64,000 bases of DNA, from positions 1-64,000 of the forward strand of contig NZ_JADNOH010000070.1 of assembly GCF_015557435.1 (NCBI RefSeq), read 5' to 3'. The notes below the pieces were generated by a model, which saw nothing but the letters and a program-made list of their open reading frames with translations, was not told where the DNA came from and made no database searches. Made by a program: the position numbers and the translations under genes. Below, piece by piece: positions 1 through 64,000 of this stretch (its first letter is position 1; the number at the start of each line of letters is the position of its first letter). Source of the stretch: Collinsella aerofaciens (lineage in GTDB: Bacteria; Actinomycetota; Coriobacteriia; Coriobacteriales; Coriobacteriaceae).

Positions 1-23
1 GGGAGTTCTAGACCTTGTCGGCC

Positions 24-1739
<1,716 letters not shown>

Positions 1740-1757
1740 TCAGAGATTCTGACGAGA

Positions 1758-2051
1758 CTAGGCCTCGACGACAGCGTAGATGTCGTCGGCGCGCATCAGC
1801 AGATACTTCTCGCCGTCGACCTTGACCTCGTTGCCACCGAACTTACCATAGATGACAACGTCACCGACCTTGACGTCCATGGGGATGCGCTCACCCTTGT
1901 CGTTGACCTTGCCGGCGCCAACGGCAACGATGGTGCCGCGCTGCGGCTTCTCCTGGGCGTTGCTAGCGATATACAGACCAGAAGCGGTCTTCTGCTCGGC
2001 CTCGTCGGGCTTGACCAGAACACGATCTGCAAGCGGCTTCAAAGACGACAT
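1758..2051 (-). CDS. groES: Co-chaperonin GroES (Hsp10)
   Basis: This 97-residue lid of the GroEL chamber has the family hallmarks: LKPLADRVLVKP at the N-terminus, a mobile loop around residues 16-35 (EAEQKTASGLYI), and a C-terminal KYLLMRADDIYAVVE. The start has a strong AAAAAGGAGGAG ribosome site. It is the first gene of the groES-groEL operon. I saw no clear CIRCE (HrcA) palindrome in the roughly 150 bp upstream, so heat regulation may use another factor. The upstream gap instead contains a 212-bp inverted repeat starting about 140 bp from the start codon. Confidence 0.97.
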   Translation of the reverse strand: MSSLKPLADRVLVKPDEAEQKTASGLYIASNAQEKPQRGTIVAVGAGKVNDKGERIPMDVKVGDVVIYGKFGGNEVKVDGEKYLLMRADDIYAVVEA

Positions 2052-2187
2052 GCTTGTCTCCTCCTTTTTGGGCCGCGTGGTTATGCCACGCGAATTAACC
2101 CTTTTTGTTTGCGTACGCGTTGAATGGTACCCACGAATGGCGGGTTATACAACACGGAGTCAAAAAATCTTATTTTTTGGCACTTAG

Positions 2188-2399
2188 ATTTTCTGAATGC
2201 CGGGGGATAACTTAGCGATGCCTCCCGTGTGGCTCCGGAGGGGCGGGGCATAAGGTTTCCTGCTCGGGCAGTCCTGCTCGCACGAAGGCCACATTAAGTG
2301 GCCTTCGGCTCGTGCGGAACTCGCGATAAACCTTATGCCCCGCCCCTCCGGAGTCACACGGGAGGCAGGTTAACTAATTCGGGCCCGGCATTCAGAAAA
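2188..2399. repeat. Long nested inverted repeat upstream of groES
   Basis: The outer arms share TTTTCTGAATGCCGGG (from 2189, and reversed ending at 2399). The inner arms at 2220-2258 and 2328-2367 match over about 39 bp with one or two differences, and a small central stem (2281-2317) is built on AAGGCCAC/GTGGCCTT. The whole can fold into one hairpin of about 210 nt on either strand. It holds no open reading frame of note. It could be a non-autonomous palindromic mobile element or a structured RNA, and the sequence alone does not decide. Confidence 0.8.
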
Positions 2400-2904
2400 G
2401 TCAGTGCAGCAAAATGGCGATGCGGATAGGAACGTGGGCATGGTTTTCGCTGCGCGCACGGGTCCCCTGGGGAGCACCGTGCATTTTTGGGAGTATTCAG
2501 CAGGCCAGGGTGGCTGCATACGCGCCAGACATACCTTATTGGTCCCAAGAACGCCTTCAGCGGGCGGTTTTGGTCGGTGGGCAGACCCCGTTGGGACAAA
2601 TGGGCGTACTTCGCGCCGTACCGGAGCCCAAAATGACGTCAATCTCCGTAACGTTACTCAGCCGCAGCGGCACCGGCAGAGCTCGCGGTGCTGAATACTC
2701 CGTTTTTTGCACGGTCCAGGCGGGGGTACATCAGGGCCAGAAAGAACATCCCGGCCTTTTTATGCAATCTGTAATGTGAAGTATGCAAAACACATGAGGT
2801 TGCACTGCTGATGTCCAAATTGAACGCACGGAGCAGCAGTACCTCAACCCCGCGCCCAAATCCAACAGAGCAGGGACGCTCATGGCGGATCCCCACCGAA
2901 ACGC
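2400..2904. other. Gene-free stretch
   Basis: I find no convincing gene here. The short open frames on both strands lack ribosome sites and recognisable protein character. The sequence is less GC-biased than the genes around it and may hold decayed or regulatory DNA. Confidence 0.5.
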
Positions 2905-2952
2905 AAACGCGGCTCGAGCGCCATCCCAAAATAGGCTGCATGAGCCGCGTTT
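2905..2952 (-). terminator. Terminator of the amidohydrolase gene
   Basis: The perfect 11-bp arms AAACGCGGCTC and GAGCCGCGTTT are separated by 26 nt. They lie 19 bp past the stop codon of the minus-strand amidohydrolase, with a T-rich trailer on that strand. Confidence 0.6.
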
Positions 2953-2970
2953 AACGGTACGACATGAATA

Positions 2971-4620
2971 TCAGCGCTCGTAAATCAAGTTGCCTGCCAG
3001 GTAGGTGGCCTGAACCTTGGTGGCTTGGAGTTCTTGGGGGTCGATGGTGAGTGGGTTTTGGTCCAGGACTACCAGGTCGGCGTATTTGCCGGGTTCTAGG
3101 CTGCCGAGGTTTTGCTCGTCGCCCGCTGCATAGGCGCTGCCCAGGGTGTAGTTGCGCAGGGCTGTTGCTGCATCGATGCGCTCGCTCGGCAGCCAGCCGC
3201 CCTCGGGCCAGTGACTTTTGGGGTCCTGGCGCGTGATAGCCGTGTAGAGCACGTTCATGCTGGTAACGGGCGTGATAGGGCTGTCAGTACCGAAGGCTTG
3301 GCGGATGCCGCGCTGCTTATAGGTTGCAAACGGCCACATGATGCGGCTGCGCTCCAAGCCCAGGTCGCGCTCCGGACCACCTGGGTCGAGCGTGATATGG
3401 CAGGGCTGGCTCGAGGCAACGACGTTAAGCTTGCGTAGACGATCGATGTCCTCGGGCAAGAGGTTCTCCAGATGCTCGAGCGTGTTATGACCGTGCTGGG
3501 GCAGGCCGTACAGCTCTGCCGCCTCCTCAAAGATATCGAGCGCGGCATGGATGGCACCGTCGCCGATGACGTGGATGCGCACGGTGTGGCCGCGCTCCGC
3601 GGCCGCCAGAACTAGCTTGCGCATGCGCTCGGCGGGAACCGTCAGACGGCCCTGGTCGCCCGGGAAGCGCGGATTGGTATAGGGCTCGGTGAGATACGCC
3701 GTGTGTTCGCTCGACACGCCGTCGAAGAACTGCTTAAAGCCCGGTGCCGAGAGCAGCACATTGTTCGCGTAACGTGCCTGCAGCTCTTCCAAGTGCGACT
3801 GGTCATCCAGCAGCGTGGGGAACAGATGGGCTCGGATGCCCAACTTGCCGGCTGCCTGCAGTTTGTCGTAGACGTCGTCGCGGATAAAATCGCAGCCCGG
3901 CATGGGCATGAGCGACATATCGCATATCGAGGTGATGCCCTGCTCGGCCATACGCCTCATTTGATCGGCGTAAGCGCTTGCGATGCGATCCTCGCCCAGC
4001 CACTCAAGGCAGCGCGGTAGCAGCTGCATGGCAGCCGCCTCGTGAGCAATGCCCGTGAGCTCGCCGTTTGCGTCCTTGTCGTAGCTGCCGCCCGCTGGTG
4101 GCTCGCTGTCGCGCGTGACGCCGAGCGCCTCGAGTGCGCGGCTGTTGAGCCAAAGCGTGTGCCCGTCACCCGAATACATAACGCAGGGGCGATCGGGGAA
4201 TGCCGCATCGAGCGACGCCTTGGTAGGATGCTCGGGCGGGTCCCAACGGTAGTCGCGCCAGCCCTGAGTCACAACCCAAGCGTTGTCGGGCAGGTCCTGG
4301 GAAAACTCGAGCGCGTGTTGCACCAGCGCCGCCTCGGACGTGCCCATATCCATGAGCATGTACGGCGAGGAGCCAACCGAAGTATGGAAGAAATGCAGGT
4401 GCGCATCGTGGAAACCGGGGCAGACAAACTGCTCGCCGTAGTCGATAACCGGCGTGGCGGCAGGCGCGGCGGCAATCACGTCATCGGGCGCACCGACTGC
4501 GACGATACGGTCGCCTGCGATGGCAATCGCCAGCTCGCGGGCGGTATCGATGCCGTCTTGCGCGGTAAAGACGTTCTTGGAGCGGATAATCCGATCGATA
4601 TGTTGCATGGGCATCCCCAT
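2971..4620 (-). CDS. YtcJ-like metal-dependent amidohydrolase
   Basis: This protein of about 549 residues belongs to the amidohydrolase family 3 / YtcJ group of metal-dependent hydrolases, whose substrates are mostly unknown amides. The N-terminal beta domain (AIAGDRIVAVG) is followed by the metal-binding PGFHDAHLHFF motif near residue 70. A later HVIGDGAIH, HNTLEHLENL and a DSPITPV motif supply metal ligands, and the C-terminus GKYADLVVLDQNPL is typical. The frame stays open far upstream, but three clustered ATGs (4620, 4614, 4608) precede MQHIDRIIRSK; none has a strong ribosome site, so the exact start is uncertain. It is divergent from the M20 peptidase, and the two may share substrates (inference). 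Confidence 0.88.
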   Translation of the reverse strand: MGMPMQHIDRIIRSKNVFTAQDGIDTARELAIAIAGDRIVAVGAPDDVIAAAPAATPVIDYGEQFVCPGFHDAHLHFFHTSVGSSPYMLMDMGTSEAALVQHALEFSQDLPDNAWVVTQGWRDYRWDPPEHPTKASLDAAFPDRPCVMYSGDGHTLWLNSRALEALGVTRDSEPPAGGSYDKDANGELTGIAHEAAAMQLLPRCLEWLGEDRIASAYADQMRRMAEQGITSICDMSLMPMPGCDFIRDDVYDKLQAAGKLGIRAHLFPTLLDDQSHLEELQARYANNVLLSAPGFKQFFDGVSSEHTAYLTEPYTNPRFPGDQGRLTVPAERMRKLVLAAAERGHTVRIHVIGDGAIHAALDIFEEAAELYGLPQHGHNTLEHLENLLPEDIDRLRKLNVVASSQPCHITLDPGGPERDLGLERSRIMWPFATYKQRGIRQAFGTDSPITPVTSMNVLYTAITRQDPKSHWPEGGWLPSERIDAATALRNYTLGSAYAAGDEQNLGSLEPGKYADLVVLDQNPLTIDPQELQATKVQATYLAGNLIYER

Positions 4621-4695
4621 CTCTGGCAGGAAATTCAACACCCCCGAGTGTACTCCCCCGCCCTTGTAACAAAACCCCAAGCGGCAAACGGCAAC

Positions 4696-4725
4696 TTTAC
4701 CAGCCCTAGCGGCAGGTGGCATACT
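4696..4725 (+). promoter_or_regulatory. Possible promoter of the M20 peptidase
   Basis: TTTACC (4696-4701) and CATACT (4720-4725) are separated by 18 nt, about 50 bp ahead of the start codon and inside the divergent gap. The hexamers are only moderate matches to the housekeeping consensus. Confidence 0.4.
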
Positions 4726-4776
4726 GGAGAGAGCCTGTACGATTTTGCGATCAACCCAGCAAGGAGCAAATCGACC

Positions 4777-6240
4777 ATGACGAAGACCAAGGCACAGCAG
4801 ATTATGGCGGCGACCGAGGCTCGCGCGGCTGACGACGTCACCGTAGCCATCAAAGATATCGCTACCGAGTTTGAACCCTATATCATCAAGCAGCGCCGGC
4901 ACTTCCATAAGCACCCGGAGCTGAGCCTTGCCGAGGAGCGCACGACCTCCGACATCGCCAACCAGCTCGACGCCATGAATATCCCCTACGAGCGTCCGCT
5001 CAAGACCGGCTTGGTGGCAACGCTTCGCGGTACCGCGTCGGATGCCTACCATGAGGACGGCACGCCGCGCCGCCGTATCCTGCTGCGCGCGGATATCGAC
5101 GCCCTGCCCGTCACCGAGCAGACCGGCGAGGAGTTTGCCAGCGTCAACGAGGGCTGCATGCACGCCTGCGGCCACGACTGCCACATCGCCATGATGCTCG
5201 GCACGCTGCAAATCCTGCGCCATATGACCGACGACATCCACGGCGAAGTCCGCATCGTCTTCCAACCCAGCGAGGAAAACGGCCAGGGCGCCAAGCTCAT
5301 GATCGGCACGGGCGTGCTCGACGGCGTCGATGGCGCCTACGCCGCGCACATCTGGAGTGAGGTCGACGCCGGCACCGTGAGCTGCGAGCCCGGACCGCGC
5401 ATGGCCAATACCGACTGGTTCCGCATCGACGTCCGCGGCACCTCGTGCCACGGTGCCATGCCCCAGCGCGGTCACGACGCCGTTATGGTTGCCGCCGAGA
5501 TCGTCAACGCTCTGCAGACCATCGTTTCGCGCGAGATCAGTCCCTACGAGCCGGCCGTCATTACCGTCGGCGAGCTGCACGGCGGAACCGCGCGCAACGT
5601 TATCGCCGGCACGGCCTACCTCGCCGGCACGGTGCGCACCTACGGCGATTCGACCCACGAGGAAATGCCGGAGCTCATGCGCCGCATCGTGGAGCATACC
5701 GCGGCCGCCTTGGGCGCCGAGGCAAAGCTCACCGACTACACCATCGCCAACTACAAGGTCGAAAACGATGCCGCCTCGAGCGAGCGCTGCCGCCAGGCAG
5801 TAATCAAATGCTTGGGCCCCACCGGCCAAGGCCATTACCGCGGCACGCTTTCGGGCGAGGATTTTTCGGAGTACCTGCGCCGCGTACCGGGCGTGCTCGC
5901 CTTTGTTGGCACGCGCAACCCCCAGATTGGCGCCACGTACGCCCAACATTCTTGCTTCTACAAGATTGACGAGTCGGTACTGGCCAAGGGCTCCATGGTG
6001 GCCGCCCAATATGCCATCGACTTTTTGGCCGAGCCCACACAAGAAGAGCTCGACGGCCCCACGATTGCCGCGGTCGCCGAAACCAACCCCGACTTGGCCG
6101 CCAAGTTGCGCTCTGCCAAGGCCACGTCCGCCGAGGCTCGCGATGCTATCCATGATGCCCGCACGGCGCGCCATGCCGCCATCAAGGGCATCCATGATGC
6201 ACGTGCCGCCGCTCGCCGCGAGGAGAAGCACGACGAGTAG
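4777..6240 (+). CDS. M20D-family amidohydrolase/peptidase
   Basis: This 487-residue metallo-amidohydrolase is of the hippurate hydrolase / N-acyl amino acid amidohydrolase type. The metal-binding motif HACGHDCH lies at residues 129-136, the catalytic-region glutamates are in PSEENG near residue 165, and the lid domain begins WFRIDVRGTSCHGAMP. The start was chosen at 4777 because AAGGAG sits 10 nt upstream; the open frame itself begins much earlier, over the divergent gene. A C-terminal tail of about 60 residues rich in Ala, Arg and His (beginning near PTIAAVAETNPDLAAK) extends past the usual family end. Substrate cannot be read from sequence. Confidence 0.9.
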   Translation: MTKTKAQQIMAATEARAADDVTVAIKDIATEFEPYIIKQRRHFHKHPELSLAEERTTSDIANQLDAMNIPYERPLKTGLVATLRGTASDAYHEDGTPRRRILLRADIDALPVTEQTGEEFASVNEGCMHACGHDCHIAMMLGTLQILRHMTDDIHGEVRIVFQPSEENGQGAKLMIGTGVLDGVDGAYAAHIWSEVDAGTVSCEPGPRMANTDWFRIDVRGTSCHGAMPQRGHDAVMVAAEIVNALQTIVSREISPYEPAVITVGELHGGTARNVIAGTAYLAGTVRTYGDSTHEEMPELMRRIVEHTAAALGAEAKLTDYTIANYKVENDAASSERCRQAVIKCLGPTGQGHYRGTLSGEDFSEYLRRVPGVLAFVGTRNPQIGATYAQHSCFYKIDESVLAKGSMVAAQYAIDFLAEPTQEELDGPTIAAVAETNPDLAAKLRSAKATSAEARDAIHDARTARHAAIKGIHDARAAARREEKHDE

Positions 6241-6286
6241 TCGATCCACGACCATCTCGCAGTCATAGCCGCATCGCGATATCAAA

Positions 6287-6325
6287 GCGGGGGCGGACGC
6301 TTCGGCACGTCCGTCCCCGCTTATT
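6287..6325. terminator. Bidirectional terminator hairpin
   Basis: GCGGGGGCGGAC pairs with GTCCGTCCCCGC (one G-T) over a 10-nt loop, followed by TTATTTG on the plus strand. It sits between two convergent genes and probably serves both. Confidence 0.75.
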
Positions 6326-6380
6326 TGTCAAGCGCTATTTCTACCGTTTCTACCCCGTCCCCAAATGGCAGGTGGCAGGG

Positions 6381-7673
6381 TTACTCGTCCTGCGGGTCCT
6401 CGTCGGAGCTTGGCGCAGGCTCGGGCTCAGGCGCAGGCTCGGGCTCCGGTTCCGGCATGGGCGCGGGCTCGGGCTCAGGCACGGGCTCGGGCTCAGGCTC
6501 AGGCTCGGGCTCGGGCTCGGGCGCAGGCGCCGGCGCCGCAGCGGAATCGGATACGGGCGCTGCGTCGGCGCTAAAACCAGCCGGAGCAGACTTCTTCTCA
6601 AACGGCAGCACAAAAGTCAGGACGTCGTCCTTGTCCTCGTCGGCCCACTCGCTTGCGTAGCGTGCAACCCAATAGCCAACGGCGCGATGCTTGAGCATGT
6701 TGCCAAAGACCGTGAGGAATACCGTGACAAACGCCGTCAGCACCAAGAACAATACGAGCGTGATGCCACCGCCGGTAACAAGCGCCTCAATAGCCGTAGG
6801 ACGGTAGTAGTAGCTATACATACCGACAGAGGCAATGGTGCCAAAGACGAACGTCAGGATCCAGGTGACAACGTTGGCGACCAGGCCCGTCAAAAACTCG
6901 GGGAGGAACGAAGCGCAGAACAGCTTGGTCTTATTGTTCTTAAAGGCCGCCCAGACCTTATCGAGCGAAAACGCGCTCTCGACGCGGCCGGTCACCGCAA
7001 AGTGCATCACGGCGATGTCGGCGAACATGGTAAAGAAGACGCCCAGGACCGCCGCGGCAATCATAGCCAGAACAAACAGGCCCAGCGAACCGATCAGCGC
7101 GGCCTCGAGCGCATAAGAGCCGTAATATGAATACGAACCCGCGGCACCAATTACCACGCTCTCCACCAGCGAAAGCGCCACACCGATAACGGGAATGGCA
7201 GCGATAACCTTGAGCACGCCCGAGATAACACCCGAAAAGACGCCCAGACCAAACGACGTGGAGCGCATCAGCGGACGATCCATGCCGTCATCGACCTTAA
7301 GCGACAGGTCGCGGCCCCATTCGATGCCAAAGCCAGAACCGCATGCGCTTGCCACACAGGCAGCCAAAAAGCCGATGGCAGCCGCGATACCGCCGATAAC
7401 GGGAATGAACAGCACGAGCACTGACACGACACAGATGAGCGCCGGCAAAAAGGCGATCTGGCACACGCGCTGCAGCACGCCCGGCGTCTTGGTCATGTCC
7501 TCAAACGCCTGAGCCACACAGCCCTTGGACGCATTCGCCACGGACGGTTGCGGAACAAACTGCTGGGGCTGACCCTGAGGGGCAGAGGCTGCGGCACCGG
7601 CATTGGGGGCACCACACGCACCACAGAACTTATCGTTGTCGCCCATGGGGGCACCACACTGCGAACAGAACAT
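6381..7673 (-). CDS. Zinc-ribbon membrane protein with Pro-Glu tail
   Basis: The 430-residue protein begins with a paired-cysteine zinc ribbon (MFCSQCGA then CGACG within 25 residues). A linker follows, then six or more hydrophobic segments from about residue 65 to 330, in a layout like DUF4013 membrane proteins. It closes with a tail of about 55 residues made almost entirely of Pro, Glu and Ala (PEPEPEPEP repeats), ending SSDEDPQDE. Start 7673 was preferred because GAAGGGAT lies 8 nt upstream; ATG at 7682 is too close to that site. The repeats are likely to vary in length between strains. No function is known to me. Confidence 0.75.
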   Translation of the reverse strand: MFCSQCGAPMGDNDKFCGACGAPNAGAAASAPQGQPQQFVPQPSVANASKGCVAQAFEDMTKTPGVLQRVCQIAFLPALICVVSVLVLFIPVIGGIAAAIGFLAACVASACGSGFGIEWGRDLSLKVDDGMDRPLMRSTSFGLGVFSGVISGVLKVIAAIPVIGVALSLVESVVIGAAGSYSYYGSYALEAALIGSLGLFVLAMIAAAVLGVFFTMFADIAVMHFAVTGRVESAFSLDKVWAAFKNNKTKLFCASFLPEFLTGLVANVVTWILTFVFGTIASVGMYSYYYRPTAIEALVTGGGITLVLFLVLTAFVTVFLTVFGNMLKHRAVGYWVARYASEWADEDKDDVLTFVLPFEKKSAPAGFSADAAPVSDSAAAPAPAPEPEPEPEPEPEPVPEPEPAPMPEPEPEPAPEPEPAPSSDEDPQDE

Positions 7674-7823
7674 CGAGATCATCCCTTCGTATCTTGAGCG
7701 AATCATCTGGATCGCAAACGATGTCTTTGGCATCATTATCACCCAATGTGGGGACAAATACTCCAACATGACGCATTTGCAATACGCAGGGCGCTATTCG
7801 ATTGTTTGATGAGCTCGACCGCG

Positions 7824-8846
7824 TTAGTTCGTTCCGCGGAAACCCTTGCCGACGATCTCGGAGCTGTCGACGATCGTGATAAAGGCACCCGGATCGACTT
7901 CGCGCGCATAGCGGCGCAGTTGCACGGCCTCGCGACGGCTTAGCACGCTCATGATCACCGTCACGCACTTGCCCGAGAAAGCACCGTAGCCGCGGCTGAT
8001 AGTCGCCGTACGGTTGAGATGCTTGACGATAAACTCCTCGACCTTAAGGGGCTCGGAGCAAATGACCGTGCAGACTTTACGCAGGTGGATGCTCTCGATG
8101 GCCTTGTCGACCACAAGCGTCTTGGCAAACAGGCCGAGCACGCAATACAGACCGACGCGCGGGCCGTACAAGAAGGCCGCGATGGTCACGATGCCGATAT
8201 CGACCAGCAGCAGCGCACGGCCGATCTCAAGCGTCGTGCGGCGTTTGAGAATCATGGCGAGGATGTCCGTGCCGCCCGTCGAGGCACCGATATCAAAGAC
8301 GATGGCGCTGCCGAGCGCCGGCAGAATCACGGCAAAGCACAGGTCGAGCCACATATCGCCCGTCATCGAGACATCGGTCGGAATAAAGAGCTCAAACAGC
8401 GAAACATAGGCGGACAGCGCAAACGAGGCAAAGACACTCCACAGGATTGCCTTGCGCTCCAAAAAGATAAAGCCCAGAACGACAAGGACCGCATTGATAA
8501 TCCACATAAAGACGCCGACGGGCAGGGTCGGGAACAGCGTGGACAGAATGACCGACACGCCCGAGGTGCCGCCAAAAGCAAAGTGATTAGGGGTTTTAAA
8601 CGCGACGATGGCAAAGGCCGTGAGGATCAGGCCCAAATTGAGCTCGGCAAAAAAGCGCGGAAAGCCCGGCTCCTGGCTGCGCTTGCGACCAGCGCGCTCG
8701 CCCCGCTCGATAACATCGCGATCGACCACGCGCTCCATCGGCACTACGGGAGGACGATGCACCTCCTCGGCAGCACGCGACGCCGCCTCTGCCGCAGCGG
8801 CCTCAATTGCCCATGCCTTGCTTTCTGTTTCGTGCTCGTCGGCCAT
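7824..8846 (-). CDS. YitT family membrane protein
   Basis: This 340-residue protein has a charged N-terminal extension of about 65 residues. Five or six membrane segments follow (starting FFAELNLGLILTAFAIVAF) with the YitT signatures FGGTSGVSVIL and DIGASTGGTDILAMIL. A soluble C-terminal DUF2179 domain begins near residue 245 (HLRKVCTVICSEPLKVEEFI) and ends FITIVDSSEIVGKGF. The start has GAGGAG 9 nt upstream. The family is widespread in Gram-positive bacteria without an agreed function. The long acidic/basic N-terminal extension is unusual for the family. Confidence 0.9.
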   Translation of the reverse strand: MADEHETESKAWAIEAAAAEAASRAAEEVHRPPVVPMERVVDRDVIERGERAGRKRSQEPGFPRFFAELNLGLILTAFAIVAFKTPNHFAFGGTSGVSVILSTLFPTLPVGVFMWIINAVLVVLGFIFLERKAILWSVFASFALSAYVSLFELFIPTDVSMTGDMWLDLCFAVILPALGSAIVFDIGASTGGTDILAMILKRRTTLEIGRALLLVDIGIVTIAAFLYGPRVGLYCVLGLFAKTLVVDKAIESIHLRKVCTVICSEPLKVEEFIVKHLNRTATISRGYGAFSGKCVTVIMSVLSRREAVQLRRYAREVDPGAFITIVDSSEIVGKGFRGTN

Positions 8847-8960
8847 TACGGCAACTCCTCGTTAACAATTTGGAAACAATGTGCCCATTAGAGTAACGCG
8901 GAACGTGGGGATTGCAACCCTTAGTTAGACGAGCGGTATGACTATATCGGGAGCGTACAA

Positions 8961-9000
8961 AAACGGCCGGCCACGCTTTTGCTTGCGCGGTCGGCCGTTT
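8961..9000 (-). terminator. Terminator of the asp23 operon
   Basis: A long stem opens with AAACGGCCG and closes with CGGCCGTTT around an 8-nt loop. On the minus strand it is followed by TTTTTGT. It lies about 50 bp after the asp23 stop codon. Confidence 0.8.
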
Positions 9001-9010
9001 AATGTTTTCG

Positions 9011-9055
9011 CAGATAAAACCTGCCAAAACAAACCTGTCCCTTTTTGGAAGGTTA
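9011..9055. repeat. Palindromic repeat, copy 1
   Basis: This 45-bp element starts CAGATAAAACCTGCC, has AAACCTGTCCCTTTTT in the middle and closes GGAAGGTTA. Related copies lie at 13872-13914, 56231-56275 and 58444-58488. The final TTA is the reverse complement of the asp23 stop codon, so the repeat abuts the gene end exactly. Confidence 0.8.
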
Positions 9056-9568
9056 TTCGTGCTGGCTGGTGCGGTGCTCGTACTCCTCGGGGGTGATGAC
9101 ATCCTCGATGCGCAGGTTGACGCCCGCCACCTCAAGGCCAGTCATCGCGGCAAGGCGCTCGGTGACACGTGCCTTGACATCGTCGAAGATCGCGGGCGCA
9201 TAGGCGCCGTACTCGATGATGACGGAGATGTTGACGACCACGCGATTGTCATCGGTGACCTCGACCGTCACGCCCTTGGTCAGATTCTCGGCACCAAACT
9301 GCTCCTGCACAAAGTGCATGAGGTTACCCTTCATGCCCAGAACGTGCGGAACCTCGCGAGTGGCCATGGCAACGATCTTCTCGATCACGCCGTTGGAATA
9401 GGTCAGCGAGTCCTCGGACTCGTCTGCTTCCTCGTCGTCCTCATCCGTATCGGACTCGGCCTCGACGAGAGCCTCGTCCTCGAGCGTCACATCCTCAGCT
9501 TCGGCGACGACCGCCTCGTTCTCCTCGAGCTCGGTATCGGCTACATCGACCTTCGTATTAAAAGCCAT
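9053..9568 (-). CDS. Asp23/Gls24 family envelope stress protein
   Basis: This 171-residue member of the Asp23/Gls24 (DUF322) family carries a strongly acidic N-terminal half (residues 5-55, rich in Glu and Asp). The conserved domain follows: TYSNGVIEKIVAMATREVPHV, then VVNISVIIEYG and a C-terminal LRIEDV. In staphylococci Asp23 is tethered to the membrane by AmaP and takes part in envelope homeostasis. Here it is the last gene of an amaP-DUF2273-asp23 operon, which supports the same arrangement. Its start has AAGGAGG 5-6 nt upstream. Confidence 0.92.
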   Translation of the reverse strand: MAFNTKVDVADTELEENEAVVAEAEDVTLEDEALVEAESDTDEDDEEADESEDSLTYSNGVIEKIVAMATREVPHVLGMKGNLMHFVQEQFGAENLTKGVTVEVTDDNRVVVNISVIIEYGAYAPAIFDDVKARVTERLAAMTGLEVAGVNLRIEDVITPEEYEHRTSQHE

Positions 9569-9612
9569 GGTTCCTCCTTATGCCTGCCGCGGATGCGACA
9601 GTCGAATACATA

Positions 9613-9990
9613 TTAGCGGCCGCTAAACAGACGGCCGAAGAAGTTGACGATCCCGTTCTCGCCGTCGCGAATTTGGCCGATCACAGCGCCGATCAGCACG
9701 AAGAATGCAATGACGAGCGTGTCCCACAGGCCCAACGTGAGCACCAACACGGCGAGGATAAAGCCAGCGACGGCGCCGAGCGTGGTGTTGGGATGACGCA
9801 CAGCATAGCTCCAGATGGCAGCGCCCGTACCCTTGATGAGACCCATAGCCTCGTCAAAATCCGCGGCTGCCGCGTCTTGCAACTCGGTTGCCTCCGCTTT
9901 GGAATCAACAGGTTCGTTCGCCGGCGTGGCGCTCTGGTCAATCGTCAGGCGCGGCGTACGAGCGGTCTTATCTTGATTGGTATCACTCAC
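9613..9990 (-). CDS. DUF2273-like small membrane protein
   Basis: The 125-residue product has a soluble N-terminal part with many Ala and Asp residues. Its C-terminal half is a DUF2273-like membrane region of two helices (LGAVAGFILAVLVLTLGL and TLVIAFFVLIGAVIGQI), ending NFFGRLFSGR. I chose the GTG at 9990, which overlaps the amaP stop codon by 8 nt and has GGAGG 7 nt upstream; longer frames run into the upstream gene. It is translationally coupled within the asp23 operon. The DUF2273 family is a usual Asp23 neighbour. Confidence 0.8.
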   Translation of the reverse strand: MSDTNQDKTARTPRLTIDQSATPANEPVDSKAEATELQDAAAADFDEAMGLIKGTGAAIWSYAVRHPNTTLGAVAGFILAVLVLTLGLWDTLVIAFFVLIGAVIGQIRDGENGIVNFFGRLFSGR

Positions 9991-10528
9991 CGGAAACCTC
10001 CACGGTCTGGACGGTAGTCTTGGACGGCAAAAAACGGACGCGCGCGGTCGTACCCGGCGTGCCGAGCATGGTGTCGCAGGCTTCCTCGATGCGCTGCTGC
10101 ATCGAGGAAGCCAGAGATGCCACGTCCTTATCGTCAAGCGCGATAGCCTCGACCTTAAAACGGACGTGCGAATCGTCGGAGCCTTGGACGCGGGCCTCGA
10201 CATGCTCGACCATCACGCGGTCGTCACGCTCGGCAGCAGCCCTAGCGCACGAAGAAAGCGCCGCAAGGGTAACCTCGATATTGCGCTCCCCCGCCGGATG
10301 CACGCAGGACGGTTCGCGACGGGCGAACATCAGGCGGAAAAAGCTCAGCAGTGCGCCGAGCGCCACGACACCGGCACACGCCGTGACGACGATGCGCGGC
10401 ATGGGGTCGCGCATCAGCAGCATAAAGCGATACGTATACGGCCCCCAAAACTGGCAGACAAGCGTACCCAGCGCCACGATGGTGGCAGCAAGATACACGA
10501 TCGCTAGGGCTCGTTTGAGTACGCGCAC
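9983..10528 (-). CDS. amaP: AmaP-type membrane anchor for Asp23
   Basis: This 181-residue protein has two N-terminal membrane helices (LAIVYLAATIVALGTLV and RIVVTACAGVVALGALL, residues 6-65). A cytoplasmic domain follows (residues 85-180) with alternating beta-alpha pattern resembling Asp23 itself (RFKVEAIAL, ending RVRFLPSKTTVQTVEV). The start is a GTG with AAGGGAG 7 nt upstream. It is the first gene of the operon. In characterised relatives AmaP holds Asp23 at the membrane. The family call rests on layout plus gene order. Confidence 0.75.
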   Translation of the reverse strand: MRVLKRALAIVYLAATIVALGTLVCQFWGPYTYRFMLLMRDPMPRIVVTACAGVVALGALLSFFRLMFARREPSCVHPAGERNIEVTLAALSSCARAAAERDDRVMVEHVEARVQGSDDSHVRFKVEAIALDDKDVASLASSMQQRIEEACDTMLGTPGTTARVRFLPSKTTVQTVEVSGE

Positions 10529-10587
10529 GCGGCGCTCCCTTCAAATCTCGACTCTCGAAATGCAAAACGGTTCGCATCATTATAAAA

Positions 10588-10625
10588 GAGCCGGGTCCGG
10601 TGCTCTACGCACGCGGATCCGGCTC
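10588..10625 (-). terminator. Terminator of yebC
   Basis: GAGCCGGGTCCG and CGGATCCGGCTC form a 12-bp stem with one mismatch. On the minus strand the hairpin ends in CTTTTATAAT, about 70 bp past the yebC stop. Confidence 0.7.
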
Positions 10626-10694
10626 ATCTATTCCACGAGGCTTGCATGCTCGCTTCATTATGCCCAGATATGCACGGCTCAATCCGTGCTGGCG

Positions 10695-11501
10695 CTACTC
10701 CTCCTCAAGGGCAGCGATGACCTCGTCGGTCATGTCCATGGTGCTGTAGACGTCCTGGACGTCGTCGAGCTCCTCAAGACGGTCGATGAGGCGCTGAACC
10801 TTCTTGGCGTCGGCGCCGGAGACCTCGGTCGGGGTGGTCGGGACCATGGTGGTCTCGGAGCCCTTGACCTGGACGCCCTGCTCCTCGAGTGCCTTGGAGA
10901 CAGCCATGACGTCGTTAGCAGCAGTCCAGACAATCCACTCCTCGCCGGCGTCCTCGTAGTCCTCGCCACCGGCCTCGGCGATAGCCATCATGAACTCATC
11001 CTCGTCACCGGCAGCACCGTTGGCGATCATGGTCTCCTTCTTGGCGTTCTCGTCCAGGATCTCCTTGGCGACGACGATCTGGCCCTTGCGCTCAAACTGG
11101 AAGGCAACGGAGCCCGAGGTGCCCAGGTTACCACCAGCGTGGGAGAAGGCGGAACGGACATCAGCGGCGGTGCGGTTGCGGTTATCGGTCAGGCAGTCAA
11201 CGTAGACGGCGACACCGGCGGGACCGTAGCCCTCGTACACGATGTTCTCGTAGACGGCGGCGTCAGCACCCGAACCAAAGGCCTTGTCGATAGCGGACTT
11301 GATCTTGTCCTTAGGCATGGACTGAGCCTTGGCCTTGGCAACGGCAGCGGCGAGGCTGGCGTTGTTCTCGGGCAGCGGGTCGCCGCCGAGACGGGCCGCA
11401 ACGGTGATGTTGCGGCTGAGCTTGGAGAAGAGGGCGGAACGCTTGGCGTCCTGCGCGCCCTTACGATGCTTGGTTGTGGCCCACTTAGAGTGTCCGGACA
11501 T
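10695..11501 (-). CDS. yebC: YebC/PmpR family protein
   Basis: This 268-residue cytoplasmic protein has the unmistakable start MSGHSKWATTKHRKGAQD, the NLGTSGSVAFQFERKG segment and the three-domain layout of the YebC/TACO1 family. Members act as transcription regulators or, for the YebC2 branch, help ribosomes through proline stretches. At 268 residues it is longer than the usual 240-250, with small acidic insertions and an acidic end ALEEE. An AGGAGA ribosome site is present. It is a single-gene unit with its own terminator. Confidence 0.95.
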   Translation of the reverse strand: MSGHSKWATTKHRKGAQDAKRSALFSKLSRNITVAARLGGDPLPENNASLAAAVAKAKAQSMPKDKIKSAIDKAFGSGADAAVYENIVYEGYGPAGVAVYVDCLTDNRNRTAADVRSAFSHAGGNLGTSGSVAFQFERKGQIVVAKEILDENAKKETMIANGAAGDEDEFMMAIAEAGGEDYEDAGEEWIVWTAANDVMAVSKALEEQGVQVKGSETTMVPTTPTEVSGADAKKVQRLIDRLEELDDVQDVYSTMDMTDEVIAALEEE

Positions 11502-11665
11502 ACGTGTCTCCTATCGGTTTTGACCTAAAGCCCAGCGCAGATGCTCGGGCAATATAAACAAACGTCGTTATGATATACCTACTGGCCTGCGAGATAAACC
11601 CCAAAATGAAGGCGTCGTGATGATGGCCCCTTTGGTGCAAAGTAACCTGACCCCAATGCACCAGT

Positions 11666-13849
11666 TTAGGCCCAGAGGAGGTCGCTGCGGGTGATGGTGG
11701 CGCCGATGGCGAAGGGCATGCAGGCGATGGCCGGATACAGGTAGCGCATGTAAGTCGAGCCGTTGCACGGGCCAATCAGGCACACGGCGAGTACGCCCAA
11801 CAGCGGCACCCAGATCGCCAGCGCACGCCATGAATGACGACGCAGCAGGTAGACCACCACGGCGATCATGATCCACACATAGGTGGCCGAGCTCATGGTG
11901 AGCGAAATAAACGGGATGCGCTGCACCGCTACACGGTACAGATTGATCAGGTGGTCGCACCAGCGCACCACGTTGCTGTCAACCGGATGGAAGTCGAAGT
12001 ATTTGAGGTTGTCGGGGCGCGCCATGATCTCGGCACTGCGCGCCGTGCTGTAGACCCATGCGTCGCGGGCGCTCGGATAAAAGTAGCCATAGTAGTTATT
12101 GATAAGCGCTGAGATATAGCACTCGGGGTCCTTTTTAAACATCTGGGCCCAAACCTCAAAATAGGCGTCGATATCCTCCTGCGAGGCATATTCGTTAAAG
12201 CAGTTCTTGACGGCATCGGACTTGTCGGGGTTGTACCGGCGGCCCAGGTTTTCGTACTTGAGCACGCGATCGATCACGGCACGCTCTTCTTCAGTCACCA
12301 AACCGTCGCAGGGAGCTTCCACGATGGTGCCGTCCTCTTTAACCGTAGGATTGACGCCCGAGTTAAGGCCGTCGTGCTTTTGGACGAAGCGCGCCGTCTG
12401 CTGAAACGGAATCGAGAGCACCTCGCGCTTGGAGCTGGGCGTAATGTCGTGCGCCGGCATAAAGACCTTGGTGAAGTACATATTGGAGACAAGACAGAGC
12501 GCCAGAACGGCCAGGATGCCAACCCAGCGGAAGCGCGGCACGCGAAGCGAGGACGCAGCACCCGTCTGCTTAGCCGTACGGCGAGCCGCATGCACGTCCC
12601 AAGCGCAAAACGCCGCCGCGATCACGCATGCCGCCAGCGGAAACACCAGGCCGCCGTTACGCAAAAACGTCGACCCCATGGCGCCCAGGGCAAGCAACAG
12701 CCAGTCGTGACGCGCAAAAAGCACGGGCACGGGCTCGCCCACACGCTCGACATTCGCATCGCGACGAGGCAGGCCACAGGCCACAAGCTTGACGGTCTGC
12801 ACCAGCAAAACCAAAAACGCATCGGTAAAGAGCACGTCTTTGGTGAGCAGCGCCGCGTAGTTTGAGAACATCGGCATAAGCGCAAAGAACAGCAGCGCCA
12901 CGCCGCGAACGGGCATGCCGACGCCAAATTTACGCAGCGACGAGATGGAATATGCCATGCAGGCAGCCGTGATAATAAATTGGGCGCAGGTGTAGATGAT
13001 GAGGCCCGCGTTTGCGCTGTTAAAGACCGAAAGGCCCAGCTGCACACACGAGCCGATAAGGGCCGTGTGCACAACCGGGTGATGCCCGTTGAGCAGCACA
13101 TTGGGGTTGAGCAGGCGCAGGTAGTCGCTCGTACCGTTGGGATAGTTGAACCACTGGCGAATCTGCGCGCCCGTGTCCCCCATAAAAAGGCCGGGCAGCG
13201 AGGCGATGAGCGTGGGCGTCCAGGCAACCACGAGTACCAAGAAGGGGCCAGCAAAGGGGTGTTTTGAGAGCACGGCGTGGGCCACGCGCCACAAACGGCC
13301 AAAGCGCGCTTCCGAAAACGGAATGCGCCGAGTGCTCAGCCAGTCCAAGCACTCAAACGCCAGATAGAACGCCACGATTGCCAGGAGCATCCAGCCTGCG
13401 CCGCCAATCCAGGCGCAGATAATGCGGGCTTTGTCGCCGAGCACAATTTCGGCCGAATCGGTGAGGTCGTAGCTACGGCCGAACACCATGCAAATGGCAA
13501 AGAACAGCGACGGCAGTATGATCGACGGTCGCCAGGCGTCGCCGCGGCCAAAGAACACGTAGCGAAACGGCAGCGTGAGCAGGCAGGCAAGCGCCAGCAG
13601 CATGACCGCGTCGGTGTGTCCGGCAAACGAGAGGAGCACCTCGTAGCACACATACAGCATGCCCGAGGCCTGCGGGTCGATCGCTAGGACCGCGTTGCTC
13701 GATACCGGGGCGGGGTCGATGGAAAACGCCGTGGTCGCAAACAGGGCAAGCAAAAATGCGATGAACGTCTGCTTGGCGGGATAGCGCTTAAACCAAACGA
13801 TGCGAGCGGCATCGCGCGCAGCTGTTGTGGAGAGGTCGGATTCCTTCAC
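11666..13849 (-). CDS. Large polytopic membrane protein, DUF6020-like
   Basis: The 727-residue protein has about 12-14 hydrophobic segments. It begins with a cytoplasmic stretch of about 30 residues, then FIAFLLALFATTAFSI. A loop near residue 235 carries GHHPVVHTALIGS, and a large extracytoplasmic domain of about 170 residues lies between residues 475 and 640 (containing FQQTARFVQKHDG). This resembles the DUF6020 / glycosyltransferase-like membrane proteins common in Coriobacteriia. A role in cell-surface glycan assembly is possible but is inference. The start is a GTG with a weak AAAGG site 10 nt upstream. Confidence 0.65.
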   Translation of the reverse strand: MKESDLSTTAARDAARIVWFKRYPAKQTFIAFLLALFATTAFSIDPAPVSSNAVLAIDPQASGMLYVCYEVLLSFAGHTDAVMLLALACLLTLPFRYVFFGRGDAWRPSIILPSLFFAICMVFGRSYDLTDSAEIVLGDKARIICAWIGGAGWMLLAIVAFYLAFECLDWLSTRRIPFSEARFGRLWRVAHAVLSKHPFAGPFLVLVVAWTPTLIASLPGLFMGDTGAQIRQWFNYPNGTSDYLRLLNPNVLLNGHHPVVHTALIGSCVQLGLSVFNSANAGLIIYTCAQFIITAACMAYSISSLRKFGVGMPVRGVALLFFALMPMFSNYAALLTKDVLFTDAFLVLLVQTVKLVACGLPRRDANVERVGEPVPVLFARHDWLLLALGAMGSTFLRNGGLVFPLAACVIAAAFCAWDVHAARRTAKQTGAASSLRVPRFRWVGILAVLALCLVSNMYFTKVFMPAHDITPSSKREVLSIPFQQTARFVQKHDGLNSGVNPTVKEDGTIVEAPCDGLVTEEERAVIDRVLKYENLGRRYNPDKSDAVKNCFNEYASQEDIDAYFEVWAQMFKKDPECYISALINNYYGYFYPSARDAWVYSTARSAEIMARPDNLKYFDFHPVDSNVVRWCDHLINLYRVAVQRIPFISLTMSSATYVWIMIAVVVYLLRRHSWRALAIWVPLLGVLAVCLIGPCNGSTYMRYLYPAIACMPFAIGATITRSDLLWA

Positions 13850-13871
13850 AGTCCAAAAAGCCTTTCTAGAA

Positions 13872-13914
13872 GCCTGCCAAAAAGGGACAGGTTTATTTTG
13901 GCAGGTTTTATCTG
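13872..13914. repeat. Palindromic repeat, copy 2 (inverted)
   Basis: This is the same repeat as at 9011-9055 in the opposite orientation: GCCTGCCAAAAAGGGACAGG at the start, and a close of GGCAGGTTTTATCTG. It lies in the leader of the minus-strand DUF6020-like gene, 23 bp ahead of its start codon. Confidence 0.8.
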
Positions 13915-13950
13915 GGGAAACGTTACAGTTCCGTCATCGTTGCCCAGCAC

Positions 13951-13972
13951 AACCACCACAAAGGTGCCTGTC
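13951..13972. repeat. 22-bp direct repeat, copy A
   Basis: A 22-bp stretch beginning AACCACCACAAAGG is identical to 42730-42751. It lies just past the end of the minus-strand lgt gene. Confidence 0.75.
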
Positions 13973-13986
13973 TGTGATGGTTTGGA

Positions 13987-14808
13987 TTAGGCGTCGAGGT
14001 AGATGCGCTGGGGGCGATTGCGGTGTCGGGCGAAGATGATGAGCGCCAGGCCTGCGATTATGAGCGGAAGGCTCAGCAGCTGCCCCATCGTGATGACGCC
14101 ACCCAGCAGATAGCCCAGTTGTGCATCGGGCACGCGCACGAACTCGACGAGGAAACGGACGATGCCGTAGCCCATCACGAACACGCCCATAAACGTGCCC
14201 TGGGGCACCAGCGGCCTTTTGCGGCTGAGCACCTGCAGGATGCAAAAGAGCACGATGCCCTCGAGAAACGCCTCGTAGAGCTGAGAGGGATGGCGCGGCA
14301 TATCGCCCGCGGTGCCACCGAAGATCACGCCCCAGGGCAGATCGGTCGGCTTGCCCCACAGCTCGCCGTTGACAAAGTTGGCGCAACGCCCCAAGCACAG
14401 GGCCAGCGGAGCGCCGATGACGGCAAGGTCTGCCAACGTCCATGCGTCGAGCTTATACATGCGGCACACGATGATGCCGCCGATAATGCCGCCCACCAGA
14501 CCACCGTGGAAACTCATGCCGCCCTCGTTGGTGGCAAAGATCTCGAGCGGATGGGCCCAGTAGTAGCCATCGCCGTAAAAGACGACATAGAACAGGCGCG
14601 CGCCGATAATGAGTCCAAAGACCACGCCGACTACGACGCTCGTCAGGTCGTCAATCGTGATGTTAAAGCCCCAACGGCGCTGCGTGCGGTACATGACGAC
14701 CGCCGTGAGCAGGGCGCCGACCACATAGGCCAGACCGTACCAGTAGATAGTGATGGGACCCGCCGAAATCGCGACAGGATCAAGCATATGGTAGAGGTCG
14801 TTGAGCAT
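13987..14808 (-). CDS. lgt: Prolipoprotein diacylglyceryl transferase
   Basis: This 273-residue inner-membrane enzyme transfers diacylglycerol from phosphatidylglycerol to the lipobox cysteine of prolipoproteins. Family signatures are MSFHGGLVGG near residue 100 and GRCANFVNGELWG near residue 137, which includes the invariant Arg-Asn-Glu set. There are about seven membrane helices. Start 14808 was chosen for AGGGGG about 6 nt upstream; the frame opens nine codons earlier. It is the processing enzyme that the Tat-type lipoproteins in this window would need. Confidence 0.95.
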   Translation of the reverse strand: MLNDLYHMLDPVAISAGPITIYWYGLAYVVGALLTAVVMYRTQRRWGFNITIDDLTSVVVGVVFGLIIGARLFYVVFYGDGYYWAHPLEIFATNEGGMSFHGGLVGGIIGGIIVCRMYKLDAWTLADLAVIGAPLALCLGRCANFVNGELWGKPTDLPWGVIFGGTAGDMPRHPSQLYEAFLEGIVLFCILQVLSRKRPLVPQGTFMGVFVMGYGIVRFLVEFVRVPDAQLGYLLGGVITMGQLLSLPLIIAGLALIIFARHRNRPQRIYLDA

Positions 14809-14835
14809 GTCGATCCCCCTGCTCCCTACATACAA

Positions 14836-14878
14836 ATGCGGCCGCGGGCCTTACGCTCGCAGCCGCATATTTGGGCGT
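14836..14878 (-). terminator. Terminator of the nifU-like gene
   Basis: ATGCGGC and GCCGCAT close a GC-rich stem that continues inward with mismatches. On the minus strand it is followed by TTTGT. It is about 40 bp past the nifU-like stop codon. Confidence 0.55.
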
Positions 14879-14917
14879 AACGTCTATGCGGAGTTTGCCG
14901 TCCGCAGCTTTCGCATC

Positions 14918-15196
14918 TTAGAACGGCGCGTACTCGTCGTACAGGTCCTCGGCCTCGCCGGAGACATTGACCTGCTCGACGCGGGTAACGCCGGGCACAT
15001 GCTCCTTGAGGATGCGCTCGATACCCATGGACAGGGTCAGCGAGCTCATGGGGCAACCGGCACAGGCGCCCTGAAGCTCCAGCTTGACGACGCCCTCGTC
15101 GTCAACGCCCATATACTCCATATCGCCGCCGTCGGCCTGCAGGTTGGGACGGATCTCTTCAAGAACCTTCTTAAGCAGCTCTTCGTTAACAGCCAC
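14918..15196 (-). CDS. NifU C-terminal domain Fe-S scaffold
   Basis: This 92-residue protein consists of a single NifU-like C-terminal domain, which carries labile Fe-S clusters to client proteins. The cluster ligands are the pair in CAGCP (C45 and C48), within LELQGACAGCPMSSLTL. The N-terminal NLQADGGD is also typical. The start is GTG with AAAGGAG upstream. It stands alone without isc or suf genes, as is common in Gram-positive genomes. Identification is firm; the partner proteins are unknown. Confidence 0.92.
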   Translation of the reverse strand: MAVNEELLKKVLEEIRPNLQADGGDMEYMGVDDEGVVKLELQGACAGCPMSSLTLSMGIERILKEHVPGVTRVEQVNVSGEAEDLYDEYAPF

Positions 15197-15314
15197 AGGG
15201 GCTCCTTTCTCACAATAACGCGGGCACGCCCGCGGACAGGGGCTATGTTACTACAGCCATGTACCCGCTCAAGCGCCAGCCATGCGCACGGACACGACTT
15301 TCACGAGCAGTCAA

Positions 15315-15338
15315 TTTGGGACGGGGCTCTTTTGGCTG
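15315..15338. repeat. GGGACGGGGCTC repeat, single arm
   Basis: These 24 bp (starting TTTGGGACGGGGCTC) match both arms of the hairpin at 55153-55219 with few differences. Only one arm is present here, just past the end of the minus-strand deaminase gene. Confidence 0.6.
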
Positions 15339-15367
15339 TTTTTGCCGCCAGCTGGCATTGGCACGCG

Positions 15368-15892
15368 CTACTGCTGAGCTTGCTCCCCGGTACCAATATG
15401 GACATCGACGATGACCTGGCGGTAGCTGATGCCGCAGGAGTCGAGGATACGGCGGCTGATGCGGCCGTCGTCGGTGTCGGCATACTTGTTGTCCAGGTAG
15501 ACAACCTCGCCCACGCCCACCTGCGCCAGGATCTTGGCACAGTCGTGACACGGGAACAGCGTGACGTAGACTGTGGAACCCTCGAGGTCTTTGAGCGAGC
15601 CGCGGTAGTTGAGCACGGCGTTTGCCTCGGCATGGACCACGTAGTTGTGCTTGTCCTGCAGCGGGTCGTCGCTCGTGCCCCACGGGAAAAAGTCGTCGTT
15701 AAGTGCCGAGGGCGTGCCGTTGTAGCCCACCGAAAGGATGCGGTGGTTGGTGCTGGCGATGCACGCGCCCACCTGCGTGTTGGGGTCCTTGCTGCGGCGC
15801 TGCGCGGCAATGGCCACGCTCATAAAGAACTCGTCCCAGCTAATGACATCGCGGCGCTTGCCCGACGCAGTTTGATGAAGATCGTCCGACAT
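15368..15892 (-). CDS. dCMP deaminase family protein
   Basis: This 174-residue zinc deaminase is of the dCMP deaminase / ComEB type. The zinc ligands and catalytic acid are visible: H87 and E89 in HAEANAV, and C115 and C118 in PCHDCAK. The N-terminal WDEFFMSVAIAAQRRSKDPNTQ is characteristic of dCMP deaminases, which feed dUMP to thymidylate synthesis. Start 15892 has GGAGGTG 8 nt upstream; the longer frame adds 27 residues without a ribosome site. Some relatives are annotated with competence genes; no such neighbours are present here. Confidence 0.9.
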   Translation of the reverse strand: MSDDLHQTASGKRRDVISWDEFFMSVAIAAQRRSKDPNTQVGACIASTNHRILSVGYNGTPSALNDDFFPWGTSDDPLQDKHNYVVHAEANAVLNYRGSLKDLEGSTVYVTLFPCHDCAKILAQVGVGEVVYLDNKYADTDDGRISRRILDSCGISYRQVIVDVHIGTGEQAQQ

Positions 15893-15963
15893 GGCAGACA
15901 CCTCCGTAATCGCAACATTTTGACCCATTGTAGCAGGTAGGTGGTGGGGGCGTTTCTTCCCCA

Positions 15964-16069
15964 GGTGGGACAAATTAATCAGTAGTTCTTGTCCCAGGTT
16001 TGAAAGCCATATCGAGCTTGTTGCCGCAAGCGACCCTGGGACAAGAACTACTGATTAATTTGTCCCACC
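15964..16069. repeat. Perfect 35-bp inverted repeat
   Basis: The arms 15964-15998 and 16035-16069 are exact reverse complements over 35 bp, with a 36-nt spacer. The outer end reads GGTGGGACAAATTAATC. The spacer carries a small stem of its own (GCTTG/CAAGC). It fills the 148 bp between coaX and the deaminase gene, both on the minus strand. Perfect arms suggest recent spread or selection on the hairpin. Confidence 0.9.
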
Positions 16070-16080
16070 GACCCCTCTGC

Positions 16081-16932
16081 CTACGCGCGGCGGGGCTTTT
16101 GGTTGATGCGGTAGAGCTCGGCGAGACCCCGCAACGTCAGTGCGTCATCTACCGTCAGACTGTGACCGACCAACGACGCGAGCGCCTCGGCGTCGTCGCC
16201 GGTAATGACGATGGGCACATCGCCCTCCCCCGCTGCCTTGGTCGCGCGCATCTCGGCAAGCACCATGTCGAGCATGCCGTCGATGCGCGCTACCTCGCCT
16301 AAGACCACGCCCGAACGCATGGCCTCGCGCGTGTTGCGGCCGATGACATGCGTCGGTGCCGAGGGCTCAACCTGGGGCAGGCGCGCCGCAGCGGCCGAAA
16401 GCGAGCGGGCACCAAGCGCCAGACCCGGCGCGATGACGCCGCCCACAAAGGTACCGTGCGCATCGATGACCTCGATATTGGTCGTGGTGCCAAGATCGAT
16501 CACGATGCACGGCGAGCCGTAGACGGCGCGGGCCGCCACGGCATCGGCGATGCGGTCGGGACCGATCTCGGCCGGGTCGTCGTAGTGCACGGGCATGCCG
16601 GTCTTGAGGCCCGGCCCCACGGTGAGCACGCGTCCCGTGCAAGTACGGGAAAGCGCCGCCTTCCATGGGCGTTCGAGCGCCGGCACCACGCAGCTCAGCA
16701 CGGCCGCCGTGGGCACGAGCGCGCCGGGCATGCCCGCATCAGCCGCCAGCGCGGCCATGACTTGAGCGAGACGCATGCGCGCCTCGTCTGCCGTGATGCG
16801 CGCCGGCGTTGTGATCTCGCACGTCGCAAGCGGGCATTCCTGCGCCGCGGCCGAATCCTCGGCAAACAGGCCAAAGCGAATGAACGTGTTGCCCACGTCG
16901 ACCGTCAATATATATGCGCACCCATTAAGCAT
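16081..16932 (-). CDS. coaX: Type III pantothenate kinase
   Basis: This 283-residue CoaX catalyses the first step of coenzyme A synthesis, ATP-dependent phosphorylation of pantothenate. It has the ASKHA-fold motifs: DVGNT at residues 12-16, GPDRIADAVAA mid-protein, DLGTTTNIEV for the second phosphate site, and GGVIAPGLALG. Start 16932 follows AAAGGAG by 9 nt; an upstream ATG in frame lacks a ribosome site. The length is at the upper end for the family. It is transcribed alone or with the deaminase gene downstream. Confidence 0.94.
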   Translation of the reverse strand: MLNGCAYILTVDVGNTFIRFGLFAEDSAAAQECPLATCEITTPARITADEARMRLAQVMAALAADAGMPGALVPTAAVLSCVVPALERPWKAALSRTCTGRVLTVGPGLKTGMPVHYDDPAEIGPDRIADAVAARAVYGSPCIVIDLGTTTNIEVIDAHGTFVGGVIAPGLALGARSLSAAAARLPQVEPSAPTHVIGRNTREAMRSGVVLGEVARIDGMLDMVLAEMRATKAAGEGDVPIVITGDDAEALASLVGHSLTVDDALTLRGLAELYRINQKPRRA

Positions 16933-17144
16933 TGTCGGCGCTCCTTTCGTCTGCCCAGCAGTATATCCCGTATACAAATGCATCCCAAATTAGCTGCTTT
17001 TGGCGGAGCGCAGGGCGGACGATGCCGCTATACTGGTGCGCGGTCGTTTGCGAGCTCACGCGGCGGCCCTTGGTAACCCGACTTCCCGCGCCGCATCCGT
17101 AGCGGCGCTCCCGGGGGAAGCGGATATACGCAAAGGAGTTATAT

Positions 17145-18848
17145 ATGAGCAACCCCTCGAACCGCGCCTCAATGCGCGGGCAACTCACGCTGCGCGGCGT
17201 CGTCATCGGCGTCCTTGGCTGCGTGATCATCACGGCAAGCTCGGCCTACACCGCCCTCAAGATGGGCGCACTCCCCTGGCCGATCGTCTTCGCTGCCGTC
17301 ATCTCGCTGTTCTTCCTTAAACTTATGGGCAACGCCAGCCTCAACGAGGCAAACGTCACCCACACCATCATGTCCGCGGGCGCCATGGTCGCCGGCGGCC
17401 TGGCGTTTACCATCCCGGGCGCCTGGATGCTGGGCTATGCCGACCGGATCAGCTGGCTCGACATGTTTATCGTGGCACTCGCCGGCACCATCCTGGGCCT
17501 GCTGGCCACGGCACTCATCCACCGTCACTTTATCGTGGACGCCGCACTTGAATTCCCCACCGGCAACGCCGCAGCTCAGACCCTGCGCGCGACCGAGGCC
17601 GGCGGCAAGACCGGTAAGCAGCTCTTTGGCTCCATGGCCCTCGCCGGCATCTACAGCGTGCTGCGCGACGCCTTGGGCATTGTGCCCAGCATGCTGTGCA
17701 CGCTCAACATCCCCGGCGTGACCTTTGGTATCTACAACTCGCCCATGCTGCTCTCCGTCGGCTTCCTCGTGGGCTTCGCCCCGGTCGCCTTCTGGTTTGC
17801 CGGCGCATTGCTGGGCAACTTTGGCATCATCGTCGGCGGCACCGCTGCCGGTCTGTTCGACGTCGTGACCGCACAGGGCATTGTTAAGTCCCTGGGTATG
17901 GGCCTTATGATGGGCTTTGGCGTCGCCGTCGTCCTTAAGGACATCCTGCCGCAGGTCGCCGGCATCGTCCGCGGTCTTGCCGCCGACAGCTCCACCGACA
18001 CCGACGAGCAGTCGCTCATCTCGGGCTCCCTTAAGCTCGACGCCGGCATCATCGGCCTGGGCGCCGCCGCCATCGCCGTCGTCATCGCCATCGCACTCGA
18101 CCTTGGCCCCGTTCCTGCCGTCATCGTCACGCTGTTCACCTTTGTCACCACCATCATGAGTGCGCAGAGCTGCGGCCAGACGGGTATCGACCCCATGGAG
18201 ATCTTTGGCCTCATCGTCATGCTCATCGTGGCTGCTTTTGCCCAGATCGCTCAGGTCAAGCTGTTCTTTATCGCCGGCATCGTGGCCGTGGCGTGCGGCC
18301 TTGCGGGCGACGTCATGAACGACTTTAAGGCCGGCGCCGTGCTGGGCACCAACCCGCGCGCGCAGTGGATCGGCCAGGCCATCGGCGGCATCGTGGGCGC
18401 CCTGGTCGCCACCGCCGTCATGGTCGCACTCGTCACCGCCTATGGCCCGGACGCCTTTGGCCCCGACAAGAGCTTTGTTGCCGCGCAGGCAAGCGTCGTC
18501 GCCACCATGGTCTCGGGCATCCCGAGCGTGCCGTGGTTCGTGGGCGGTTTTATCGCCGGCATCGTCATGTACTGGCTCGGCATTCCGGCCATGATGATCG
18601 GCTTGGGTGTGTACCTGCCGTTCTACATGTCGCTCACGGCCTTCCTGGGCTCCTGCGTCAAGCTCGCCTACGACAAGTGGGCCGCTCACCGCGACGCCAC
18701 GGCCGGTCTTTCGGACGAGGAGAAGGCCGCCAAGGACGCTGCCTTCCAGGAGCAGGGCCTGGTCGTCGCCAGCGGCCTGCTCGGTGGCGAGTCCATCGTC
18801 GGCGTTATCTTGGCGTTTGTCTCTGTTGGCCTGAGCCTGCTGGGCTAA
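17145..18848 (+). CDS. OPT family transporter
   Basis: This 567-residue polytopic protein has about 14 membrane helices. It matches the oligopeptide transporter (OPT) family in its bacterial form: LTLRGVVIGVLGCVIITASSAYTALKMG at the N-terminus, FPTGNAAAQTLRA near residue 140, and VPWFVGGFIAGIVMYWLGIPAMMIGLGVYLP near the C-terminus. Bacterial members are thought to import peptides or metal-ligand complexes; the substrate here is not readable. AAAGGAG precedes the ATG by 6 nt. A terminator follows directly, so it is a single-gene unit. Confidence 0.9.
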   Translation: MSNPSNRASMRGQLTLRGVVIGVLGCVIITASSAYTALKMGALPWPIVFAAVISLFFLKLMGNASLNEANVTHTIMSAGAMVAGGLAFTIPGAWMLGYADRISWLDMFIVALAGTILGLLATALIHRHFIVDAALEFPTGNAAAQTLRATEAGGKTGKQLFGSMALAGIYSVLRDALGIVPSMLCTLNIPGVTFGIYNSPMLLSVGFLVGFAPVAFWFAGALLGNFGIIVGGTAAGLFDVVTAQGIVKSLGMGLMMGFGVAVVLKDILPQVAGIVRGLAADSSTDTDEQSLISGSLKLDAGIIGLGAAAIAVVIAIALDLGPVPAVIVTLFTFVTTIMSAQSCGQTGIDPMEIFGLIVMLIVAAFAQIAQVKLFFIAGIVAVACGLAGDVMNDFKAGAVLGTNPRAQWIGQAIGGIVGALVATAVMVALVTAYGPDAFGPDKSFVAAQASVVATMVSGIPSVPWFVGGFIAGIVMYWLGIPAMMIGLGVYLPFYMSLTAFLGSCVKLAYDKWAAHRDATAGLSDEEKAAKDAAFQEQGLVVASGLLGGESIVGVILAFVSVGLSLLG

Positions 18849-18888
18849 GCCGAGCAGCTGCTCGCCCGAATCCATTTTGTCTACGGCT

Positions 18889-18929
18889 AGCCCGGTAGGT
18901 GGCCCATGCGGTCGCCTGCCGGGCTTTTT
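18889..18929 (+). terminator. Terminator of the OPT gene
   Basis: The stem of AGCCCGGTAGG with GCCTGCCGGGCT is followed by TTTTTC, 40 bp past the OPT stop codon. Confidence 0.85.
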
Positions 18930-18945
18930 CATATCGAAACAGTAA

Positions 18946-18982
18946 AAGGCCGGCGCGCAACTTTAAACAGCGCGCCGGCCTT
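18946..18982 (-). terminator. Terminator of the surface protein gene
   Basis: The perfect 13-bp arms AAGGCCGGCGCGC and GCGCGCCGGCCTT enclose an 11-nt loop. On the minus strand TTTTACTG follows. It serves the convergent surface-protein gene that ends at 19050. Confidence 0.85.
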
Positions 18983-19049
18983 ATCAATTTAACTATCGAG
19001 GCGGCGTCGCAACAAACCGTAGTCCATTGCGAGGTCGACGCTCGAAGCG

Positions 19050-22000
19050 CTACATCTGCTTGCGACGACGGTCGCTCAGCGTCACGCCCGCGGCAACGAG
19101 CGTAATACCGCCAATAACGAAGACCTCGCCCGCAAGCGCGGAGTTGTCGCCCGTCTGGGAAAGTACGCCATCCGCAGTCTTCTTCTTGACGGCAGGGGCC
19201 TTTGCGGCAGTCTGCGTAACCTGAGGCTTGGCCTGCGGCTCGGCCTTGGGATGATACTTGTCGTACTCGGCCTGTGCGGCAGCCAGGGCGTCCTTGGCAT
19301 CGCCAAGTTCTGCCAGTGCAGCGGCATAGGCGTCGTTGGCATCGGACAGCTTGGCATCGGCATCGCTCAGGGCGGCCTTGAGACCAGCGGCGGCATCGAC
19401 GGCAGCCTTGTAGCGAGCGTAGGCGGCATTCAGCTTGACCAGCTTATCGTTGCCCGTCGTGCCCGCGGCAAGAGATGCCTTGTGGTCGACGGCCTCAAGG
19501 TCGGCCTTAAGTGCCTCGTCGTTTGCGAGCTCGGCCTTGGCCTTGACGATCTCGAGGTTCGCATCGACGACGGCCTCGTTGGCGGCCTCGAGCTGCTTCT
19601 GGGCATCGGCGACACCGGCGACGGCAGCATCATAGGCGGCCTTGGCGTCGTCGACCGCCTTCTGGGCGCCGGCAAAGCGCTCGAAAGCCTTGTTCGCGGT
19701 GGCCAGCTCGCCCTCGGCAGCCTTGGCCTTGGCCTGCGCGTCGGACACAGCCTGCGTCTTGGCGACAACTGCCTGCTTGGCGTCCGAAAGAGCGGTCGCG
19801 GCCTGTGCGCCTGCGGCCTTGGCCTTGTCTACACCAGCCTGGGCGGCGTCATCGGCCTTCTTGGCTTTGTCAAGGGCGCCCTGCTTGTTCGCAAGGTCCG
19901 TCTTGGCAGTGTCACGCTTGGCGGTAAGGTCCTTGACCGAAGCCGTAGCGTTGTCATACGCCTCACTGGCTTTGTCGGACTTTGCCTTGGCGGCATCGCG
20001 GGCGCTGAGAGCCTTTGCCTTGTGGGCAGAAGCCTCGGTGGCCTTCGTCTGGCAGTCTGCCAGCGTGGCGTTGGCGGCATCAAGGGCTGACTGGGCAGTA
20101 GCAGCATTGCTCTTGGCGGCGCTGAGGACGTCCGTCGGCGTCTTGATATCGATACCCTTGAGGTTTGCCTCGGCGGCATCGTATGCCGTCTTCGCGGCGG
20201 CGGCGCCGGACTTGGCCTTCTCGTACTCGCCCTTGGCGGTGTTCACGTTCGTGTCGGCCGCGGTATAGGCGTCGTGCGCGGAATCCTTTTTGTTGACGGC
20301 AGCGTAGTAGGCATTGCTGGTCGAACCGTAATTCTTCTGTGCCTCTGCCAGCTTATTCTGAAGCTGCTTCAGCTGCTCCTTCTGCTCCTGCGTGCCGCCT
20401 GCGTTGTAGGCGGAATCGATGTAGTCGTTGAGGAGCTTCTTGAACTCGGAGACAGTGAAATCGGCCTGCGTGTCATCAGCGCTGTAATCAAATATGGTTA
20501 CCTCGGAATCGGTGTTCTTACCGCTACCGGTTGCGATGCCGATAGCCTTCGTACCGGCATCGATAATGTTGAGATAATGCCCGCACTCATGGTAGATGCT
20601 GTTGTAGTGCTGGTAGATATAGTAGGAATCATATCGATGGTTGCCGAGTTCGTCGCCATACTGCGCGACGTACTTATTGAATGCCTCTTTCTCTTGGGTG
20701 TAGAGGCCGGTGTAAGGCCAGCCGAGTGTATCCTCGGTTTCGCCGCCGGTATATGCGCCGCCTCCGCCGGCAAGATTTTCACCGTTGTCATAGTAGCAGC
20801 CCGAGTGTCCCCAGATGTTCGATGAATATGATGTATTGAGGGCGGCTGCCACGGTCATGCGGAGGCTGACGCTGAGCGCCGACTGACCGTTCGCCTTGCG
20901 GAGGTTGTTCTGGGTGTCGAGATATGTCAGGGCGTTGCGCATCTGTTCCAGGGAAAGCGGGTTGGTGTCGCGAGACATGTCCTGATCGACGTAATTGTCA
21001 TACCACTCGGCTTTATCGTCCGCGCCGGTCAGCATCGATACAGCGTCTTGGGCGTTTTGCTTCTGCGTGGCTGTGAACTGGCTGCCGCCGATGATATAGT
21101 TCATGAAACCGAACATGCCCTGGCTGATGACATTCTGGTCTACGGTCATGTTCGACTTGAGGTCGGCAATCTGCTGGTTAAGCTTGTCGACTTCAGCGTT
21201 CGCGGCATCGTAAGCGCTCTTTGCCGATGTAACCTCAGCGCAAATAGAGTCGTATTCGGCTCGCTTCTGCTGACGGACCTCGACGAGTCGGTCGTACTCA
21301 GCCTTCTTGTCGGCCTCGGTCTGCTGGGCCTTCTCGTATGCGGCCTTCGCGGCGTCGCGCTTGCTGGCGGCGGCGTTGTACTCCTTGTTTGCCGCATCGT
21401 ATGCAGACTGGGCAGATGCCACAGCAGCGTTGGCGGCGTTGGCCTTCTCCTGCGCGGCGGTGGCGGCAGTCTGCGCAGCCTGCAGGTTCGCCTGTGCGGT
21501 GGCGTCTGCAGTCGTTGCGGCATCGAGCGCGGTCTGTGCGGTCGCAAGCTCGCTGGCGGCAGTGTTCTTGGCGGCCTCGAGCGCGTTCAGATCGACGCCC
21601 ATGCCCGAGGTCGCAGCATCGAGCGCAGCCTGAGCCTCGTTCAGCTTAGCTTGGGCGTTATCGCGCGCAGTGGTCGCAGCGGCGAGGGCAACGGCAGTCT
21701 CCTGCTTCTTGGCCTGGGCAGTCGTCAAAGCCGCCTCGGTATTTTGCTTTTCCTGCTGGGCGCTGGCCTCGACAGCCTTGGCCTGGTCCAGATTGGCCTG
21801 TGCAGTAGTAACAGCCTTATTGGCGGCATCGAGCTTTGCCTGCGCGTCCTCGACGGCCTTCTTGGCGGCCTCGTACTCGTCCATACCCATGGCCTCGAGC
21901 TTGGCCTGGGCATCGTCGAGAGCCTTCTTGGCCTCGTCCTGCTTTGCCTTGGCGTCCTTGAGCGCCTGGGTCTTATCCTCGACACTCTTGCTGGCCTGAT

Positions 22001-22505
22001 CGAGCTGATCGTTCAGGTCGCCCAGCTTCTTCTGCTGCTGCTCGGTCTTTTCGACGGCCGCCTTAAGCTCGTCGATCTTCTCCTGGAGCGCGGCGACTTC
22101 TGCCGCGTTCTGCTCGACCTCGTTGTCGCTTACAGCCTGCGAGGCCTGATCTTTTTGCTGCTGGGCCTGCTTTTGAGACTGACCCGCCGCCTCGGCCTTC
22201 TTCTGGGCGGCATCGTAGGCAGCCTGGGCATCCTTGAGCTGCTTTGCCGATTCCTCGGCCAGCTGGGCAGCCGTCTTTACGACCGCTTGGTTACCGGCAA
22301 CAACGGTGTTCTCTACAGAACTACCCCCCCCCTGGATAGAATCGCCGTTATCGGCTGACGGTGCAGCGATTGCCGCCAGCGGTGACATGAGCGGCTGAGC
22401 AATGAGGCCAGCCGTCAAAACGGTTGCGACGGCACGGTTGGCAACGCCCTTAACGTTGACCGCCTTGGCCCGAGGCTCAAAGTGTTGCGGATTATAGTTC
22501 GCCAT
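19050..22505 (-). CDS. Cell-wall-anchored coiled-coil protein with CAP domain
   Basis: This 1151-residue secreted protein has an N-terminal signal segment (VATVLTAGLIAQPLMSPLAAIAAP). Residues of about 75-470 are an Ala/Lys/Gln-rich coiled coil. A central CAP/SCP-like domain (about 490-700) has NNLRKANGQSALSVS, a GENLAGG motif and HECGHYLNIID as the family's GHxxNI segment. A second Ala-rich coiled coil (about 720-1090) follows. It ends LSQTGDNS, a membrane helix and DRRRKQM, a sortase signal with Ser in place of the usual Pro. The ribosome site AGGGAG supports 22505. It is probably a cell-surface stalk displaying the CAP domain (inference). Confidence 0.8.
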   Translation of the reverse strand: MANYNPQHFEPRAKAVNVKGVANRAVATVLTAGLIAQPLMSPLAAIAAPSADNGDSIQGGGSSVENTVVAGNQAVVKTAAQLAEESAKQLKDAQAAYDAAQKKAEAAGQSQKQAQQQKDQASQAVSDNEVEQNAAEVAALQEKIDELKAAVEKTEQQQKKLGDLNDQLDQASKSVEDKTQALKDAKAKQDEAKKALDDAQAKLEAMGMDEYEAAKKAVEDAQAKLDAANKAVTTAQANLDQAKAVEASAQQEKQNTEAALTTAQAKKQETAVALAAATTARDNAQAKLNEAQAALDAATSGMGVDLNALEAAKNTAASELATAQTALDAATTADATAQANLQAAQTAATAAQEKANAANAAVASAQSAYDAANKEYNAAASKRDAAKAAYEKAQQTEADKKAEYDRLVEVRQQKRAEYDSICAEVTSAKSAYDAANAEVDKLNQQIADLKSNMTVDQNVISQGMFGFMNYIIGGSQFTATQKQNAQDAVSMLTGADDKAEWYDNYVDQDMSRDTNPLSLEQMRNALTYLDTQNNLRKANGQSALSVSLRMTVAAALNTSYSSNIWGHSGCYYDNGENLAGGGGAYTGGETEDTLGWPYTGLYTQEKEAFNKYVAQYGDELGNHRYDSYYIYQHYNSIYHECGHYLNIIDAGTKAIGIATGSGKNTDSEVTIFDYSADDTQADFTVSEFKKLLNDYIDSAYNAGGTQEQKEQLKQLQNKLAEAQKNYGSTSNAYYAAVNKKDSAHDAYTAADTNVNTAKGEYEKAKSGAAAAKTAYDAAEANLKGIDIKTPTDVLSAAKSNAATAQSALDAANATLADCQTKATEASAHKAKALSARDAAKAKSDKASEAYDNATASVKDLTAKRDTAKTDLANKQGALDKAKKADDAAQAGVDKAKAAGAQAATALSDAKQAVVAKTQAVSDAQAKAKAAEGELATANKAFERFAGAQKAVDDAKAAYDAAVAGVADAQKQLEAANEAVVDANLEIVKAKAELANDEALKADLEAVDHKASLAAGTTGNDKLVKLNAAYARYKAAVDAAAGLKAALSDADAKLSDANDAYAAALAELGDAKDALAAAQAEYDKYHPKAEPQAKPQVTQTAAKAPAVKKKTADGVLSQTGDNSALAGEVFVIGGITLVAAGVTLSDRRRKQM

Positions 22506-22813
22506 GGCTTTCTCCCTTTTGACACGGATGTATCCATACGCCTCAAAAGGTAGCTGTCGATTTTTGAATTCTGTTGCGCAACATTGGCGACCAGCGTATT
22601 TTTTGAAATTCGTGCTCCTGCGCTTCACAATTTCGTCACATATGAAAGAGTTGGTGCATCATATTCTTGCGGGATGGAATCGAGCCTGTGATTTCCATTT
22701 GCTCCCACATCATCCGTCCTATCGGATCCCGCGTCCAACAGACACCTCGCCCGCCACGGTGTAGAGTAGGGACAACGGGCGCGATGCGCGGACCGCGCTG
22801 GAACGAGGTGGAC
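22506..22813. other. Divergent promoter region
   Basis: This 308-bp gap lies between the surface protein (minus strand) and the DUF389 gene (plus strand). It is AT-richer than its surroundings, as expected for two promoters, but I could not settle on a clear -35/-10 pair. No short gene was seen. Confidence 0.4.
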
Positions 22814-23953
22814 ATGGAACTCGACAAACAACAGATCAAGCGACTGCGCGAGCGCCATCACCGGCGCCACGGCATCCGCCCTGCGCACAGCGAGGCCATG
22901 GAGAACGCCACCCGCTTCCTAAATCAGGCGTTCAACATTCGCGAAGGTCGCGCACCCTATCACGTAATTCGCAAGCGCTTTGTAAACGGGGCGCGCCTAA
23001 CCGGCTCGCATCTGTGCATCCTCATCATCGCCATGCTTATCGCGAGTATCGGACTCGATATTGACTCTGACATCGCCATCGTGGGCGCCATGCTCATCTG
23101 CCCGCTCATGGGCTCGGTCCTTGCCATGGCATACGGCATCGCCACGCTCGACCGCGAGATTACCGTCGAGGCCGTCGCGGGCCTGGCGCTGCAAATGGCC
23201 TTTTGCCTGGTAACGTCCACGCTGTACTTTAAGCTCTCGCCCCTTGGCGCCACCACGGCCGCCATCATCGACAACTCGACACCCACTGTGTGGGACCTTG
23301 CCGTCGCCCTCGCGGGCGGTTTTGCGGGCGGACTGGGCAACTCGCGTGACCAGGAACCTGCCACGCTTATCGCCGGCGTGGCCGTGGCGACCGCACTCAT
23401 GCCGCCCCTGTGCGCAGCGGGTTACGGCATCGCCATCGCAAGCGGGTCGTTATTTCTCTCGGCGCTCTACGAGTTTGGCATCAACGTGGTCTTTATCGCG
23501 CTGGCGGCCGAAGCCGTGCTGCTTCTTTTGCGCGTGCCACTCAAGCGCGACCTGAACGGCGACGGCATTATGACCGCCGAGGAAGACGCCGAGGTCGACG
23601 AGCTGTCATGCAAGGTGCGCCGCCGCATCATTGTGGGCACGGTAATCTTTGCCATCCCCTGCATCGTTATGACGGCGGGCTCCATTGGCTCGGCGCAGGC
23701 CGGCGTGCAGGACGGCTACGGCGTCACCGAGACCACGCGCGAACTCGCGGCGGTGCTGCCGGGCTTTAAGGATTACACCGTCGCCGTCGAGACTTCGGCC
23801 ACCGAAGGCGACGAGGAAGGCATCGTCGAGCGAGAGATTGTCGCCCATGTGACGACGAGCGAGACACTCGGAGCACACGACCGCCACGTCGCCCGCAAGC
23901 TCATCGACCTCAACGTCCCCGAACTCGACCGTGTGGAGTTTGACGTGAAGTGA
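22814..23953 (+). CDS. DUF389 family membrane protein
   Basis: This 379-residue protein begins with a charged N-terminus of about 65 residues. A six-helix membrane domain of the DUF389 (TIGR00341-like) family follows, with diagnostic GAMLICPLMGSVLAMAYG, NSRDQEPATLIAGVAVATALMPPLCAAG and EFGINVVFIALAAEAVLLLL. It ends with an acidic linker (residues 255-275) and a soluble C-terminal region after a last helix. Start 22814 has GAGG just upstream. The frame is open further upstream without a ribosome site. The family's function is unknown. Confidence 0.88.
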   Translation: MELDKQQIKRLRERHHRRHGIRPAHSEAMENATRFLNQAFNIREGRAPYHVIRKRFVNGARLTGSHLCILIIAMLIASIGLDIDSDIAIVGAMLICPLMGSVLAMAYGIATLDREITVEAVAGLALQMAFCLVTSTLYFKLSPLGATTAAIIDNSTPTVWDLAVALAGGFAGGLGNSRDQEPATLIAGVAVATALMPPLCAAGYGIAIASGSLFLSALYEFGINVVFIALAAEAVLLLLRVPLKRDLNGDGIMTAEEDAEVDELSCKVRRRIIVGTVIFAIPCIVMTAGSIGSAQAGVQDGYGVTETTRELAAVLPGFKDYTVAVETSATEGDEEGIVEREIVAHVTTSETLGAHDRHVARKLIDLNVPELDRVEFDVK

Positions 23954-24069
23954 TGTGGAGCATGGGATGGATGGCGCACACAGGCGTAAGTCGCGGCGAG
24001 ACGCAGACACAAGCAAAAAGAGGGGCGCAGTTCATGCCCACATCCCGCTCGCTGTTTTATTGCAGCGAA

Positions 24070-24519
24070 TCACCCGTCCGTATCGACATCGCCAGACTCA
24101 ACTGTAAACGCCGGATCGGTGCTCACAAGATAAAATCGGGTCACCTTAGTATTTCTAATTAGGTAGATCTGCCCCTGATCGCGCCGGCGCGATATATACG
24201 CAACGTGAACCGTGCCGAATTCTTCGCCGTTTTCCTTCTTTATTACCAGGATGTTGGGATCGTCCGTACGCTTAAACTGCCCGTCTGTGCAGGTTCCGTC
24301 TTTGTCGACCAGCTGCCATCGGCAGTTGTCCTCCTCATGAAAAGCCAGGATTTCCCGACTCGTTTTGTCATCCCGGTAGAAACCATCAATGGCAAAACCT
24401 TCGGAGGCGCATTTCTGCATATAGGACGTTTCTCGGCTTATAGCAAACAGCCCTGTAGCGCCCAAGAGCACAGCCAGGCAGACCACTGCAAGGGTTATCG
24501 AAATAACACGGCGATCCAT
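24070..24519 (-). CDS. Hypothetical membrane-anchored protein
   Basis: This 149-residue protein has one N-terminal membrane helix (residues 5-27, VISITLAVVCLAVLLGATG). An extracytoplasmic domain of about 120 residues follows, with three cysteines and a beta-rich pattern (CRWQLVDKDGTCTDGQFKR). I do not recognise the family. Codon use is less GC-biased than in the flanking genes, which hints at acquired DNA. The ribosome site is weak. It lies just downstream of the truncated sulfotransferase remnant on the same strand, so it may have arrived with the event that removed the rest of that gene. Confidence 0.55.
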   Translation of the reverse strand: MDRRVISITLAVVCLAVLLGATGLFAISRETSYMQKCASEGFAIDGFYRDDKTSREILAFHEEDNCRWQLVDKDGTCTDGQFKRTDDPNILVIKKENGEEFGTVHVAYISRRRDQGQIYLIRNTKVTRFYLVSTDPAFTVESGDVDTDG

Positions 24520-24625
24520 GTTAGCCCAACCGATAGTTGTTTAACGGAGCGCGAAACATGCCTGGAACCTCCGATATCAGGGGGAACGTCGCCAGCAGAC
24601 TGGAGACAACTATATGTTACTGACA

Positions 24626-25315
24626 TTAAACCATACGGCTGCCACCCGCGGAGGGGGTATCGGCGAGCGGTGTGTTGGACTCGCCCGCCATGATAGTGAG
24701 GTGCTCTTCCTCCTCACCCTTGAGAGCTGTCCTCTTGACTGCGAACGTCGATGTGCGACTCGTGCCGTCCTGCGCTGTGCAGGTGAGGGTTACCGTGTTT
24801 TTGTGGCTGGGAATGAGGCCGATGACCTTGAACTCATGCTCTGTTGTTGGCGCATCACCGCCGTGAGGCGTACGGGAGAACGCAGCGACCTTGAGTGCAT
24901 CGTCGGACTTCCTACGGCCGGCGACCTCGTAGGAGACGGTTACGAGATCCGTTGTCGCAAAACGTACGTAGCAGCTCAGGGTATCGGTGCCAAAGGGATC
25001 GGCTTTGACAAACGGGGCCGTTTCGTCGTAGCCGCCTGCAGCGTACTTGGCATCGAGTTGTTCTTTGATGGCCGCCTGCTTCTCGACGTTGTAGGTCGCG
25101 ACGATCTGCTTGTGGATCTTCTTTTGCTCGTCGGTGAGCTCGGTATCCGCGTTGGATGTATCGCTCGCATCGGTTCCGGCAGCAGAGCAGCCTGCAAGTC
25201 CCGCGCTCGTCAGCGCCAACGCGCCCGCCGCCGTGCCCGCAAGGGCAGCACGGCGCGTGAGCAGCCGACCGCCTTCGTTACTCAATCCCATGTCGTCACC
25301 ATCGAAGAATGTCAT
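24626..25315 (-). pseudogene. Truncated aryl-sulfate sulfotransferase (N-terminal part)
   Basis: This 229-residue product starts with a twin-arginine lipoprotein signal (RR at 21-22, lipobox LAGC with C43). The N-terminal beta domain of bacterial arylsulfate sulfotransferases follows (DPFGTDTLSCYVRFATTD, then LIPSHKNTVTLT near residue 175). The full enzymes are about 550-620 residues, with a beta-propeller carrying the catalytic histidine. Here the frame stops soon after the first domain, and none of the following 550 bp encodes the propeller in any frame that I could see. It is therefore probably a remnant. An alternative is a stand-alone lipoprotein that retains only the Ig-like domain. Confidence 0.6.
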
Positions 25316-25402
25316 CGCTGCCGTTTCCTTCATATACCAGGGCGCTTGCCAAGCTCTGTCCAACTATGGCTCGAAGCTTAACAAACGCCCCTTAAGGCAA
25401 GC

Positions 25403-26215
25403 TTAGGCTCGCGGCAGTTCGGAGCCGTGGCCGCGACGGCGTTCGATCCAGCTCACGGCAAAGTCGACGAGCTCGCGCTGGCGCATAAAGCGGATCGTCC
25501 CGTTGCCGAGAGGAGCCGTGTGAACCGTGCATTCACGCTCAAAAGCAGCGCCGATCTCGTCGAAGTCCTCGCCGTTGACAGAGAGTGTGCGGTATTCCTT
25601 CCACACGCGCTGGCCGTTTTCCATAATCGCACTGTGCTCCACGCAGTCGTGCTTGCCGGGGTACTGCGCGCGGGCATCCGCCAAATGCAGGGATGTGTTC
25701 TTGTCGTAGCCTACGCCCACGAGCAGCACATAACCGTCCAAATCGTACAGGCGCGCGATGGGCGATCCGTCGCCAAAGATATTGCTTAGATCATGGTTTT
25801 CCGTCAGGAATTGCGCGTGCGGGCCGTTTGCCGCCACCGAACGCGCCGGGTGGTCGCTGCGAAGCGTACCCGGCCACGTGCGGAACATCTCGGCAACGGC
25901 CCCCATCGTATTGGTGGGCGTGATGCGCTTGTCGTAGGCCGGCCAATTATCGCGAATCAGCTGCCACCACTCTTGCGGCTCCTGCCAATGGACGCCGCTC
26001 GCCGGGTCCAGGTTTTTCCACGACTGGGCCGGCATCATGACGGTGCCGGTCTCGCCCACCGTCTGGAGCAGCGCCTCGATCACCGGTTGCGCGCCGCCGC
26101 ACACATATCCAAGCGAGCTGAGCGAGCAATGGACCATAACCGTCTGCCCCGAGCACATTCCAACGGCAGAAAGCGCATCGAGGATATCCTGCTTGAGCAC
26201 GATTTGTCGGTCCAT
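25403..26215 (-). CDS. AAC(3)-family N-acetyltransferase
   Basis: This 270-residue protein belongs to the antibiotic N-acetyltransferase (AAC(3)/YokD) family. Motifs are VMVHCSLSSLGYVCGGAQPVIEALLQTVGETGTVMMP at the N-terminus, the RITPTNTMGAVAEMFRTWPGTLRSDHPARSVAANG substrate-loop region (residues 95-130), and DGYVLLVGVGYDKNTSLHLAD near residue 178. Family members acetylate the 3-amino group of aminoglycosides, but many genomic members, like YokD, have no shown resistance role. AAAGGAG sits 6 nt upstream. It lies downstream of the hydroxyacyl-CoA dehydrogenase, with a terminator between them. Confidence 0.88.
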   Translation of the reverse strand: MDRQIVLKQDILDALSAVGMCSGQTVMVHCSLSSLGYVCGGAQPVIEALLQTVGETGTVMMPAQSWKNLDPASGVHWQEPQEWWQLIRDNWPAYDKRITPTNTMGAVAEMFRTWPGTLRSDHPARSVAANGPHAQFLTENHDLSNIFGDGSPIARLYDLDGYVLLVGVGYDKNTSLHLADARAQYPGKHDCVEHSAIMENGQRVWKEYRTLSVNGEDFDEIGAAFERECTVHTAPLGNGTIRFMRQRELVDFAVSWIERRRGHGSELPRA

Positions 26216-26263
26216 TGCCGCTCCTTTCTATTTCTGGGTCCTTCTTCTCACTGTTGTCAGCCG

Positions 26264-26304
26264 AAAATGATCCGTTTTCCTCCGTCCCCGAGGGATCATT
26301 TTTT
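26264..26304 (-). terminator. Terminator of the hydroxyacyl-CoA dehydrogenase gene
   Basis: AAAATGATCC and GGATCATTTT form a perfect stem, with T-runs on both strands. On the minus strand it lies at the dehydrogenase stop codon, and the stop triplet sits in the arm tail. Confidence 0.65.
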
Positions 26305-27262
26305 AGTACTTGAAGAAGCCCTCGCCCGAGCTTTCGCCTAGCTTGCCTTCGTCGAGCATCTTTTTAAGGACGGACGCCATGGCCTTAAAGTTGTAGGGCA
26401 TCATCATCTTTTTGAGCAGCGGGCTCACCAAGCCCGGGACCTTCTGATATTGCATGACGATGTTATAGGCCGTCTGGATGCCCACGGTGTCGAACACGCG
26501 GAACGGGCCCTTGGGGGCGCCGGTGCCGCGCGTCCATGCGAGGTCGATGCTCTTGGGGTCGCTGACGCCCGAGACATACAGATCAAGGCCAGAGAGCAGC
26601 CACGGCACCAGCATGGAGTTGAGCAGGTAGCCGTTCTTTTCTTTGTTGACGGGAAGCGCCAGCATGCGGATGTCGTTGGCGAAGTCAACGAGCTCGTCAA
26701 AGTAGCGCTTGTCGGTCTGGTCCTGGGCCATGACCTCGGTCATGTTGTTCTTCCAGATGGAGTTGGCAAAGTGCAGTGACAGGTACTTCTCGGGGCGGCC
26801 GGTGTACTTGGCAAAGGTGCTCGGCAGCAGCGTGGAGGAGTTGGTCACGATAACGGTCTTTTGCGGCAGGACCGGGGCGAGCTTCTTGTAGAAGTCGATC
26901 TTTGCCTGAGTGTCCTCGGCCATGGACTCGATGACCAGGTCGGCGTCGGCCACAGCGGCTGCAAGATCGAGTTCCAGCTTGAGCGTGGAGTAAGCGCGCT
27001 CGACGGCGGCAAGCGCCGCTTCCTTGTCGAAGGGCTGGTCGCTGTCGGCGATGCCGGCGCACCACTCGCCCGTGCCGTCCGCCATGCCCTCGATTGCCGC
27101 GATGTACTCCTCGCGGACATGATCGATCTTGGGCTGGGTGCGGCCGATACTGCCTTCGCTGCGCAGCCAAATGGTTACATCAAAGCCGCAATAGGCAGCC
27201 TGGAAGGCAATCTGGCTTCCTAGCACACCGCCACCGGCAACGCAAACGGTCTTGTAGCTCAT
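26303..27262 (-). CDS. 3-hydroxyacyl-CoA dehydrogenase
   Basis: This 319-residue NAD-dependent dehydrogenase oxidises 3-hydroxyacyl-CoA (3-hydroxybutyryl-CoA type). The N-terminal Rossmann motif is VAGGGVLGSQIA (residues 7-18). The catalytic region reads NSSTLLPSTFAKYTGRPEKYLSLHFANSIW (near residues 140-170), with the expected His. The C-terminal helical domain holds NGYLLNSMLVPWL. The start has GAGAGGAC upstream. At 319 residues it is longer than stand-alone butyryl-type enzymes (about 285). No thiolase or crotonase gene is adjacent, so the pathway is not defined here. Confidence 0.88.
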   Translation of the reverse strand: MSYKTVCVAGGGVLGSQIAFQAAYCGFDVTIWLRSEGSIGRTQPKIDHVREEYIAAIEGMADGTGEWCAGIADSDQPFDKEAALAAVERAYSTLKLELDLAAAVADADLVIESMAEDTQAKIDFYKKLAPVLPQKTVIVTNSSTLLPSTFAKYTGRPEKYLSLHFANSIWKNNMTEVMAQDQTDKRYFDELVDFANDIRMLALPVNKEKNGYLLNSMLVPWLLSGLDLYVSGVSDPKSIDLAWTRGTGAPKGPFRVFDTVGIQTAYNIVMQYQKVPGLVSPLLKKMMMPYNFKAMASVLKKMLDEGKLGESSGEGFFKY

Positions 27263-27431
27263 AGGAACAGTCCTCTCTTACGTAATTCCATAGATGTGTA
27301 TTTATTCAACCGTAAGGAGGCCGCGCGGCGAGGGCGGGTCCCCTAAACGGACGGTATTTGGCGGCGAACGGCTACATCTGTTCATTATCTCAGGGTTCTG
27401 AAGGACATTTTGCTTGCCGTCGGACCGCCGT
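27263..27431. other. Leader of the dehydrogenase gene, nothing further seen
   Basis: These 169 bp, together with the hairpin and terminator that follow, make a 417-bp gene-free gap. No small gene or clear promoter was recognised. Confidence 0.4.
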
Positions 27432-27562
27432 TTTCGGAAGTATGCGGCAAATTCTGGAACCCCCGAGCACACCCCCGTTTTCCGCAGACAAAGCCGCAGG
27501 TACAGAGCTTGGACATACCTGGTGTGTTCGGCCTATTCAGATTTTGCCGCATACTTCCGAAA
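27432..27562. repeat. 131-bp nested inverted repeat
   Basis: The outer arms (27432-27456 and 27538-27562) share TTCGGAAGTATGCGGCAAA and then a near-match to CTG. The inner arms CGAGCACACC and GGTGTGTTCG add a second stem. The whole folds into one long hairpin between the dehydrogenase promoter and the activase terminator. It has the same style as the element at 2188-2399 but no shared sequence that I could see. Confidence 0.8.
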
Positions 27563-27616
27563 TCCGAGCTCTCAGGAGGCAACCGCAAGACCATTTACGC
27601 AACAGATGTCCAACAA

Positions 27617-27651
27617 AAACGGGTGATAGCCGGCACGGCTACCACCCGTTT
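27617..27651 (-). terminator. Terminator of the activase gene
   Basis: AAACGGGTGATAGCC and GGCTACCACCCGTTT form a strong stem with a 5-nt loop. On the minus strand a TTTTTG tail follows. Confidence 0.85.
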
Positions 27652-27679
27652 GTCTTATATCCGACTCGAAGCAGACCGA

Positions 27680-30600
27680 CTACTTCTTAATGCCGCGACC
27701 CAGGCGCTTGGCGACCGATGCCACGGCCTCCTCGCTCACCGAGTCACAGCTCGCACATCCGTCGTGGGCGCGCATCTGGCCGGTGACCTCGTCCATCGCG
27801 AGCGGCGCCACCTTCTCGAGCTTAAAGCCCTTGCCGGCACGCATGTTCTCCTTGGCCACACTGATCATGAGCTTAATGCGGTTGAGCTGGTTGACCTCGG
27901 ATGCACCGGGGTCGTAGTCCACCGCGACGATGTTGCTCTCGGGATGCTGACGGCGCAGCTCCTTGATCACGGCCTTGCCCACCACGTGGTTGGGCAGGCA
28001 CGCGAAGGGCTGCGTGCAGATGATGTTGGGCGCGCCGTGATCGATCAGGTCGAGCATCTCGGCCGTGAGCAGCCAGCCCTCGCCCATGTTGTTGCATACC
28101 GAAAGCACCGTACGAGCCTTGTCGGCCATGGTGCCGATACGCTCGGGCGCCTCAAAGCGCTCGGACTTCTCGAGCAGCTCCTCCACCGGCGTGCGCATCC
28201 AGTCCACCAGCTTAATAAGCGCCTGCATGCTAGCGCGAACCGTGGCAGAGCTTCCCAGCTCGTCCTTCTGCAGCTCGGCGTTGCTCATGGAGTACAGGAA
28301 GAAGTCGAGCAGGCCCGGCACCACGGCCTCGCAGCCCTCGCGCTCGATGACGTCAACCACGTGGTTGTTGGCCGTGGGATGGAACTTGACCAGGATCTCG
28401 CCGACCACGCCCACGCGCGGCTTGGTGCCCTCGCCCACAAGCGGCATGGTGTCGAACGCGCGGATGGCCTCGCGAGCGAGCTTGGTGTAGTTGTGCCTGT
28501 TGAACTTGGGCGCCAGCTTGCGGGCGCGCGCCATGCACTCCTCGTAGAGCGCGTTGGCGGCACCGGGCGTGGCCTCGTAGGGACGGCAGCGATAGAGCAT
28601 CTGCATCATCACGTCGCCAAAGAGCACGGCGTACACGGCCTGCTTGAGCAGCGCCGGCGTAATCTTAAAGCCGGGGTTGTCCTCGCCGAGCGCCACAGCC
28701 GAAAGCGAGATCACCGGAATCTCGGGGTGACCGCTCTCGCGCAATGCCTTGCGGATGAGCGCGATGTAGTTGGTGGCGCGGCAGCCGCCACCCGTCTGGC
28801 TGATGACCACGGCCGTCTTGGACAGGTCGTAGCGACCGCTCTCGATGGCCTCCATGATCTGGCCCGTCACCAAAATCGACGGATAGCAGATGTCGTTGTT
28901 CACATAGCGCAGGCCTGCCTCGACGGCGTCGTGGTCGGTCGAGGGCAGCAGCTCCAAATTGTAGCCGGCACCGCGGAATACCTCTTTGACCAGGTCAAAG
29001 TGAATCGGCGCCATCTGCGGGCACAGGATGGTGTAGCCCTCGTCGCGCATCTGCTCGGTAAAGGGCACCTTGGGCCACGCGGTCGAAGCGCTCTCGCGCT
29101 GTGCCTCAAACGTATACTTGCGGCTCGCGAACGCGGGGGCATCCGTGGAGGGCGCCACAGGCGCGGCATCGCCCTGCTCGTAGGCCTCGCCCGCGGCCGT
29201 GGCCTCGGCCAGGCGCTCGGCCTCCTGGTCCTTGAGCGCCGCCATGAGCGAGCGGATGCGGATGCGCGCGGCGCCCAGGTTGGACACCTCGTCGATCTTG
29301 AGCACGGTGTAGATCTTGCCGCTGGCCTCAAGGATCTCCTGCACCTGGTCGGTAGTCAGGGCATCGAGACCGCAGCCGAAAGAGTTGAGCTGGATCAGGT
29401 CCAGGTCGTTGCGCATCGTCACAAAACGGGCGACGGCGTACAGGCGGCTGTGGTACATCCACTGGTCGACGACGCGGATGGGACGCTCGGGCTTCACCAG
29501 GTGCGCGAGCGAATCCTCGGTAAAGACCGCAAAGCCAAAGCTCGAGATAAGCTCGGGCAAGGCATGGTTGATCTCGGGGTCGTTATGGTAGGGACGACCG
29601 GCGAGCACAATGCCGTGACCGCCATGGTCCTCGACCCACTTAAGAGCCTCCTCGCCCATGGTCTGGATGTCCTCGTGGAAGCGCGCGTCGGCCTCAAAGG
29701 CAGCGTTGACGGCGGCATCGACCTCGGAACGCGTGATCTTGGGTCCACGCACGCGACCGCGACCGGCCTCAGCATCGGCCACACGGTCGACGGCGAGCAC
29801 CTGGTACAGACGGCGCTTGAGCTCGGTCTTATCGTGATAGGGCACAAACGGGTACAGGAACTCGATGTTCTGCTCGCGAATCTCGTCGATATTGAGTGCC
29901 AACGCCGTGGGATAGCTCATGACGATGGGGCAGTTGTAACAGTTGCCGGCGGTCGGATCCTCCTTGCGCTCCCAGCGCACGCACGGCATCCAGATAAAGT
30001 CGACGTCGCGGTCGATGAGGTTCATCACGTGGCCGTGGCTCATCTTGGCCGGGTAGCACACGCTCTCGGACGGCATGGACTCGATGCCCGCCTGGTAGGT
30101 CTTTTTGCTCGACTGCTCGGACAGCTGCACGCTAAAGCCCAGGCGCGTAAAGAACGCATGCCAGAAGGGGTAGTTCTCGTACATGTTGAGCGCGCGCGGG
30201 ATGCCGACGGTGCCGCGCGGGGCCTCGTCGGGACTCAGCACCTCGCGGTTAAAGAGCAGCTCGTTTTTCTTTTTAAAGAGGTTGGGGGCCTCGGTCTTCT
30301 GCTTTTTGTGGCCGGCGCCCTTCTCGCAGCGGTTGCCGGTAATGAAGCGCCTGCCACCGCCAAAGTCGTTGACGGTAAGCTGGCAGTTGTTAGAGCAACG
30401 GCCGCAGCGAACATGCTTTTGCGTCACGGTGAGGTGCGCGATGTCCTCGGCCGAAAGGATGGTCGAGGTGCCGTCGGCGCCAGCGCGATCGCGGGCGAGC
30501 AGGGCCGCGCCATAGGCGCCCATGCAGCCGGCGATGTCGGGACGCACGGCATGAACGCCGGTGAGCCGCTCAAACGCGCGCAGCGTGGCATCGGACATAA

Positions 30601-32461
30601 AGGTACCGCCCTGGACGATCACCTGGCTGCCGATCTCCTTGGGATCGCGCAGCTTAATGACCTTGAACAGGGCATTCTTGATGACGGAATAGGACAGGCC
30701 GGCCGCGATGTCGCCCACCGTGGCGCCTTCCTTTTGCGCCTGCTTGACGCGCGAGTTCATAAAGACCGTGCAGCGGCTGCCCAGGTCGACGGGGGACTTG
30801 GCATGGATGGCGGCATCGGCGAACGCGCGCACGTCCATGTTCATAGAGACGGCGAAGCTCTCGATAAAGCTACCGCAACCCGACGAGCAGGCCTCGTTGA
30901 GCATGATGTGTTCGATCACGCCGTCCTTGACGCGCAAGCACTTCATGTCCTGGCCGCCGATGTCCAGGATAAACTCGACGCCGGGCAGGAAAGCCTTGGC
31001 GCCGCGCAGGTGCGCGACGGTCTCGATCTCGCCGGAATCGGCCTTGAGGGCCTCAATGAGAAGCGCCTCACCGTAGCCCGTGGTGGTCACGTGGCCAATG
31101 GTGCAGCCGGCGGGGATGTGGTTGTAGAAATCGGCCATGATGACCTTGGCCGTGCCCAGGATGTCACCGTTGTTGTTGCCGTACCAGGTGTGCAGCAGCT
31201 GGCCGTCCTCGCCCACGAGTGCGGCCTTCATGGTGGTGGAGCCGGCGTCGATACCGATGAACACGCGGCCGGTGTAGCCGTCGAGCTTGCCCTTGGGGAC
31301 GACCTCGGCGTCGTGGCGGGTTTTGAACTCGGCAAAGTCCTCGTCAGTGGCAAAGAGCGGGTCCAAGCGCTCGACCTCGGCACCCTGCGTGTCACCCAGA
31401 CTGTCGATGGCATCGATAAGCTGCGGGAACGTGCTGAGCTTGTTGGACTCGTGCGCCATGGCGGCGCCGCTCGCCACAAATAGGTGAGCGTTTTGGGGCA
31501 CAATGCGGTGCTCCTCGTCCAGGTTGAGCGTGAGGTAGAAGCGGTGGCGCAGCTCGGAGAGGTACTGCAGCGGGCCGCCCAGGAAGGCAACGTTGCCGCG
31601 GATGGGACGGCCACACGCCAGGCCCGAGATGGTCTGGGTCACGACGGCCTGGAAGATGGAGGCGGCCACGTCCTCGGGGCGGGCGCCTTCGTTGAGCAGC
31701 GGCTGGACATCGGTCTTGGCAAAAACGCCGCAGCGGCTCGCGATGGGATAGATGGTGGTGGCGTTGGCCGCGAGCTTGTTAAGGCCGCTGGCGTCGGTGT
31801 GCAGCAGAGTGGCCATCTGGTCGATGAACGCGCCCGTGCCGCCGGCGCAGGTGCCGTTCATGCGCTGCTCGATGCCATTGTCGAAGTAGATGATCTTGGC
31901 GTCCTCGCCGCCCAGCTCGATGGCGACGTCGGTAGCCGGGATGAGGGTCTCGACGGCACGTTTGCTGGCGATGACCTCCTGGACAAACTCCAGGTCGAGC
32001 CACTGGGACAGCAGCAGGCCGCCCGAGCCGGTAATGGCGCAGGTCATCTGGGCCGTCGGCAGCACGGTCGCAGCGCCCTCGAACAGGTCGCGGGCGCAGG
32101 CACGGACGTCGGTGTGGTGGCGCTGGTACTTGGCGTAGACGATCTGGTTGTCGTCGTTGAGCACGGCGAGCTTAACGGTGGTGGAGCCCACGTCGATGCC
32201 CAGGTGCAGGTTGCCACAAGCGTTCTCGGGGTTGAAGATCGCGCCTTCGGGGGCGTGGACGGCGGCTACGGGCTCAGCGGCGGTGGCGGGCTCGCTATCG
32301 ACGGACGTCTCCCCTGCTGCGTTCTTGGCATCGGCAACTGCCTCGGCAACTTTCTCGGCAGCCGCGGTCGCGGCCTTCTGCGCGGCGTCCACCACGGCGG
32401 GCGCGGCCTCGCGTGCGGCAGCGACCATGCGGTCCTTGATGCCCTCGACGAGTTTGCTCAT
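27680..32461 (-). CDS. Giant CoA-substrate-specific enzyme activase
   Basis: This 1593-residue fusion belongs to the BadF/BadG/HgdC activase superfamily, ATP-driven electron donors for radical 2-hydroxyacyl-CoA dehydratases and related reductases. An Ala-rich leader of about 80 residues precedes two ASKHA activase domains (GIDVGSTTVKLAVL near 88; GIDAGSTTMKAALVG near 403). Each has the cysteine pair for a shared 4Fe4S cluster (CAGGTG and SRCGVF; CSSGCG and SRCTVF). A CGRCSNNC motif and a DUF2229 domain follow, then a HgdB-like C-terminal region (VVISQTGGGCRATNY). No dehydratase genes are adjacent. The 12-bp gap to the TetR gene upstream suggests one operon. Confidence 0.9.
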   Translation of the reverse strand: MSKLVEGIKDRMVAAAREAAPAVVDAAQKAATAAAEKVAEAVADAKNAAGETSVDSEPATAAEPVAAVHAPEGAIFNPENACGNLHLGIDVGSTTVKLAVLNDDNQIVYAKYQRHHTDVRACARDLFEGAATVLPTAQMTCAITGSGGLLLSQWLDLEFVQEVIASKRAVETLIPATDVAIELGGEDAKIIYFDNGIEQRMNGTCAGGTGAFIDQMATLLHTDASGLNKLAANATTIYPIASRCGVFAKTDVQPLLNEGARPEDVAASIFQAVVTQTISGLACGRPIRGNVAFLGGPLQYLSELRHRFYLTLNLDEEHRIVPQNAHLFVASGAAMAHESNKLSTFPQLIDAIDSLGDTQGAEVERLDPLFATDEDFAEFKTRHDAEVVPKGKLDGYTGRVFIGIDAGSTTMKAALVGEDGQLLHTWYGNNNGDILGTAKVIMADFYNHIPAGCTIGHVTTTGYGEALLIEALKADSGEIETVAHLRGAKAFLPGVEFILDIGGQDMKCLRVKDGVIEHIMLNEACSSGCGSFIESFAVSMNMDVRAFADAAIHAKSPVDLGSRCTVFMNSRVKQAQKEGATVGDIAAGLSYSVIKNALFKVIKLRDPKEIGSQVIVQGGTFMSDATLRAFERLTGVHAVRPDIAGCMGAYGAALLARDRAGADGTSTILSAEDIAHLTVTQKHVRCGRCSNNCQLTVNDFGGGRRFITGNRCEKGAGHKKQKTEAPNLFKKKNELLFNREVLSPDEAPRGTVGIPRALNMYENYPFWHAFFTRLGFSVQLSEQSSKKTYQAGIESMPSESVCYPAKMSHGHVMNLIDRDVDFIWMPCVRWERKEDPTAGNCYNCPIVMSYPTALALNIDEIREQNIEFLYPFVPYHDKTELKRRLYQVLAVDRVADAEAGRGRVRGPKITRSEVDAAVNAAFEADARFHEDIQTMGEEALKWVEDHGGHGIVLAGRPYHNDPEINHALPELISSFGFAVFTEDSLAHLVKPERPIRVVDQWMYHSRLYAVARFVTMRNDLDLIQLNSFGCGLDALTTDQVQEILEASGKIYTVLKIDEVSNLGAARIRIRSLMAALKDQEAERLAEATAAGEAYEQGDAAPVAPSTDAPAFASRKYTFEAQRESASTAWPKVPFTEQMRDEGYTILCPQMAPIHFDLVKEVFRGAGYNLELLPSTDHDAVEAGLRYVNNDICYPSILVTGQIMEAIESGRYDLSKTAVVISQTGGGCRATNYIALIRKALRESGHPEIPVISLSAVALGEDNPGFKITPALLKQAVYAVLFGDVMMQMLYRCRPYEATPGAANALYEECMARARKLAPKFNRHNYTKLAREAIRAFDTMPLVGEGTKPRVGVVGEILVKFHPTANNHVVDVIEREGCEAVVPGLLDFFLYSMSNAELQKDELGSSATVRASMQALIKLVDWMRTPVEELLEKSERFEAPERIGTMADKARTVLSVCNNMGEGWLLTAEMLDLIDHGAPNIICTQPFACLPNHVVGKAVIKELRRQHPESNIVAVDYDPGASEVNQLNRIKLMISVAKENMRAGKGFKLEKVAPLAMDEVTGQMRAHDGCASCDSVSEEAVASVAKRLGRGIKK

Positions 32462-32473
32462 CTGTCTCTCCTC

Positions 32474-33184
32474 TTAGTTGTTGGGCTCGACGGCTGCGGC
32501 GGTGTCGGCCGCGTCCTCGAGCTGCAAATTCAATAACTTCATGCCGTATTCCGGCACGTTGATATCGATGGGTTGGCCATACAGGTCACCAGGGCGCACA
32601 AAAGCGAGCACCGTCATAATGCGCGCCATGGCCTCGGGCGATTCGGTGAGTCCACGCTCAAACCAGCGCTGAATCATGCCGACCTCGGCACTCACGACGT
32701 AGGTAACGTAGTAGTCAAAGAACGTGCCCAGCGCCAGGCCCAAAATACCCGTCTGCGCACGCGGCACCACAGCCTCACGCGCAGTGTCGATGATCCTTTT
32801 AATGAAGGCCTGGTCGCCGCCCGGACCCAACAGCGCACCGATTAAGTCGCGGTTGGCCGCAAGATAACGCAGTAGCTCAACCGAACCGGGCGCTGGCTCG
32901 AGCTCATCGATGTTGTGATAGAGGTCAGGCAACTGAGCTGCAGTGATGAGCTCAATGCGCTCACGGATCTCGGCCAGCAAGCCATCCTCGATTTGATTGA
33001 TAAAGTCGGGAATATCGCGGTAGTGCGAATAGAACGTGCGGCGCGTAAGGCCGGCACGCTCGGTGAGCGACGCGACGTTAATGCGCGAAAGGTCGCCGCT
33101 TTCGGCAAGCTCGCTGGCAAGTGCCTGGCGAAGGGCACGCTGCGAGCGAAGGGACCGGCGATCGCATTTCTCGAGCTGGGACAA
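32474..33184 (-). CDS. TetR-family regulator of the activase operon
   Basis: This 236-residue regulator has an N-terminal TetR helix-turn-helix (INVASLTERAGLTRRTFYSHYRDIPDFINQI, residues 34-64). Its ligand domain contains LGLALGTFFDYYVTYVVSAEVGMIQRWFERGL, as in the TetR_C_8-like group. I read the start as TTG at 33184, since AAGGAGG lies 4-5 nt before it and no nearer ATG fits. It is the first gene of a unit with the giant activase. Palindromes directly upstream (33207-33250) are likely autoregulatory operators. Confidence 0.85.
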   Translation of the reverse strand: MSQLEKCDRRSLRSQRALRQALASELAESGDLSRINVASLTERAGLTRRTFYSHYRDIPDFINQIEDGLLAEIRERIELITAAQLPDLYHNIDELEPAPGSVELLRYLAANRDLIGALLGPGGDQAFIKRIIDTAREAVVPRAQTGILGLALGTFFDYYVTYVVSAEVGMIQRWFERGLTESPEAMARIMTVLAFVRPGDLYGQPIDINVPEYGMKLLNLQLEDAADTAAAVEPNN

Positions 33185-33206
33185 ACGTCCTCCTTGTTAC
33201 TCAGCC

Positions 33207-33250
33207 TGTGCGCTATTGCACAGTGCGAGTATTATTGCACACCGTGTGCA
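33207..33250. promoter_or_regulatory. Two palindromic operators before the TetR gene
   Basis: TGTGCGCTATTGCACA (33207-33222) and TGCACACCGTGTGCA (33236-33250, perfect 7-bp arms) share the half-site TGCAC/GTGCA. They lie 23-66 bp upstream of the TetR start codon. They are the best candidates for the binding sites of this regulator. Confidence 0.6.
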
Positions 33251-33273
33251 TCAACACGTAAAGGCAATAATTT

Positions 33274-33306
33274 GGATGTGACGAAGGGCAGTCCCTTTGT
33301 CACATC
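33274..33306. repeat. GTCCCTTTGTCACAT palindromic repeat
   Basis: GGATGTGACGAAGGG and CCCTTTGTCACATCC form a 15-bp stem with one mismatch. The right arm recurs at 33721-33741, where it runs into the stop codon of the HAD phosphatase gene. The two copies bracket the candidate toxin-antitoxin locus. Confidence 0.75.
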
Positions 33307-33361
33307 CAGCGACCGCCTAGGTTGTGCCAGTTGTACCCGGCTTTTGGAGTGGCATTGCCGA

Positions 33362-33390
33362 TTGTTCAAAATGTCATTCGTGGGTAGAAT
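33362..33390 (+). promoter_or_regulatory. Candidate promoter of the antisense RNA
   Basis: TTGTTC and TAGAAT are separated by exactly 17 nt. Transcription would start near 33397 and run towards the 3' end of the convergent small gene. The -35 is a weak match; the -10 matches 5 of 6. Confidence 0.5.
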
Positions 33391-33396
33391 AGTGTC

Positions 33397-33478
33397 GACG
33401 GCAGCCCAAGTTCTGGAAAGCTGGGCAGCGCCGTTGTTTGCATTAGGGGGTCAACGCCTTAGCGGCGGCGACCCCTTC
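33397..33478 (+). ncRNA. Candidate antisense antitoxin RNA
   Basis: This is a predicted RNA of about 80 nt. It has a 5' stem-loop (ACGGC at 33398 with GCCGT at 33430, enclosing GCCCA/TGGGC) and a 3' hairpin at 33447-33475. It overlaps the last few codons and stop codon of the minus-strand small gene, so it would base-pair with the 3' end of that mRNA. This arrangement is like RatA/txpA or RNAII/fst. The call is inference from promoter, structure and position. Confidence 0.4.
33447..33475. terminator. Shared hairpin at the end of both RNAs
   Basis: GGGGTC pairs with GACCCC and an inner CGCC pairs with GGCG around TTAGC. The stop codon of the small gene lies in that loop. T-tracts are short on both sides, so it would be a modest terminator in either direction. 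Confidence 0.5.
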
Positions 33479-33584
33479 TGTCGCGCTTCGAACGCTGCTT
33501 GAGTGCCTCGGAAAGGCCGACAAGCGCCGTGAAGAACGGGACCAAAGCGGTCAGAAGTCTCACGAAATCAATCAAATCGGTCAT
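33459..33584 (-). CDS. Candidate type I toxin peptide (41 residues)
   Basis: The frame reads MTDLIDFVRLLTALV at the start, a single hydrophobic helix over residues 4-27, and ends with a basic tail KQRSKRDRRGRRR. This is the standard build of membrane-acting type I toxins (Fst, TxpA, TisB). GGAGG lies 8 nt before the ATG at 33584; the ATG at 33590 is too close to it. The ribosome site is sequestered: CCCTCCAT (33611-33604) can pair with ATGGGAGG (33600-33593) in the leader. A LexA-like box covers the promoter and a convergent antisense promoter faces the 3' end. I know no named family for it. Confidence 0.55.
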   Translation of the reverse strand: MTDLIDFVRLLTALVPFFTALVGLSEALKQRSKRDRRGRRR

Positions 33585-33648
33585 GGGCATCACCTCCCAT
33601 CAGATGGAGGGCGCTGCCCGACACATGGAGCTGCCGTCAACGATACCG

Positions 33649-33688
33649 ATTCTATCAAAACTTAGTTATATATACGAATATATGTTCG
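33649..33688 (-). promoter_or_regulatory. LexA-like box and -10 of the small peptide gene
   Basis: On the minus strand CGAACATATATTCG (33688-33675) matches the Gram-positive LexA consensus CGAACRNRYGTTYG at 13 of 14 positions. The -10 element TAGAAT (33654-33649) lies 20 nt further on, so the box covers the expected -35. Transcription would start near 33642. Confidence 0.55.
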
Positions 33689-33738
33689 CATGCCAAAGGT
33701 GCAGGGTTCTCATGAAAAAGGGCTGTCCCTTTGTCACA

Positions 33739-34602
33739 TTATTCGATGACGGTGCGAGAGTTTTGCTTGCGCATGGTGGCGAGCATGTGTTTGGGGACGG
33801 CGTGGACCATGCAGCTGCCGATGGTCGCGCTCGCGGCGGCCTTGGCTGCATCGCTTGCGTTTTTGGTCGCGTAGCTGTGGCGGAAACGCTTGAGCATGGC
33901 GATGTCGTTGCCGCCGTCGCCGTAGACCGCGACCTCATCCTCGGCAATACCGTAGTAGCCCGCCAGCCAGGCCACGCTCTCGCCCTTGTTGCACGCCACG
34001 TCCGTGATCTCGAACATCACCGGATCGAACGGCGCGTTGACCACGCGGTCCGATCGCTCGGCCAAATATGCCTTAAGGTCGCGCTCCAGCTCGGGCGAGG
34101 TCACGCGGCAGTTGATCTTGCACACATCGTGGCGCAGGATGTCACCGATCGACTGGTCGAAATACTGCTCCTCGTGATACCCGCCACGTGCACGCATGCC
34201 GCGCATCACAATACGCTTGATGGGGCTGTCCTTTTTAAAGCCCGCCTGATGCATCTCGAACGAACCGCTCGAGAACATGCCATCGGGCGTGGAGCAGTCG
34301 AAGCAAATGTCCGGGAATGCCTTGAGCAGCTCCTCGGTAACCTGCGGATCGATGGTCCAGGTTTTGAGCACCTCGCCATGACTGTCGCGCACGATTGATC
34401 CATTGGAGCAGCAGGCGTCAAGCGCCAGGCCCGTAAAGCCATGCTCGCCGATCGGCAGCGTCGAGCGTCCGGTCGCGGGAACCACATGCAGGCCAGCCTC
34501 GGTCAGCTCGCGAATGGCGCGGCGGATGGTTCCGTCGGCCTCGTGCAGGGCGTTCAGCAGCGTTCCGTCTAAGTCACTCGCAAACATCTTGATCATGGGC
34601 AT
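33739..34602 (-). CDS. Cof-type HAD-IIB phosphatase
   Basis: This 287-residue cytoplasmic HAD phosphatase of the Cof/YbiV type acts on sugar phosphates or flavin-related phosphates. Motif I is FASDLDGTLL (residues 7-16), motif II lies around PATGRS, and motif IV is VYGDGGNDIAML with the preceding Lys in NKGESVAWL. Two ATGs (34602 and 34596) fit AAGGAGAGG; the choice is open by two codons. The stop codon coincides with the end of a palindromic-repeat arm (33721-33741). Confidence 0.9.
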   Translation of the reverse strand: MPMIKMFASDLDGTLLNALHEADGTIRRAIRELTEAGLHVVPATGRSTLPIGEHGFTGLALDACCSNGSIVRDSHGEVLKTWTIDPQVTEELLKAFPDICFDCSTPDGMFSSGSFEMHQAGFKKDSPIKRIVMRGMRARGGYHEEQYFDQSIGDILRHDVCKINCRVTSPELERDLKAYLAERSDRVVNAPFDPVMFEITDVACNKGESVAWLAGYYGIAEDEVAVYGDGGNDIAMLKRFRHSYATKNASDAAKAAASATIGSCMVHAVPKHMLATMRKQNSRTVIE

Positions 34603-34710
34603 GCCTCTCCTTCGTCTGCACGATATTGTAGACGAGAACGGGCGTGCCCAAACAATGGCGTCCCGGCGCGACGTGCCACTGCCTCCACAAATTCACGGTG
34701 CCCCAGTGCC

Positions 34711-35973
34711 TTAAGACATTCGCCATAAGCGACTTTTCAGCCGATAAAACAGCGCTGTAATCAACGTCAGCACCGCCAACATTCCTGCGAATACAATCGC
34801 CGGAGTCCATCGATCATATGCGAGCCCGTAAACCAATTGGCCAATAGGCGTTGCACAGGAAAGCATCATATAAACGAGTGCCAGCACTTTTCCACAGAGT
34901 TCCTTTGGCGCTGACCGCTGAACAAATGAAACGATTTCGACCGATGCAATGCTTGCCCACGCCATGACCCATGCCGAGCCGGCCACAAGCGCGGCAAACG
35001 CAAATTCATCAGGACCGCTCAGTAGCGTGACAATAATCGGCACGACTCCAAGACAGATCATCGCAACATATCGACATATGCCCTTGAAGGAAAAACGATG
35101 TGACCAAATACCGACCAAACCACTGCCGACAAGACCACCTAAGCCCATAGCCACCTCAATAATCCCAACAAAGGATGACTGCATTCCGAGATGCTTCGCA
35201 ACAATAACGGGAGCACCAATCGTTAACCCAACTAACGCAAGGTTCAAAATAGCCGCAATCAAAAACACAACGAGCAATGATGAGTTTTGAGACAGGTACC
35301 GAATCAACTCCCGAAAATCGTTTCGGCGTGTCGTACGAATCGCGCCGTCTCCCATCGTTTCAGATGAGGCATTTTGCTTGAGTGCGCCCCCGAACAGCAG
35401 GGCTGAAATCGTAAACGTCAACGCCGCGGTTTCGCATAGAGTATCGATACCAAAGCACCCATAGACTGCCGTCCCGACTACAGGCCCCAAGATATTGCTC
35501 ATCATGATTATCTGCGAGACCAACGCAGTGGCACGCTCAACCTTTTCTTGGCCCGTCATACGCACCGCCTCAATTTGAAGCATCGGTTTCAGCAGCGATT
35601 GGATGCCATATTGGACGCAAAGCATTGCTGCCACGACAACCGCAAGAGGCAGCGAACGCTTCATGGGGATAAACAGCAGTGATGCAGCCATCAGAACAAT
35701 GCCGAGTACCACAAGAACCCCGCGATGTCTTCCCCGATCCGCCAAAATCCCGCCAACCGGAGTCGCGAGCACGCCCGGTATGAACGCTATCGCCGCAACG
35801 GCGCCATATAACGTTGAGGAGCCGCTGCAATCGAACAAGTAAAGCGGACACGCAAAGCACAGTGCCGACAGCATCGAATACGCACACAGCTGTGCAACAA
35901 GAAGACCAAATAGCCTGATAGATCGCACTGTTTTTGGCGCCAATGAAACGCTAATTCTTCGCATCCCAGCCAT
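34711..35973 (-). CDS. MFS efflux-type transporter
   Basis: This 420-residue protein has 12 predicted membrane helices and belongs to the MFS_3 (enterobactin exporter/drug efflux-like) group. The loop after helix 2 reads GGILADRGRHRGVLV. The start has GGGGGCAGG upstream. A TetR gene directly upstream and two matching palindromes in the gap make it a classic regulator-pump pair. Base composition is clearly lower in GC than the neighbours, and codons such as ATA and AGA are more common, which suggests horizontal gain. The exported compound cannot be inferred. Confidence 0.88.
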   Translation of the reverse strand: MAGMRRISVSLAPKTVRSIRLFGLLVAQLCAYSMLSALCFACPLYLFDCSGSSTLYGAVAAIAFIPGVLATPVGGILADRGRHRGVLVVLGIVLMAASLLFIPMKRSLPLAVVVAAMLCVQYGIQSLLKPMLQIEAVRMTGQEKVERATALVSQIIMMSNILGPVVGTAVYGCFGIDTLCETAALTFTISALLFGGALKQNASSETMGDGAIRTTRRNDFRELIRYLSQNSSLLVVFLIAAILNLALVGLTIGAPVIVAKHLGMQSSFVGIIEVAMGLGGLVGSGLVGIWSHRFSFKGICRYVAMICLGVVPIIVTLLSGPDEFAFAALVAGSAWVMAWASIASVEIVSFVQRSAPKELCGKVLALVYMMLSCATPIGQLVYGLAYDRWTPAIVFAGMLAVLTLITALFYRLKSRLWRMS

Positions 35974-35989
35974 AAGCCTGCCCCCAAAT

Positions 35990-36006
35990 ACATACTGTTA
36001 GTATGT
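35990..36006. promoter_or_regulatory. TetR operator 1
   Basis: ACATACTGTTAGTATGT is a 17-bp palindrome inside a larger perfect one (AAATACATAC at 35986 and GTATGTATTT ending at 36010). It ends 17 bp before the MFS start codon, so bound repressor would block its promoter or ribosome site. Confidence 0.75.
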
Positions 36007-36054
36007 ATTTAATGACTTGAAAAGGGCAGCCGTGGCTACCCTCACAAATCAATT

Positions 36055-36071
36055 ACATACCGTTGGTATCT
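36055..36071. promoter_or_regulatory. TetR operator 2
   Basis: ACATACCGTTGGTATCT matches operator 1 at 14 of 17 positions with the same spacing. It lies just past the tetR stop codon, 49 bp from operator 1. Confidence 0.65.
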
Positions 36072-36074
36072 ATA

Positions 36075-36737
36075 TTACCATCCGGCACGGTTCCATACGT
36101 CCCAAATCTGGGCCGTTGTCTGGAGCACTTCATTACCCAAATCAAGCCCCACCGCGGCCGCCATCTGCGCCAAACATTGTGCGCGAGCAAGCATTCGCTC
36201 CTTGGGCTCGAGCGGACGGAACAATGGCAGCAGCCAAAGATTCGCTAACAACGATACGGCCTCCGCTGCTTCGCGCGGGCATTCGCACGCAATGGAGCCG
36301 TCAGCGATGCCCTCCTCGATTACTGGCAAGAGATTGCCATCGGCCGACTCGTCAAACGAACCTTGGTACTGCATCGCCAGCAGCCGCGAGCTTTTTACCG
36401 GATCTGCCGCAGGATGCATGCGAGCCCATAGCTCGATTTGCGGAACGACGGACTCGGGCGCATAAAGTCGTTTGAGCTTTTGAGCTCCCGTCATATTGCC
36501 AGCACCGAGTGTCGCGCGACGGTGCTCAGTAATCGGAGCCGTTGCCCGATCAAATGCGGCGTTGAAAATCTCCTCTTTGCTCTTGAAGTGATGATAGACA
36601 GCACCCTTGGTCATGCCATTGAGGCGGTCGACGATGTCTTGAATGCTCGTCCCCTCATAACCCTGTACGCAGAATAGCTCCAGCGCCGCGTCGAGAATCT
36701 TCGCGACAGTCTCCTCGGGATATTTATTACGACCCAT
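36075..36737 (-). CDS. TetR-family repressor of the MFS pump
   Basis: This 220-residue repressor has the N-terminal TetR helix-turn-helix: TVAKILDAALELFCVQGYEGTSIQDIVDRL, then MTKGAVYHHFKSKEEIFNA. A helical ligand domain follows. ATG 36737 (MGRNKYPEETV) is preferred; an in-frame ATG 12 codons upstream would add an untypical leader. Neither start has a strong ribosome site. It is on the same strand as the MFS gene and 101 bp upstream of it. The pair of operators lies in that gap rather than before tetR itself, so the pump is the likely main target. Confidence 0.85.
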   Translation of the reverse strand: MGRNKYPEETVAKILDAALELFCVQGYEGTSIQDIVDRLNGMTKGAVYHHFKSKEEIFNAAFDRATAPITEHRRATLGAGNMTGAQKLKRLYAPESVVPQIELWARMHPAADPVKSSRLLAMQYQGSFDESADGNLLPVIEEGIADGSIACECPREAAEAVSLLANLWLLPLFRPLEPKERMLARAQCLAQMAAAVGLDLGNEVLQTTAQIWDVWNRAGW

Positions 36738-36811
36738 AATCCGTCCATCCACAACGCAAGTCTTGTGCCTCATTGCAGCATTTTAACGTTGCGGATGGTA
36801 GACGGTCGATT

Positions 36812-37150
36812 CTACACCGCGGCGGGGCCGTGTTCGCCGGTACGGATGCGGATGACTTCCTCGACCGGCTCGACCCAAATCTTGCCGTCTCCAACGGCAC
36901 CGGTGCGAGCGGCGTTGCAGATAATCTCGACAATGCCGTCGACGTGCTCGTCGGCGCAGATGAGGGTGAACTGCACCTTAGGAATCGTGTTGACAAGCAA
37001 CTCGTTGCCGCGAACGTATTCCTTCCAGCCATGTTGCGCACCGCAGCCCTGCACCTGGTTGATAGTCATACCGCGAACATCAGCATCAAACAGCGCGTCT
37101 TTAAGAACCTCAAGCTTCTCCTGGCGCACGATAGCCGTGATCTTTTTCAT
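36812..37150 (-). CDS. PII nitrogen-signalling protein (GlnK-like)
   Basis: This 112-residue PII protein begins MKKITAIVRQEKLEVLKDAL and has the T-loop region GCGAQHGWKEYVRGNELL. Position 51, the tyrosine uridylylated or adenylylated in GlnB/GlnK, is Leu here, so control by that modification is unlikely. ATP/2-oxoglutarate binding remains probable (GDGKIWVEPVEEVIRIRTGE). It lies 207 bp downstream of the amt gene, with a palindromic element between, and PII would gate the Amt channel. Confidence 0.92.
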   Translation of the reverse strand: MKKITAIVRQEKLEVLKDALFDADVRGMTINQVQGCGAQHGWKEYVRGNELLVNTIPKVQFTLICADEHVDGIVEIICNAARTGAVGDGKIWVEPVEEVIRIRTGEHGPAAV

Positions 37151-37253
37151 AATGAATTCCTCTCAAAAATCAACGTATCCCTTTACATGAGACGCGGGTT
37201 TCCCAGGTGCCGCAAACCAACCTCGGAAATCAAAAAGTTCAACTGACTGGTCT

Positions 37254-37360
37254 TAGCAGGTTTCCCAAGTGCCGCAGATTGCCGTGAAAGAGGAGCGAAG
37301 CGTACTTAAGTACGTGAGCGACGATTGAACGGCAAGGTGCGGTGCTTGGGGAAGCTGCTA
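37254..37360. repeat. 107-bp hairpin overlapping the amt stop codon
   Basis: The outer arms (37254-37285 and 37329-37360) pair through TAGCAG, TTTCCCAAG and GCCGCA with a few mismatches. The core holds the perfect palindrome CGTACTTAAGTACG (37301-37314). The amt stop codon is the last triplet of the right arm. Part of the left arm recurs as GGTTTCCCAGGTGCCGCA near 37197. The loop and arms could act as terminator or processing site between amt and the PII gene. Confidence 0.8.
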
Positions 37361-38635
37361 ATCGAGTCCGGAGAACGAAGGATAAGCGCTCTCGCCGTGC
37401 TGACTCGCATCCAGGCCCAGCGCCTCGTCGGCCTCGTCTACGCGCAGGCTGCCGTGGAACAGCGCCTTGACCACCGCGGCAATCACCAGGTCGAGCACCA
37501 GCACGATAACGATCGTCACCACAATACCCAGGATCTGCGAGATGAGCAGCGACACATCACCCGTGTAGAACAGGCCGCCCTTGCCGGTCCACGAAAGCTC
37601 CGGCACGCAGAACAGGCCCGTGAGCACGCCGCCCAGGATGCCGCCGATGCCATGGCAGCCAAACGCGTCGAGCGCGTCGTCGTAGCCGAACTTGGTCTTA
37701 AGATGGCTGATGGCGAAATAGCAGACGGGCGAGACGATCAGGCCCATGACCAGCGCCGCCCACGGCTCGACAAAGCCCGCGCCCGGCGTGACCACCACGA
37801 GGCCCGCGACCAAACCGGTGCTGGCACCCACCAGCGTGGGACGGCCGGTGTGCACGCGCTCGACGGCAAGCCACGAGACCATGCCCGCCGCGCTGGCCGT
37901 TACGGTGTTGAGGATGGCAAGCGCCGCCACGGCGTCGGCCTTGAACTCACTGCCGCCGTTAAAGCCAAACCAGCCAAACCAAAGCAGGCCGGCGCCCAGC
38001 GCCACAAACGGCACGTTATGCGGGCGATAGCTCACCATGCCAAAACCGCGACGACGACCGAGCATCAGGCAGAGAATCAGGCCCGTCAGACCGGACGAGA
38101 TATGCACCACGTCGCCGCCGGCAAAGTCGAGCGCGCCGATGATGTCGCCGATAAAGGAGCCCTCGCCGCCCCACACCATGTGAGCAAGCGGCGCGTAAAC
38201 CACGAGCAGCCAAATGCCCAGGAAGGCCGCCATGGCGCCGAACTTAACGCGCCCGGCAAGGCTACCCGTGACGATAGCGGCCGTGATCATGGCAAACGCC
38301 ATCTGGAAGGCGATGTTGATGATCTCCGGGTAGGCAGCACCGTCCGCGGCATTGCCCTCGGCAGCCTGCAGCACCTGGTTGAGCACCGGCAGGCACAGCA
38401 GCTGGTCAAAGCCTCCAATAAACGGACTGGAGCCATCGCCGCCGTAAGCCAGCGACCAGCCGGCAATGACCCACAGCACGCCCACCAAGCCAATGACACC
38501 AAAGCACATGAGCATGGTGTTGATGACATTTTTGCGCCTAGACAGGCCGCCGTAGAAAAACGCCAGGCCCGGTGTCATTAAAAACACGAGCATGGTGCAG
38601 ATGAGCATAAACGTTGTCGATCCCGTATCGTACAT
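37358..38635 (-). CDS. amt: Ammonium channel Amt
   Basis: This 425-residue membrane protein has 11 helices of the Amt/Mep/Rh family, which conducts ammonium. Visible signatures are TPGLAFFYGGL at residues 20-30, the twin-histidine segments (GGDVVHISSG and FGCHGIGGILGG), and a short cytoplasmic tail. Start 38635 has GGGGGAG 5 nt upstream; the open frame extends 61 codons further without support. The order amt then PII gene is the reverse of the common glnK-amtB order. Confidence 0.94.
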   Translation of the reverse strand: MYDTGSTTFMLICTMLVFLMTPGLAFFYGGLSRRKNVINTMLMCFGVIGLVGVLWVIAGWSLAYGGDGSSPFIGGFDQLLCLPVLNQVLQAAEGNAADGAAYPEIINIAFQMAFAMITAAIVTGSLAGRVKFGAMAAFLGIWLLVVYAPLAHMVWGGEGSFIGDIIGALDFAGGDVVHISSGLTGLILCLMLGRRRGFGMVSYRPHNVPFVALGAGLLWFGWFGFNGGSEFKADAVAALAILNTVTASAAGMVSWLAVERVHTGRPTLVGASTGLVAGLVVVTPGAGFVEPWAALVMGLIVSPVCYFAISHLKTKFGYDDALDAFGCHGIGGILGGVLTGLFCVPELSWTGKGGLFYTGDVSLLISQILGIVVTIVIVLVLDLVIAAVVKALFHGSLRVDEADEALGLDASQHGESAYPSFSGLD

Positions 38636-38833
38636 TCGCTCCCCCTTGGTCGCATGAACGTTGTCGGCGCTCATGATGGAGCCGAAGGGCAACTGGTGTA
38701 GACCAGATACGGCGTTGTTAAACGCTGCGTTTTCGAATGGAAACGGTGCCGCAATCTTGGAAACGGCGCGGCAACGGACGCGAAACGAACGGGAAACGTG
38801 CGGGCGAGAAGGGCGCACTTGGCCCCGCCCCGA

Positions 38834-39853
38834 CTAGCGACGAAACAGGTCGCGAGCGCGATCGCGAAGATTGGTTGCTCGGATAACACCCTCGTAGCGG
38901 TTGATACGCAGACGAGGGAAGGCGTTGAAAAAGCGCAGATCGCGGCGGCTGAGCGACACGCTCGGCACCGGACGGCTCGCGCGATTGCCGGCACGGAGAC
39001 GAGTGAGCGACGGGCGCGGCATACTCGGTGCGGCATCGGCAACACGGCGGGCGGCAAGCGCCAGGCCACGAGCGCCGTCCGAGATAAACGTCGGCATCGA
39101 CGCTTTCTCACGCAGAGCATCGAGCGCCGCATCGCCCAGCTCGGCCAGCCATGCGTTGACGGCACGGCTGCGGATATGCGTCTGCGCCACCGAGTCAATT
39201 GCCGAATCGGGAATGCGCTCGAGCATGGAATCCGAGGCATCGGCGAGCGATTCGTTGATGCGGTCGGCAAGGTCGGCGCGCACGCGCTCGAGCTGATCGG
39301 ACAGACGGCGCCAGCTCGCCAGCGAACACAACGCATCCACGGCCATCGCAACGGCAACGGCAAAGGCCGCCAGTCGCACGATCAGCACCGGCAGATGGCC
39401 GAGCAGCCCCAGCAGTGCCGGCTCCACCAGGCGGCAAATGAACAGCGCACCCAGGCCAAACGCGCAAGCCCAGTACAGGCAGATGCGTCCATGCAGGTTA
39501 AACGGCAGATGTGAATAGTCCCAAAACCGGGCGCCGGTCGTTTTTTCGAGCAACACGCCCACGCTATATTCGATCACGCTGCACACGAGCGCTGCGGCGA
39601 CAAACTGGCTCGAGGCATCCGGGATCCCGCGCAGCAGCAGCCAGCAGGCAATGCCGCCCGCACCGTAGATGGGACAGCACGGCCCCAGCAAAAAGCCACT
39701 GTTGGCAAAGCGTCCGTGATTGAGCATGGCGCAGACTGTCGACTCCCATGCCCAGCCGCAAAAGCCGTAGAAAGCAAACGAGAGCACCAACGCCGAAAGC
39801 GGGCAGGCGGCAAGCGTCGCACCGCCAAATGCCATGCCGATCGCGGTTCCCAC
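38834..39853 (-). CDS. CmpB-like membrane protein (putative ABC permease)
   Basis: This 339-residue protein has about five membrane helices in the first 180 residues. They match the ABC_trans_CmpB family (FAFYGFCGWAWESTVC and FWDYSHLPFNLHGRICLYWACAFG). A long soluble, Arg- and Ala-rich C-terminal half (residues 185-339) follows. I take the GTG at 39853, 3 nt after the stop of the HD-domain gene, with AGGAG 10 nt upstream. No ATPase partner is adjacent, so the transporter annotation is doubtful. It is co-transcribed with the HD gene. Confidence 0.75.
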   Translation of the reverse strand: MGTAIGMAFGGATLAACPLSALVLSFAFYGFCGWAWESTVCAMLNHGRFANSGFLLGPCCPIYGAGGIACWLLLRGIPDASSQFVAAALVCSVIEYSVGVLLEKTTGARFWDYSHLPFNLHGRICLYWACAFGLGALFICRLVEPALLGLLGHLPVLIVRLAAFAVAVAMAVDALCSLASWRRLSDQLERVRADLADRINESLADASDSMLERIPDSAIDSVAQTHIRSRAVNAWLAELGDAALDALREKASMPTFISDGARGLALAARRVADAAPSMPRPSLTRLRAGNRASRPVPSVSLSRRDLRFFNAFPRLRINRYEGVIRATNLRDRARDLFRR

Positions 39854-39856
39854 CGT

Positions 39857-40414
39857 CTACCCACTCCTCTTTTCGTTCGATTCTTTGCTCGAGCCGTCGC
39901 TCGAGCCCTCGTTCAAATCGTTCGCGCCGCCTTTGCGCGGCAGACGGCCGGCAATCGTCTCGCGCAGCGCGCACCATTTATCTGCCAGGCACACAATCCA
40001 TGCCTCACGACACGTCGGCGGCACCGGCACCAGCGGAAACATATGACGCACGATGATATTCCGCTCGCGCGACGTCAGCTCAAAATCTTCCTCCGCACGC
40101 GCCAGGGCAAAAAACGGATGCCGAAATCCGTGCAGTCGATGGCTCGGGTCGGGGTCATGCCAATCGTAGAGAAAGTAATCGTGTAACAGGGCCCCGCGCA
40201 GCAGCGAGGCACGGTCGACCGAAATGCCAACACGGCCCAGGCGCTCGGCAAAGGACAGACTTGCCCGCGCCACCGAGGTCACATGCGTATACACCGTCAC
40301 ATCGCCATGCTGGATAAACTCGCGCGTCAGGTCCAGACGGCCCGCCTGTGCCAGTTGACGGGCAGCATGGTCTACTTCGCACGCGATTTTCTCGGCACGA
40401 ACGGCATCGGACAT
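39857..40414 (-). CDS. HD-domain hydrolase
   Basis: This 185-residue protein has an HD phosphohydrolase fold. It shows VYTHVTSVARASLSFAERLG (first metal His), LLRGALLHDYFLYDWHD (the HD pair) and HGFRHPFFALARAEEDFELTSRERNIIVRHMFPL. This form is widespread in Coriobacteriia and Firmicutes next to CmpB-like proteins. The start has AAGGAGG 4-5 nt upstream. The tail is a low-complexity stretch of Asn, Ser, Glu and Lys. The substrate is unknown; it could be a nucleotide. Confidence 0.85.
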   Translation of the reverse strand: MSDAVRAEKIACEVDHAARQLAQAGRLDLTREFIQHGDVTVYTHVTSVARASLSFAERLGRVGISVDRASLLRGALLHDYFLYDWHDPDPSHRLHGFRHPFFALARAEEDFELTSRERNIIVRHMFPLVPVPPTCREAWIVCLADKWCALRETIAGRLPRKGGANDLNEGSSDGSSKESNEKRSG

Positions 40415-40642
40415 GCTGCCTCCTTCCAGCGACTCACGACGACAAGGCACGGCCTGCGCGCAATGAATAAAATCATCATCGAATCTACCAGTATGGCATC
40501 GGACAAAACGTTTTGCCCCACCAGTTGGCGAATTACCGCGCCGCCGTCACATATCAAACGCCAAAATGTGCGAGACTGTCTTGTGCAATTGTGCCGGCCG
40601 AGGGAGTGCCGGCGCACGATTCGCATGGAGTAACCCACAACG

Positions 40643-42424
40643 ATGCTGCTTACGCAAACGACAACGCCCGAGGACGTCAAGGCTCTCGATCGCGCCGAGC
40701 TTCCGCTGCTCTGCGGCGAGATCCGCCACGCCATCCTCGAAAGCTCCGCCGCCGTCGGCGGGCACGTTGCCCCCAACCTGGGCGTCGTTGAGCTTACGGT
40801 CGCGCTCCATCGCGTGTTTAACTCCCCCACCGACAAAATTGTCTTTGACGTGTCACACCAGACCTATGCCCACAAGGCGCTGACTGGGCGCGCGTACACT
40901 TATATCGACCCGGCACGCTACGGCGAGGTCTCTGGCTTTGCCAATCCCGACGAGTCCGAGCACGACCTGTTCGCCATGGGCCATACCTCCACGTCGGTGA
41001 GCCTGGGCTGCGGCCTTGCCCACGCGCGCGACCTGGCGGGCGACAGCTACAACGTCATTACCATCATTGGCGACGGTTCGCTTTCGGGCGGTCTGGCGTT
41101 TGAGGGCTTTAACAATGCCGCCGATCTCGACAGCAACCTGATCATCATCGTCAATGACAATGACCAGTCCATTGCCGAGAACCATGGCGGCCTGTATCGC
41201 AATCTGGCCGAGCTGCGCGCCAGCAACGGCACCTGTGAGCGCAACGTTTTCCGCGCGATGGGGCTCGACTACCGCTATCTGGACGCCGGTAACGATGTGT
41301 TGGCCCTAGTCGACGTGCTGCAGGAACTGGGCGATATCGATCATCCCATCGTGCTGCACGTCTCCACCGCGAAGGGCAAGGGCTTTGAGCCGGCCCAGAG
41401 CGACCCCGAGCGCTGGCATCATGTAGGTCCGTTTGACATGGCGACTGGGCGCAAGCTCTGCCCGGGCCATCCGAGCGAGCCTGCGCCGCGCACCTATGCC
41501 GACATTACGGGCGAGGCCCTGAGCGCTGCCATAGAGAGCGATCCGCAGGTTGTGGGCATCACGGCCGCAACGCCCTACATCATGGGCTTTACGCCCGAGC
41601 TTCGCGCCGCGGCAGGCAAGCAGTTTGTTGACGTGGGCATTGCCGAGGAGCACGCCGTGACCTTTGCCACCGCGCTTGCGCGCTCGGGCGCCAAGCCAGT
41701 CTTTGGTGTGTACGGCACGTTTTTGCAGCGCGCCTACGACGAGCTGTGGCACGACCTGTGCCTCAACGATGCCCCGGCGACGATCCTAGTGTTTGGCGCA
41801 TCAATCTTTGGCACTACGTCCGAGACGCACCTTTCGTTCTTTGATATTTCCATGCTGGGCGGTCTTCCCAACATGCACTACTTGGCACCAGCCTGCATGG
41901 AGGAATATCTGTCCATGCTGAGCTGGTCGCTCGACCACCGCGAGCATCCTGTGGCGATTCGCGTGCCCGGCATTGGCCTGGTAAGCCGCCCCGACTTGGC
42001 GCCTGCCGAGGACGCCGATTACGGTGTCGCGCGCTACAACGTGGTGCGCCAAGGCCGCGACGTGGCCGTGCTCGCGCTCGGCGATTTCTTTGAGCTGGGC
42101 GAGCGTGTGGCAAACCGCTTGGCAGCCGAATACGGTATCGAGGCCACGCTCGTCAACCCTCGCTTTGCAACCGAGCTTGACCGCGAGTTCCTCGACAGCC
42201 TTGCCGCCAAGCATCGCGTTGTCGTCACCCTCGAGGACGGCATCTTGGACGGCGGTTGGGGCGAACGCGTCGCGTGCTACTTGGCCTGCACGCCCGTGCG
42301 CACGCGCACCTTCGGCATCGCCAAGGGCTTCCCCGACCGCTACGACCCCAACGAGCTGCTCGCTCAGAACGGCATGACGGTCGAGAACATGGCCGCCGAG
42401 GCCGTAAGGCTACTCAACGAGTAA
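40643..42424 (+). CDS. dxs: 1-deoxy-D-xylulose-5-phosphate synthase
   Basis: This 593-residue thiamine-diphosphate enzyme joins pyruvate and glyceraldehyde 3-phosphate in the first step of the MEP isoprenoid pathway. The TPP-binding motif is GDGSLSGGLAFEGFNNA with a closing NDND (residues 140-170). The transketolase-type glutamate lies in VDVGIAEEHAVTFATAL near residue 335. It is shorter than canonical DXS (about 620-640), as in the compact form found in many gut Firmicutes and Actinobacteria. The ribosome site (GGAG, 13 nt away) is weak. Confidence 0.92.
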   Translation: MLLTQTTTPEDVKALDRAELPLLCGEIRHAILESSAAVGGHVAPNLGVVELTVALHRVFNSPTDKIVFDVSHQTYAHKALTGRAYTYIDPARYGEVSGFANPDESEHDLFAMGHTSTSVSLGCGLAHARDLAGDSYNVITIIGDGSLSGGLAFEGFNNAADLDSNLIIIVNDNDQSIAENHGGLYRNLAELRASNGTCERNVFRAMGLDYRYLDAGNDVLALVDVLQELGDIDHPIVLHVSTAKGKGFEPAQSDPERWHHVGPFDMATGRKLCPGHPSEPAPRTYADITGEALSAAIESDPQVVGITAATPYIMGFTPELRAAAGKQFVDVGIAEEHAVTFATALARSGAKPVFGVYGTFLQRAYDELWHDLCLNDAPATILVFGASIFGTTSETHLSFFDISMLGGLPNMHYLAPACMEEYLSMLSWSLDHREHPVAIRVPGIGLVSRPDLAPAEDADYGVARYNVVRQGRDVAVLALGDFFELGERVANRLAAEYGIEATLVNPRFATELDREFLDSLAAKHRVVVTLEDGILDGGWGERVACYLACTPVRTRTFGIAKGFPDRYDPNELLAQNGMTVENMAAEAVRLLNE

Positions 42425-42464
42425 AAAACCTCCGCAAGGGAAGCACCCATGCGGAGGTTTTTAT
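42424..42464. terminator. Terminator of dxs
   Basis: ACCTCCGCA and TGCGGAGGT are flanked by A- and T-runs, so the hairpin begins right at the dxs stop codon. It is symmetric and could work in both directions. Confidence 0.9.
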
Positions 42465-42480
42465 TTTCGCGACGCGATTA

Positions 42481-42697
42481 TCTCAATCTGTAACATCTAT
42501 GGCCCGAATTCCCGTCTAACTGTTACAGATCTAGAAAAGACGTCTTAGTCCCTGACCTTTGTCTCAATCTGTAACAGATAGAGACCTTCTGGCCGTCCAG
42601 ATGTTACAGATTGAGACATTCGAATTCCCCTAAAGAGAAAATCTCGATCTGTAACAGGTAGAACCCATTTCCTCGTCTAACTGTTACAGATTGAGAC
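42481..42697. repeat. Array of three tandem inverted-repeat units
   Basis: Units at 42481-42535, 42561-42617 and 42642-42697 each have a left arm TCTCAATCTGTAACA (TCTCGATCTGTAACA in the third), a spacer of about 25 nt and a right arm TGTTACAGATTGAGA. The right arm of unit 1 diverges after TGTTACAGAT. The start-to-start period is 80-81 bp. The middle unit has near-perfect 16-bp arms. The array sits between the dxs terminator and the promoter of the amino acid transporter, in a 456-bp gene-free gap. Confidence 0.9.
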
Positions 42698-42729
42698 AAA
42701 GCAGCGAGACAGGCCACCACATCTGCAAG

Positions 42730-42751
42730 AACCACCACAAAGGTGCCTGTC
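42730..42751. repeat. 22-bp direct repeat, copy B
   Basis: This stretch is identical to 13951-13972 (starting AACCACCACAAAGG). Here it is followed by CCTTTTTGG, the middle of the palindromic repeat family seen at 9011-9055. Confidence 0.75.
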
Positions 42752-42807
42752 CCTTTTTGGTAGGAAGAATTACCCATAAGGTAAGTATGTTTCTGAGTTA
42801 TTTCGTG

Positions 42808-42837
42808 TTGACCCATTTGAGCGGGATAGGGTATAAC
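42808..42837 (+). promoter_or_regulatory. Promoter of the amino acid transporter operon
   Basis: TTGACC and TATAAC are separated by 18 nt, 44 bp before the binding-protein start codon. Both hexamers match the housekeeping consensus at 5 of 6 positions. Confidence 0.75.
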
Positions 42838-42880
42838 TCTACTCAACCGCTAGGGATTTTATTGAGAAAGGTGTTCTACC

Positions 42881-43876
42881 ATGAGCAAAAACCTCTCCCA
42901 GCAGGTCGTTCTCGACCGCCGCGGCTTCGTTGCCGCCACCTTCGCAACCGTCGCCGGCCTTGGTCTTGCCGGCTGCTCCGACACCAGCGCCGAGGCCGAC
43001 AAGGGTTCCGCCGCCGGCTCCTCCAAGAGCTCCGAAGATACCGAGGCTTCCACCATACTCGATGCCAAGGCATTCGACAAACTCGTCGACAACGGCCCCA
43101 AGGCCGATGACGACGCCATCGCCGCCAGCACCTGGGCCACGGCCGTCAAGGACGCCGGTGTCTTTAAGATCGGTGGCGTTCAGACCTCCACACTTTTCTC
43201 CCTCCTCAACGAGAAAGACGGTCAGACCCGCGGCTTCGACGCCGGTATCGCACAGCTCCTGTCCAACTACATTCTGGGCGAGAACAAGGTCGAGATCACC
43301 CAGGTGACCTCGGACACGCGCGAGTCCGTCCTGCAGAACGGCCAGGTCGACGCTGTCTTTGCCACCTACACCATCACTGACGAGCGCAAGAAGCTCGTCT
43401 CCTTCGCCGGTCCCTACTACTACACCCAGCAGGCTATCCTGGTGCTCGCCGACAACGACGACATCAAGAGCGTCGACGACCTTGCCGACAAGAACGTCGC
43501 CGTCCAGTCCGGCTCCAACGGCCCCGCCATCCTGGAGGAGTTCGCTCCCAAGGCCAGCCAGCAGGAGTTCAAGACCGACGAGGAGGCCCGTCAGGCACTT
43601 CAGCAGGGTCGCGTTGACGCCTATGTCATCGATAACAACATGCAGCAGAGCGCCCTGGTCCGCGAACCCGGTAAGTACAAGATCGCCGGCAAGCCCTTCG
43701 GCAGCAAAGAGCCCTACGGTATCGGCCTGCCGCTCGATTCCGACGGCGTCGCCTTTGTCAACGACTTCCTTAAGAAGATCGAGGACGACGGCACCTGGAC
43801 CGAGCTGTGGCAGATCTGCATCGGCGACCGTACGGGCGACACCAATGTTCCCGAGCTGCCCGAGATCGGCGCCTAG
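42881..43876 (+). CDS. Amino acid ABC transporter substrate-binding lipoprotein
   Basis: This 331-residue binding protein has a twin-arginine lipoprotein signal (RR at 13-14, LAGC with C32). It then has a Ser/Ala/Asp linker and a family-3 periplasmic-type binding domain (residues 85-325): RGFDAGIAQLLSNYILG, GQVDAVFATYTITDERKKLVSFAGPYY, and DLADKNVAVQSGSNGP. This group binds polar amino acids such as glutamate or glutamine. It is the first gene of the operon, with GAAAGGTG 8 nt upstream. It is anchored outside the membrane after processing by Lgt (encoded at 13987). Confidence 0.92.
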   Translation: MSKNLSQQVVLDRRGFVAATFATVAGLGLAGCSDTSAEADKGSAAGSSKSSEDTEASTILDAKAFDKLVDNGPKADDDAIAASTWATAVKDAGVFKIGGVQTSTLFSLLNEKDGQTRGFDAGIAQLLSNYILGENKVEITQVTSDTRESVLQNGQVDAVFATYTITDERKKLVSFAGPYYYTQQAILVLADNDDIKSVDDLADKNVAVQSGSNGPAILEEFAPKASQQEFKTDEEARQALQQGRVDAYVIDNNMQQSALVREPGKYKIAGKPFGSKEPYGIGLPLDSDGVAFVNDFLKKIEDDGTWTELWQICIGDRTGDTNVPELPEIGA

Positions 43877-43964
43877 GCAGCGAACCTGGTAACGGCCGCT
43901 ACGAAACCATACGGAAACGCGCGATGTGCTTTATTGCGCTAAACTGTTTCCTCACTGAGTTGTC

Positions 43965-43993
43965 GGGGCTTCCGTACACACGGGAGCCCCTTT
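43965..43993 (+). terminator. Attenuating hairpin after the binding-protein gene
   Basis: GGGGCTTCCGT pairs with ACGGGAGCCCC followed by TTTCC, in the 138-bp gap before the first permease gene. A partial terminator here would raise binding-protein output over permeases. Confidence 0.75.
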
Positions 43994-44014
43994 CCTTACC
44001 GGCGGGAGGTCCGC

Positions 44015-44674
44015 ATGAGTCTCTCCGAGCTCTGGTCGCTCTATGGCCAGAACTATATCGACGCGCTGCTAGCAACCTGGGGCATGACGCTTGAGTCGTT
44101 TGCCATCGCCATGGTGCTGGCCGTCGCCGTCACCGTGATGCGCGTGTCGCCGCTCAAGCCGCTGCGCGTCTTTGGCGACCTGTATGTCCAGGTCTTCCGT
44201 AACATCCCCGGCATCGCGCTGCTCATTATCGTCGTCTATGCGCTGCCGCCGCTCAAGGTCGTCCTGCCCTACCGCACCTGCGTCATCGTCGCCACGGTGC
44301 TCTTGGGTTCTGCCTTTGGCTCCGAGAACTTTATGAGCGGCATCAACACCGTGGGCGTGGGCCAGGTCGAGGCTGCCCGCTCGCTCGGCATGAACTTCAA
44401 CCGCATCCTCGCCAAGATCGTGATTCCGCAGGCGCTGCGCTCGAGTGTGCTGCCCATGACCAACCTCTTTATCGCCGTCATGCTCACCACCGCCCTGGGT
44501 AGCCAGGTGCCGTTGCAGCCGCAGGAACTCACCGGCGTGGTAAGCTACATCAACACGCGCTCGCTCGGTGGCGTCGCCGCGTTCTTTATCTCGGCCCTCG
44601 GCTACCTGGGCACGGCTTTTGTGGTGAGCCACATTGGCAACTACATCGATAAGAAGGTGAGAATCCTCCGATGA
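44015..44674 (+). CDS. Amino acid ABC transporter permease 1
   Basis: This 219-residue permease of the HisM/GluC type has about five membrane helices. It has the N-terminal segment LATWGMTLESFAIAMVLAVAVTVMR and the EAA loop GVGQVEAARSLGMNFNRILAKIVIPQALR that contacts the ATPase. GGGAGGT precedes the ATG. Its last codons overlap the next permease by 4 nt (ATGA), so the two are translationally coupled. Confidence 0.92.
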   Translation: MSLSELWSLYGQNYIDALLATWGMTLESFAIAMVLAVAVTVMRVSPLKPLRVFGDLYVQVFRNIPGIALLIIVVYALPPLKVVLPYRTCVIVATVLLGSAFGSENFMSGINTVGVGQVEAARSLGMNFNRILAKIVIPQALRSSVLPMTNLFIAVMLTTALGSQVPLQPQELTGVVSYINTRSLGGVAAFFISALGYLGTAFVVSHIGNYIDKKVRILR

Positions 44675-45504
44675 GCAAGCACTCCTCCCCTGCGCTCACC
44701 ATGCGCGATGCGCTCTACGAGGCTCCCGGCCCCAAGATGCGCGCCAAGATTCGTATCGGCACTGCCATCTCGCTCGTTGCCGTTGCGGCACTCGTCGTCC
44801 TCGTGCTGCAGCGTTTTTACGTGACCGGTCAGCTCTCGGTCCACTACTGGTACTTCTTTACGCACCTCACCACCTGGAAGTTTTTGCTCGCCGGCTTTGA
44901 GGGCACCGTCAAGGTCGCGCTCACCGCAGGCGCCATCGCTCTGGTGCTGGGTCTCGCCCTCATGCTCGGCCGCACGAGCGACATCAAGCCGCTACAGCTG
45001 GTCTGCCGCGTGCTCACCGACTTCTTCCGCGGCGTGCCGAGCCTGCTGTTCATCTATTTCTTCTTTTTGGTGCTACCCCAGTACAAGATCGCGCTGCCGT
45101 CGTTCTGGATGCTCACGCTGCCCGTCGCACTCGCCGCGGCCGGCGTGCTGGCCGAGATCTTCCGCGCCGGCGTCAATGCCGTGCCGCGCGGTCAGGTCGA
45201 GGCGGCTCAGGCGCTCGGCCTCTCCAAGGCTAAAATCACCTTTAAAATCGTGCTGCCCCAGGCGATTCGGTTTATCATCCCATCGTTGATTTCGCAGCTT
45301 GTGGTCGTGGTTAAGGACACCACCGTCGCCTACGTGGTGAGCTACCCCGACCTGATGCAGAACGCCCGCGTGCTTATCACCAACTACGATGCGCTTGTAT
45401 CGGTCTACCTGGTGATTGCGATCATCTACATCCTCATCAACGTCGCCATCAACAAGGCCGCCATCTATGTTTCGCACAAGACCGGCGCAACCATCATTCG
45501 CTAA
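44671..45504 (+). CDS. Amino acid ABC transporter permease 2
   Basis: This 277-residue permease pairs with the previous one. It has a longer N-terminal cytoplasmic part and an extra helix (IGTAISLVAVAALVVLVLQRF) before the common core. The EAA loop is VPRGQVEAAQALGLSKAKITFKIVLPQAIR. It overlaps the upstream gene by ATGA and ends 36 bp before the ATPase gene. Confidence 0.92.
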   Translation: MSKHSSPALTMRDALYEAPGPKMRAKIRIGTAISLVAVAALVVLVLQRFYVTGQLSVHYWYFFTHLTTWKFLLAGFEGTVKVALTAGAIALVLGLALMLGRTSDIKPLQLVCRVLTDFFRGVPSLLFIYFFFLVLPQYKIALPSFWMLTLPVALAAAGVLAEIFRAGVNAVPRGQVEAAQALGLSKAKITFKIVLPQAIRFIIPSLISQLVVVVKDTTVAYVVSYPDLMQNARVLITNYDALVSVYLVIAIIYILINVAINKAAIYVSHKTGATIIR

Positions 45505-45540
45505 GTACCCACGTTTTTAAGGCATAAGGAGCCGAGCATC

Positions 45541-46305
<765 letters not shown>

Positions 46306-46357
46306 CCCAGTAACCACGCCCGCCCGCCATGTCAATCCGAATTCGAAAGCCACCCCT

Positions 46358-47167
46358 ATGATCGGAACCCGCACCTCATCCTCATACACCCCGCACGTCG
46401 ACGTCGCCCCCGCCGACCGCCCACTGATCCTCGTCGCGCCGCGCTGGGAAGAGGCGAAGCCGTTTTTAAGCGAGACGCTCTCCCCCAACGAGGAAATCGC
46501 AAGTGTCTTTGTCGATGCCATCCTTGCCGCCGGCGGCCTGCCGCTGCAGATGTCCATCACCGAGGACATTGAGGTCATCCGCCATTACGTCGATATCGCC
46601 GACGGTATCGCTATTCCCGGCGGCCCGGATGTCAACCCCAAACGCTGGGGCGATGATCGACCCTACGACCCCACGCTGTGCTGCGAGATCCGCGATAGCT
46701 TTGAGTTTAAGCTGGTCGGCGAGGTGCTCCGCGCCAAGAAGCCGCTCTTTACCACCTGCCGTGGCACGCAGTTGTTAAACGTCGCCACCGGCGGCACCCT
46801 GTGCATGGATGTGCCAAGTCTGGGCGCGCGCGAGGGTCGCACGCAGTGGCGCCACACCCACGTGCTCAACGACCCCGTGCACCCTGTCGAGGTCGTACCG
46901 GGCTCGCTGCTGGAGCGCGCACTCGGCGGGCACAAGCTCATCCAGACCAACTCGGCGCACCACTGCTGCGTCGACCGTCTGGGCAAGCACACGCGTCTGG
47001 TCGCCCAGGCAACCGACGGCGTGCCCGAGTGCATCGAGGTCGAGGGCCAGCCCTTCTGCCTGGGCGTGCAATGGCATCCCGAGTACACCTGGCAGACACT
47101 CGAGACCGACTTTAACCTGTGGAAGTCGTTTGTCGAGGCGGCGGCAAAGGTTAAGCAGGCCCGCTAG
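46358..47167 (+). CDS. Class I glutamine amidotransferase-like peptidase (C26)
   Basis: This 269-residue hydrolase belongs to the peptidase C26 / PuuD group, which cleaves gamma-glutamyl amides. The nucleophile is C134 in TTCRGTQLLNV, and the His-Glu pair is in VQWHPE near residue 240. PGGPDVNPKRWGD (residues 87-99) is the family substrate loop. I chose ATG 46358, but no clear Shine-Dalgarno sequence precedes it. It lies 52 bp after a glutamate-type transporter ATPase, so a role in using imported gamma-glutamyl compounds is plausible (inference). Confidence 0.88.
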   Translation: MIGTRTSSSYTPHVDVAPADRPLILVAPRWEEAKPFLSETLSPNEEIASVFVDAILAAGGLPLQMSITEDIEVIRHYVDIADGIAIPGGPDVNPKRWGDDRPYDPTLCCEIRDSFEFKLVGEVLRAKKPLFTTCRGTQLLNVATGGTLCMDVPSLGAREGRTQWRHTHVLNDPVHPVEVVPGSLLERALGGHKLIQTNSAHHCCVDRLGKHTRLVAQATDGVPECIEVEGQPFCLGVQWHPEYTWQTLETDFNLWKSFVEAAAKVKQAR

Positions 47168-47200
47168 CTCGCGAATCACACAGGCTTAAACCTTCCATGC

Positions 47201-47242
47201 CAGGGGGGGGGCGGACACCAGCCACGGTGCCCGCCCCCCCTG
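47201..47242. terminator. GC-rich terminator with a nine-G run
   Basis: A stem of nine G plus CGGACACC pairs with GGTGCCCG plus a C-run, then TATTTGG. It ends the transporter operon. The homopolymer makes it prone to length changes. Confidence 0.75.
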
Positions 47243-47280
47243 TATTTGGTATGCTCGGTATGATTATCCCTCACAAACAA

Positions 47281-48099
47281 TCAAAGAAATCTCGACCGCA
47301 ATCGGTCGACGGTAAAGCAGATGGCTAAAACGCTTGCTACGTTTATTAGACAGTCAATTAAAATCGAAACGCATTGGCCATTCCCCAACGGGGTCACACC
47401 GCAAGTCCACATGAGCATCGAGGACGGAAGCGGAAGCATGGAATCGGCTCCGAGCTGTATGTAGATCGCTACGACGTTGACAACCAACAACATGCCAATG
47501 GGACCGAAGCCAGACCCAAAATAAGAAACAACGATCACGCTAGAGACCGTGTATGCCAGGCAGACGACACTGGTCAGAAGAAGTCGATAGCAAAATATAT
47601 CTAGGTTAGAATACTGTTGTGCATCCGAAACGATCGCGCAGTTAAGACGGTACAAAACGACGCTCGACAGGACAAAGGCGCCCAAAAGGGCGAAAGAAGA
47701 CAGCATCGCTCGCGCAACAGTAGCGCATACCCGCTTCCCTCCCCGAGCCTCCGACAACCCCCACGGTTCCTCAACAAAGCCCGAACTGACAAAGCACGGA
47801 ACAATGCAAGCCGCGATGAACGGAAAGAACAATGCGTGAGCCAACGGGGCCACGTTGAACAACAGACCGCGAAAAACCTCTGCATTATCAAATAGAAGGA
47901 CATCCTCTGCCGATAGCCGAAGCGTCGGGTCTGGGAAAAAGCCCAAGAAACTGTTCTCACGGAGGCTACAGAACCACATCGGGAAAGAATTAAGCTGCAA
48001 TACCACCATGCACGCATAAATTGCCAGGATTAAGGCGTATGCCCATTTGCTCGCATGCTTCAATTCTGAATGGAGGAACCCTTTAATCTGACGAGCCAT
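47281..48099 (-). CDS. ABC-2 type permease, lantibiotic-export-like (second)
   Basis: This 272-residue membrane protein has six predicted helices, a first cytoplasmic segment MARQIKGFLHSELKHASKWAYALIL and a large loop after helix 1. The size and layout are those of the LanE/LanG-type immunity permeases. Start 48099 is chosen for GGAGGTG 6-7 nt upstream and overlaps the upstream permease by 17 nt, so the two are coupled. The GC content is lower than the chromosome around it. Family call is from layout and from the ATPase two genes upstream. Confidence 0.7.
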   Translation of the reverse strand: MARQIKGFLHSELKHASKWAYALILAIYACMVVLQLNSFPMWFCSLRENSFLGFFPDPTLRLSAEDVLLFDNAEVFRGLLFNVAPLAHALFFPFIAACIVPCFVSSGFVEEPWGLSEARGGKRVCATVARAMLSSFALLGAFVLSSVVLYRLNCAIVSDAQQYSNLDIFCYRLLLTSVVCLAYTVSSVIVVSYFGSGFGPIGMLLVVNVVAIYIQLGADSMLPLPSSMLMWTCGVTPLGNGQCVSILIDCLINVASVLAICFTVDRLRSRFL

Positions 48100-48907
48100 T
48101 GAGTACACCTCCGACATGACAGGTCACGAGAGTGTAAATCAATACCGATAGACAGCCGGCTGCCGCGCCATACCCCAGAAGCGTGAGCTGGCCCATATCG
48201 CTATACCCAAGGGCACATCCGACTCCAAGGTACGGCCCCGGAAGAAAGAAGATCCATCGCAAGGATGGTGTGGGCGACTGAAGGTAAGCTCCGTAGAGCG
48301 TCAGGCTCATGACAAACCCTATTATTACCGCAGCCCCGCTAAATACGGCGCTGCTTGTAATCCGGTAGATGGTCACCGTCTCCAACGCAACCGATATCAC
48401 CAATACGGCGTTGACTAACATCGCAGGCAAAAATGCAGCCAGCATGCCGTGCGTGCAGTTTTGTCCCCCACGTATTATGGCTATTGCAAGCAGAAGAAGG
48501 CAAAGCACGCTATATGCTGCGACAATCATTAAAGCAGACGAAAGCACGTGTGCCAGAGCCCCATTAAAGCGGGCGAGGCCTCTTGCCGAAGAAATTCGGT
48601 ATCCCTCTTTATAGCCATGCTCCTGTAAAAGCACCAGACAAATGATGAGTGGGACGAACAGGGATGTACCGACAAAAGCACTGCGCGCAAGGGACTCGTC
48701 AGGCGCAGAAGGGTCGATTACATTCCAGATGAAACCAATATCCTCCCCACAAACGCCATTGCCAAAGGCTAGCAACGTTGCTCCGTTATTTAGGATGACG
48801 CCAAAGAGAAGACCGAACGTCAACATAAGCGCAAGACCAAACTGCGCCGGGAACATTCTGTGCAAACGCATCAAATCTGCCCTTATGGGACGAATCGCCT
48901 GCTTCAT
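48083..48907 (-). CDS. ABC-2 type permease, lantibiotic-export-like (first)
   Basis: This 274-residue permease has six helices and begins MKQAIRPIRADLMRLHRMFPAQFGLALMLTFGLLFGVIL. The first extracytoplasmic loop reads GNGVCGEDIGFIWNVIDPSAPDESLARSAF. Its start overlaps the ATPase stop by ATGA, showing tight coupling. ATPase plus two permeases is the composition of LanFEG-type immunity and peptide-export systems. Confidence 0.72.
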   Translation of the reverse strand: MKQAIRPIRADLMRLHRMFPAQFGLALMLTFGLLFGVILNNGATLLAFGNGVCGEDIGFIWNVIDPSAPDESLARSAFVGTSLFVPLIICLVLLQEHGYKEGYRISSARGLARFNGALAHVLSSALMIVAAYSVLCLLLLAIAIIRGGQNCTHGMLAAFLPAMLVNAVLVISVALETVTIYRITSSAVFSGAAVIIGFVMSLTLYGAYLQSPTPSLRWIFFLPGPYLGVGCALGYSDMGQLTLLGYGAAAGCLSVLIYTLVTCHVGGVLNGSSD

Positions 48908-49629
48908 AGCGAGACCGCCTTCATCAAGCGCCTGTAATACTCTTTTAGGGACGACGCCTCATCCCTTATGACGTCCATCGATTCCTTTTTCAGCAGTTCA
49001 CCGTCATGAATAAACAGGCAGCTTGTTGCAACCGATGCCAACTCATCCAAATCATGACTAGAGATGAGCATGGTCTTACCCTGCTCTCGATTCAATCGAC
49101 CGATAAGGGCCCATATATTCTCGATGCCCAGCGGGTCCAACCCATTTGCCGGCTCATCAAAAATAAGCAAGTCGGTGTCACCCAACAAAGCCGTAGCTAT
49201 ATCCAGCCGCCGTTTCATTCCCAGAGAAAAACTGCTCACGCTCTTTTTCTCTTCGACGTCCAGTCCAACCAGACTCAAAACGCGAGGAACCTCACGGCTC
49301 TCATCGAGCCCCCATTCCGCACATCGGATTTGAAGATTCTCAGCCGCACTGAGGGACTGGTATGCTCCGCTGGAATCTGGCACATAGCCAACATGCGCTC
49401 GCATCAGGCTCAGCTCTCTTTTTGACTTGCCTCCAAAGAGCTCCACGCTCCCCGAAGATGGCTCACAGAGGCCCAATACGATTTTAATGAGCGTGCTTTT
49501 GCCTGCCCCGTTCTCACCAACAAGGGCGCAGAGCTCAGACTGATGCACCTCGAAGGAAACGTCACGCAAAACGCGCCGTTTCCTATAGCGCTTCGACACC
49601 TTTGATAGCCTTACCGCTGATGCACTCAT
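48904..49629 (-). CDS. ABC transporter ATPase, lantibiotic immunity-like
   Basis: This 241-residue ATPase has Walker A GENGAGKST, the signature SFSLGMKRRLDIATALL, Walker B LLIFDEPANGLDP and the H-loop SSHDLDE. The Q-loop region reads VGYVPDSSGAYQSLSAAENL, with no Gln at the usual place, like many BcrA/LanF-type exporters. It leads a three-gene unit with two permeases. The upstream GAAAGGGGG provides the ribosome site. No lantibiotic precursor or synthetase gene is nearby, so it is probably an immunity or efflux unit. Confidence 0.85.
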   Translation of the reverse strand: MSASAVRLSKVSKRYRKRRVLRDVSFEVHQSELCALVGENGAGKSTLIKIVLGLCEPSSGSVELFGGKSKRELSLMRAHVGYVPDSSGAYQSLSAAENLQIRCAEWGLDESREVPRVLSLVGLDVEEKKSVSSFSLGMKRRLDIATALLGDTDLLIFDEPANGLDPLGIENIWALIGRLNREQGKTMLISSHDLDELASVATSCLFIHDGELLKKESMDVIRDEASSLKEYYRRLMKAVSL

Positions 49630-49775
49630 ATCGTTCCCCCTTTCTCTTATCGAATTTACTTCTAGTTATTGTTTGTCGATAACTTGAATTTGTCAAGATA
49701 ATTTCAAAAGAAAGGACCTGCGTTAAACACGGGTCCCATCGCACTGATATTTCGTTTTTAGTTGTTCGCTTTATG

Positions 49776-50105
49776 CTACTCGTCGCTCAAATCTACAGCA
49801 AAGACTGATGTCGGAAGCGACGCCTCGTTGCCTCCGCCGTCCCGCATCTGCCTCACGACATTTTTTGCGCGCTCGACAATAAGCTCCTCGAGCTCCTCCT
49901 CGCTCACGCGCTGAATAATATCTCCCGGCTGACAATCAAGTTCATCACAGATATCGAGAAGCGTCTTGAGGCGAATGGCTTTAATTTTTCCGTTTCTTAG
50001 CTTTGAAATATTAGCCGGAGTATGCCCCGTCGCCCGAATCAGATCGGCGCTGGTCTTTCCGGTCTTAAGCAGCTGTGTCTCGAGCTCGATGATGAGATAG
50101 CTCAT
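49776..50105 (-). CDS. XRE-type transcription regulator
   Basis: This 109-residue protein has a helix-turn-helix of the Cro/CI type over residues 10-65 (KTSADLIRATGHTPANISKLRNGKIKAIRLKTLLDICDELDCQPGDI), like the YozG group. An acidic C-terminal helix and a short tail follow. It is preceded by GGGAGG and lies 9 bp after the DUF2975 gene. XRE/DUF2975 pairs are common in Gram-positive bacteria. It ends 146 bp before the ABC unit on the same strand and may control it. Confidence 0.88.
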   Translation of the reverse strand: MSYLIIELETQLLKTGKTSADLIRATGHTPANISKLRNGKIKAIRLKTLLDICDELDCQPGDIIQRVSEEELEELIVERAKNVVRQMRDGGGNEASLPTSVFAVDLSDE

Positions 50106-50114
50106 GTTTCCTCC

Positions 50115-50675
50115 CTACACAAGCTCATCAGACTGCTCTTGGAGCAGCGAGGCATAACTCCAGATTGCCGAGATAAATAAACAGACGACCGCGCCGATAA
50201 ACGACCCCGCATCCAAGGTAACACCTTGGCAAATCGCAACAACGAAGGAATGAGGCACGATGTAAAGCTCCAGTCCGCCAATGGTGAGATCGACCGATTC
50301 ATAGGCACCAACAAGCGAAACCGCGGCGTTAACAGCAAAGGCAAGTGCAAGAACACGGATAAGCCGCACATGCGCCTTGGTAAAGGGCGATACGCCCCGC
50401 GAGATGTTACGGCCAATTCCGCACATAACGACAAGCGAAATACCTGCGACAAGCGCCATGCACAGTCCGCTTGGGATGACGACGCGCCCGCCGTCGAGAA
50501 GCGTCACGACACCGAAAGAATCGACAGAAGCAACGTTTGCAACCGCATACCAGATCACGTAAACAACCAACGCGGCAAAAGCGACGAGCATCCCTGCAAA
50601 AACGGCTGCCATGCAAAAACCAAGCTTCCTGATATTTTCGCCCGCCTTGACCATACGCTGAACGCTGTTGGACAT
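50115..50675 (-). CDS. DUF2975 membrane protein
   Basis: This 186-residue membrane protein has four helices (FCMAAVFAGMLVAFAALVVYVIWYA first) and the connecting motif GRNISRGVSPFTKAHVRLIRVLALAFAV typical of DUF2975. It forms an operon with the XRE regulator that follows. In known pairs the membrane protein is thought to modulate the regulator; that is not shown by sequence. Confidence 0.88.
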   Translation of the reverse strand: MSNSVQRMVKAGENIRKLGFCMAAVFAGMLVAFAALVVYVIWYAVANVASVDSFGVVTLLDGGRVVIPSGLCMALVAGISLVVMCGIGRNISRGVSPFTKAHVRLIRVLALAFAVNAAVSLVGAYESVDLTIGGLELYIVPHSFVVAICQGVTLDAGSFIGAVVCLFISAIWSYASLLQEQSDELV

Positions 50676-50817
50676 ACACTCACCCTCATCGACTCTATCG
50701 TTATTCGAACAGTTTATCGAACAACGATATGGATTGCATGCGGAAAGCCCCGCCAGTGCGCATAGGCCATTTACTAATCAGAAGGGGTGAGAGTGGATTT
50801 TTGGACACGTATCGAAC

Positions 50818-50881
50818 GAGAGTGGATAATCTCCCACTTTGAGGCCGCCACCGGGCCTAAAACGGGAGAGTATCCACTCTC
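50818..50881. repeat. Hairpin with GAGAGTGGATA arms
   Basis: The left arm GAGAGTGGATAATCTCCC and the right arm GGGAGAGTATCCACTCTC pair with one offset, and a GGCC/GGCC inner stem follows. A third copy of GAGAGTGGAT lies at 50789. It separates the DUF2975 operon from the end of the HPt gene, both on the minus strand. Confidence 0.75.
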
Positions 50882-50905
50882 ATAGTCATCAAAGCTCGCA
50901 AGCTC

Positions 50906-51262
50906 TTATTCGGCCGCCTCGCGCAGGGCCGACATCGTAGCCGCATATTGCTGCTGTAACGCATGCATTCCCTCGCGAGCGCCGTCAACAGCATCGGCGC
51001 CGCGCAGCGCTTCGGTCACCACGACCGCTGGCTCGTACAGATTATCGAATCCCAGGTTCTGGCTCACGCCCTTGAGCGTGTGCGCTGCCATAAACGCTTC
51101 CTCGGCGTCTCCTGCCGCCATGGCAGCTTCCAACTTGTCCATGCTCTCGTCATCTAAAAACTTGAGGGCAAAGCGGGCAAGCATTTCCCCGCCCATCAGC
51201 CGAGCACACGCGTCATCATAATTAGCGCCGATCTTCTCATACGCCTCACGCATGGAAATCAT
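50906..51262 (-). CDS. Histidine phosphotransfer (HPt) protein
   Basis: This 118-residue four-helix HPt protein carries the phospho-acceptor His61 in AAHTLKGVSQNLGF. It would relay phosphate between a hybrid sensor and a receiver. It lies 24 bp after the GGDEF-REC-HD-GYP gene, probably in the same transcript, so the REC domain of that protein is its most likely partner (inference). AAAGGAG precedes the ATG by 11 nt. Confidence 0.85.
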   Translation of the reverse strand: MISMREAYEKIGANYDDACARLMGGEMLARFALKFLDDESMDKLEAAMAAGDAEEAFMAAHTLKGVSQNLGFDNLYEPAVVVTEALRGADAVDGAREGMHALQQQYAATMSALREAAE

Positions 51263-51286
51263 GGATTAAAAACTCCTTTGGTCAAA

Positions 51287-53167
51287 CTAAATCGTGGGAA
51301 ACGCGACGACGTCGGCAGGGCGTGCCAACGTCTCGGCAATTTGGTCTTGCACCTCGAGCAGACAATCGAGCAGCAGCGGGTTAAAGGTGCCGCACTTACC
51401 GTCCAGGATCATCTGGATCGCCTCCTCGTGCGGGATAGCGTCCTTGTACACGCGCACGCTCGTCAGTGCATCGTACACGTCAGCCACCGAGACCACCTGC
51501 GCGGCGATGGGGATATCGTCGCCCTTAAGGCCATCGGGATAACCCTTGCCGTCCCAGCGCTCGTGGTGCCAACGCGCAATCTGGTACGCATATTCCATAA
51601 GCGCATTGCCGGCGTGATGGCTACCCAGCTCACGCAGCATGTCGGCGCCGATCGTGGTATGTGTCTTCATAATCTCGAACTCCTCGGGCGTAAGGCGTCC
51701 GGGTTTGTTGAGAATCGCATCGTCAATCGACATCTTGCCGATATCGTGCAGCGCCGAAGCCAGGGCAATCGTGGAGCGCTCCTCATTGTCGAGGGAGATG
51801 GTGCCACTACGCTGGACCAGACAGCCAAGCAGCAGCTCGGTCAGCTTCTCGATGTTCGTAACGTGCCTGCCGCTCTCGCCGTTACGAAGCTCCATGACGC
51901 CGGCCATGATGTCGATGAGCATGCGACTGTTCTTGACACGCTCGTTGTACTGCTGGGACAGCAGGTTCGTCAGGCGGCGCTGTTTGGCGTATAGGCGGAT
52001 GGTGTTGCTTACGCGGCGGCGCACGACACGGGAGTCAAACGGGCGGTTGATATAGTCCGAGGCGCCCAGCTCGTACGAGCGCAGAACCATATCATCGGAA
52101 TCTTCGCTCGAAATCATGATGACAGGCAGATTGTCGATACCCGATCGGCGCGACAGATCGGCCAGTACCTCAAAGCCGCTCGCGCCCGGCATGACAATGT
52201 CCAGCAGCACGAGCGACAACTCATCGCCATAACGGTCGACCATATCGAGCGCCGTACGACCGTTATCGGCCTCGAGGATGCAATACTCGTCCTTGAGCAT
52301 CTCGTTGAGAATGGCTCGGTTCATCTCGGAGTCATCGACAATAAGCACCGAAGGTTTTTCGCTTTGGAAGGCCTCGATGGAATCGGCATCGGTCACGACC
52401 GTACCGGCTTTTGCCTTAGCGCGGCTCAGTAACTGGACAGCACGGCCAACGCCCTCATCGACCGTCTCGCCATGAATGCGAACGCCACCAACACATGCCG
52501 TCAAGCTCACGTACTCATGGCCCGGAATAATCGTGGAATGGACGGCATCGGATACCTGACGCAGACGACGGGCAAAGTCATCGGAGGGAATATTGGGCAT
52601 GACGACCACAAACTTGTCGCAGCCATAGCGCACAAGTTCGTCAGTCGAACGAATACCGCTGCGTATGGCTGTTGCCACAGCACCGAGCGCAAGGTCGCCG
52701 GCATGGCGGCCACATGTATCGTTGAAGACCCTAAAATCATCAAGGTCGATCACCGCCACGCCAGCCTTCATGCGGGCGCTACGAAGCTTTTCTTCGTAAT
52801 ATCGGCGATTGCGCACATTCGTCAGCACGTCGGTGTAGACAAGGTCCTCTTCTGCAGCCTCTTGCCCATCGATCGGACGCACCATCAGCAAGACATGAGG
52901 CTCGCCCTCGACCTTTAGAGGGCGCAGACGGGCGCGGTACTCAACACCATCGTTGAGCAGTTGCTCCGACACCTCATCGGAATCTGTCAAGGCCTCAAGA
53001 CTCGACTGACGCAGACAAGGGCAGCGATCGCCGGCGAGCAGGCAGTTAGGCTCGCTCTTAATCTGATCGGCCGACAGCAAACGTACCACGGGGTAGGTCC
53101 TTGCGACACGGGCGACCTCGGCGGCAGCCTCCTCGTCGGTTAGATTGACCTTGTGATTATTGAGCAT
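51287..53167 (-). CDS. GGDEF-REC-HD-GYP signalling protein
   Basis: This 626-residue cytoplasmic protein has four parts. A small N-terminal region (residues 30-105, cysteine pair in DRCPC) precedes a degenerate GGDEF domain (110-260, with GCDKF at 182-186 in place of GGDEF). A receiver domain (272-385) has acceptor D323, but the usual KP is RP at 375-376. An HD-GYP phosphodiesterase (about 410-610) has the HD pair at 474-475 and GYP at 542-544. It should hydrolyse c-di-GMP, not make it. ATG 53167 has AAAGGG upstream; longer frames lack support. An HPt gene follows. Confidence 0.88.
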   Translation of the reverse strand: MLNNHKVNLTDEEAAAEVARVARTYPVVRLLSADQIKSEPNCLLAGDRCPCLRQSSLEALTDSDEVSEQLLNDGVEYRARLRPLKVEGEPHVLLMVRPIDGQEAAEEDLVYTDVLTNVRNRRYYEEKLRSARMKAGVAVIDLDDFRVFNDTCGRHAGDLALGAVATAIRSGIRSTDELVRYGCDKFVVVMPNIPSDDFARRLRQVSDAVHSTIIPGHEYVSLTACVGGVRIHGETVDEGVGRAVQLLSRAKAKAGTVVTDADSIEAFQSEKPSVLIVDDSEMNRAILNEMLKDEYCILEADNGRTALDMVDRYGDELSLVLLDIVMPGASGFEVLADLSRRSGIDNLPVIMISSEDSDDMVLRSYELGASDYINRPFDSRVVRRRVSNTIRLYAKQRRLTNLLSQQYNERVKNSRMLIDIMAGVMELRNGESGRHVTNIEKLTELLLGCLVQRSGTISLDNEERSTIALASALHDIGKMSIDDAILNKPGRLTPEEFEIMKTHTTIGADMLRELGSHHAGNALMEYAYQIARWHHERWDGKGYPDGLKGDDIPIAAQVVSVADVYDALTSVRVYKDAIPHEEAIQMILDGKCGTFNPLLLDCLLEVQDQIAETLARPADVVAFPTI

Positions 53168-53378
53168 ACGGGGCCCTTTCGATAGTTTCGCATGGAGCGG
53201 TGGGTTCCAAATGTTACAAGGGTAACACCTTGTCGATGCAGGTAGGCACGTGAATGCTGTTACATTTTTATGAGTTGGCAGACGGCGCGATTGAAGCCGC
53301 AAACGTAAGGTTTTGAGCGCATTTGTTAACACGGCCGAAACGTTTGCGGATGAAGCCTGTTTTGTTTTTTTGCAGCTG

Positions 53379-54188
53379 CTAGAACCCCAGGATGCCACGG
53401 ACAGTCTGGGCAGCCGCTGCCGGGCGATCGCGCAGGCCGTTGTGCGCGCCGGGAACCATTACGAGGGGGCAATCCAAAAGCTCAGCCGCCATCCTCGTTC
53501 CCGCCTCGCGGGGCGTACCAATCGAGAGCTCGCCCAAAAGCACGGAGGCCACCGTTTTCGACGCGCGAACGCTATCCCAATCGGGAACGCAGGTCATAGT
53601 AATCCCGTATTCGTTCGCCATGAAACTGCGGCCGTTGCGCAGGGCATGCTTGGCTTCCGCCACGGTCAACTTGGGGGCCTCAGGGTCCGAATCGCCGATG
53701 GCGCCCAGGAAGGCCCGTAATGCCCTGGAGACCTTTCCTGCGGCGATCATCTCGAGCAAAACCGGGGCCGCGCCCAGACCGGCACCCTCATCCGTCACGG
53801 CGGGTTCATGCAGAATCGCACGCGAGATTATGGCGGGGTTTGCACGGAGAAGCTCCAGGGCCACCAGCGTACCGGCACTGTGCGCGAGCACGTTTACCGG
53901 AGCGCCAATATGCTCGATAACAGCTTGCAGGTCGGCGGCTTGGGCGGCGAGGTCGTAGCGTCCGTCTGCAGCGTCGCCACTCTCGCCGCAACCGCGGCGG
54001 TCGTAGGCAATGACGCGATAGTCGCAGGCGAGCTCGCGGGCGATACCGTCAAAAAAGACACCGTCGACGCAGGCGCCGTGAACGCACACCAAGGCGGGTG
54101 CATCGGACGATACACCCGGGCCGGCATACTCGCGGCAGGCGATCGTGGTGCCCGCATTCTCGACCGTAAAATCCATGTTGTGCCCCAT
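53379..54188 (-). CDS. Alpha/beta hydrolase
   Basis: This hydrolase of about 269 residues has the fold motifs CVHGACVDG (oxyanion region), the nucleophile S104 in LAHSAGT, and a C-terminal GAHNG for the catalytic His. The N-terminal region reads IACREYAGPG. Candidate starts at 54188 (MGHNMDF) and 54176 both have weak ribosome sites. Substrate unknown. Its 3' end lies just beside a 210-bp gap without genes. Confidence 0.82.
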   Translation of the reverse strand: MGHNMDFTVENAGTTIACREYAGPGVSSDAPALVCVHGACVDGVFFDGIARELACDYRVIAYDRRGCGESGDAADGRYDLAAQAADLQAVIEHIGAPVNVLAHSAGTLVALELLRANPAIISRAILHEPAVTDEGAGLGAAPVLLEMIAAGKVSRALRAFLGAIGDSDPEAPKLTVAEAKHALRNGRSFMANEYGITMTCVPDWDSVRASKTVASVLLGELSIGTPREAGTRMAAELLDCPLVMVPGAHNGLRDRPAAAAQTVRGILGF

Positions 54189-54351
54189 CGTCTTGCGTTT
54201 TGTTAACAGATTAACTGTACCCGACCCGATACCTTTCATGACGCGGCATCGAAGGCAGAGTTAAAAAACGAAACCTGCAAAGCACAAGCCCGGACCATAC
54301 GTTGGAGCCGATGCTATGCTTAAGGTTAATTGTCTTGAGGAGCTTTTACCT

Positions 54352-55128
54352 ATGTCTACGTTTCTAAATGCCAGCCCCATCTTTGGGCCCGTTCGCAGCC
54401 GTCGCCTGGGCCTTTCGCTCGGTGTCAACATGATGCCGGCGAGCGGCAAGATCTGCACGTTCGACTGCATCTACTGCGAGAACGGTCTCAATGCCGAGCG
54501 CCCCTGTCACGAATCGTATAACACGGCTGCCGTGGTGCTCGATGCACTCGAGGCCAAATTGCGCGAGATGGCAGTCGAAGGTGAGCTGCCCGATGTAATC
54601 ACGTTTGCCGGCAACGGCGAGCCCACCGCCGCACCGGAGTTTCCGCAGGCCATCGCCGGCGCTGTCGCGCTGCGCGACGAGTTTGCCCCAAACTCCAAGA
54701 TCGCCGTGCTCTCCAACGGCACGCGCGCCGACCGCCCCGAGGTGCACGACGCGCTCATGATGGTCGACGACAATATCCTCAAGCTCGATACCGTCGACCC
54801 GGCGTTTATCCAGCTGCTCGACCAGCCTGTTGGCCCCTACGACGTCGAGCACCAGATTGAGACGTTCGTAAGCTTTGACGGTCACGTTATTATCCAGACA
54901 ATCTTTTTGACCGGCGAGTATCAGGGCAAGCTCATCGACAACACCGGCGAGGAGTACGTCGGCCCTTGGCTCGCGGCGCTCGAGCGCATTCGCCCGCAGG
55001 AGGCGACCATCTACACGGTGGCGCGCGAAACGCCAGTCGCCGGCCTTACCAAAGCAGCACCCGAGGTGCTCGACGCGATCGCCGAGCGCGTGCGCGCCCT
55101 CGGCATCCCCTGCCAGGTGAGCTACTAG
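54352..55128 (+). CDS. Radical SAM protein
   Basis: This 258-residue protein has the radical SAM cluster motif C35-C39-C42 (CTFDCIYC), then FAGNGEPT for SAM binding (residues 83-90) and SNGT near residue 124. N-terminal SPIFGPVRSRRLGLSLGVN is typical of the small stand-alone group of unknown function. GAGGAGC lies 9 nt before the ATG. No substrate gene is adjacent. Confidence 0.88.
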   Translation: MSTFLNASPIFGPVRSRRLGLSLGVNMMPASGKICTFDCIYCENGLNAERPCHESYNTAAVVLDALEAKLREMAVEGELPDVITFAGNGEPTAAPEFPQAIAGAVALRDEFAPNSKIAVLSNGTRADRPEVHDALMMVDDNILKLDTVDPAFIQLLDQPVGPYDVEHQIETFVSFDGHVIIQTIFLTGEYQGKLIDNTGEEYVGPWLAALERIRPQEATIYTVARETPVAGLTKAAPEVLDAIAERVRALGIPCQVSY

Positions 55129-55152
55129 CCCACAACCGCCCAGGGTAGTCTT

Positions 55153-55219
55153 TTTGGGACGGGGCTTTTTAGCTGCCCCTTATCCCATGCAGGGTCAGCC
55201 AAAAGAGCCCCATCCCAAA
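55153..55219. repeat. GGGACGGGGCT hairpin
   Basis: The arms 55153-55175 and 55196-55219 (TTTGGGACGGGGC against GCCCCATCCCAAA, plus AGCTG/CAGCC) enclose a 20-nt loop. It lies 25 bp after the radical SAM stop and may terminate it. A single related arm lies at 15315-15338. Confidence 0.75.
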
Positions 55220-55271
55220 TGAGCTGGTCTGCGGGTGGGCTATACTAGCTGCGGATGAAAGGAAGTTAGCC

Positions 55272-56159
55272 ATGTATGACAAAGGACCCGTACCCGGCCG
55301 CAACGACGCTTGCTGGTGCGGCAGCGGCAAGAAATACAAGAAATGCCACAGCGCTTTCGACGAGCGCCTCGAGCGCCTGTGGGAGGAGGGCTGGGAGGTT
55401 CTGCCTCGCACGCTCTACAAGACTCCCGCCGATATCGAGGGCATCAAGCGCTCGGCAGCCATCAACGTGGGCGTGCTCGATTATGTGGGCGAGCATATCG
55501 CCGCAGGCATGACCACCAACCAGATCGACCAGATGATCTACGACTACACCGTCGAGCACGGTGGCACGCCGGCCGACCTCAACTACGAGGGCTATCCCAA
55601 GAGCGTGTGCACCTCGATCAACGACGTGGTCTGCCACGGTATCCCCTGCGATACGGACGTGCTGCACAAGGGCGACATCATCAACGTGGACTGCTCCACG
55701 ATCCTAGACGGCTACTTTAGCGACTCGAGCCGTATGTTCTGCATCGGCGAGGTCTCGGCCGAGCGCCAGCGCCTGGTCGATGTCACCCGCGCCAGCGTGG
55801 AGGCGGGTCTGGCGGCCGTCAAGCCATGGCTGCCGCTCTCCGTCATGGCCGAGGCCGTGCAAAAGACGGTCGAGGACGCCGGTTTTAGCGTGGTGCGCGA
55901 GTACGGCGGACACGGCATCGGTAAGGAGTTCCACGAGGACCCGTTTGTGGGCTTTACCACCGAGGCGCCCGATGTGGACACCATCATGGCTCCGGGCATG
56001 GTCTTTACCATCGAGCCCATGGTCAACGCCGGAGCGCCCGACATCAAGATCAGCAAGGGCGACGGCTGGTGCGTGCGCACCAAGGACGGCAGCGATTCGG
56101 CCCAGTGCGAGGTACAGCTCGTGGTGACCGAGGACGGCTACGAGCTGCTGAGCTGGTAG
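55272..56159 (+). CDS. map: Methionine aminopeptidase with SEC-C zinc motif
   Basis: This 295-residue type I methionine aminopeptidase removes initiator Met from new proteins. A SEC-C motif lies at residues 9-27 (C14, C16, C25, H26; CWCGSGKKYKKCH), a feature of the ribosome-binding subgroup. The pita-bread catalytic domain follows, with VDCSTILDGYFSDSSRMF (metal Asp), GGHGIGKEFHEDP and IEPM. GGAAG precedes the ATG. A strong terminator follows, so it is a single-gene unit. Confidence 0.94.
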   Translation: MYDKGPVPGRNDACWCGSGKKYKKCHSAFDERLERLWEEGWEVLPRTLYKTPADIEGIKRSAAINVGVLDYVGEHIAAGMTTNQIDQMIYDYTVEHGGTPADLNYEGYPKSVCTSINDVVCHGIPCDTDVLHKGDIINVDCSTILDGYFSDSSRMFCIGEVSAERQRLVDVTRASVEAGLAAVKPWLPLSVMAEAVQKTVEDAGFSVVREYGGHGIGKEFHEDPFVGFTTEAPDVDTIMAPGMVFTIEPMVNAGAPDIKISKGDGWCVRTKDGSDSAQCEVQLVVTEDGYELLSW

Positions 56160-56168
56160 CCGTGGATG

Positions 56169-56218
56169 CGCCGGGCTTCACGATGGATATGTTAACCATC
56201 GCGAAGCCCGGCGTTTTT
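56169..56218 (+). terminator. Terminator of map
   Basis: CGCCGGGCTTC and GAAGCCCGGCG form a stem with an inner CGATGG/CCATCG, followed by TTTTTAT. Confidence 0.92.
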
Positions 56219-56230
56219 ATAGCGTTTTGC

Positions 56231-56275
56231 CTGATAAAACCTGCCAAAATAAACCTGTCCCTTTTTTGGCAGGTT
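56231..56275. repeat. Palindromic repeat, copy 3
   Basis: This is the same element as 9011-9055, from CTGATAAAACCTGCC to GGCAGGTT, with near-perfect arms AACCTGCCAAAA and TTTTTTGGCAGGTT. It sits between the map terminator and the ribosome site of the dehydrogenase gene, 18 bp before its start. Confidence 0.85.
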
Positions 56276-56293
56276 GAGCGGAGAGGACTGCCT

Positions 56294-57229
56294 GTGAACA
56301 TCCTGGTTTTGCTGCCCGTCAACGACCGTCATCGCGCAATTCTTGAGTCGAGCGCTCCGGGCGAGGACTTTATCTACACGAGCGCCGACGCCGCCGCGCG
56401 CAAGCAGGTCGCCGATGCCGACGTGATCCTGGGCAACATCGACCCTGACATGCTCACGGCATGCGAGCATCTCCAGCTGTTGCAATTGCAGACCGCCGGC
56501 TATGACGACTACCTTGCCGCCGGCACCGTGCCAGCCGACGCCAAACTGTCTTGCTCGGTGGGCGCCTACGGCCAGGCCGTGAGCGAGCACATGTTTGCCA
56601 TGGTCCTTTCCATGATGAAGCGCCTGCCCGGCTATCACGACTTGCAGCGCGAGCATCGCTGGGAGGATTTGGGGCCGGTTACCTCGCTCAAAAATGCCAA
56701 CGTGCTGGTGCTGGGCGCGGGCGATATCGGCGGCCACTTTGCCACGCTCTGCCGCAGCATGGGCGCACACGTCCGCGGCATCAAGCGCCATCCGCTCGTC
56801 TATCCCATTGTGTTTGAGTACATGGACGGCATGGACGCCCTCCCCGAGCGCCTGGCCGAGGCTGACATCGTCGCATCCTTTATGCCCAGCACACCCGAGA
56901 CCCGCGGCCTGGCGAACGCCGAGTTCTTCACCGCGATGAAACCGGGCGCCTTCTTTGCCAACGGCGGCCGCGGCGATCTTGTGGTCGCCGACGACTTGGT
57001 TGCGGCACTCGAGTCCGGGCACCTTGCCGGTGCTGCGGTCGACGTCACCGACCCCGAGCCGCTGCCTGAGACAAGCCCACTGTGGGATGCGCCCAACATG
57101 CTCATCACGCCGCATGTCTCGGGCTGGTTCCACTTGGAGGCTACGCTCAACAATGTGGTCGACATTGCCGCAGAGAATCTGCGTCACCTGCAAGCCGGCG
57201 AAACTTTACGTTGTTGGATCGAGCATTAG
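56294..57229 (+). CDS. D-isomer-specific 2-hydroxyacid dehydrogenase
   Basis: This 311-residue NAD(P)-dependent dehydrogenase interconverts 2-oxo and D-2-hydroxy acids. It has the Rossmann motif VLGAGDIGGHFATL near residue 137, the catalytic Arg in FANGGRGDLV, the acid in DVTDPEPLP and the His in ITPHVSGW. The start is GTG 56294 with GAGAGG upstream. The open frame extends upstream into the repeat element, without support. Its precise substrate is unknown. Confidence 0.9.
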   Translation: MNILVLLPVNDRHRAILESSAPGEDFIYTSADAAARKQVADADVILGNIDPDMLTACEHLQLLQLQTAGYDDYLAAGTVPADAKLSCSVGAYGQAVSEHMFAMVLSMMKRLPGYHDLQREHRWEDLGPVTSLKNANVLVLGAGDIGGHFATLCRSMGAHVRGIKRHPLVYPIVFEYMDGMDALPERLAEADIVASFMPSTPETRGLANAEFFTAMKPGAFFANGGRGDLVVADDLVAALESGHLAGAAVDVTDPEPLPETSPLWDAPNMLITPHVSGWFHLEATLNNVVDIAAENLRHLQAGETLRCWIEH

Positions 57230-57233
57230 GGTT

Positions 57234-57369
57234 CCGCCGTTCTAACGAACGGCGGACCACTCGACGCTGCGAGCCCGCCGTTTGGCCAATCTGCCGTTCA
57301 ATTTCAAAGGCGCGACCAGAAGGTCAGCGCCTTTTCATTTCACGGCACCTTGGCGCAAACGGCGGGCTC
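57234..57369. repeat. Nested palindromes with CCGCCGTT motifs
   Basis: CCGCCGTT/AACGGCGG forms a hairpin at 57234-57255. The 14-bp arms GAGCCCGCCGTTTG (57271-57284) and their exact reverse complement (57356-57369) enclose the terminator at 57306-57335. This fills most of the gap between convergent genes. Confidence 0.75.
57306..57335 (+). terminator. Terminator of the hydroxyacid dehydrogenase gene
   Basis: AAAGGCGC-GACC and GGTC-A-GCGCCTTT form a stem around AGAA, then TTTCATT. Confidence 0.85.
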
Positions 57370-57403
57370 TCGCTGACTTTTGTTCGGCCAGTGAGGTCTA
57401 GAG

Positions 57404-57898
57404 CTATTTGAGCGTTGCTAAGTAATTTTTTGCGTCTTCTACACTCATTGCTGCGACGGGTGCGTGTAAAGAGAGCTTGACATCGTTGGTGACCAGGAGA
57501 TCTGCCTTTGCGCGTATCGCTGCCGCAATGATTAAATCGTCTTCGTAATCGCTATGGAGCTCACGCTGCCTGCTCGCCATCCATATATCGCTCAGGTCAC
57601 AGGGCACTGGCGTGGCAAGCTGCGACAGCACGCTAAGACAATCCCATGCAAGCGAAGTCGCTACCGTAGCGGCATACTGGGAAAGCGAACCATGCTCGCG
57701 CCGATACCATGCCTTATGTTCGCTTGAAATCAAATAAAACAGGTCTTTGGACGATGTCGCCGCGTACAGCAAATCAACCTGCGCCGTGCATGCATCGCGT
57801 AAAAACTCAATCGCCACCGAACGACCACGTCGTGAGGGAATGAAGTAATCGAGCCACACGTTGGTGTCAACCAAGATGCGCTCTGGAGTCTCACTCAT
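57404..57898 (-). CDS. PIN-domain toxin
   Basis: This 164-residue protein has the PIN ribonuclease fold with acidic active-site residues: D11 in VDTNVWLDYF, E119/D120 in SDYEDDLIIAAA and D139 in LLVTND. It overlaps the antitoxin gene by 8 nt, the usual type II antitoxin-toxin order. It probably cleaves RNA when free of its partner. The target is unknown. Confidence 0.85.
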   Translation of the reverse strand: MSETPERILVDTNVWLDYFIPSRRGRSVAIEFLRDACTAQVDLLYAATSSKDLFYLISSEHKAWYRREHGSLSQYAATVATSLAWDCLSVLSQLATPVPCDLSDIWMASRQRELHSDYEDDLIIAAAIRAKADLLVTNDVKLSLHAPVAAMSVEDAKNYLATLK

Positions 57899-58271
57899 AG
57901 AGCCAGCTCATCTCCTCGCCATAGCGATCCGCATAGGCATTCCGTTTGAGCTCTTCGTCGTCCGATGGCTGAGCCTTGACCATATCGATTCCCGACTCAC
58001 AGCAAGCGGCAGCGAACAGCTTCGACCCCTGATCCATGAGCTCGAGCTTACGTTTGGCGGCCTTTTCGCGCTCGCGCTGTTCCGCCCGGGCACGACTGGG
58101 CAGCAGGATATCCTCGAGCGCACCGGGGCGATCGGCCAGCGACGCTGCAAGCTGCCAGAGCGCTCGCACCGCTTGGCTCGGCGTCATACCGGCCTTGGAG
58201 AGAGCGGCGTCCCCACTCCTTTTAAGATCGGCATCGAGACGTACGTTGATCTGAGCGGCTGTTGTGGTCAT
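57891..58271 (-). CDS. Ribbon-helix-helix antitoxin (RelB/DinJ-like)
   Basis: This 126-residue protein has a ribbon-helix-helix at residues 5-50 (AQINVRLDADLKRSGDAALSKAGMTPSQAVRALWQ) as in RelB/DinJ. A charged central helix and a C-terminal segment (DEELKRNAYADRYGEEMSWLYE) probably wrap the toxin. DinJ-like antitoxins mostly partner RelE/YafQ toxins; here the partner is a PIN toxin. AAGGAGG precedes the start. Confidence 0.82.
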   Translation of the reverse strand: MTTTAAQINVRLDADLKRSGDAALSKAGMTPSQAVRALWQLAASLADRPGALEDILLPSRARAEQREREKAAKRKLELMDQGSKLFAAACCESGIDMVKAQPSDDEELKRNAYADRYGEEMSWLYE

Positions 58272-58294
58272 AACCCCTCCTTAATACTTCAAAA

Positions 58295-58316
58295 CTATCA
58301 TAAAACTCTATGGTAG
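58295..58316. promoter_or_regulatory. Candidate operator of the toxin-antitoxin operon
   Basis: CTATCAT and ATGGTAG form an imperfect palindrome 24-45 bp upstream of the antitoxin start, in the expected promoter. It is likely bound by the ribbon-helix-helix antitoxin. Confidence 0.5.
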
Positions 58317-58370
58317 ATACGTAAAGCATGTATAGCATTTATAAGCATTAGCCGTACTCTGTACACAAAA

Positions 58371-58401
58371 AGCCGCCGAGGCACACTGCACCTCGGCGGC
58401 T
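58371..58401 (-). terminator. Terminator of the M18 aminopeptidase gene
   Basis: AGCCGCCGAGG and CCTCGGCGGCT form a perfect stem; on the minus strand TTTTTGTG follows. It is about 85 bp past the stop codon, with a repeat element between. Confidence 0.85.
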
Positions 58402-58443
58402 ACGCATCACCAATCCAGTTCGGTTTCACCCTTTGCATTCGCC

Positions 58444-58488
58444 CAGATAAAACCTGCCAAAATTAACATCCCTTTTTGGCAGGTTTTA
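58444..58488. repeat. Palindromic repeat, copy 4
   Basis: This copy matches 9011-9055: it runs from CAGATAAAACCTGCC to GGCAGGTTTTA. Its last TTA is the stop codon of the M18 aminopeptidase on the minus strand, exactly as in copy 1 with asp23. Confidence 0.85.
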
Positions 58489-59871
58489 GAGCTCCACACT
58501 TTCGGCGCCGTTGATGGTTAGGTTGCGCTCGTAGAAGGCGGTGAGGGCGCGGATAGCGTACATCACGTCGCGCACGCCGCCGGTCTCGTAGCTCGAGTGC
58601 ATGGCAAGCTGCGGCAGGCCCACGTCCACGGCATGCATGCTCGCCTGCATATTGGACAGATTGCCCAGGGTAGAACCGCCGGCCATATCGCTTTTGTTGG
58701 CAAAGGCCTGCGTGGGCACGTCGGCGTCATCGCAAATGGCCTGGAACACCGCGCGGCTAAAGGCGTCGGTGCAGTAGTGCTGGTTGGCGGCCTCCTTGAT
58801 GACGATGCCGCCGTTGAGTACCACCTGATTGCGGGCATCGCACTTCTCGGCATGGTTGGGGTGCACGGCATGTGCATTGTCGCAGCTTACAAGCATCGAG
58901 GCGGCAAGTGCGCGGTGGTACGACTCGTCGTCAAAGCCCAACGATCCGTTGATGCGGCGCAGCGCGTCGGCCAAGAACGTCGACATGGCGCCCTGCTTGG
59001 TCTCGGAGCCAACCTCCTCATTATCAAAGCAGCAGAAGACCGAAACGTCGTGCGCGTTCTCGGCACCCAAAAATGCCTGCAGTGAGGTGTAGGCGCAGGC
59101 CAGGTCGTCGAGCTTGGGCGTCGAGATGAACTCGTCGGCCCAGCCCCAAATGCGCGCATCCTGACGATTGACCAGGAACAGATCGCGGCCCAGGATCTGC
59201 TCGGGCTCAACGTCCAGTTCGTCAGCGATCAGGGCGTCAAAATCTCCCTGCTTAAGGTCACCGGCGCTGATGAGCGGGCACAGATCAATGGCTCGGTTGG
59301 GAGCAAAGTCCTCGTTAACGCCGCGGTTCATGTGGATGGCAAGGCTCGGGATAATAGCGACCTCGCGCTCGGTGGCAAGCAGGCGGCTCTCAATACGGTC
59401 GCCCTCGCGCACCAGCACGCGTCCGGCCAGCGCGAGCGGACGATCAAACCAGGTGTAGTCGATCATACCGCCGTAAGCCTCGGTGTTCAGGCGCAGCGTT
59501 TCGCCCGCGCCGTCAAGCTCGGGCACGGCCTTGACCTTAAACGTCGGCGAATCGCTGTGCGACGCCGTGAGCTGAAAATGATAGTCACCGGCAACGCCGT
59601 CCTCGCCCCACGTCGCGGCCAGGTCCTCGCCCACCTTAAAGGCAACAACGCTCGAGGTGTTGCGCTGCGTGTAATAGCGCCCGCCCGGCTCGATATCCCA
59701 CGCCGCATTCTCGGGCAGGTAGGTAAAGCCCGCCTCGTCGAGTTCGGCCATAATGGTCGCTGCCGTATGGAACATGCTGGGGCACGCCTCGATAAAGTCG
59801 ATAAGGTCGTTGGCGGCCTCGATATCGTCGGCCGTCACATGCGCGCGCTCGGGCGTTTCCTGATCCGTCAT
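58486..59871 (-). CDS. M18 family aminopeptidase
   Basis: This 461-residue two-metal aminopeptidase is of the M18 (ApeB/aspartyl aminopeptidase) family. It shows LTASHSDSPTFKVK (first metal His), CCFDNEEVGSETKQGAMS (metal/catalytic Glu), SCDNAHAVHPNH and a C-terminal LAMHSSYETGG. ATG 59871 is chosen for AAGGGGAG just upstream; a longer frame adds 50 residues with no ribosome site. It trims peptides in the cytoplasm. It is a single-gene unit. Confidence 0.92.
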   Translation of the reverse strand: MTDQETPERAHVTADDIEAANDLIDFIEACPSMFHTAATIMAELDEAGFTYLPENAAWDIEPGGRYYTQRNTSSVVAFKVGEDLAATWGEDGVAGDYHFQLTASHSDSPTFKVKAVPELDGAGETLRLNTEAYGGMIDYTWFDRPLALAGRVLVREGDRIESRLLATEREVAIIPSLAIHMNRGVNEDFAPNRAIDLCPLISAGDLKQGDFDALIADELDVEPEQILGRDLFLVNRQDARIWGWADEFISTPKLDDLACAYTSLQAFLGAENAHDVSVFCCFDNEEVGSETKQGAMSTFLADALRRINGSLGFDDESYHRALAASMLVSCDNAHAVHPNHAEKCDARNQVVLNGGIVIKEAANQHYCTDAFSRAVFQAICDDADVPTQAFANKSDMAGGSTLGNLSNMQASMHAVDVGLPQLAMHSSYETGGVRDVMYAIRALTAFYERNLTINGAESVEL

Positions 59872-60195
59872 GCTCTCCCCTTTCGCTGGGCTGATGGTCC
59901 CCTCCAGCATACCCCCAACTGACCGGCCTGTCCGACAAATCGAATGCCAAACAAAGCCAGACGCTCCAAACAGAAAAGTCGATGCTCTTGCGTTACAGGC
60001 AAACGACAATTGAATTGACAAGTTAACCAGTGGTAATTTCTGGTATTTTTGTTTACTGCCTTTAACTTTTTGCGGTAAGCAACATGAGTTCTATGGCAGT
60101 TACCTATCATGTGCGACGCACATGACCACTGTCCATCCGGGTGCAACAGGAAAGGAGAGCAGCACCCAACGACCGATCGATAGAAAAGAGGTTCT
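59872..60195. other. Divergent promoter region
   Basis: This 324-bp gap lies between M18 (minus) and the surface protein (plus). It is AT-rich around 60005-60075. TTGACA at 60015 is a possible -35, but no well-spaced -10 follows. No small gene was seen. Confidence 0.4.
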
Positions 60196-63100
60196 ATGCA
60201 CAACGATAACGCTGTGCTGCGCAAGCTCAACACTGTGGGCAGCAATGCCTGCCGAGGCGCACTCATCGCCGCGATGACCGTCTCGATGATGCCTACCAGC
60301 GCTTTTGCCGCAGCAGCAACAACGGAGACCGGCTCCGAAGCTACCAACAACGCGCCGATCTCCGCCACCAGTGAGGAAACGAAGTCCCTCAGCTCCGAGT
60401 ATAGCCTGAGTGCCGTCTCTGACGACGCCGCATCCTCCTCGACCAGCTACGATTTGACTAAAATCGCAGATGGTACGTATGAGGGCACGGCCACGGCCGA
60501 CTCGAAGGACCCGCTCAATAAAGCTGGCGACGAATGGAACGCAGCTGATGGAAAGTATGACGTCAACGTCAGCGTAACCGTCAAGTCTGGCAAAATTGCC
60601 AAGGTCGAAGTCGCCGACTACAGTAGTTTGGGCGACGATGACTGGGACCGCATGGACAAGGCCGTTAACGGTTTTAGCAAAAAAGGCACGTCCTATAAGG
60701 GCATCGTCGAGCAAATCGAGACTGCCGGCAACACTACCTCAATCGATGCTGTTTCGACCGCCACGATCTCGTCCAACGCCATCAAGGCTGCCGTCGATAA
60801 TGCCCTGCAAGCTGCCTATGACGAGCAGAATCCGTCGACCCCTGCGACCGACGAGTACACCTACGGTTACGCTGGCCTGACGTGGGCCGAGTATTGGGCT
60901 GGTGAAAACGTGCAGGCGGCAGGGTCCTCCGCTTCGTCGAGCGAGCTCGATTCCCGCAACGAGGCCGACAAGGGCGCTTTTGACGTGGTGACCCGTGCAA
61001 CCTTTAACCACGGCCTGCATCGCGGCAGCTATCAGTGCACCGACGTGATCAAAACTGCCGAGGGCGTAAAAATTTACCCTTCGTATTATCCCGACAGCAA
61101 GTCCTTTGTTGATGTCGATGGCAACGTCTTTTCTATTGACAGCAAGGCTAAGACCGTGACGGCGGCCGACGGCACGGTGTACACCATGACGGGTCACGAG
61201 GTCACGGGACTCAAGTACGTTCCCGTCAAAATCAAGACCAGCGACCTGGAGGCTTTTAAGGCGAGTCACAGCTTTGTCGCCAATGGCGAGACGCTCGCCG
61301 GCGGCTACGGCGAAAATAACCTCCAGGCCTACTCCGGCCTGGTTGCGTCCGTCGACGCCGACACCAACGGCCTTAAGACCGTGACCAACAACAACGGAAC
61401 CTTCAGCTTCTCGGCCGCCGCCACCGGCACCGACTCGGGCATCAAGGGTCAGGAGCTCAAGACCGCCACGGGTATTGAACCCACGGTTAAGGACGCGAGC
61501 GGCTCCTACGGCGAGTTCCTGCGCGTAGACCTCAACGGCACCTATGGCGACCTGGGCGCCAATATGCAAAGCGTCACCTGGACCTATTACGGCGACGACG
61601 CGACCTGCACCAACGCCCTTGCCACCTACGGCACCAAGTTCGCGGCCGACAACTGGATGCACAAGTCCATGGGCATTCAGCTGGGCCTCACTAAATCCGA
61701 GCGCTGCCAGCTGCCCAAGGGCACCAACGGCACCGGCTACTGGAAGCTTACCGTCCATGCCTTGGGCTACAACGATTACACCTACACCTTCCAGGCGACC
61801 GATGACAACATCGTGGGCGCCAAGGAGCCGGTGACCGACGCCACCAAGGCCCAGCTGCAGGAGCTCTACGATAAGGCGACGTCCCTCGATAAGTCCAAGT
61901 ACACCGAGGACTCCTGGACCGCCTCGTCCATCGAGGCCGAAACTGTCGAGACCAAGGACCTGCTCGCCAAGAAAAACCTGGGCGAAGCCGAGGCCGCCGA
62001 GCAGATCAAACACCTGCAGGGCGCGCTCGACGCGCTCGTGAGCCTGTATCCCCAGGCCGGCGACTACGTGCTCATGAACATCCCCTACAGCGATTTCTAT
62101 GCCTCCGAGAGCAATAACAAGGGCACTGATGTCGTAACTTCGGCAACTAAGCAGAAGACGCGTTCGACGCTCGCCGCCGGCAGCTATCATGTCAACGCCG
62201 ACGGATCCGATATTTCGGGCGTGACGTTTGCCGTCAAGGTAGGTGAAGGCGATATCGACTGGTCCAAGTTCACCCGCGTGACCGACGACAGCTTGGTAAC
62301 CGTCACCACCTCGATCAAAGGCAAGGAGTCCACGACGACCTACACGGGCAAGGACGCCCTGTTTGAGTCTGCGAACTACTCTTACTACGTGCTGCCTGCC
62401 GGCGAGGTTCCGACCAATTACAAGGAGCTCACCGCCGATTCCAAGGGCAACCTAAGCTTTGGCGCTGTCAAGGGCAAGGAAGCCACCGAACTTGCAAACG
62501 TCACCGCCGACTTTAAGACCTCCAGCAAGTACGGCGACTACGAGATCGACTTTAAGAACCTGCGCGAGCAGATGGTCGACGCCGACGGCAACCAGGCGAC
62601 CGTATACGGTGCCGTGGTCAATGCCGCCGATGCGGACGGCACCACCGAGGGCTATGGCATGCGCACCGTCGAGAACATCTGGAAGGGCAAGGAGATTGCC
62701 TGGAGCTGCGGCCTGGTCAACGAGTCTCACGGCAGCCCGTTGAGCTCGCGGCACTACAAGTCCATGATGGGCAAGACCATCAAGAGTGTGACGTTCTACA
62801 CCTCTACGGGCACCTACACCGTTGCCATGAACCAGTACGTCCCCGTCAAGGCCTCCAAGTCCGAGATCGACGTCGAGGCGAACGCCAAGGCCGATGCCGA
62901 GACCGCCGAAGTCAAGGCGACGCTGCCGGCAGACTTCAAGGTCGAGTACAAGCTCGACGACGCCGATGTCACGGTCGACAACGGCACGTTCTCCATCAAG
63001 GACCTCAAGCCCGGCAAGCACACCCTCGTGGCGCGCGACGCCTCGGGCAAGTATGCCGATGTGACGAGCGAGTTCACCGTCACGACCGACAAGACCGTCG

Positions 63101-64000
63101 CCAAGTTTGACGAGGGCACCTCGAAGATCACCGCCGCCAACGAGGGCGACGATGTCGAGAACTTTATCGGCAACATCACCACGGTCAACGTCAACGGCAC
63201 CGACTACGCCGCTTCCGGCCGCGGTTCCGTCAAAATCATCAACGCCGACGGCTCCATCAACCTCGACGCCGTCGCCGGCGGTCAGCAGAGCGCCAAGCCT
63301 AAGGCCACAGGCCAGCAGCAGGGCACCAAGGTGTTTGCCAACTACGGCACCTACACCATCAAGGTGACCTCCACCGGCTACAACACCCCGCTCGAGTTCA
63401 CCTTTACCCACAAGGCCGACCGCACCGACCTCGATAAGGCCATCGATGCAGCCGAAAAGCTCGACAAGAGCGCCTTCACCGCCGTCTCCTGGAACGCCAT
63501 GAGCGACGCCCTCAGCGCCGCCAAGACCGTCCAGGCCAACGATGCCGCCACCGATGACGCCATCGCCCAGGCCCTGAACGCGCTCAACAGCGCCGTGGCC
63601 AACCTCGCCGCCAAGGCGACTGATGAGGCCAAGTCCGCGCTCGCCGACCTGATCGAGAGCGCCGGCACCGTCAAGAACGACGGCTACACCGACGCCTCCT
63701 GGAACGACTTCCAGACAGCACTCGATGAGGCTAAGCAGGTTGCCGCCTCTGAGGACCCCTCCGCCAGCGAGGTGGCTTCTGCCGTTGACAAGCTGAAGGC
63801 CACCCAGGACGCACTTACCAAGAAGGGCACGGAGGGAAAGCCCGCCGGTGGCTCCACCTCTACGACGACCACGACGACGACCACCGATACCAAGAAGGCC
63901 AATGCATCCAAGAAGGACGCAAGCGGCCTCCCCGGCACCGGTGATACCCAGATCGCCACGGTCGGCATCTTCGCCGGTATCGGCGCCGCCATTGCGGCCG
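60196..64000 (+). CDS. LPxTG surface protein with FMN-binding, Tp47-like and FIVAR domains (partial)
   Basis: This frame is open for 1268 codons to the window edge. A signal peptide (about residues 1-35) is followed by an FMN-binding domain (about 90-215: IADGTYEGTATADS, YDVNVSVTVKSGKIAKVEV, and the flavin-attachment-like SVSTATISS segment, here AVSTATISS). A region then resembles the Treponema Tp47 penicillin-binding family (YTYGYAGLTWAEYWAGENV, VTRATFNHGLHRGSY, TGLKYVPVKIKT). Three FIVAR-type helical repeats lie near 550, 1075 and 1150. A Thr-rich linker precedes LPGTGD and the start of the membrane helix. AAGAGG precedes the ATG. It is wall-anchored by a class-A-type sortase (inference). 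Confidence 0.85.
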   Translation, partial: MHNDNAVLRKLNTVGSNACRGALIAAMTVSMMPTSAFAAAATTETGSEATNNAPISATSEETKSLSSEYSLSAVSDDAASSSTSYDLTKIADGTYEGTATADSKDPLNKAGDEWNAADGKYDVNVSVTVKSGKIAKVEVADYSSLGDDDWDRMDKAVNGFSKKGTSYKGIVEQIETAGNTTSIDAVSTATISSNAIKAAVDNALQAAYDEQNPSTPATDEYTYGYAGLTWAEYWAGENVQAAGSSASSSELDSRNEADKGAFDVVTRATFNHGLHRGSYQCTDVIKTAEGVKIYPSYYPDSKSFVDVDGNVFSIDSKAKTVTAADGTVYTMTGHEVTGLKYVPVKIKTSDLEAFKASHSFVANGETLAGGYGENNLQAYSGLVASVDADTNGLKTVTNNNGTFSFSAAATGTDSGIKGQELKTATGIEPTVKDASGSYGEFLRVDLNGTYGDLGANMQSVTWTYYGDDATCTNALATYGTKFAADNWMHKSMGIQLGLTKSERCQLPKGTNGTGYWKLTVHALGYNDYTYTFQATDDNIVGAKEPVTDATKAQLQELYDKATSLDKSKYTEDSWTASSIEAETVETKDLLAKKNLGEAEAAEQIKHLQGALDALVSLYPQAGDYVLMNIPYSDFYASESNNKGTDVVTSATKQKTRSTLAAGSYHVNADGSDISGVTFAVKVGEGDIDWSKFTRVTDDSLVTVTTSIKGKESTTTYTGKDALFESANYSYYVLPAGEVPTNYKELTADSKGNLSFGAVKGKEATELANVTADFKTSSKYGDYEIDFKNLREQMVDADGNQATVYGAVVNAADADGTTEGYGMRTVENIWKGKEIAWSCGLVNESHGSPLSSRHYKSMMGKTIKSVTFYTSTGTYTVAMNQYVPVKASKSEIDVEANAKADAETAEVKATLPADFKVEYKLDDADVTVDNGTFSIKDLKPGKHTLVARDASGKYADVTSEFTVTTDKTVAKFDEGTSKITAANEGDDVENFIGNITTVNVNGTDYAASGRGSVKIINADGSINLDAVAGGQQSAKPKATGQQQGTKVFANYGTYTIKVTSTGYNTPLEFTFTHKADRTDLDKAIDAAEKLDKSAFTAVSWNAMSDALSAAKTVQANDAATDDAIAQALNALNSAVANLAAKATDEAKSALADLIESAGTVKNDGYTDASWNDFQTALDEAKQVAASEDPSASEVASAVDKLKATQDALTKKGTEGKPAGGSTSTTTTTTTTDTKKANASKKDASGLPGTGDTQIATVGIFAGIGAAIAA

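Follow-up and report, generated by a model that had tools for sequence, protein, structure and literature searches.

An array of paired inverted repeats

What are three evenly spaced pairs of inverted arms in an intergenic region of Collinsella aerofaciens, and do they belong to anything larger than the locus that holds them? The window analysed here, a stretch of 64,000 nucleotides (contig NZ_JADNOH010000070.1), contains three units at 42479-42537, 42560-42618 and 42640-42698, with start-to-start distances of 81 and 80 bp. Each unit is 59 bp long and consists of two inverted 17-nt arms flanking a 25-nt spacer. The first has its arms at 42479-42495 and 42521-42537, with a degenerate outer right arm, and its spacer at 42496-42520; a linker of 22 bp (42538-42559) follows. 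The second carries perfect 17-nt arms at 42560-42576 and 42602-42618 around a spacer at 42577-42601, and a 21-bp linker (42619-42639) leads to the third, with arms at 42640-42656 and 42682-42698 and a spacer at 42657-42681. The initial annotation described three hairpin units with common arms, different 25-nt spacers and a period of 80 bp. The units are real, their spacers differ and inverted arms occur in all three, but the exact arms that were quoted are found in unit 2 only; unit 1 has tgttacagatctaga as its right arm, and unit 3 has tctcgatctgtaaca as its left. The core ATCTGTAACA, with at most one mismatch, has seven copies in the window, all within the array, against a mean of 1.48 and a maximum of 5 in 100 shuffles.

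The array lies between two genes of the forward strand. The upstream gene (40643-42424) has a counterpart in C. aerofaciens NZ_OY725717.1 annotated as 1-deoxy-D-xylulose-5-phosphate synthase, and a terminator-like inverted repeat on the same strand (42424-42462) stands at its 3' end, outside the array. The counterpart of the downstream gene (42881-43876) in the same record is annotated as a glutamate ABC transporter substrate-binding protein; its ATG is 183 bp from the end of the array. Between them are a second, unrelated palindromic repeat of the ACCACCACAAAGGTGCC type (42730-42764) and a promoter-like TTGACC-N18-TATAAC on the forward strand (42808-42837), which is recognizable by eye and is not reported by a strict promoter scanner. 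The placement of the array upstream of a transporter promoter, remarked on earlier, is incidental to the family described below, whose arrays adjoin genes in every orientation.

A dispersed family of one Collinsella clade

The pattern ATCTGTAACA-N23-27-TGTTACAGAT has 42 exact matches in this genome, and the reversed control pattern has none. With relaxed arms, the stretches surrounding these matches hold 60 units in 23 intergenic arrays: three arrays of one unit, eight of two, nine of three, two of four and one of six. A whole-genome scan with a 15-nt arm and at most one mismatch finds 113 sites, all of them inside those stretches and in paired units; none is an isolated arm or belongs to a longer element bounded by such arms. 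Both neighbouring genes are called for 19 arrays; the pair is divergent in 7 cases, co-directional in 8 and convergent in 4. The neighbours are diverse: the 20 proteins scanned with Pfam include pseudouridine synthase, DeoR regulators, release factor 3, phosphomethylpyrimidine kinase, a heavy-metal type ATPase, and FHA and kinase proteins, with no common function and no transposase, recombinase or cas gene among them. A rough skew analysis of genome G002 (20 samples, 160 kb) gives no convincing pattern of clustering at the origin or terminus.

Outside this genome, the family is confined to one clade. The exact pattern occurs in 23 of 43 genomes of the genus, 22 of them with 17-44 copies and one with a single copy. 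Across the order, CTGTAACA-N25-TGTTACAG matches 25 of 395 genomes, with a control of zero throughout; 22 of these belong to a single genus and contain 19-51 copies, and the remaining three (two of the genus, one of another family) have one copy each. A search of a named genome collection gives 90 stretches, and among the matches listed 80 of 80 are Collinsella. Since arrays are absent or nearly so in 21 of the 43 genomes searched in the genus, their function, if any, is dispensable at the genus level.

The same architecture built on different arms is not found in 400 kb of G037, in a search for such arrays in array-poor genomes; the positive control recovers 17 of 20 arrays in 231 kb of the family's own loci, and a further 113 kb of loci yields one unrelated match (L330), from the array-rich G004. 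An origin in phages or plasmids is likewise rejected: the pattern has no match in phage records, its single plasmid match is a 900-kb Collinsella record in which it occurs at 28 places, and among the 42 viral contigs that match the pattern loosely, L234 alone truly belongs to the family.

Geometry, base composition and pairing

The geometry of the units is held within narrow limits. A search over distances of 10 to 60 gives 344 distinct units whose inner cores match exactly; the inner arms are 25 bp apart in 339, 26 in three and 24 in two. Successive units are spaced by 80 (191 cases), 81 (112) or 79 bp (8) despite differing linkers; these counts include orthologues and are not phylogenetically independent. 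The half-site consensus is about WW-YRTCTCRATCTGTAACA-NN-TAG, two copies of which face each other across 25 bp with a central A-tract. The spacers follow a grammar of their own, in which NNTAG is followed by a G/C-rich stretch, a centre of AAA or TTT, and then the mirror. The base is A or T without preference between the two at the spacer centre (frequencies of 0.95-0.99) as well as the outer edge (0.85-0.98), and the bases just outside the arms are A or T at 0.98 and 0.85. Such indifference between A and T at the centre and the outer edge suggests reading through the minor groove. Arm positions 6-7 read CG, CA or TG across all units, a CpG-decay pattern, and this variation might reflect methylation.

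Single-stranded DNA of the three window units folds better than shuffled sequences (z of -3.3, -8.3 and -7.1), but a selected hairpin is unsupported by the comparison of units, and the word 'hairpin' is misleading. At arm position 7 purines and pyrimidines combine freely in this genome: A-C 19, G-T 16, A-T 12, G-C 12. Over 108 spacer clusters, complementarity at arm positions 1, 2, 6 and 7 is 0.35, 0.47, 0.73 and 0.61 against expectations of 0.43, 0.50, 0.71 and 0.50 (z of -1.6, -0.6, 0.5 and 2.4). These values use a symmetric expectation; earlier z values for complementarity were affected by a fixed orientation rule. Position 7 alone is raised, with 66 of 108 clusters complementary, a weak excess. 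The halves of the spacer are less complementary than expected by chance, most of all at the A-tract and the first spacer base. As the variable arm positions pair near chance and the spacer halves are anti-complementary, the arms appear to be mainly independent half-sites, which would fit a dimeric protein on double-stranded DNA. Avoidance of longer palindromes may also stem from the instability of palindromes.

Conservation and turnover

At the window locus, divergence among 17 arrays is 0.017-0.024 in the arm cores, 0.063 in the flanks, 0.118 in the linkers and 0.22 in the spacers. These are 17 of 21 orthologous loci, the other four having no array in the stretch compared; G002 retains its array farther upstream, and L150 looks like a true loss. 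A set of 14 loci, each with at least four distinct arrays, gives 0.021 for the arm core and 0.165 for the linker, computed over pairs of equal unit number that are not independent of each other. Part of the arm conservation could reflect concerted evolution by gene conversion instead of selection.

None of the 14 loci has a constant number of units, and spacers are exchanged. Among 1087 orthologous unit pairs, 198 differ at more than 10 of the 25 spacer positions, and 106 of these 198 are swaps of the whole spacer with almost identical adjoining linkers. At the window locus, the spacer of unit 3 exists in two unrelated alleles across relatives, with unchanged arms and linker around them; in two genomes unit 1 carries an alternative allele, and L154 and L158 have each lost one unit. 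Spacers also resemble each other across loci. For 69 of 322 spacers the nearest distance is at most four, compared with 2 of the 402 listed draws of an independent-column control; the orthologues of one locus are not independent in this count, and duplicated neighbouring loci explain some of the similarity.

Two further loci have both filled and empty alleles. An array of 2-4 units is present in 12 of 21 genomes at locus A and in 11 of 21 at locus B, and the empty alleles that make up the remainder show no tree signal. At locus A, empty alleles have one copy of the second palindrome and filled alleles have two, which fits deletion between the palindrome copies; at locus B, flanks of about 14 and 28 bp accompany the array. 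Neither of these loci shows a clean target-site duplication, and the empty alleles can equally be deletions. At the window locus, a gene-sized stretch separates the array position from the transporter gene in L147, L148 and L162; L150 appears to have lost both this stretch and the array.

Candidate sites for a dimeric DNA-binding protein

The initial annotation offered three ideas for the units: stacked binding sites, successive insertions of one palindromic element, and recombination sites. The first is the best supported, by the inverted pairs of half-sites, the fixed 25-bp and 80/81-bp geometry and the stronger conservation of arm cores than of flanks. We give about an even chance to the reading that the arrays are phased double-stranded sites for a putative dimeric DNA-binding protein, reshuffled by recombination and dispersed as an intergenic family in one Collinsella clade. 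The half-sites would be read as double-stranded DNA by a sequence-specific dimer. The fixed phase would allow adjacent dimers to touch, or the array to bend into a regular nucleoprotein structure, and units would be added, lost and exchanged through recombination between identical arms. There is a rather small chance that the family amounts to a clade-specific nucleoprotein lattice of the chromosome, in which a putative dimeric protein, possibly the one designated P0001 below, occupies half-sites phased at 25 and 80/81 bp in some 20 to 25 places per chromosome and bends or bridges the DNA, and in which the identical arms drive a continual exchange of units and spacers between loci.

A non-autonomous mobile element is an unlikely alternative. 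Here the 59-bp doublet would replicate in the manner of REPINs or MITEs through a trans-acting transposase (RAYT or another) and grow later in tandem. Conserved ends around a variable middle, the intergenic and dispersed distribution, the patchy presence at loci A and B and the cross-locus similarity of spacers above the independent-column control would all suit it, and genes for RAYT-type Y1 transposases are present in the genus. The arrays resemble the REPINs of Pseudomonas fluorescens SBW25 in being intergenic and dispersed, with inverted conserved ends, a variable middle and some tandem clusters; REPINs are there described as keeping their hairpin through compensatory changes, with common singlets and with RAYT genes beside clusters (PMC3116915). 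The Collinsella family resembles REPINs in outline but fails three tested REPIN features: the arms show no clear covariation, none of the 113 arms (at most one mismatch) is a singlet, and no RAYT gene is nearby. Its middle is moreover exactly 25 bp, and arrays are the rule. REPINs have a tag, GTAG or CGTC, at one end; here most outer arm ends read TGTC, CGTC or AATC, with no fixed tag. The link to RAYTs proves unsupported, for 37 of 43 genomes, array-free ones included, have such genes whether or not they carry arrays, and seven RAYT surroundings in three genomes contain no arm core. An autonomous element with the same ends, as would be expected for a MITE, does not appear either, all 113 arms lying in 59-bp units. 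The idea of successive insertions is borne out in part, at the level of units, which are subject to gain, loss and exchange and some of whose spacers resemble those at other loci; neither an insertion footprint nor a linked transposase was found.

Sites of a site-specific recombinase, at which the 25-bp spacer or whole units would be swapped as cassettes, have a low probability. The whole-spacer swaps between nearly unchanged linkers and the losses of whole units are what such exchange would produce, but ectopic gene conversion through identical arms explains the swapped spacers with no need for a dedicated enzyme. The 20 neighbouring proteins scanned include no recombinase, visual inspection of the orthologous alignments showed no spacer in reversed orientation, and to our knowledge inverted arms around a 25-bp interior are not a form taken by recombinase cores. 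This third idea of the annotation has no direct evidence.

It is improbable that the arrays are transcribed to display 25-nt loops, as a small RNA or as RNA processing sites. The strong folding of single strands agrees with transcribed hairpins, and the avoidance of pairing between spacer halves would keep the loop open. Clear covariation of the arms is missing, which weakens any hairpin or RNA reading: mismatches are as frequent as pairs at the variable arm positions in this genome. The arrays lie between genes of every orientation, the window array is 3' of a terminator-like repeat, and no Rfam family reaches the cut-off, the best matches being far below the gathering score.

A specific protein, P0001, may be tied to the arrays. 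Its gene (G000:C89:30513-31631, equivalent to L050:12011-13132) encodes a putative nuclease-like protein, judged by eye from the motifs GELDGKGKY and RVDYFW, which we take to recall a PD-(D/E)XK nuclease. Of the 22 array-rich genomes, 19 have an orthologue of at least 84% identity, and array-free genomes have none. Arrays bracket the gene at all 17 loci where both flanks are readable and likewise at 5 of 5 named loci; none of 11 paralogues (45% identity or less) has adjacent arrays. That P0001 is the cognate protein and the arrays its sites is nevertheless very improbable. Genomes G001, G004 and G005 lack an orthologue and yet have 28-36 units, which makes P0001 at most a lead; shared descent reduces the 17 loci to one event; the protein matches no family, and its structure model, built with five close sequences only, is useless (mean pLDDT 36.8). 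Other single genes are bracketed by arrays as well, namely those for a 228-aa protein without a family (L045:6511-7197) and a 4Fe-4S protein (L044:209-1159). In G023 the P0001 gene has an internal stop.

A plain local duplication without function, suggested by the tandem arrangement and earlier tied to arms that occur nowhere else and a unit number that never varies, has next to no chance, as arms of fixed geometry recur at 23 arrays here and in 22 array-rich genomes and unit number does vary.

Relation to other repeat systems

Short conserved intergenic sites at regular spacing and in alternating orientation also characterize BIMEs, which consist of regularly spaced REPs and bind several proteins (PMC2817692). 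No sequence relation to BIMEs was found for the Collinsella arrays, which differ by their 25-bp interior with its own grammar and by the 80/81-bp lattice. The STAR elements of Staphylococcus are likewise short, conserved, intergenic and variable between strains, but they are direct repeats and not inverted pairs (PMC3532100). CRISPR arrays similarly alternate conserved repeats with intervening sequence that varies but keeps a constant length; the Collinsella spacers differ in having a base grammar, in occurring in similar form at several chromosomal loci, and in the absence of cas genes among the 20 neighbours. Of two spacer cores compared with viral contigs, one gave a single match and the other none. 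With a shared grammar and recurrence at several loci, the spacers do not fit acquisition from foreign DNA. A literature search of incomplete coverage finds no paper on the Collinsella array family, and the RepRanger text does not include Collinsella. Within that literature the family is previously undescribed, and it is most like operator or BIME-type sites.

The arrays present a geometry held tighter than most of the sequence, in a common human gut bacterium. A 59-bp probe offers a handle for finding the predicted binding protein, unit number and spacer alleles can serve as markers for strain typing, and the arrays naturally preserve traces of short tracts exchanged from locus to locus. Should the sites organize the chromosome or mark points of exchange, they would represent a new type of bacterial repeat system.

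The second palindromic repeat

The palindrome present at 42730-42764 of the window recurs at many loci, in the forms ACCACCACAAAGGTGCC..CCTGTCCC..GGTGGT and TTTTGGTAGG. It is found within 200 bp of 9 of the 23 arrays, compared with 3.8% of random 400-bp stretches, a random set that includes coding DNA. Its arm sequence alternates between two forms among relatives at the window locus. In the right flank of the L178 array, the palindrome is broken after AAGGTG by unrelated sequence that looks like an insertion element.
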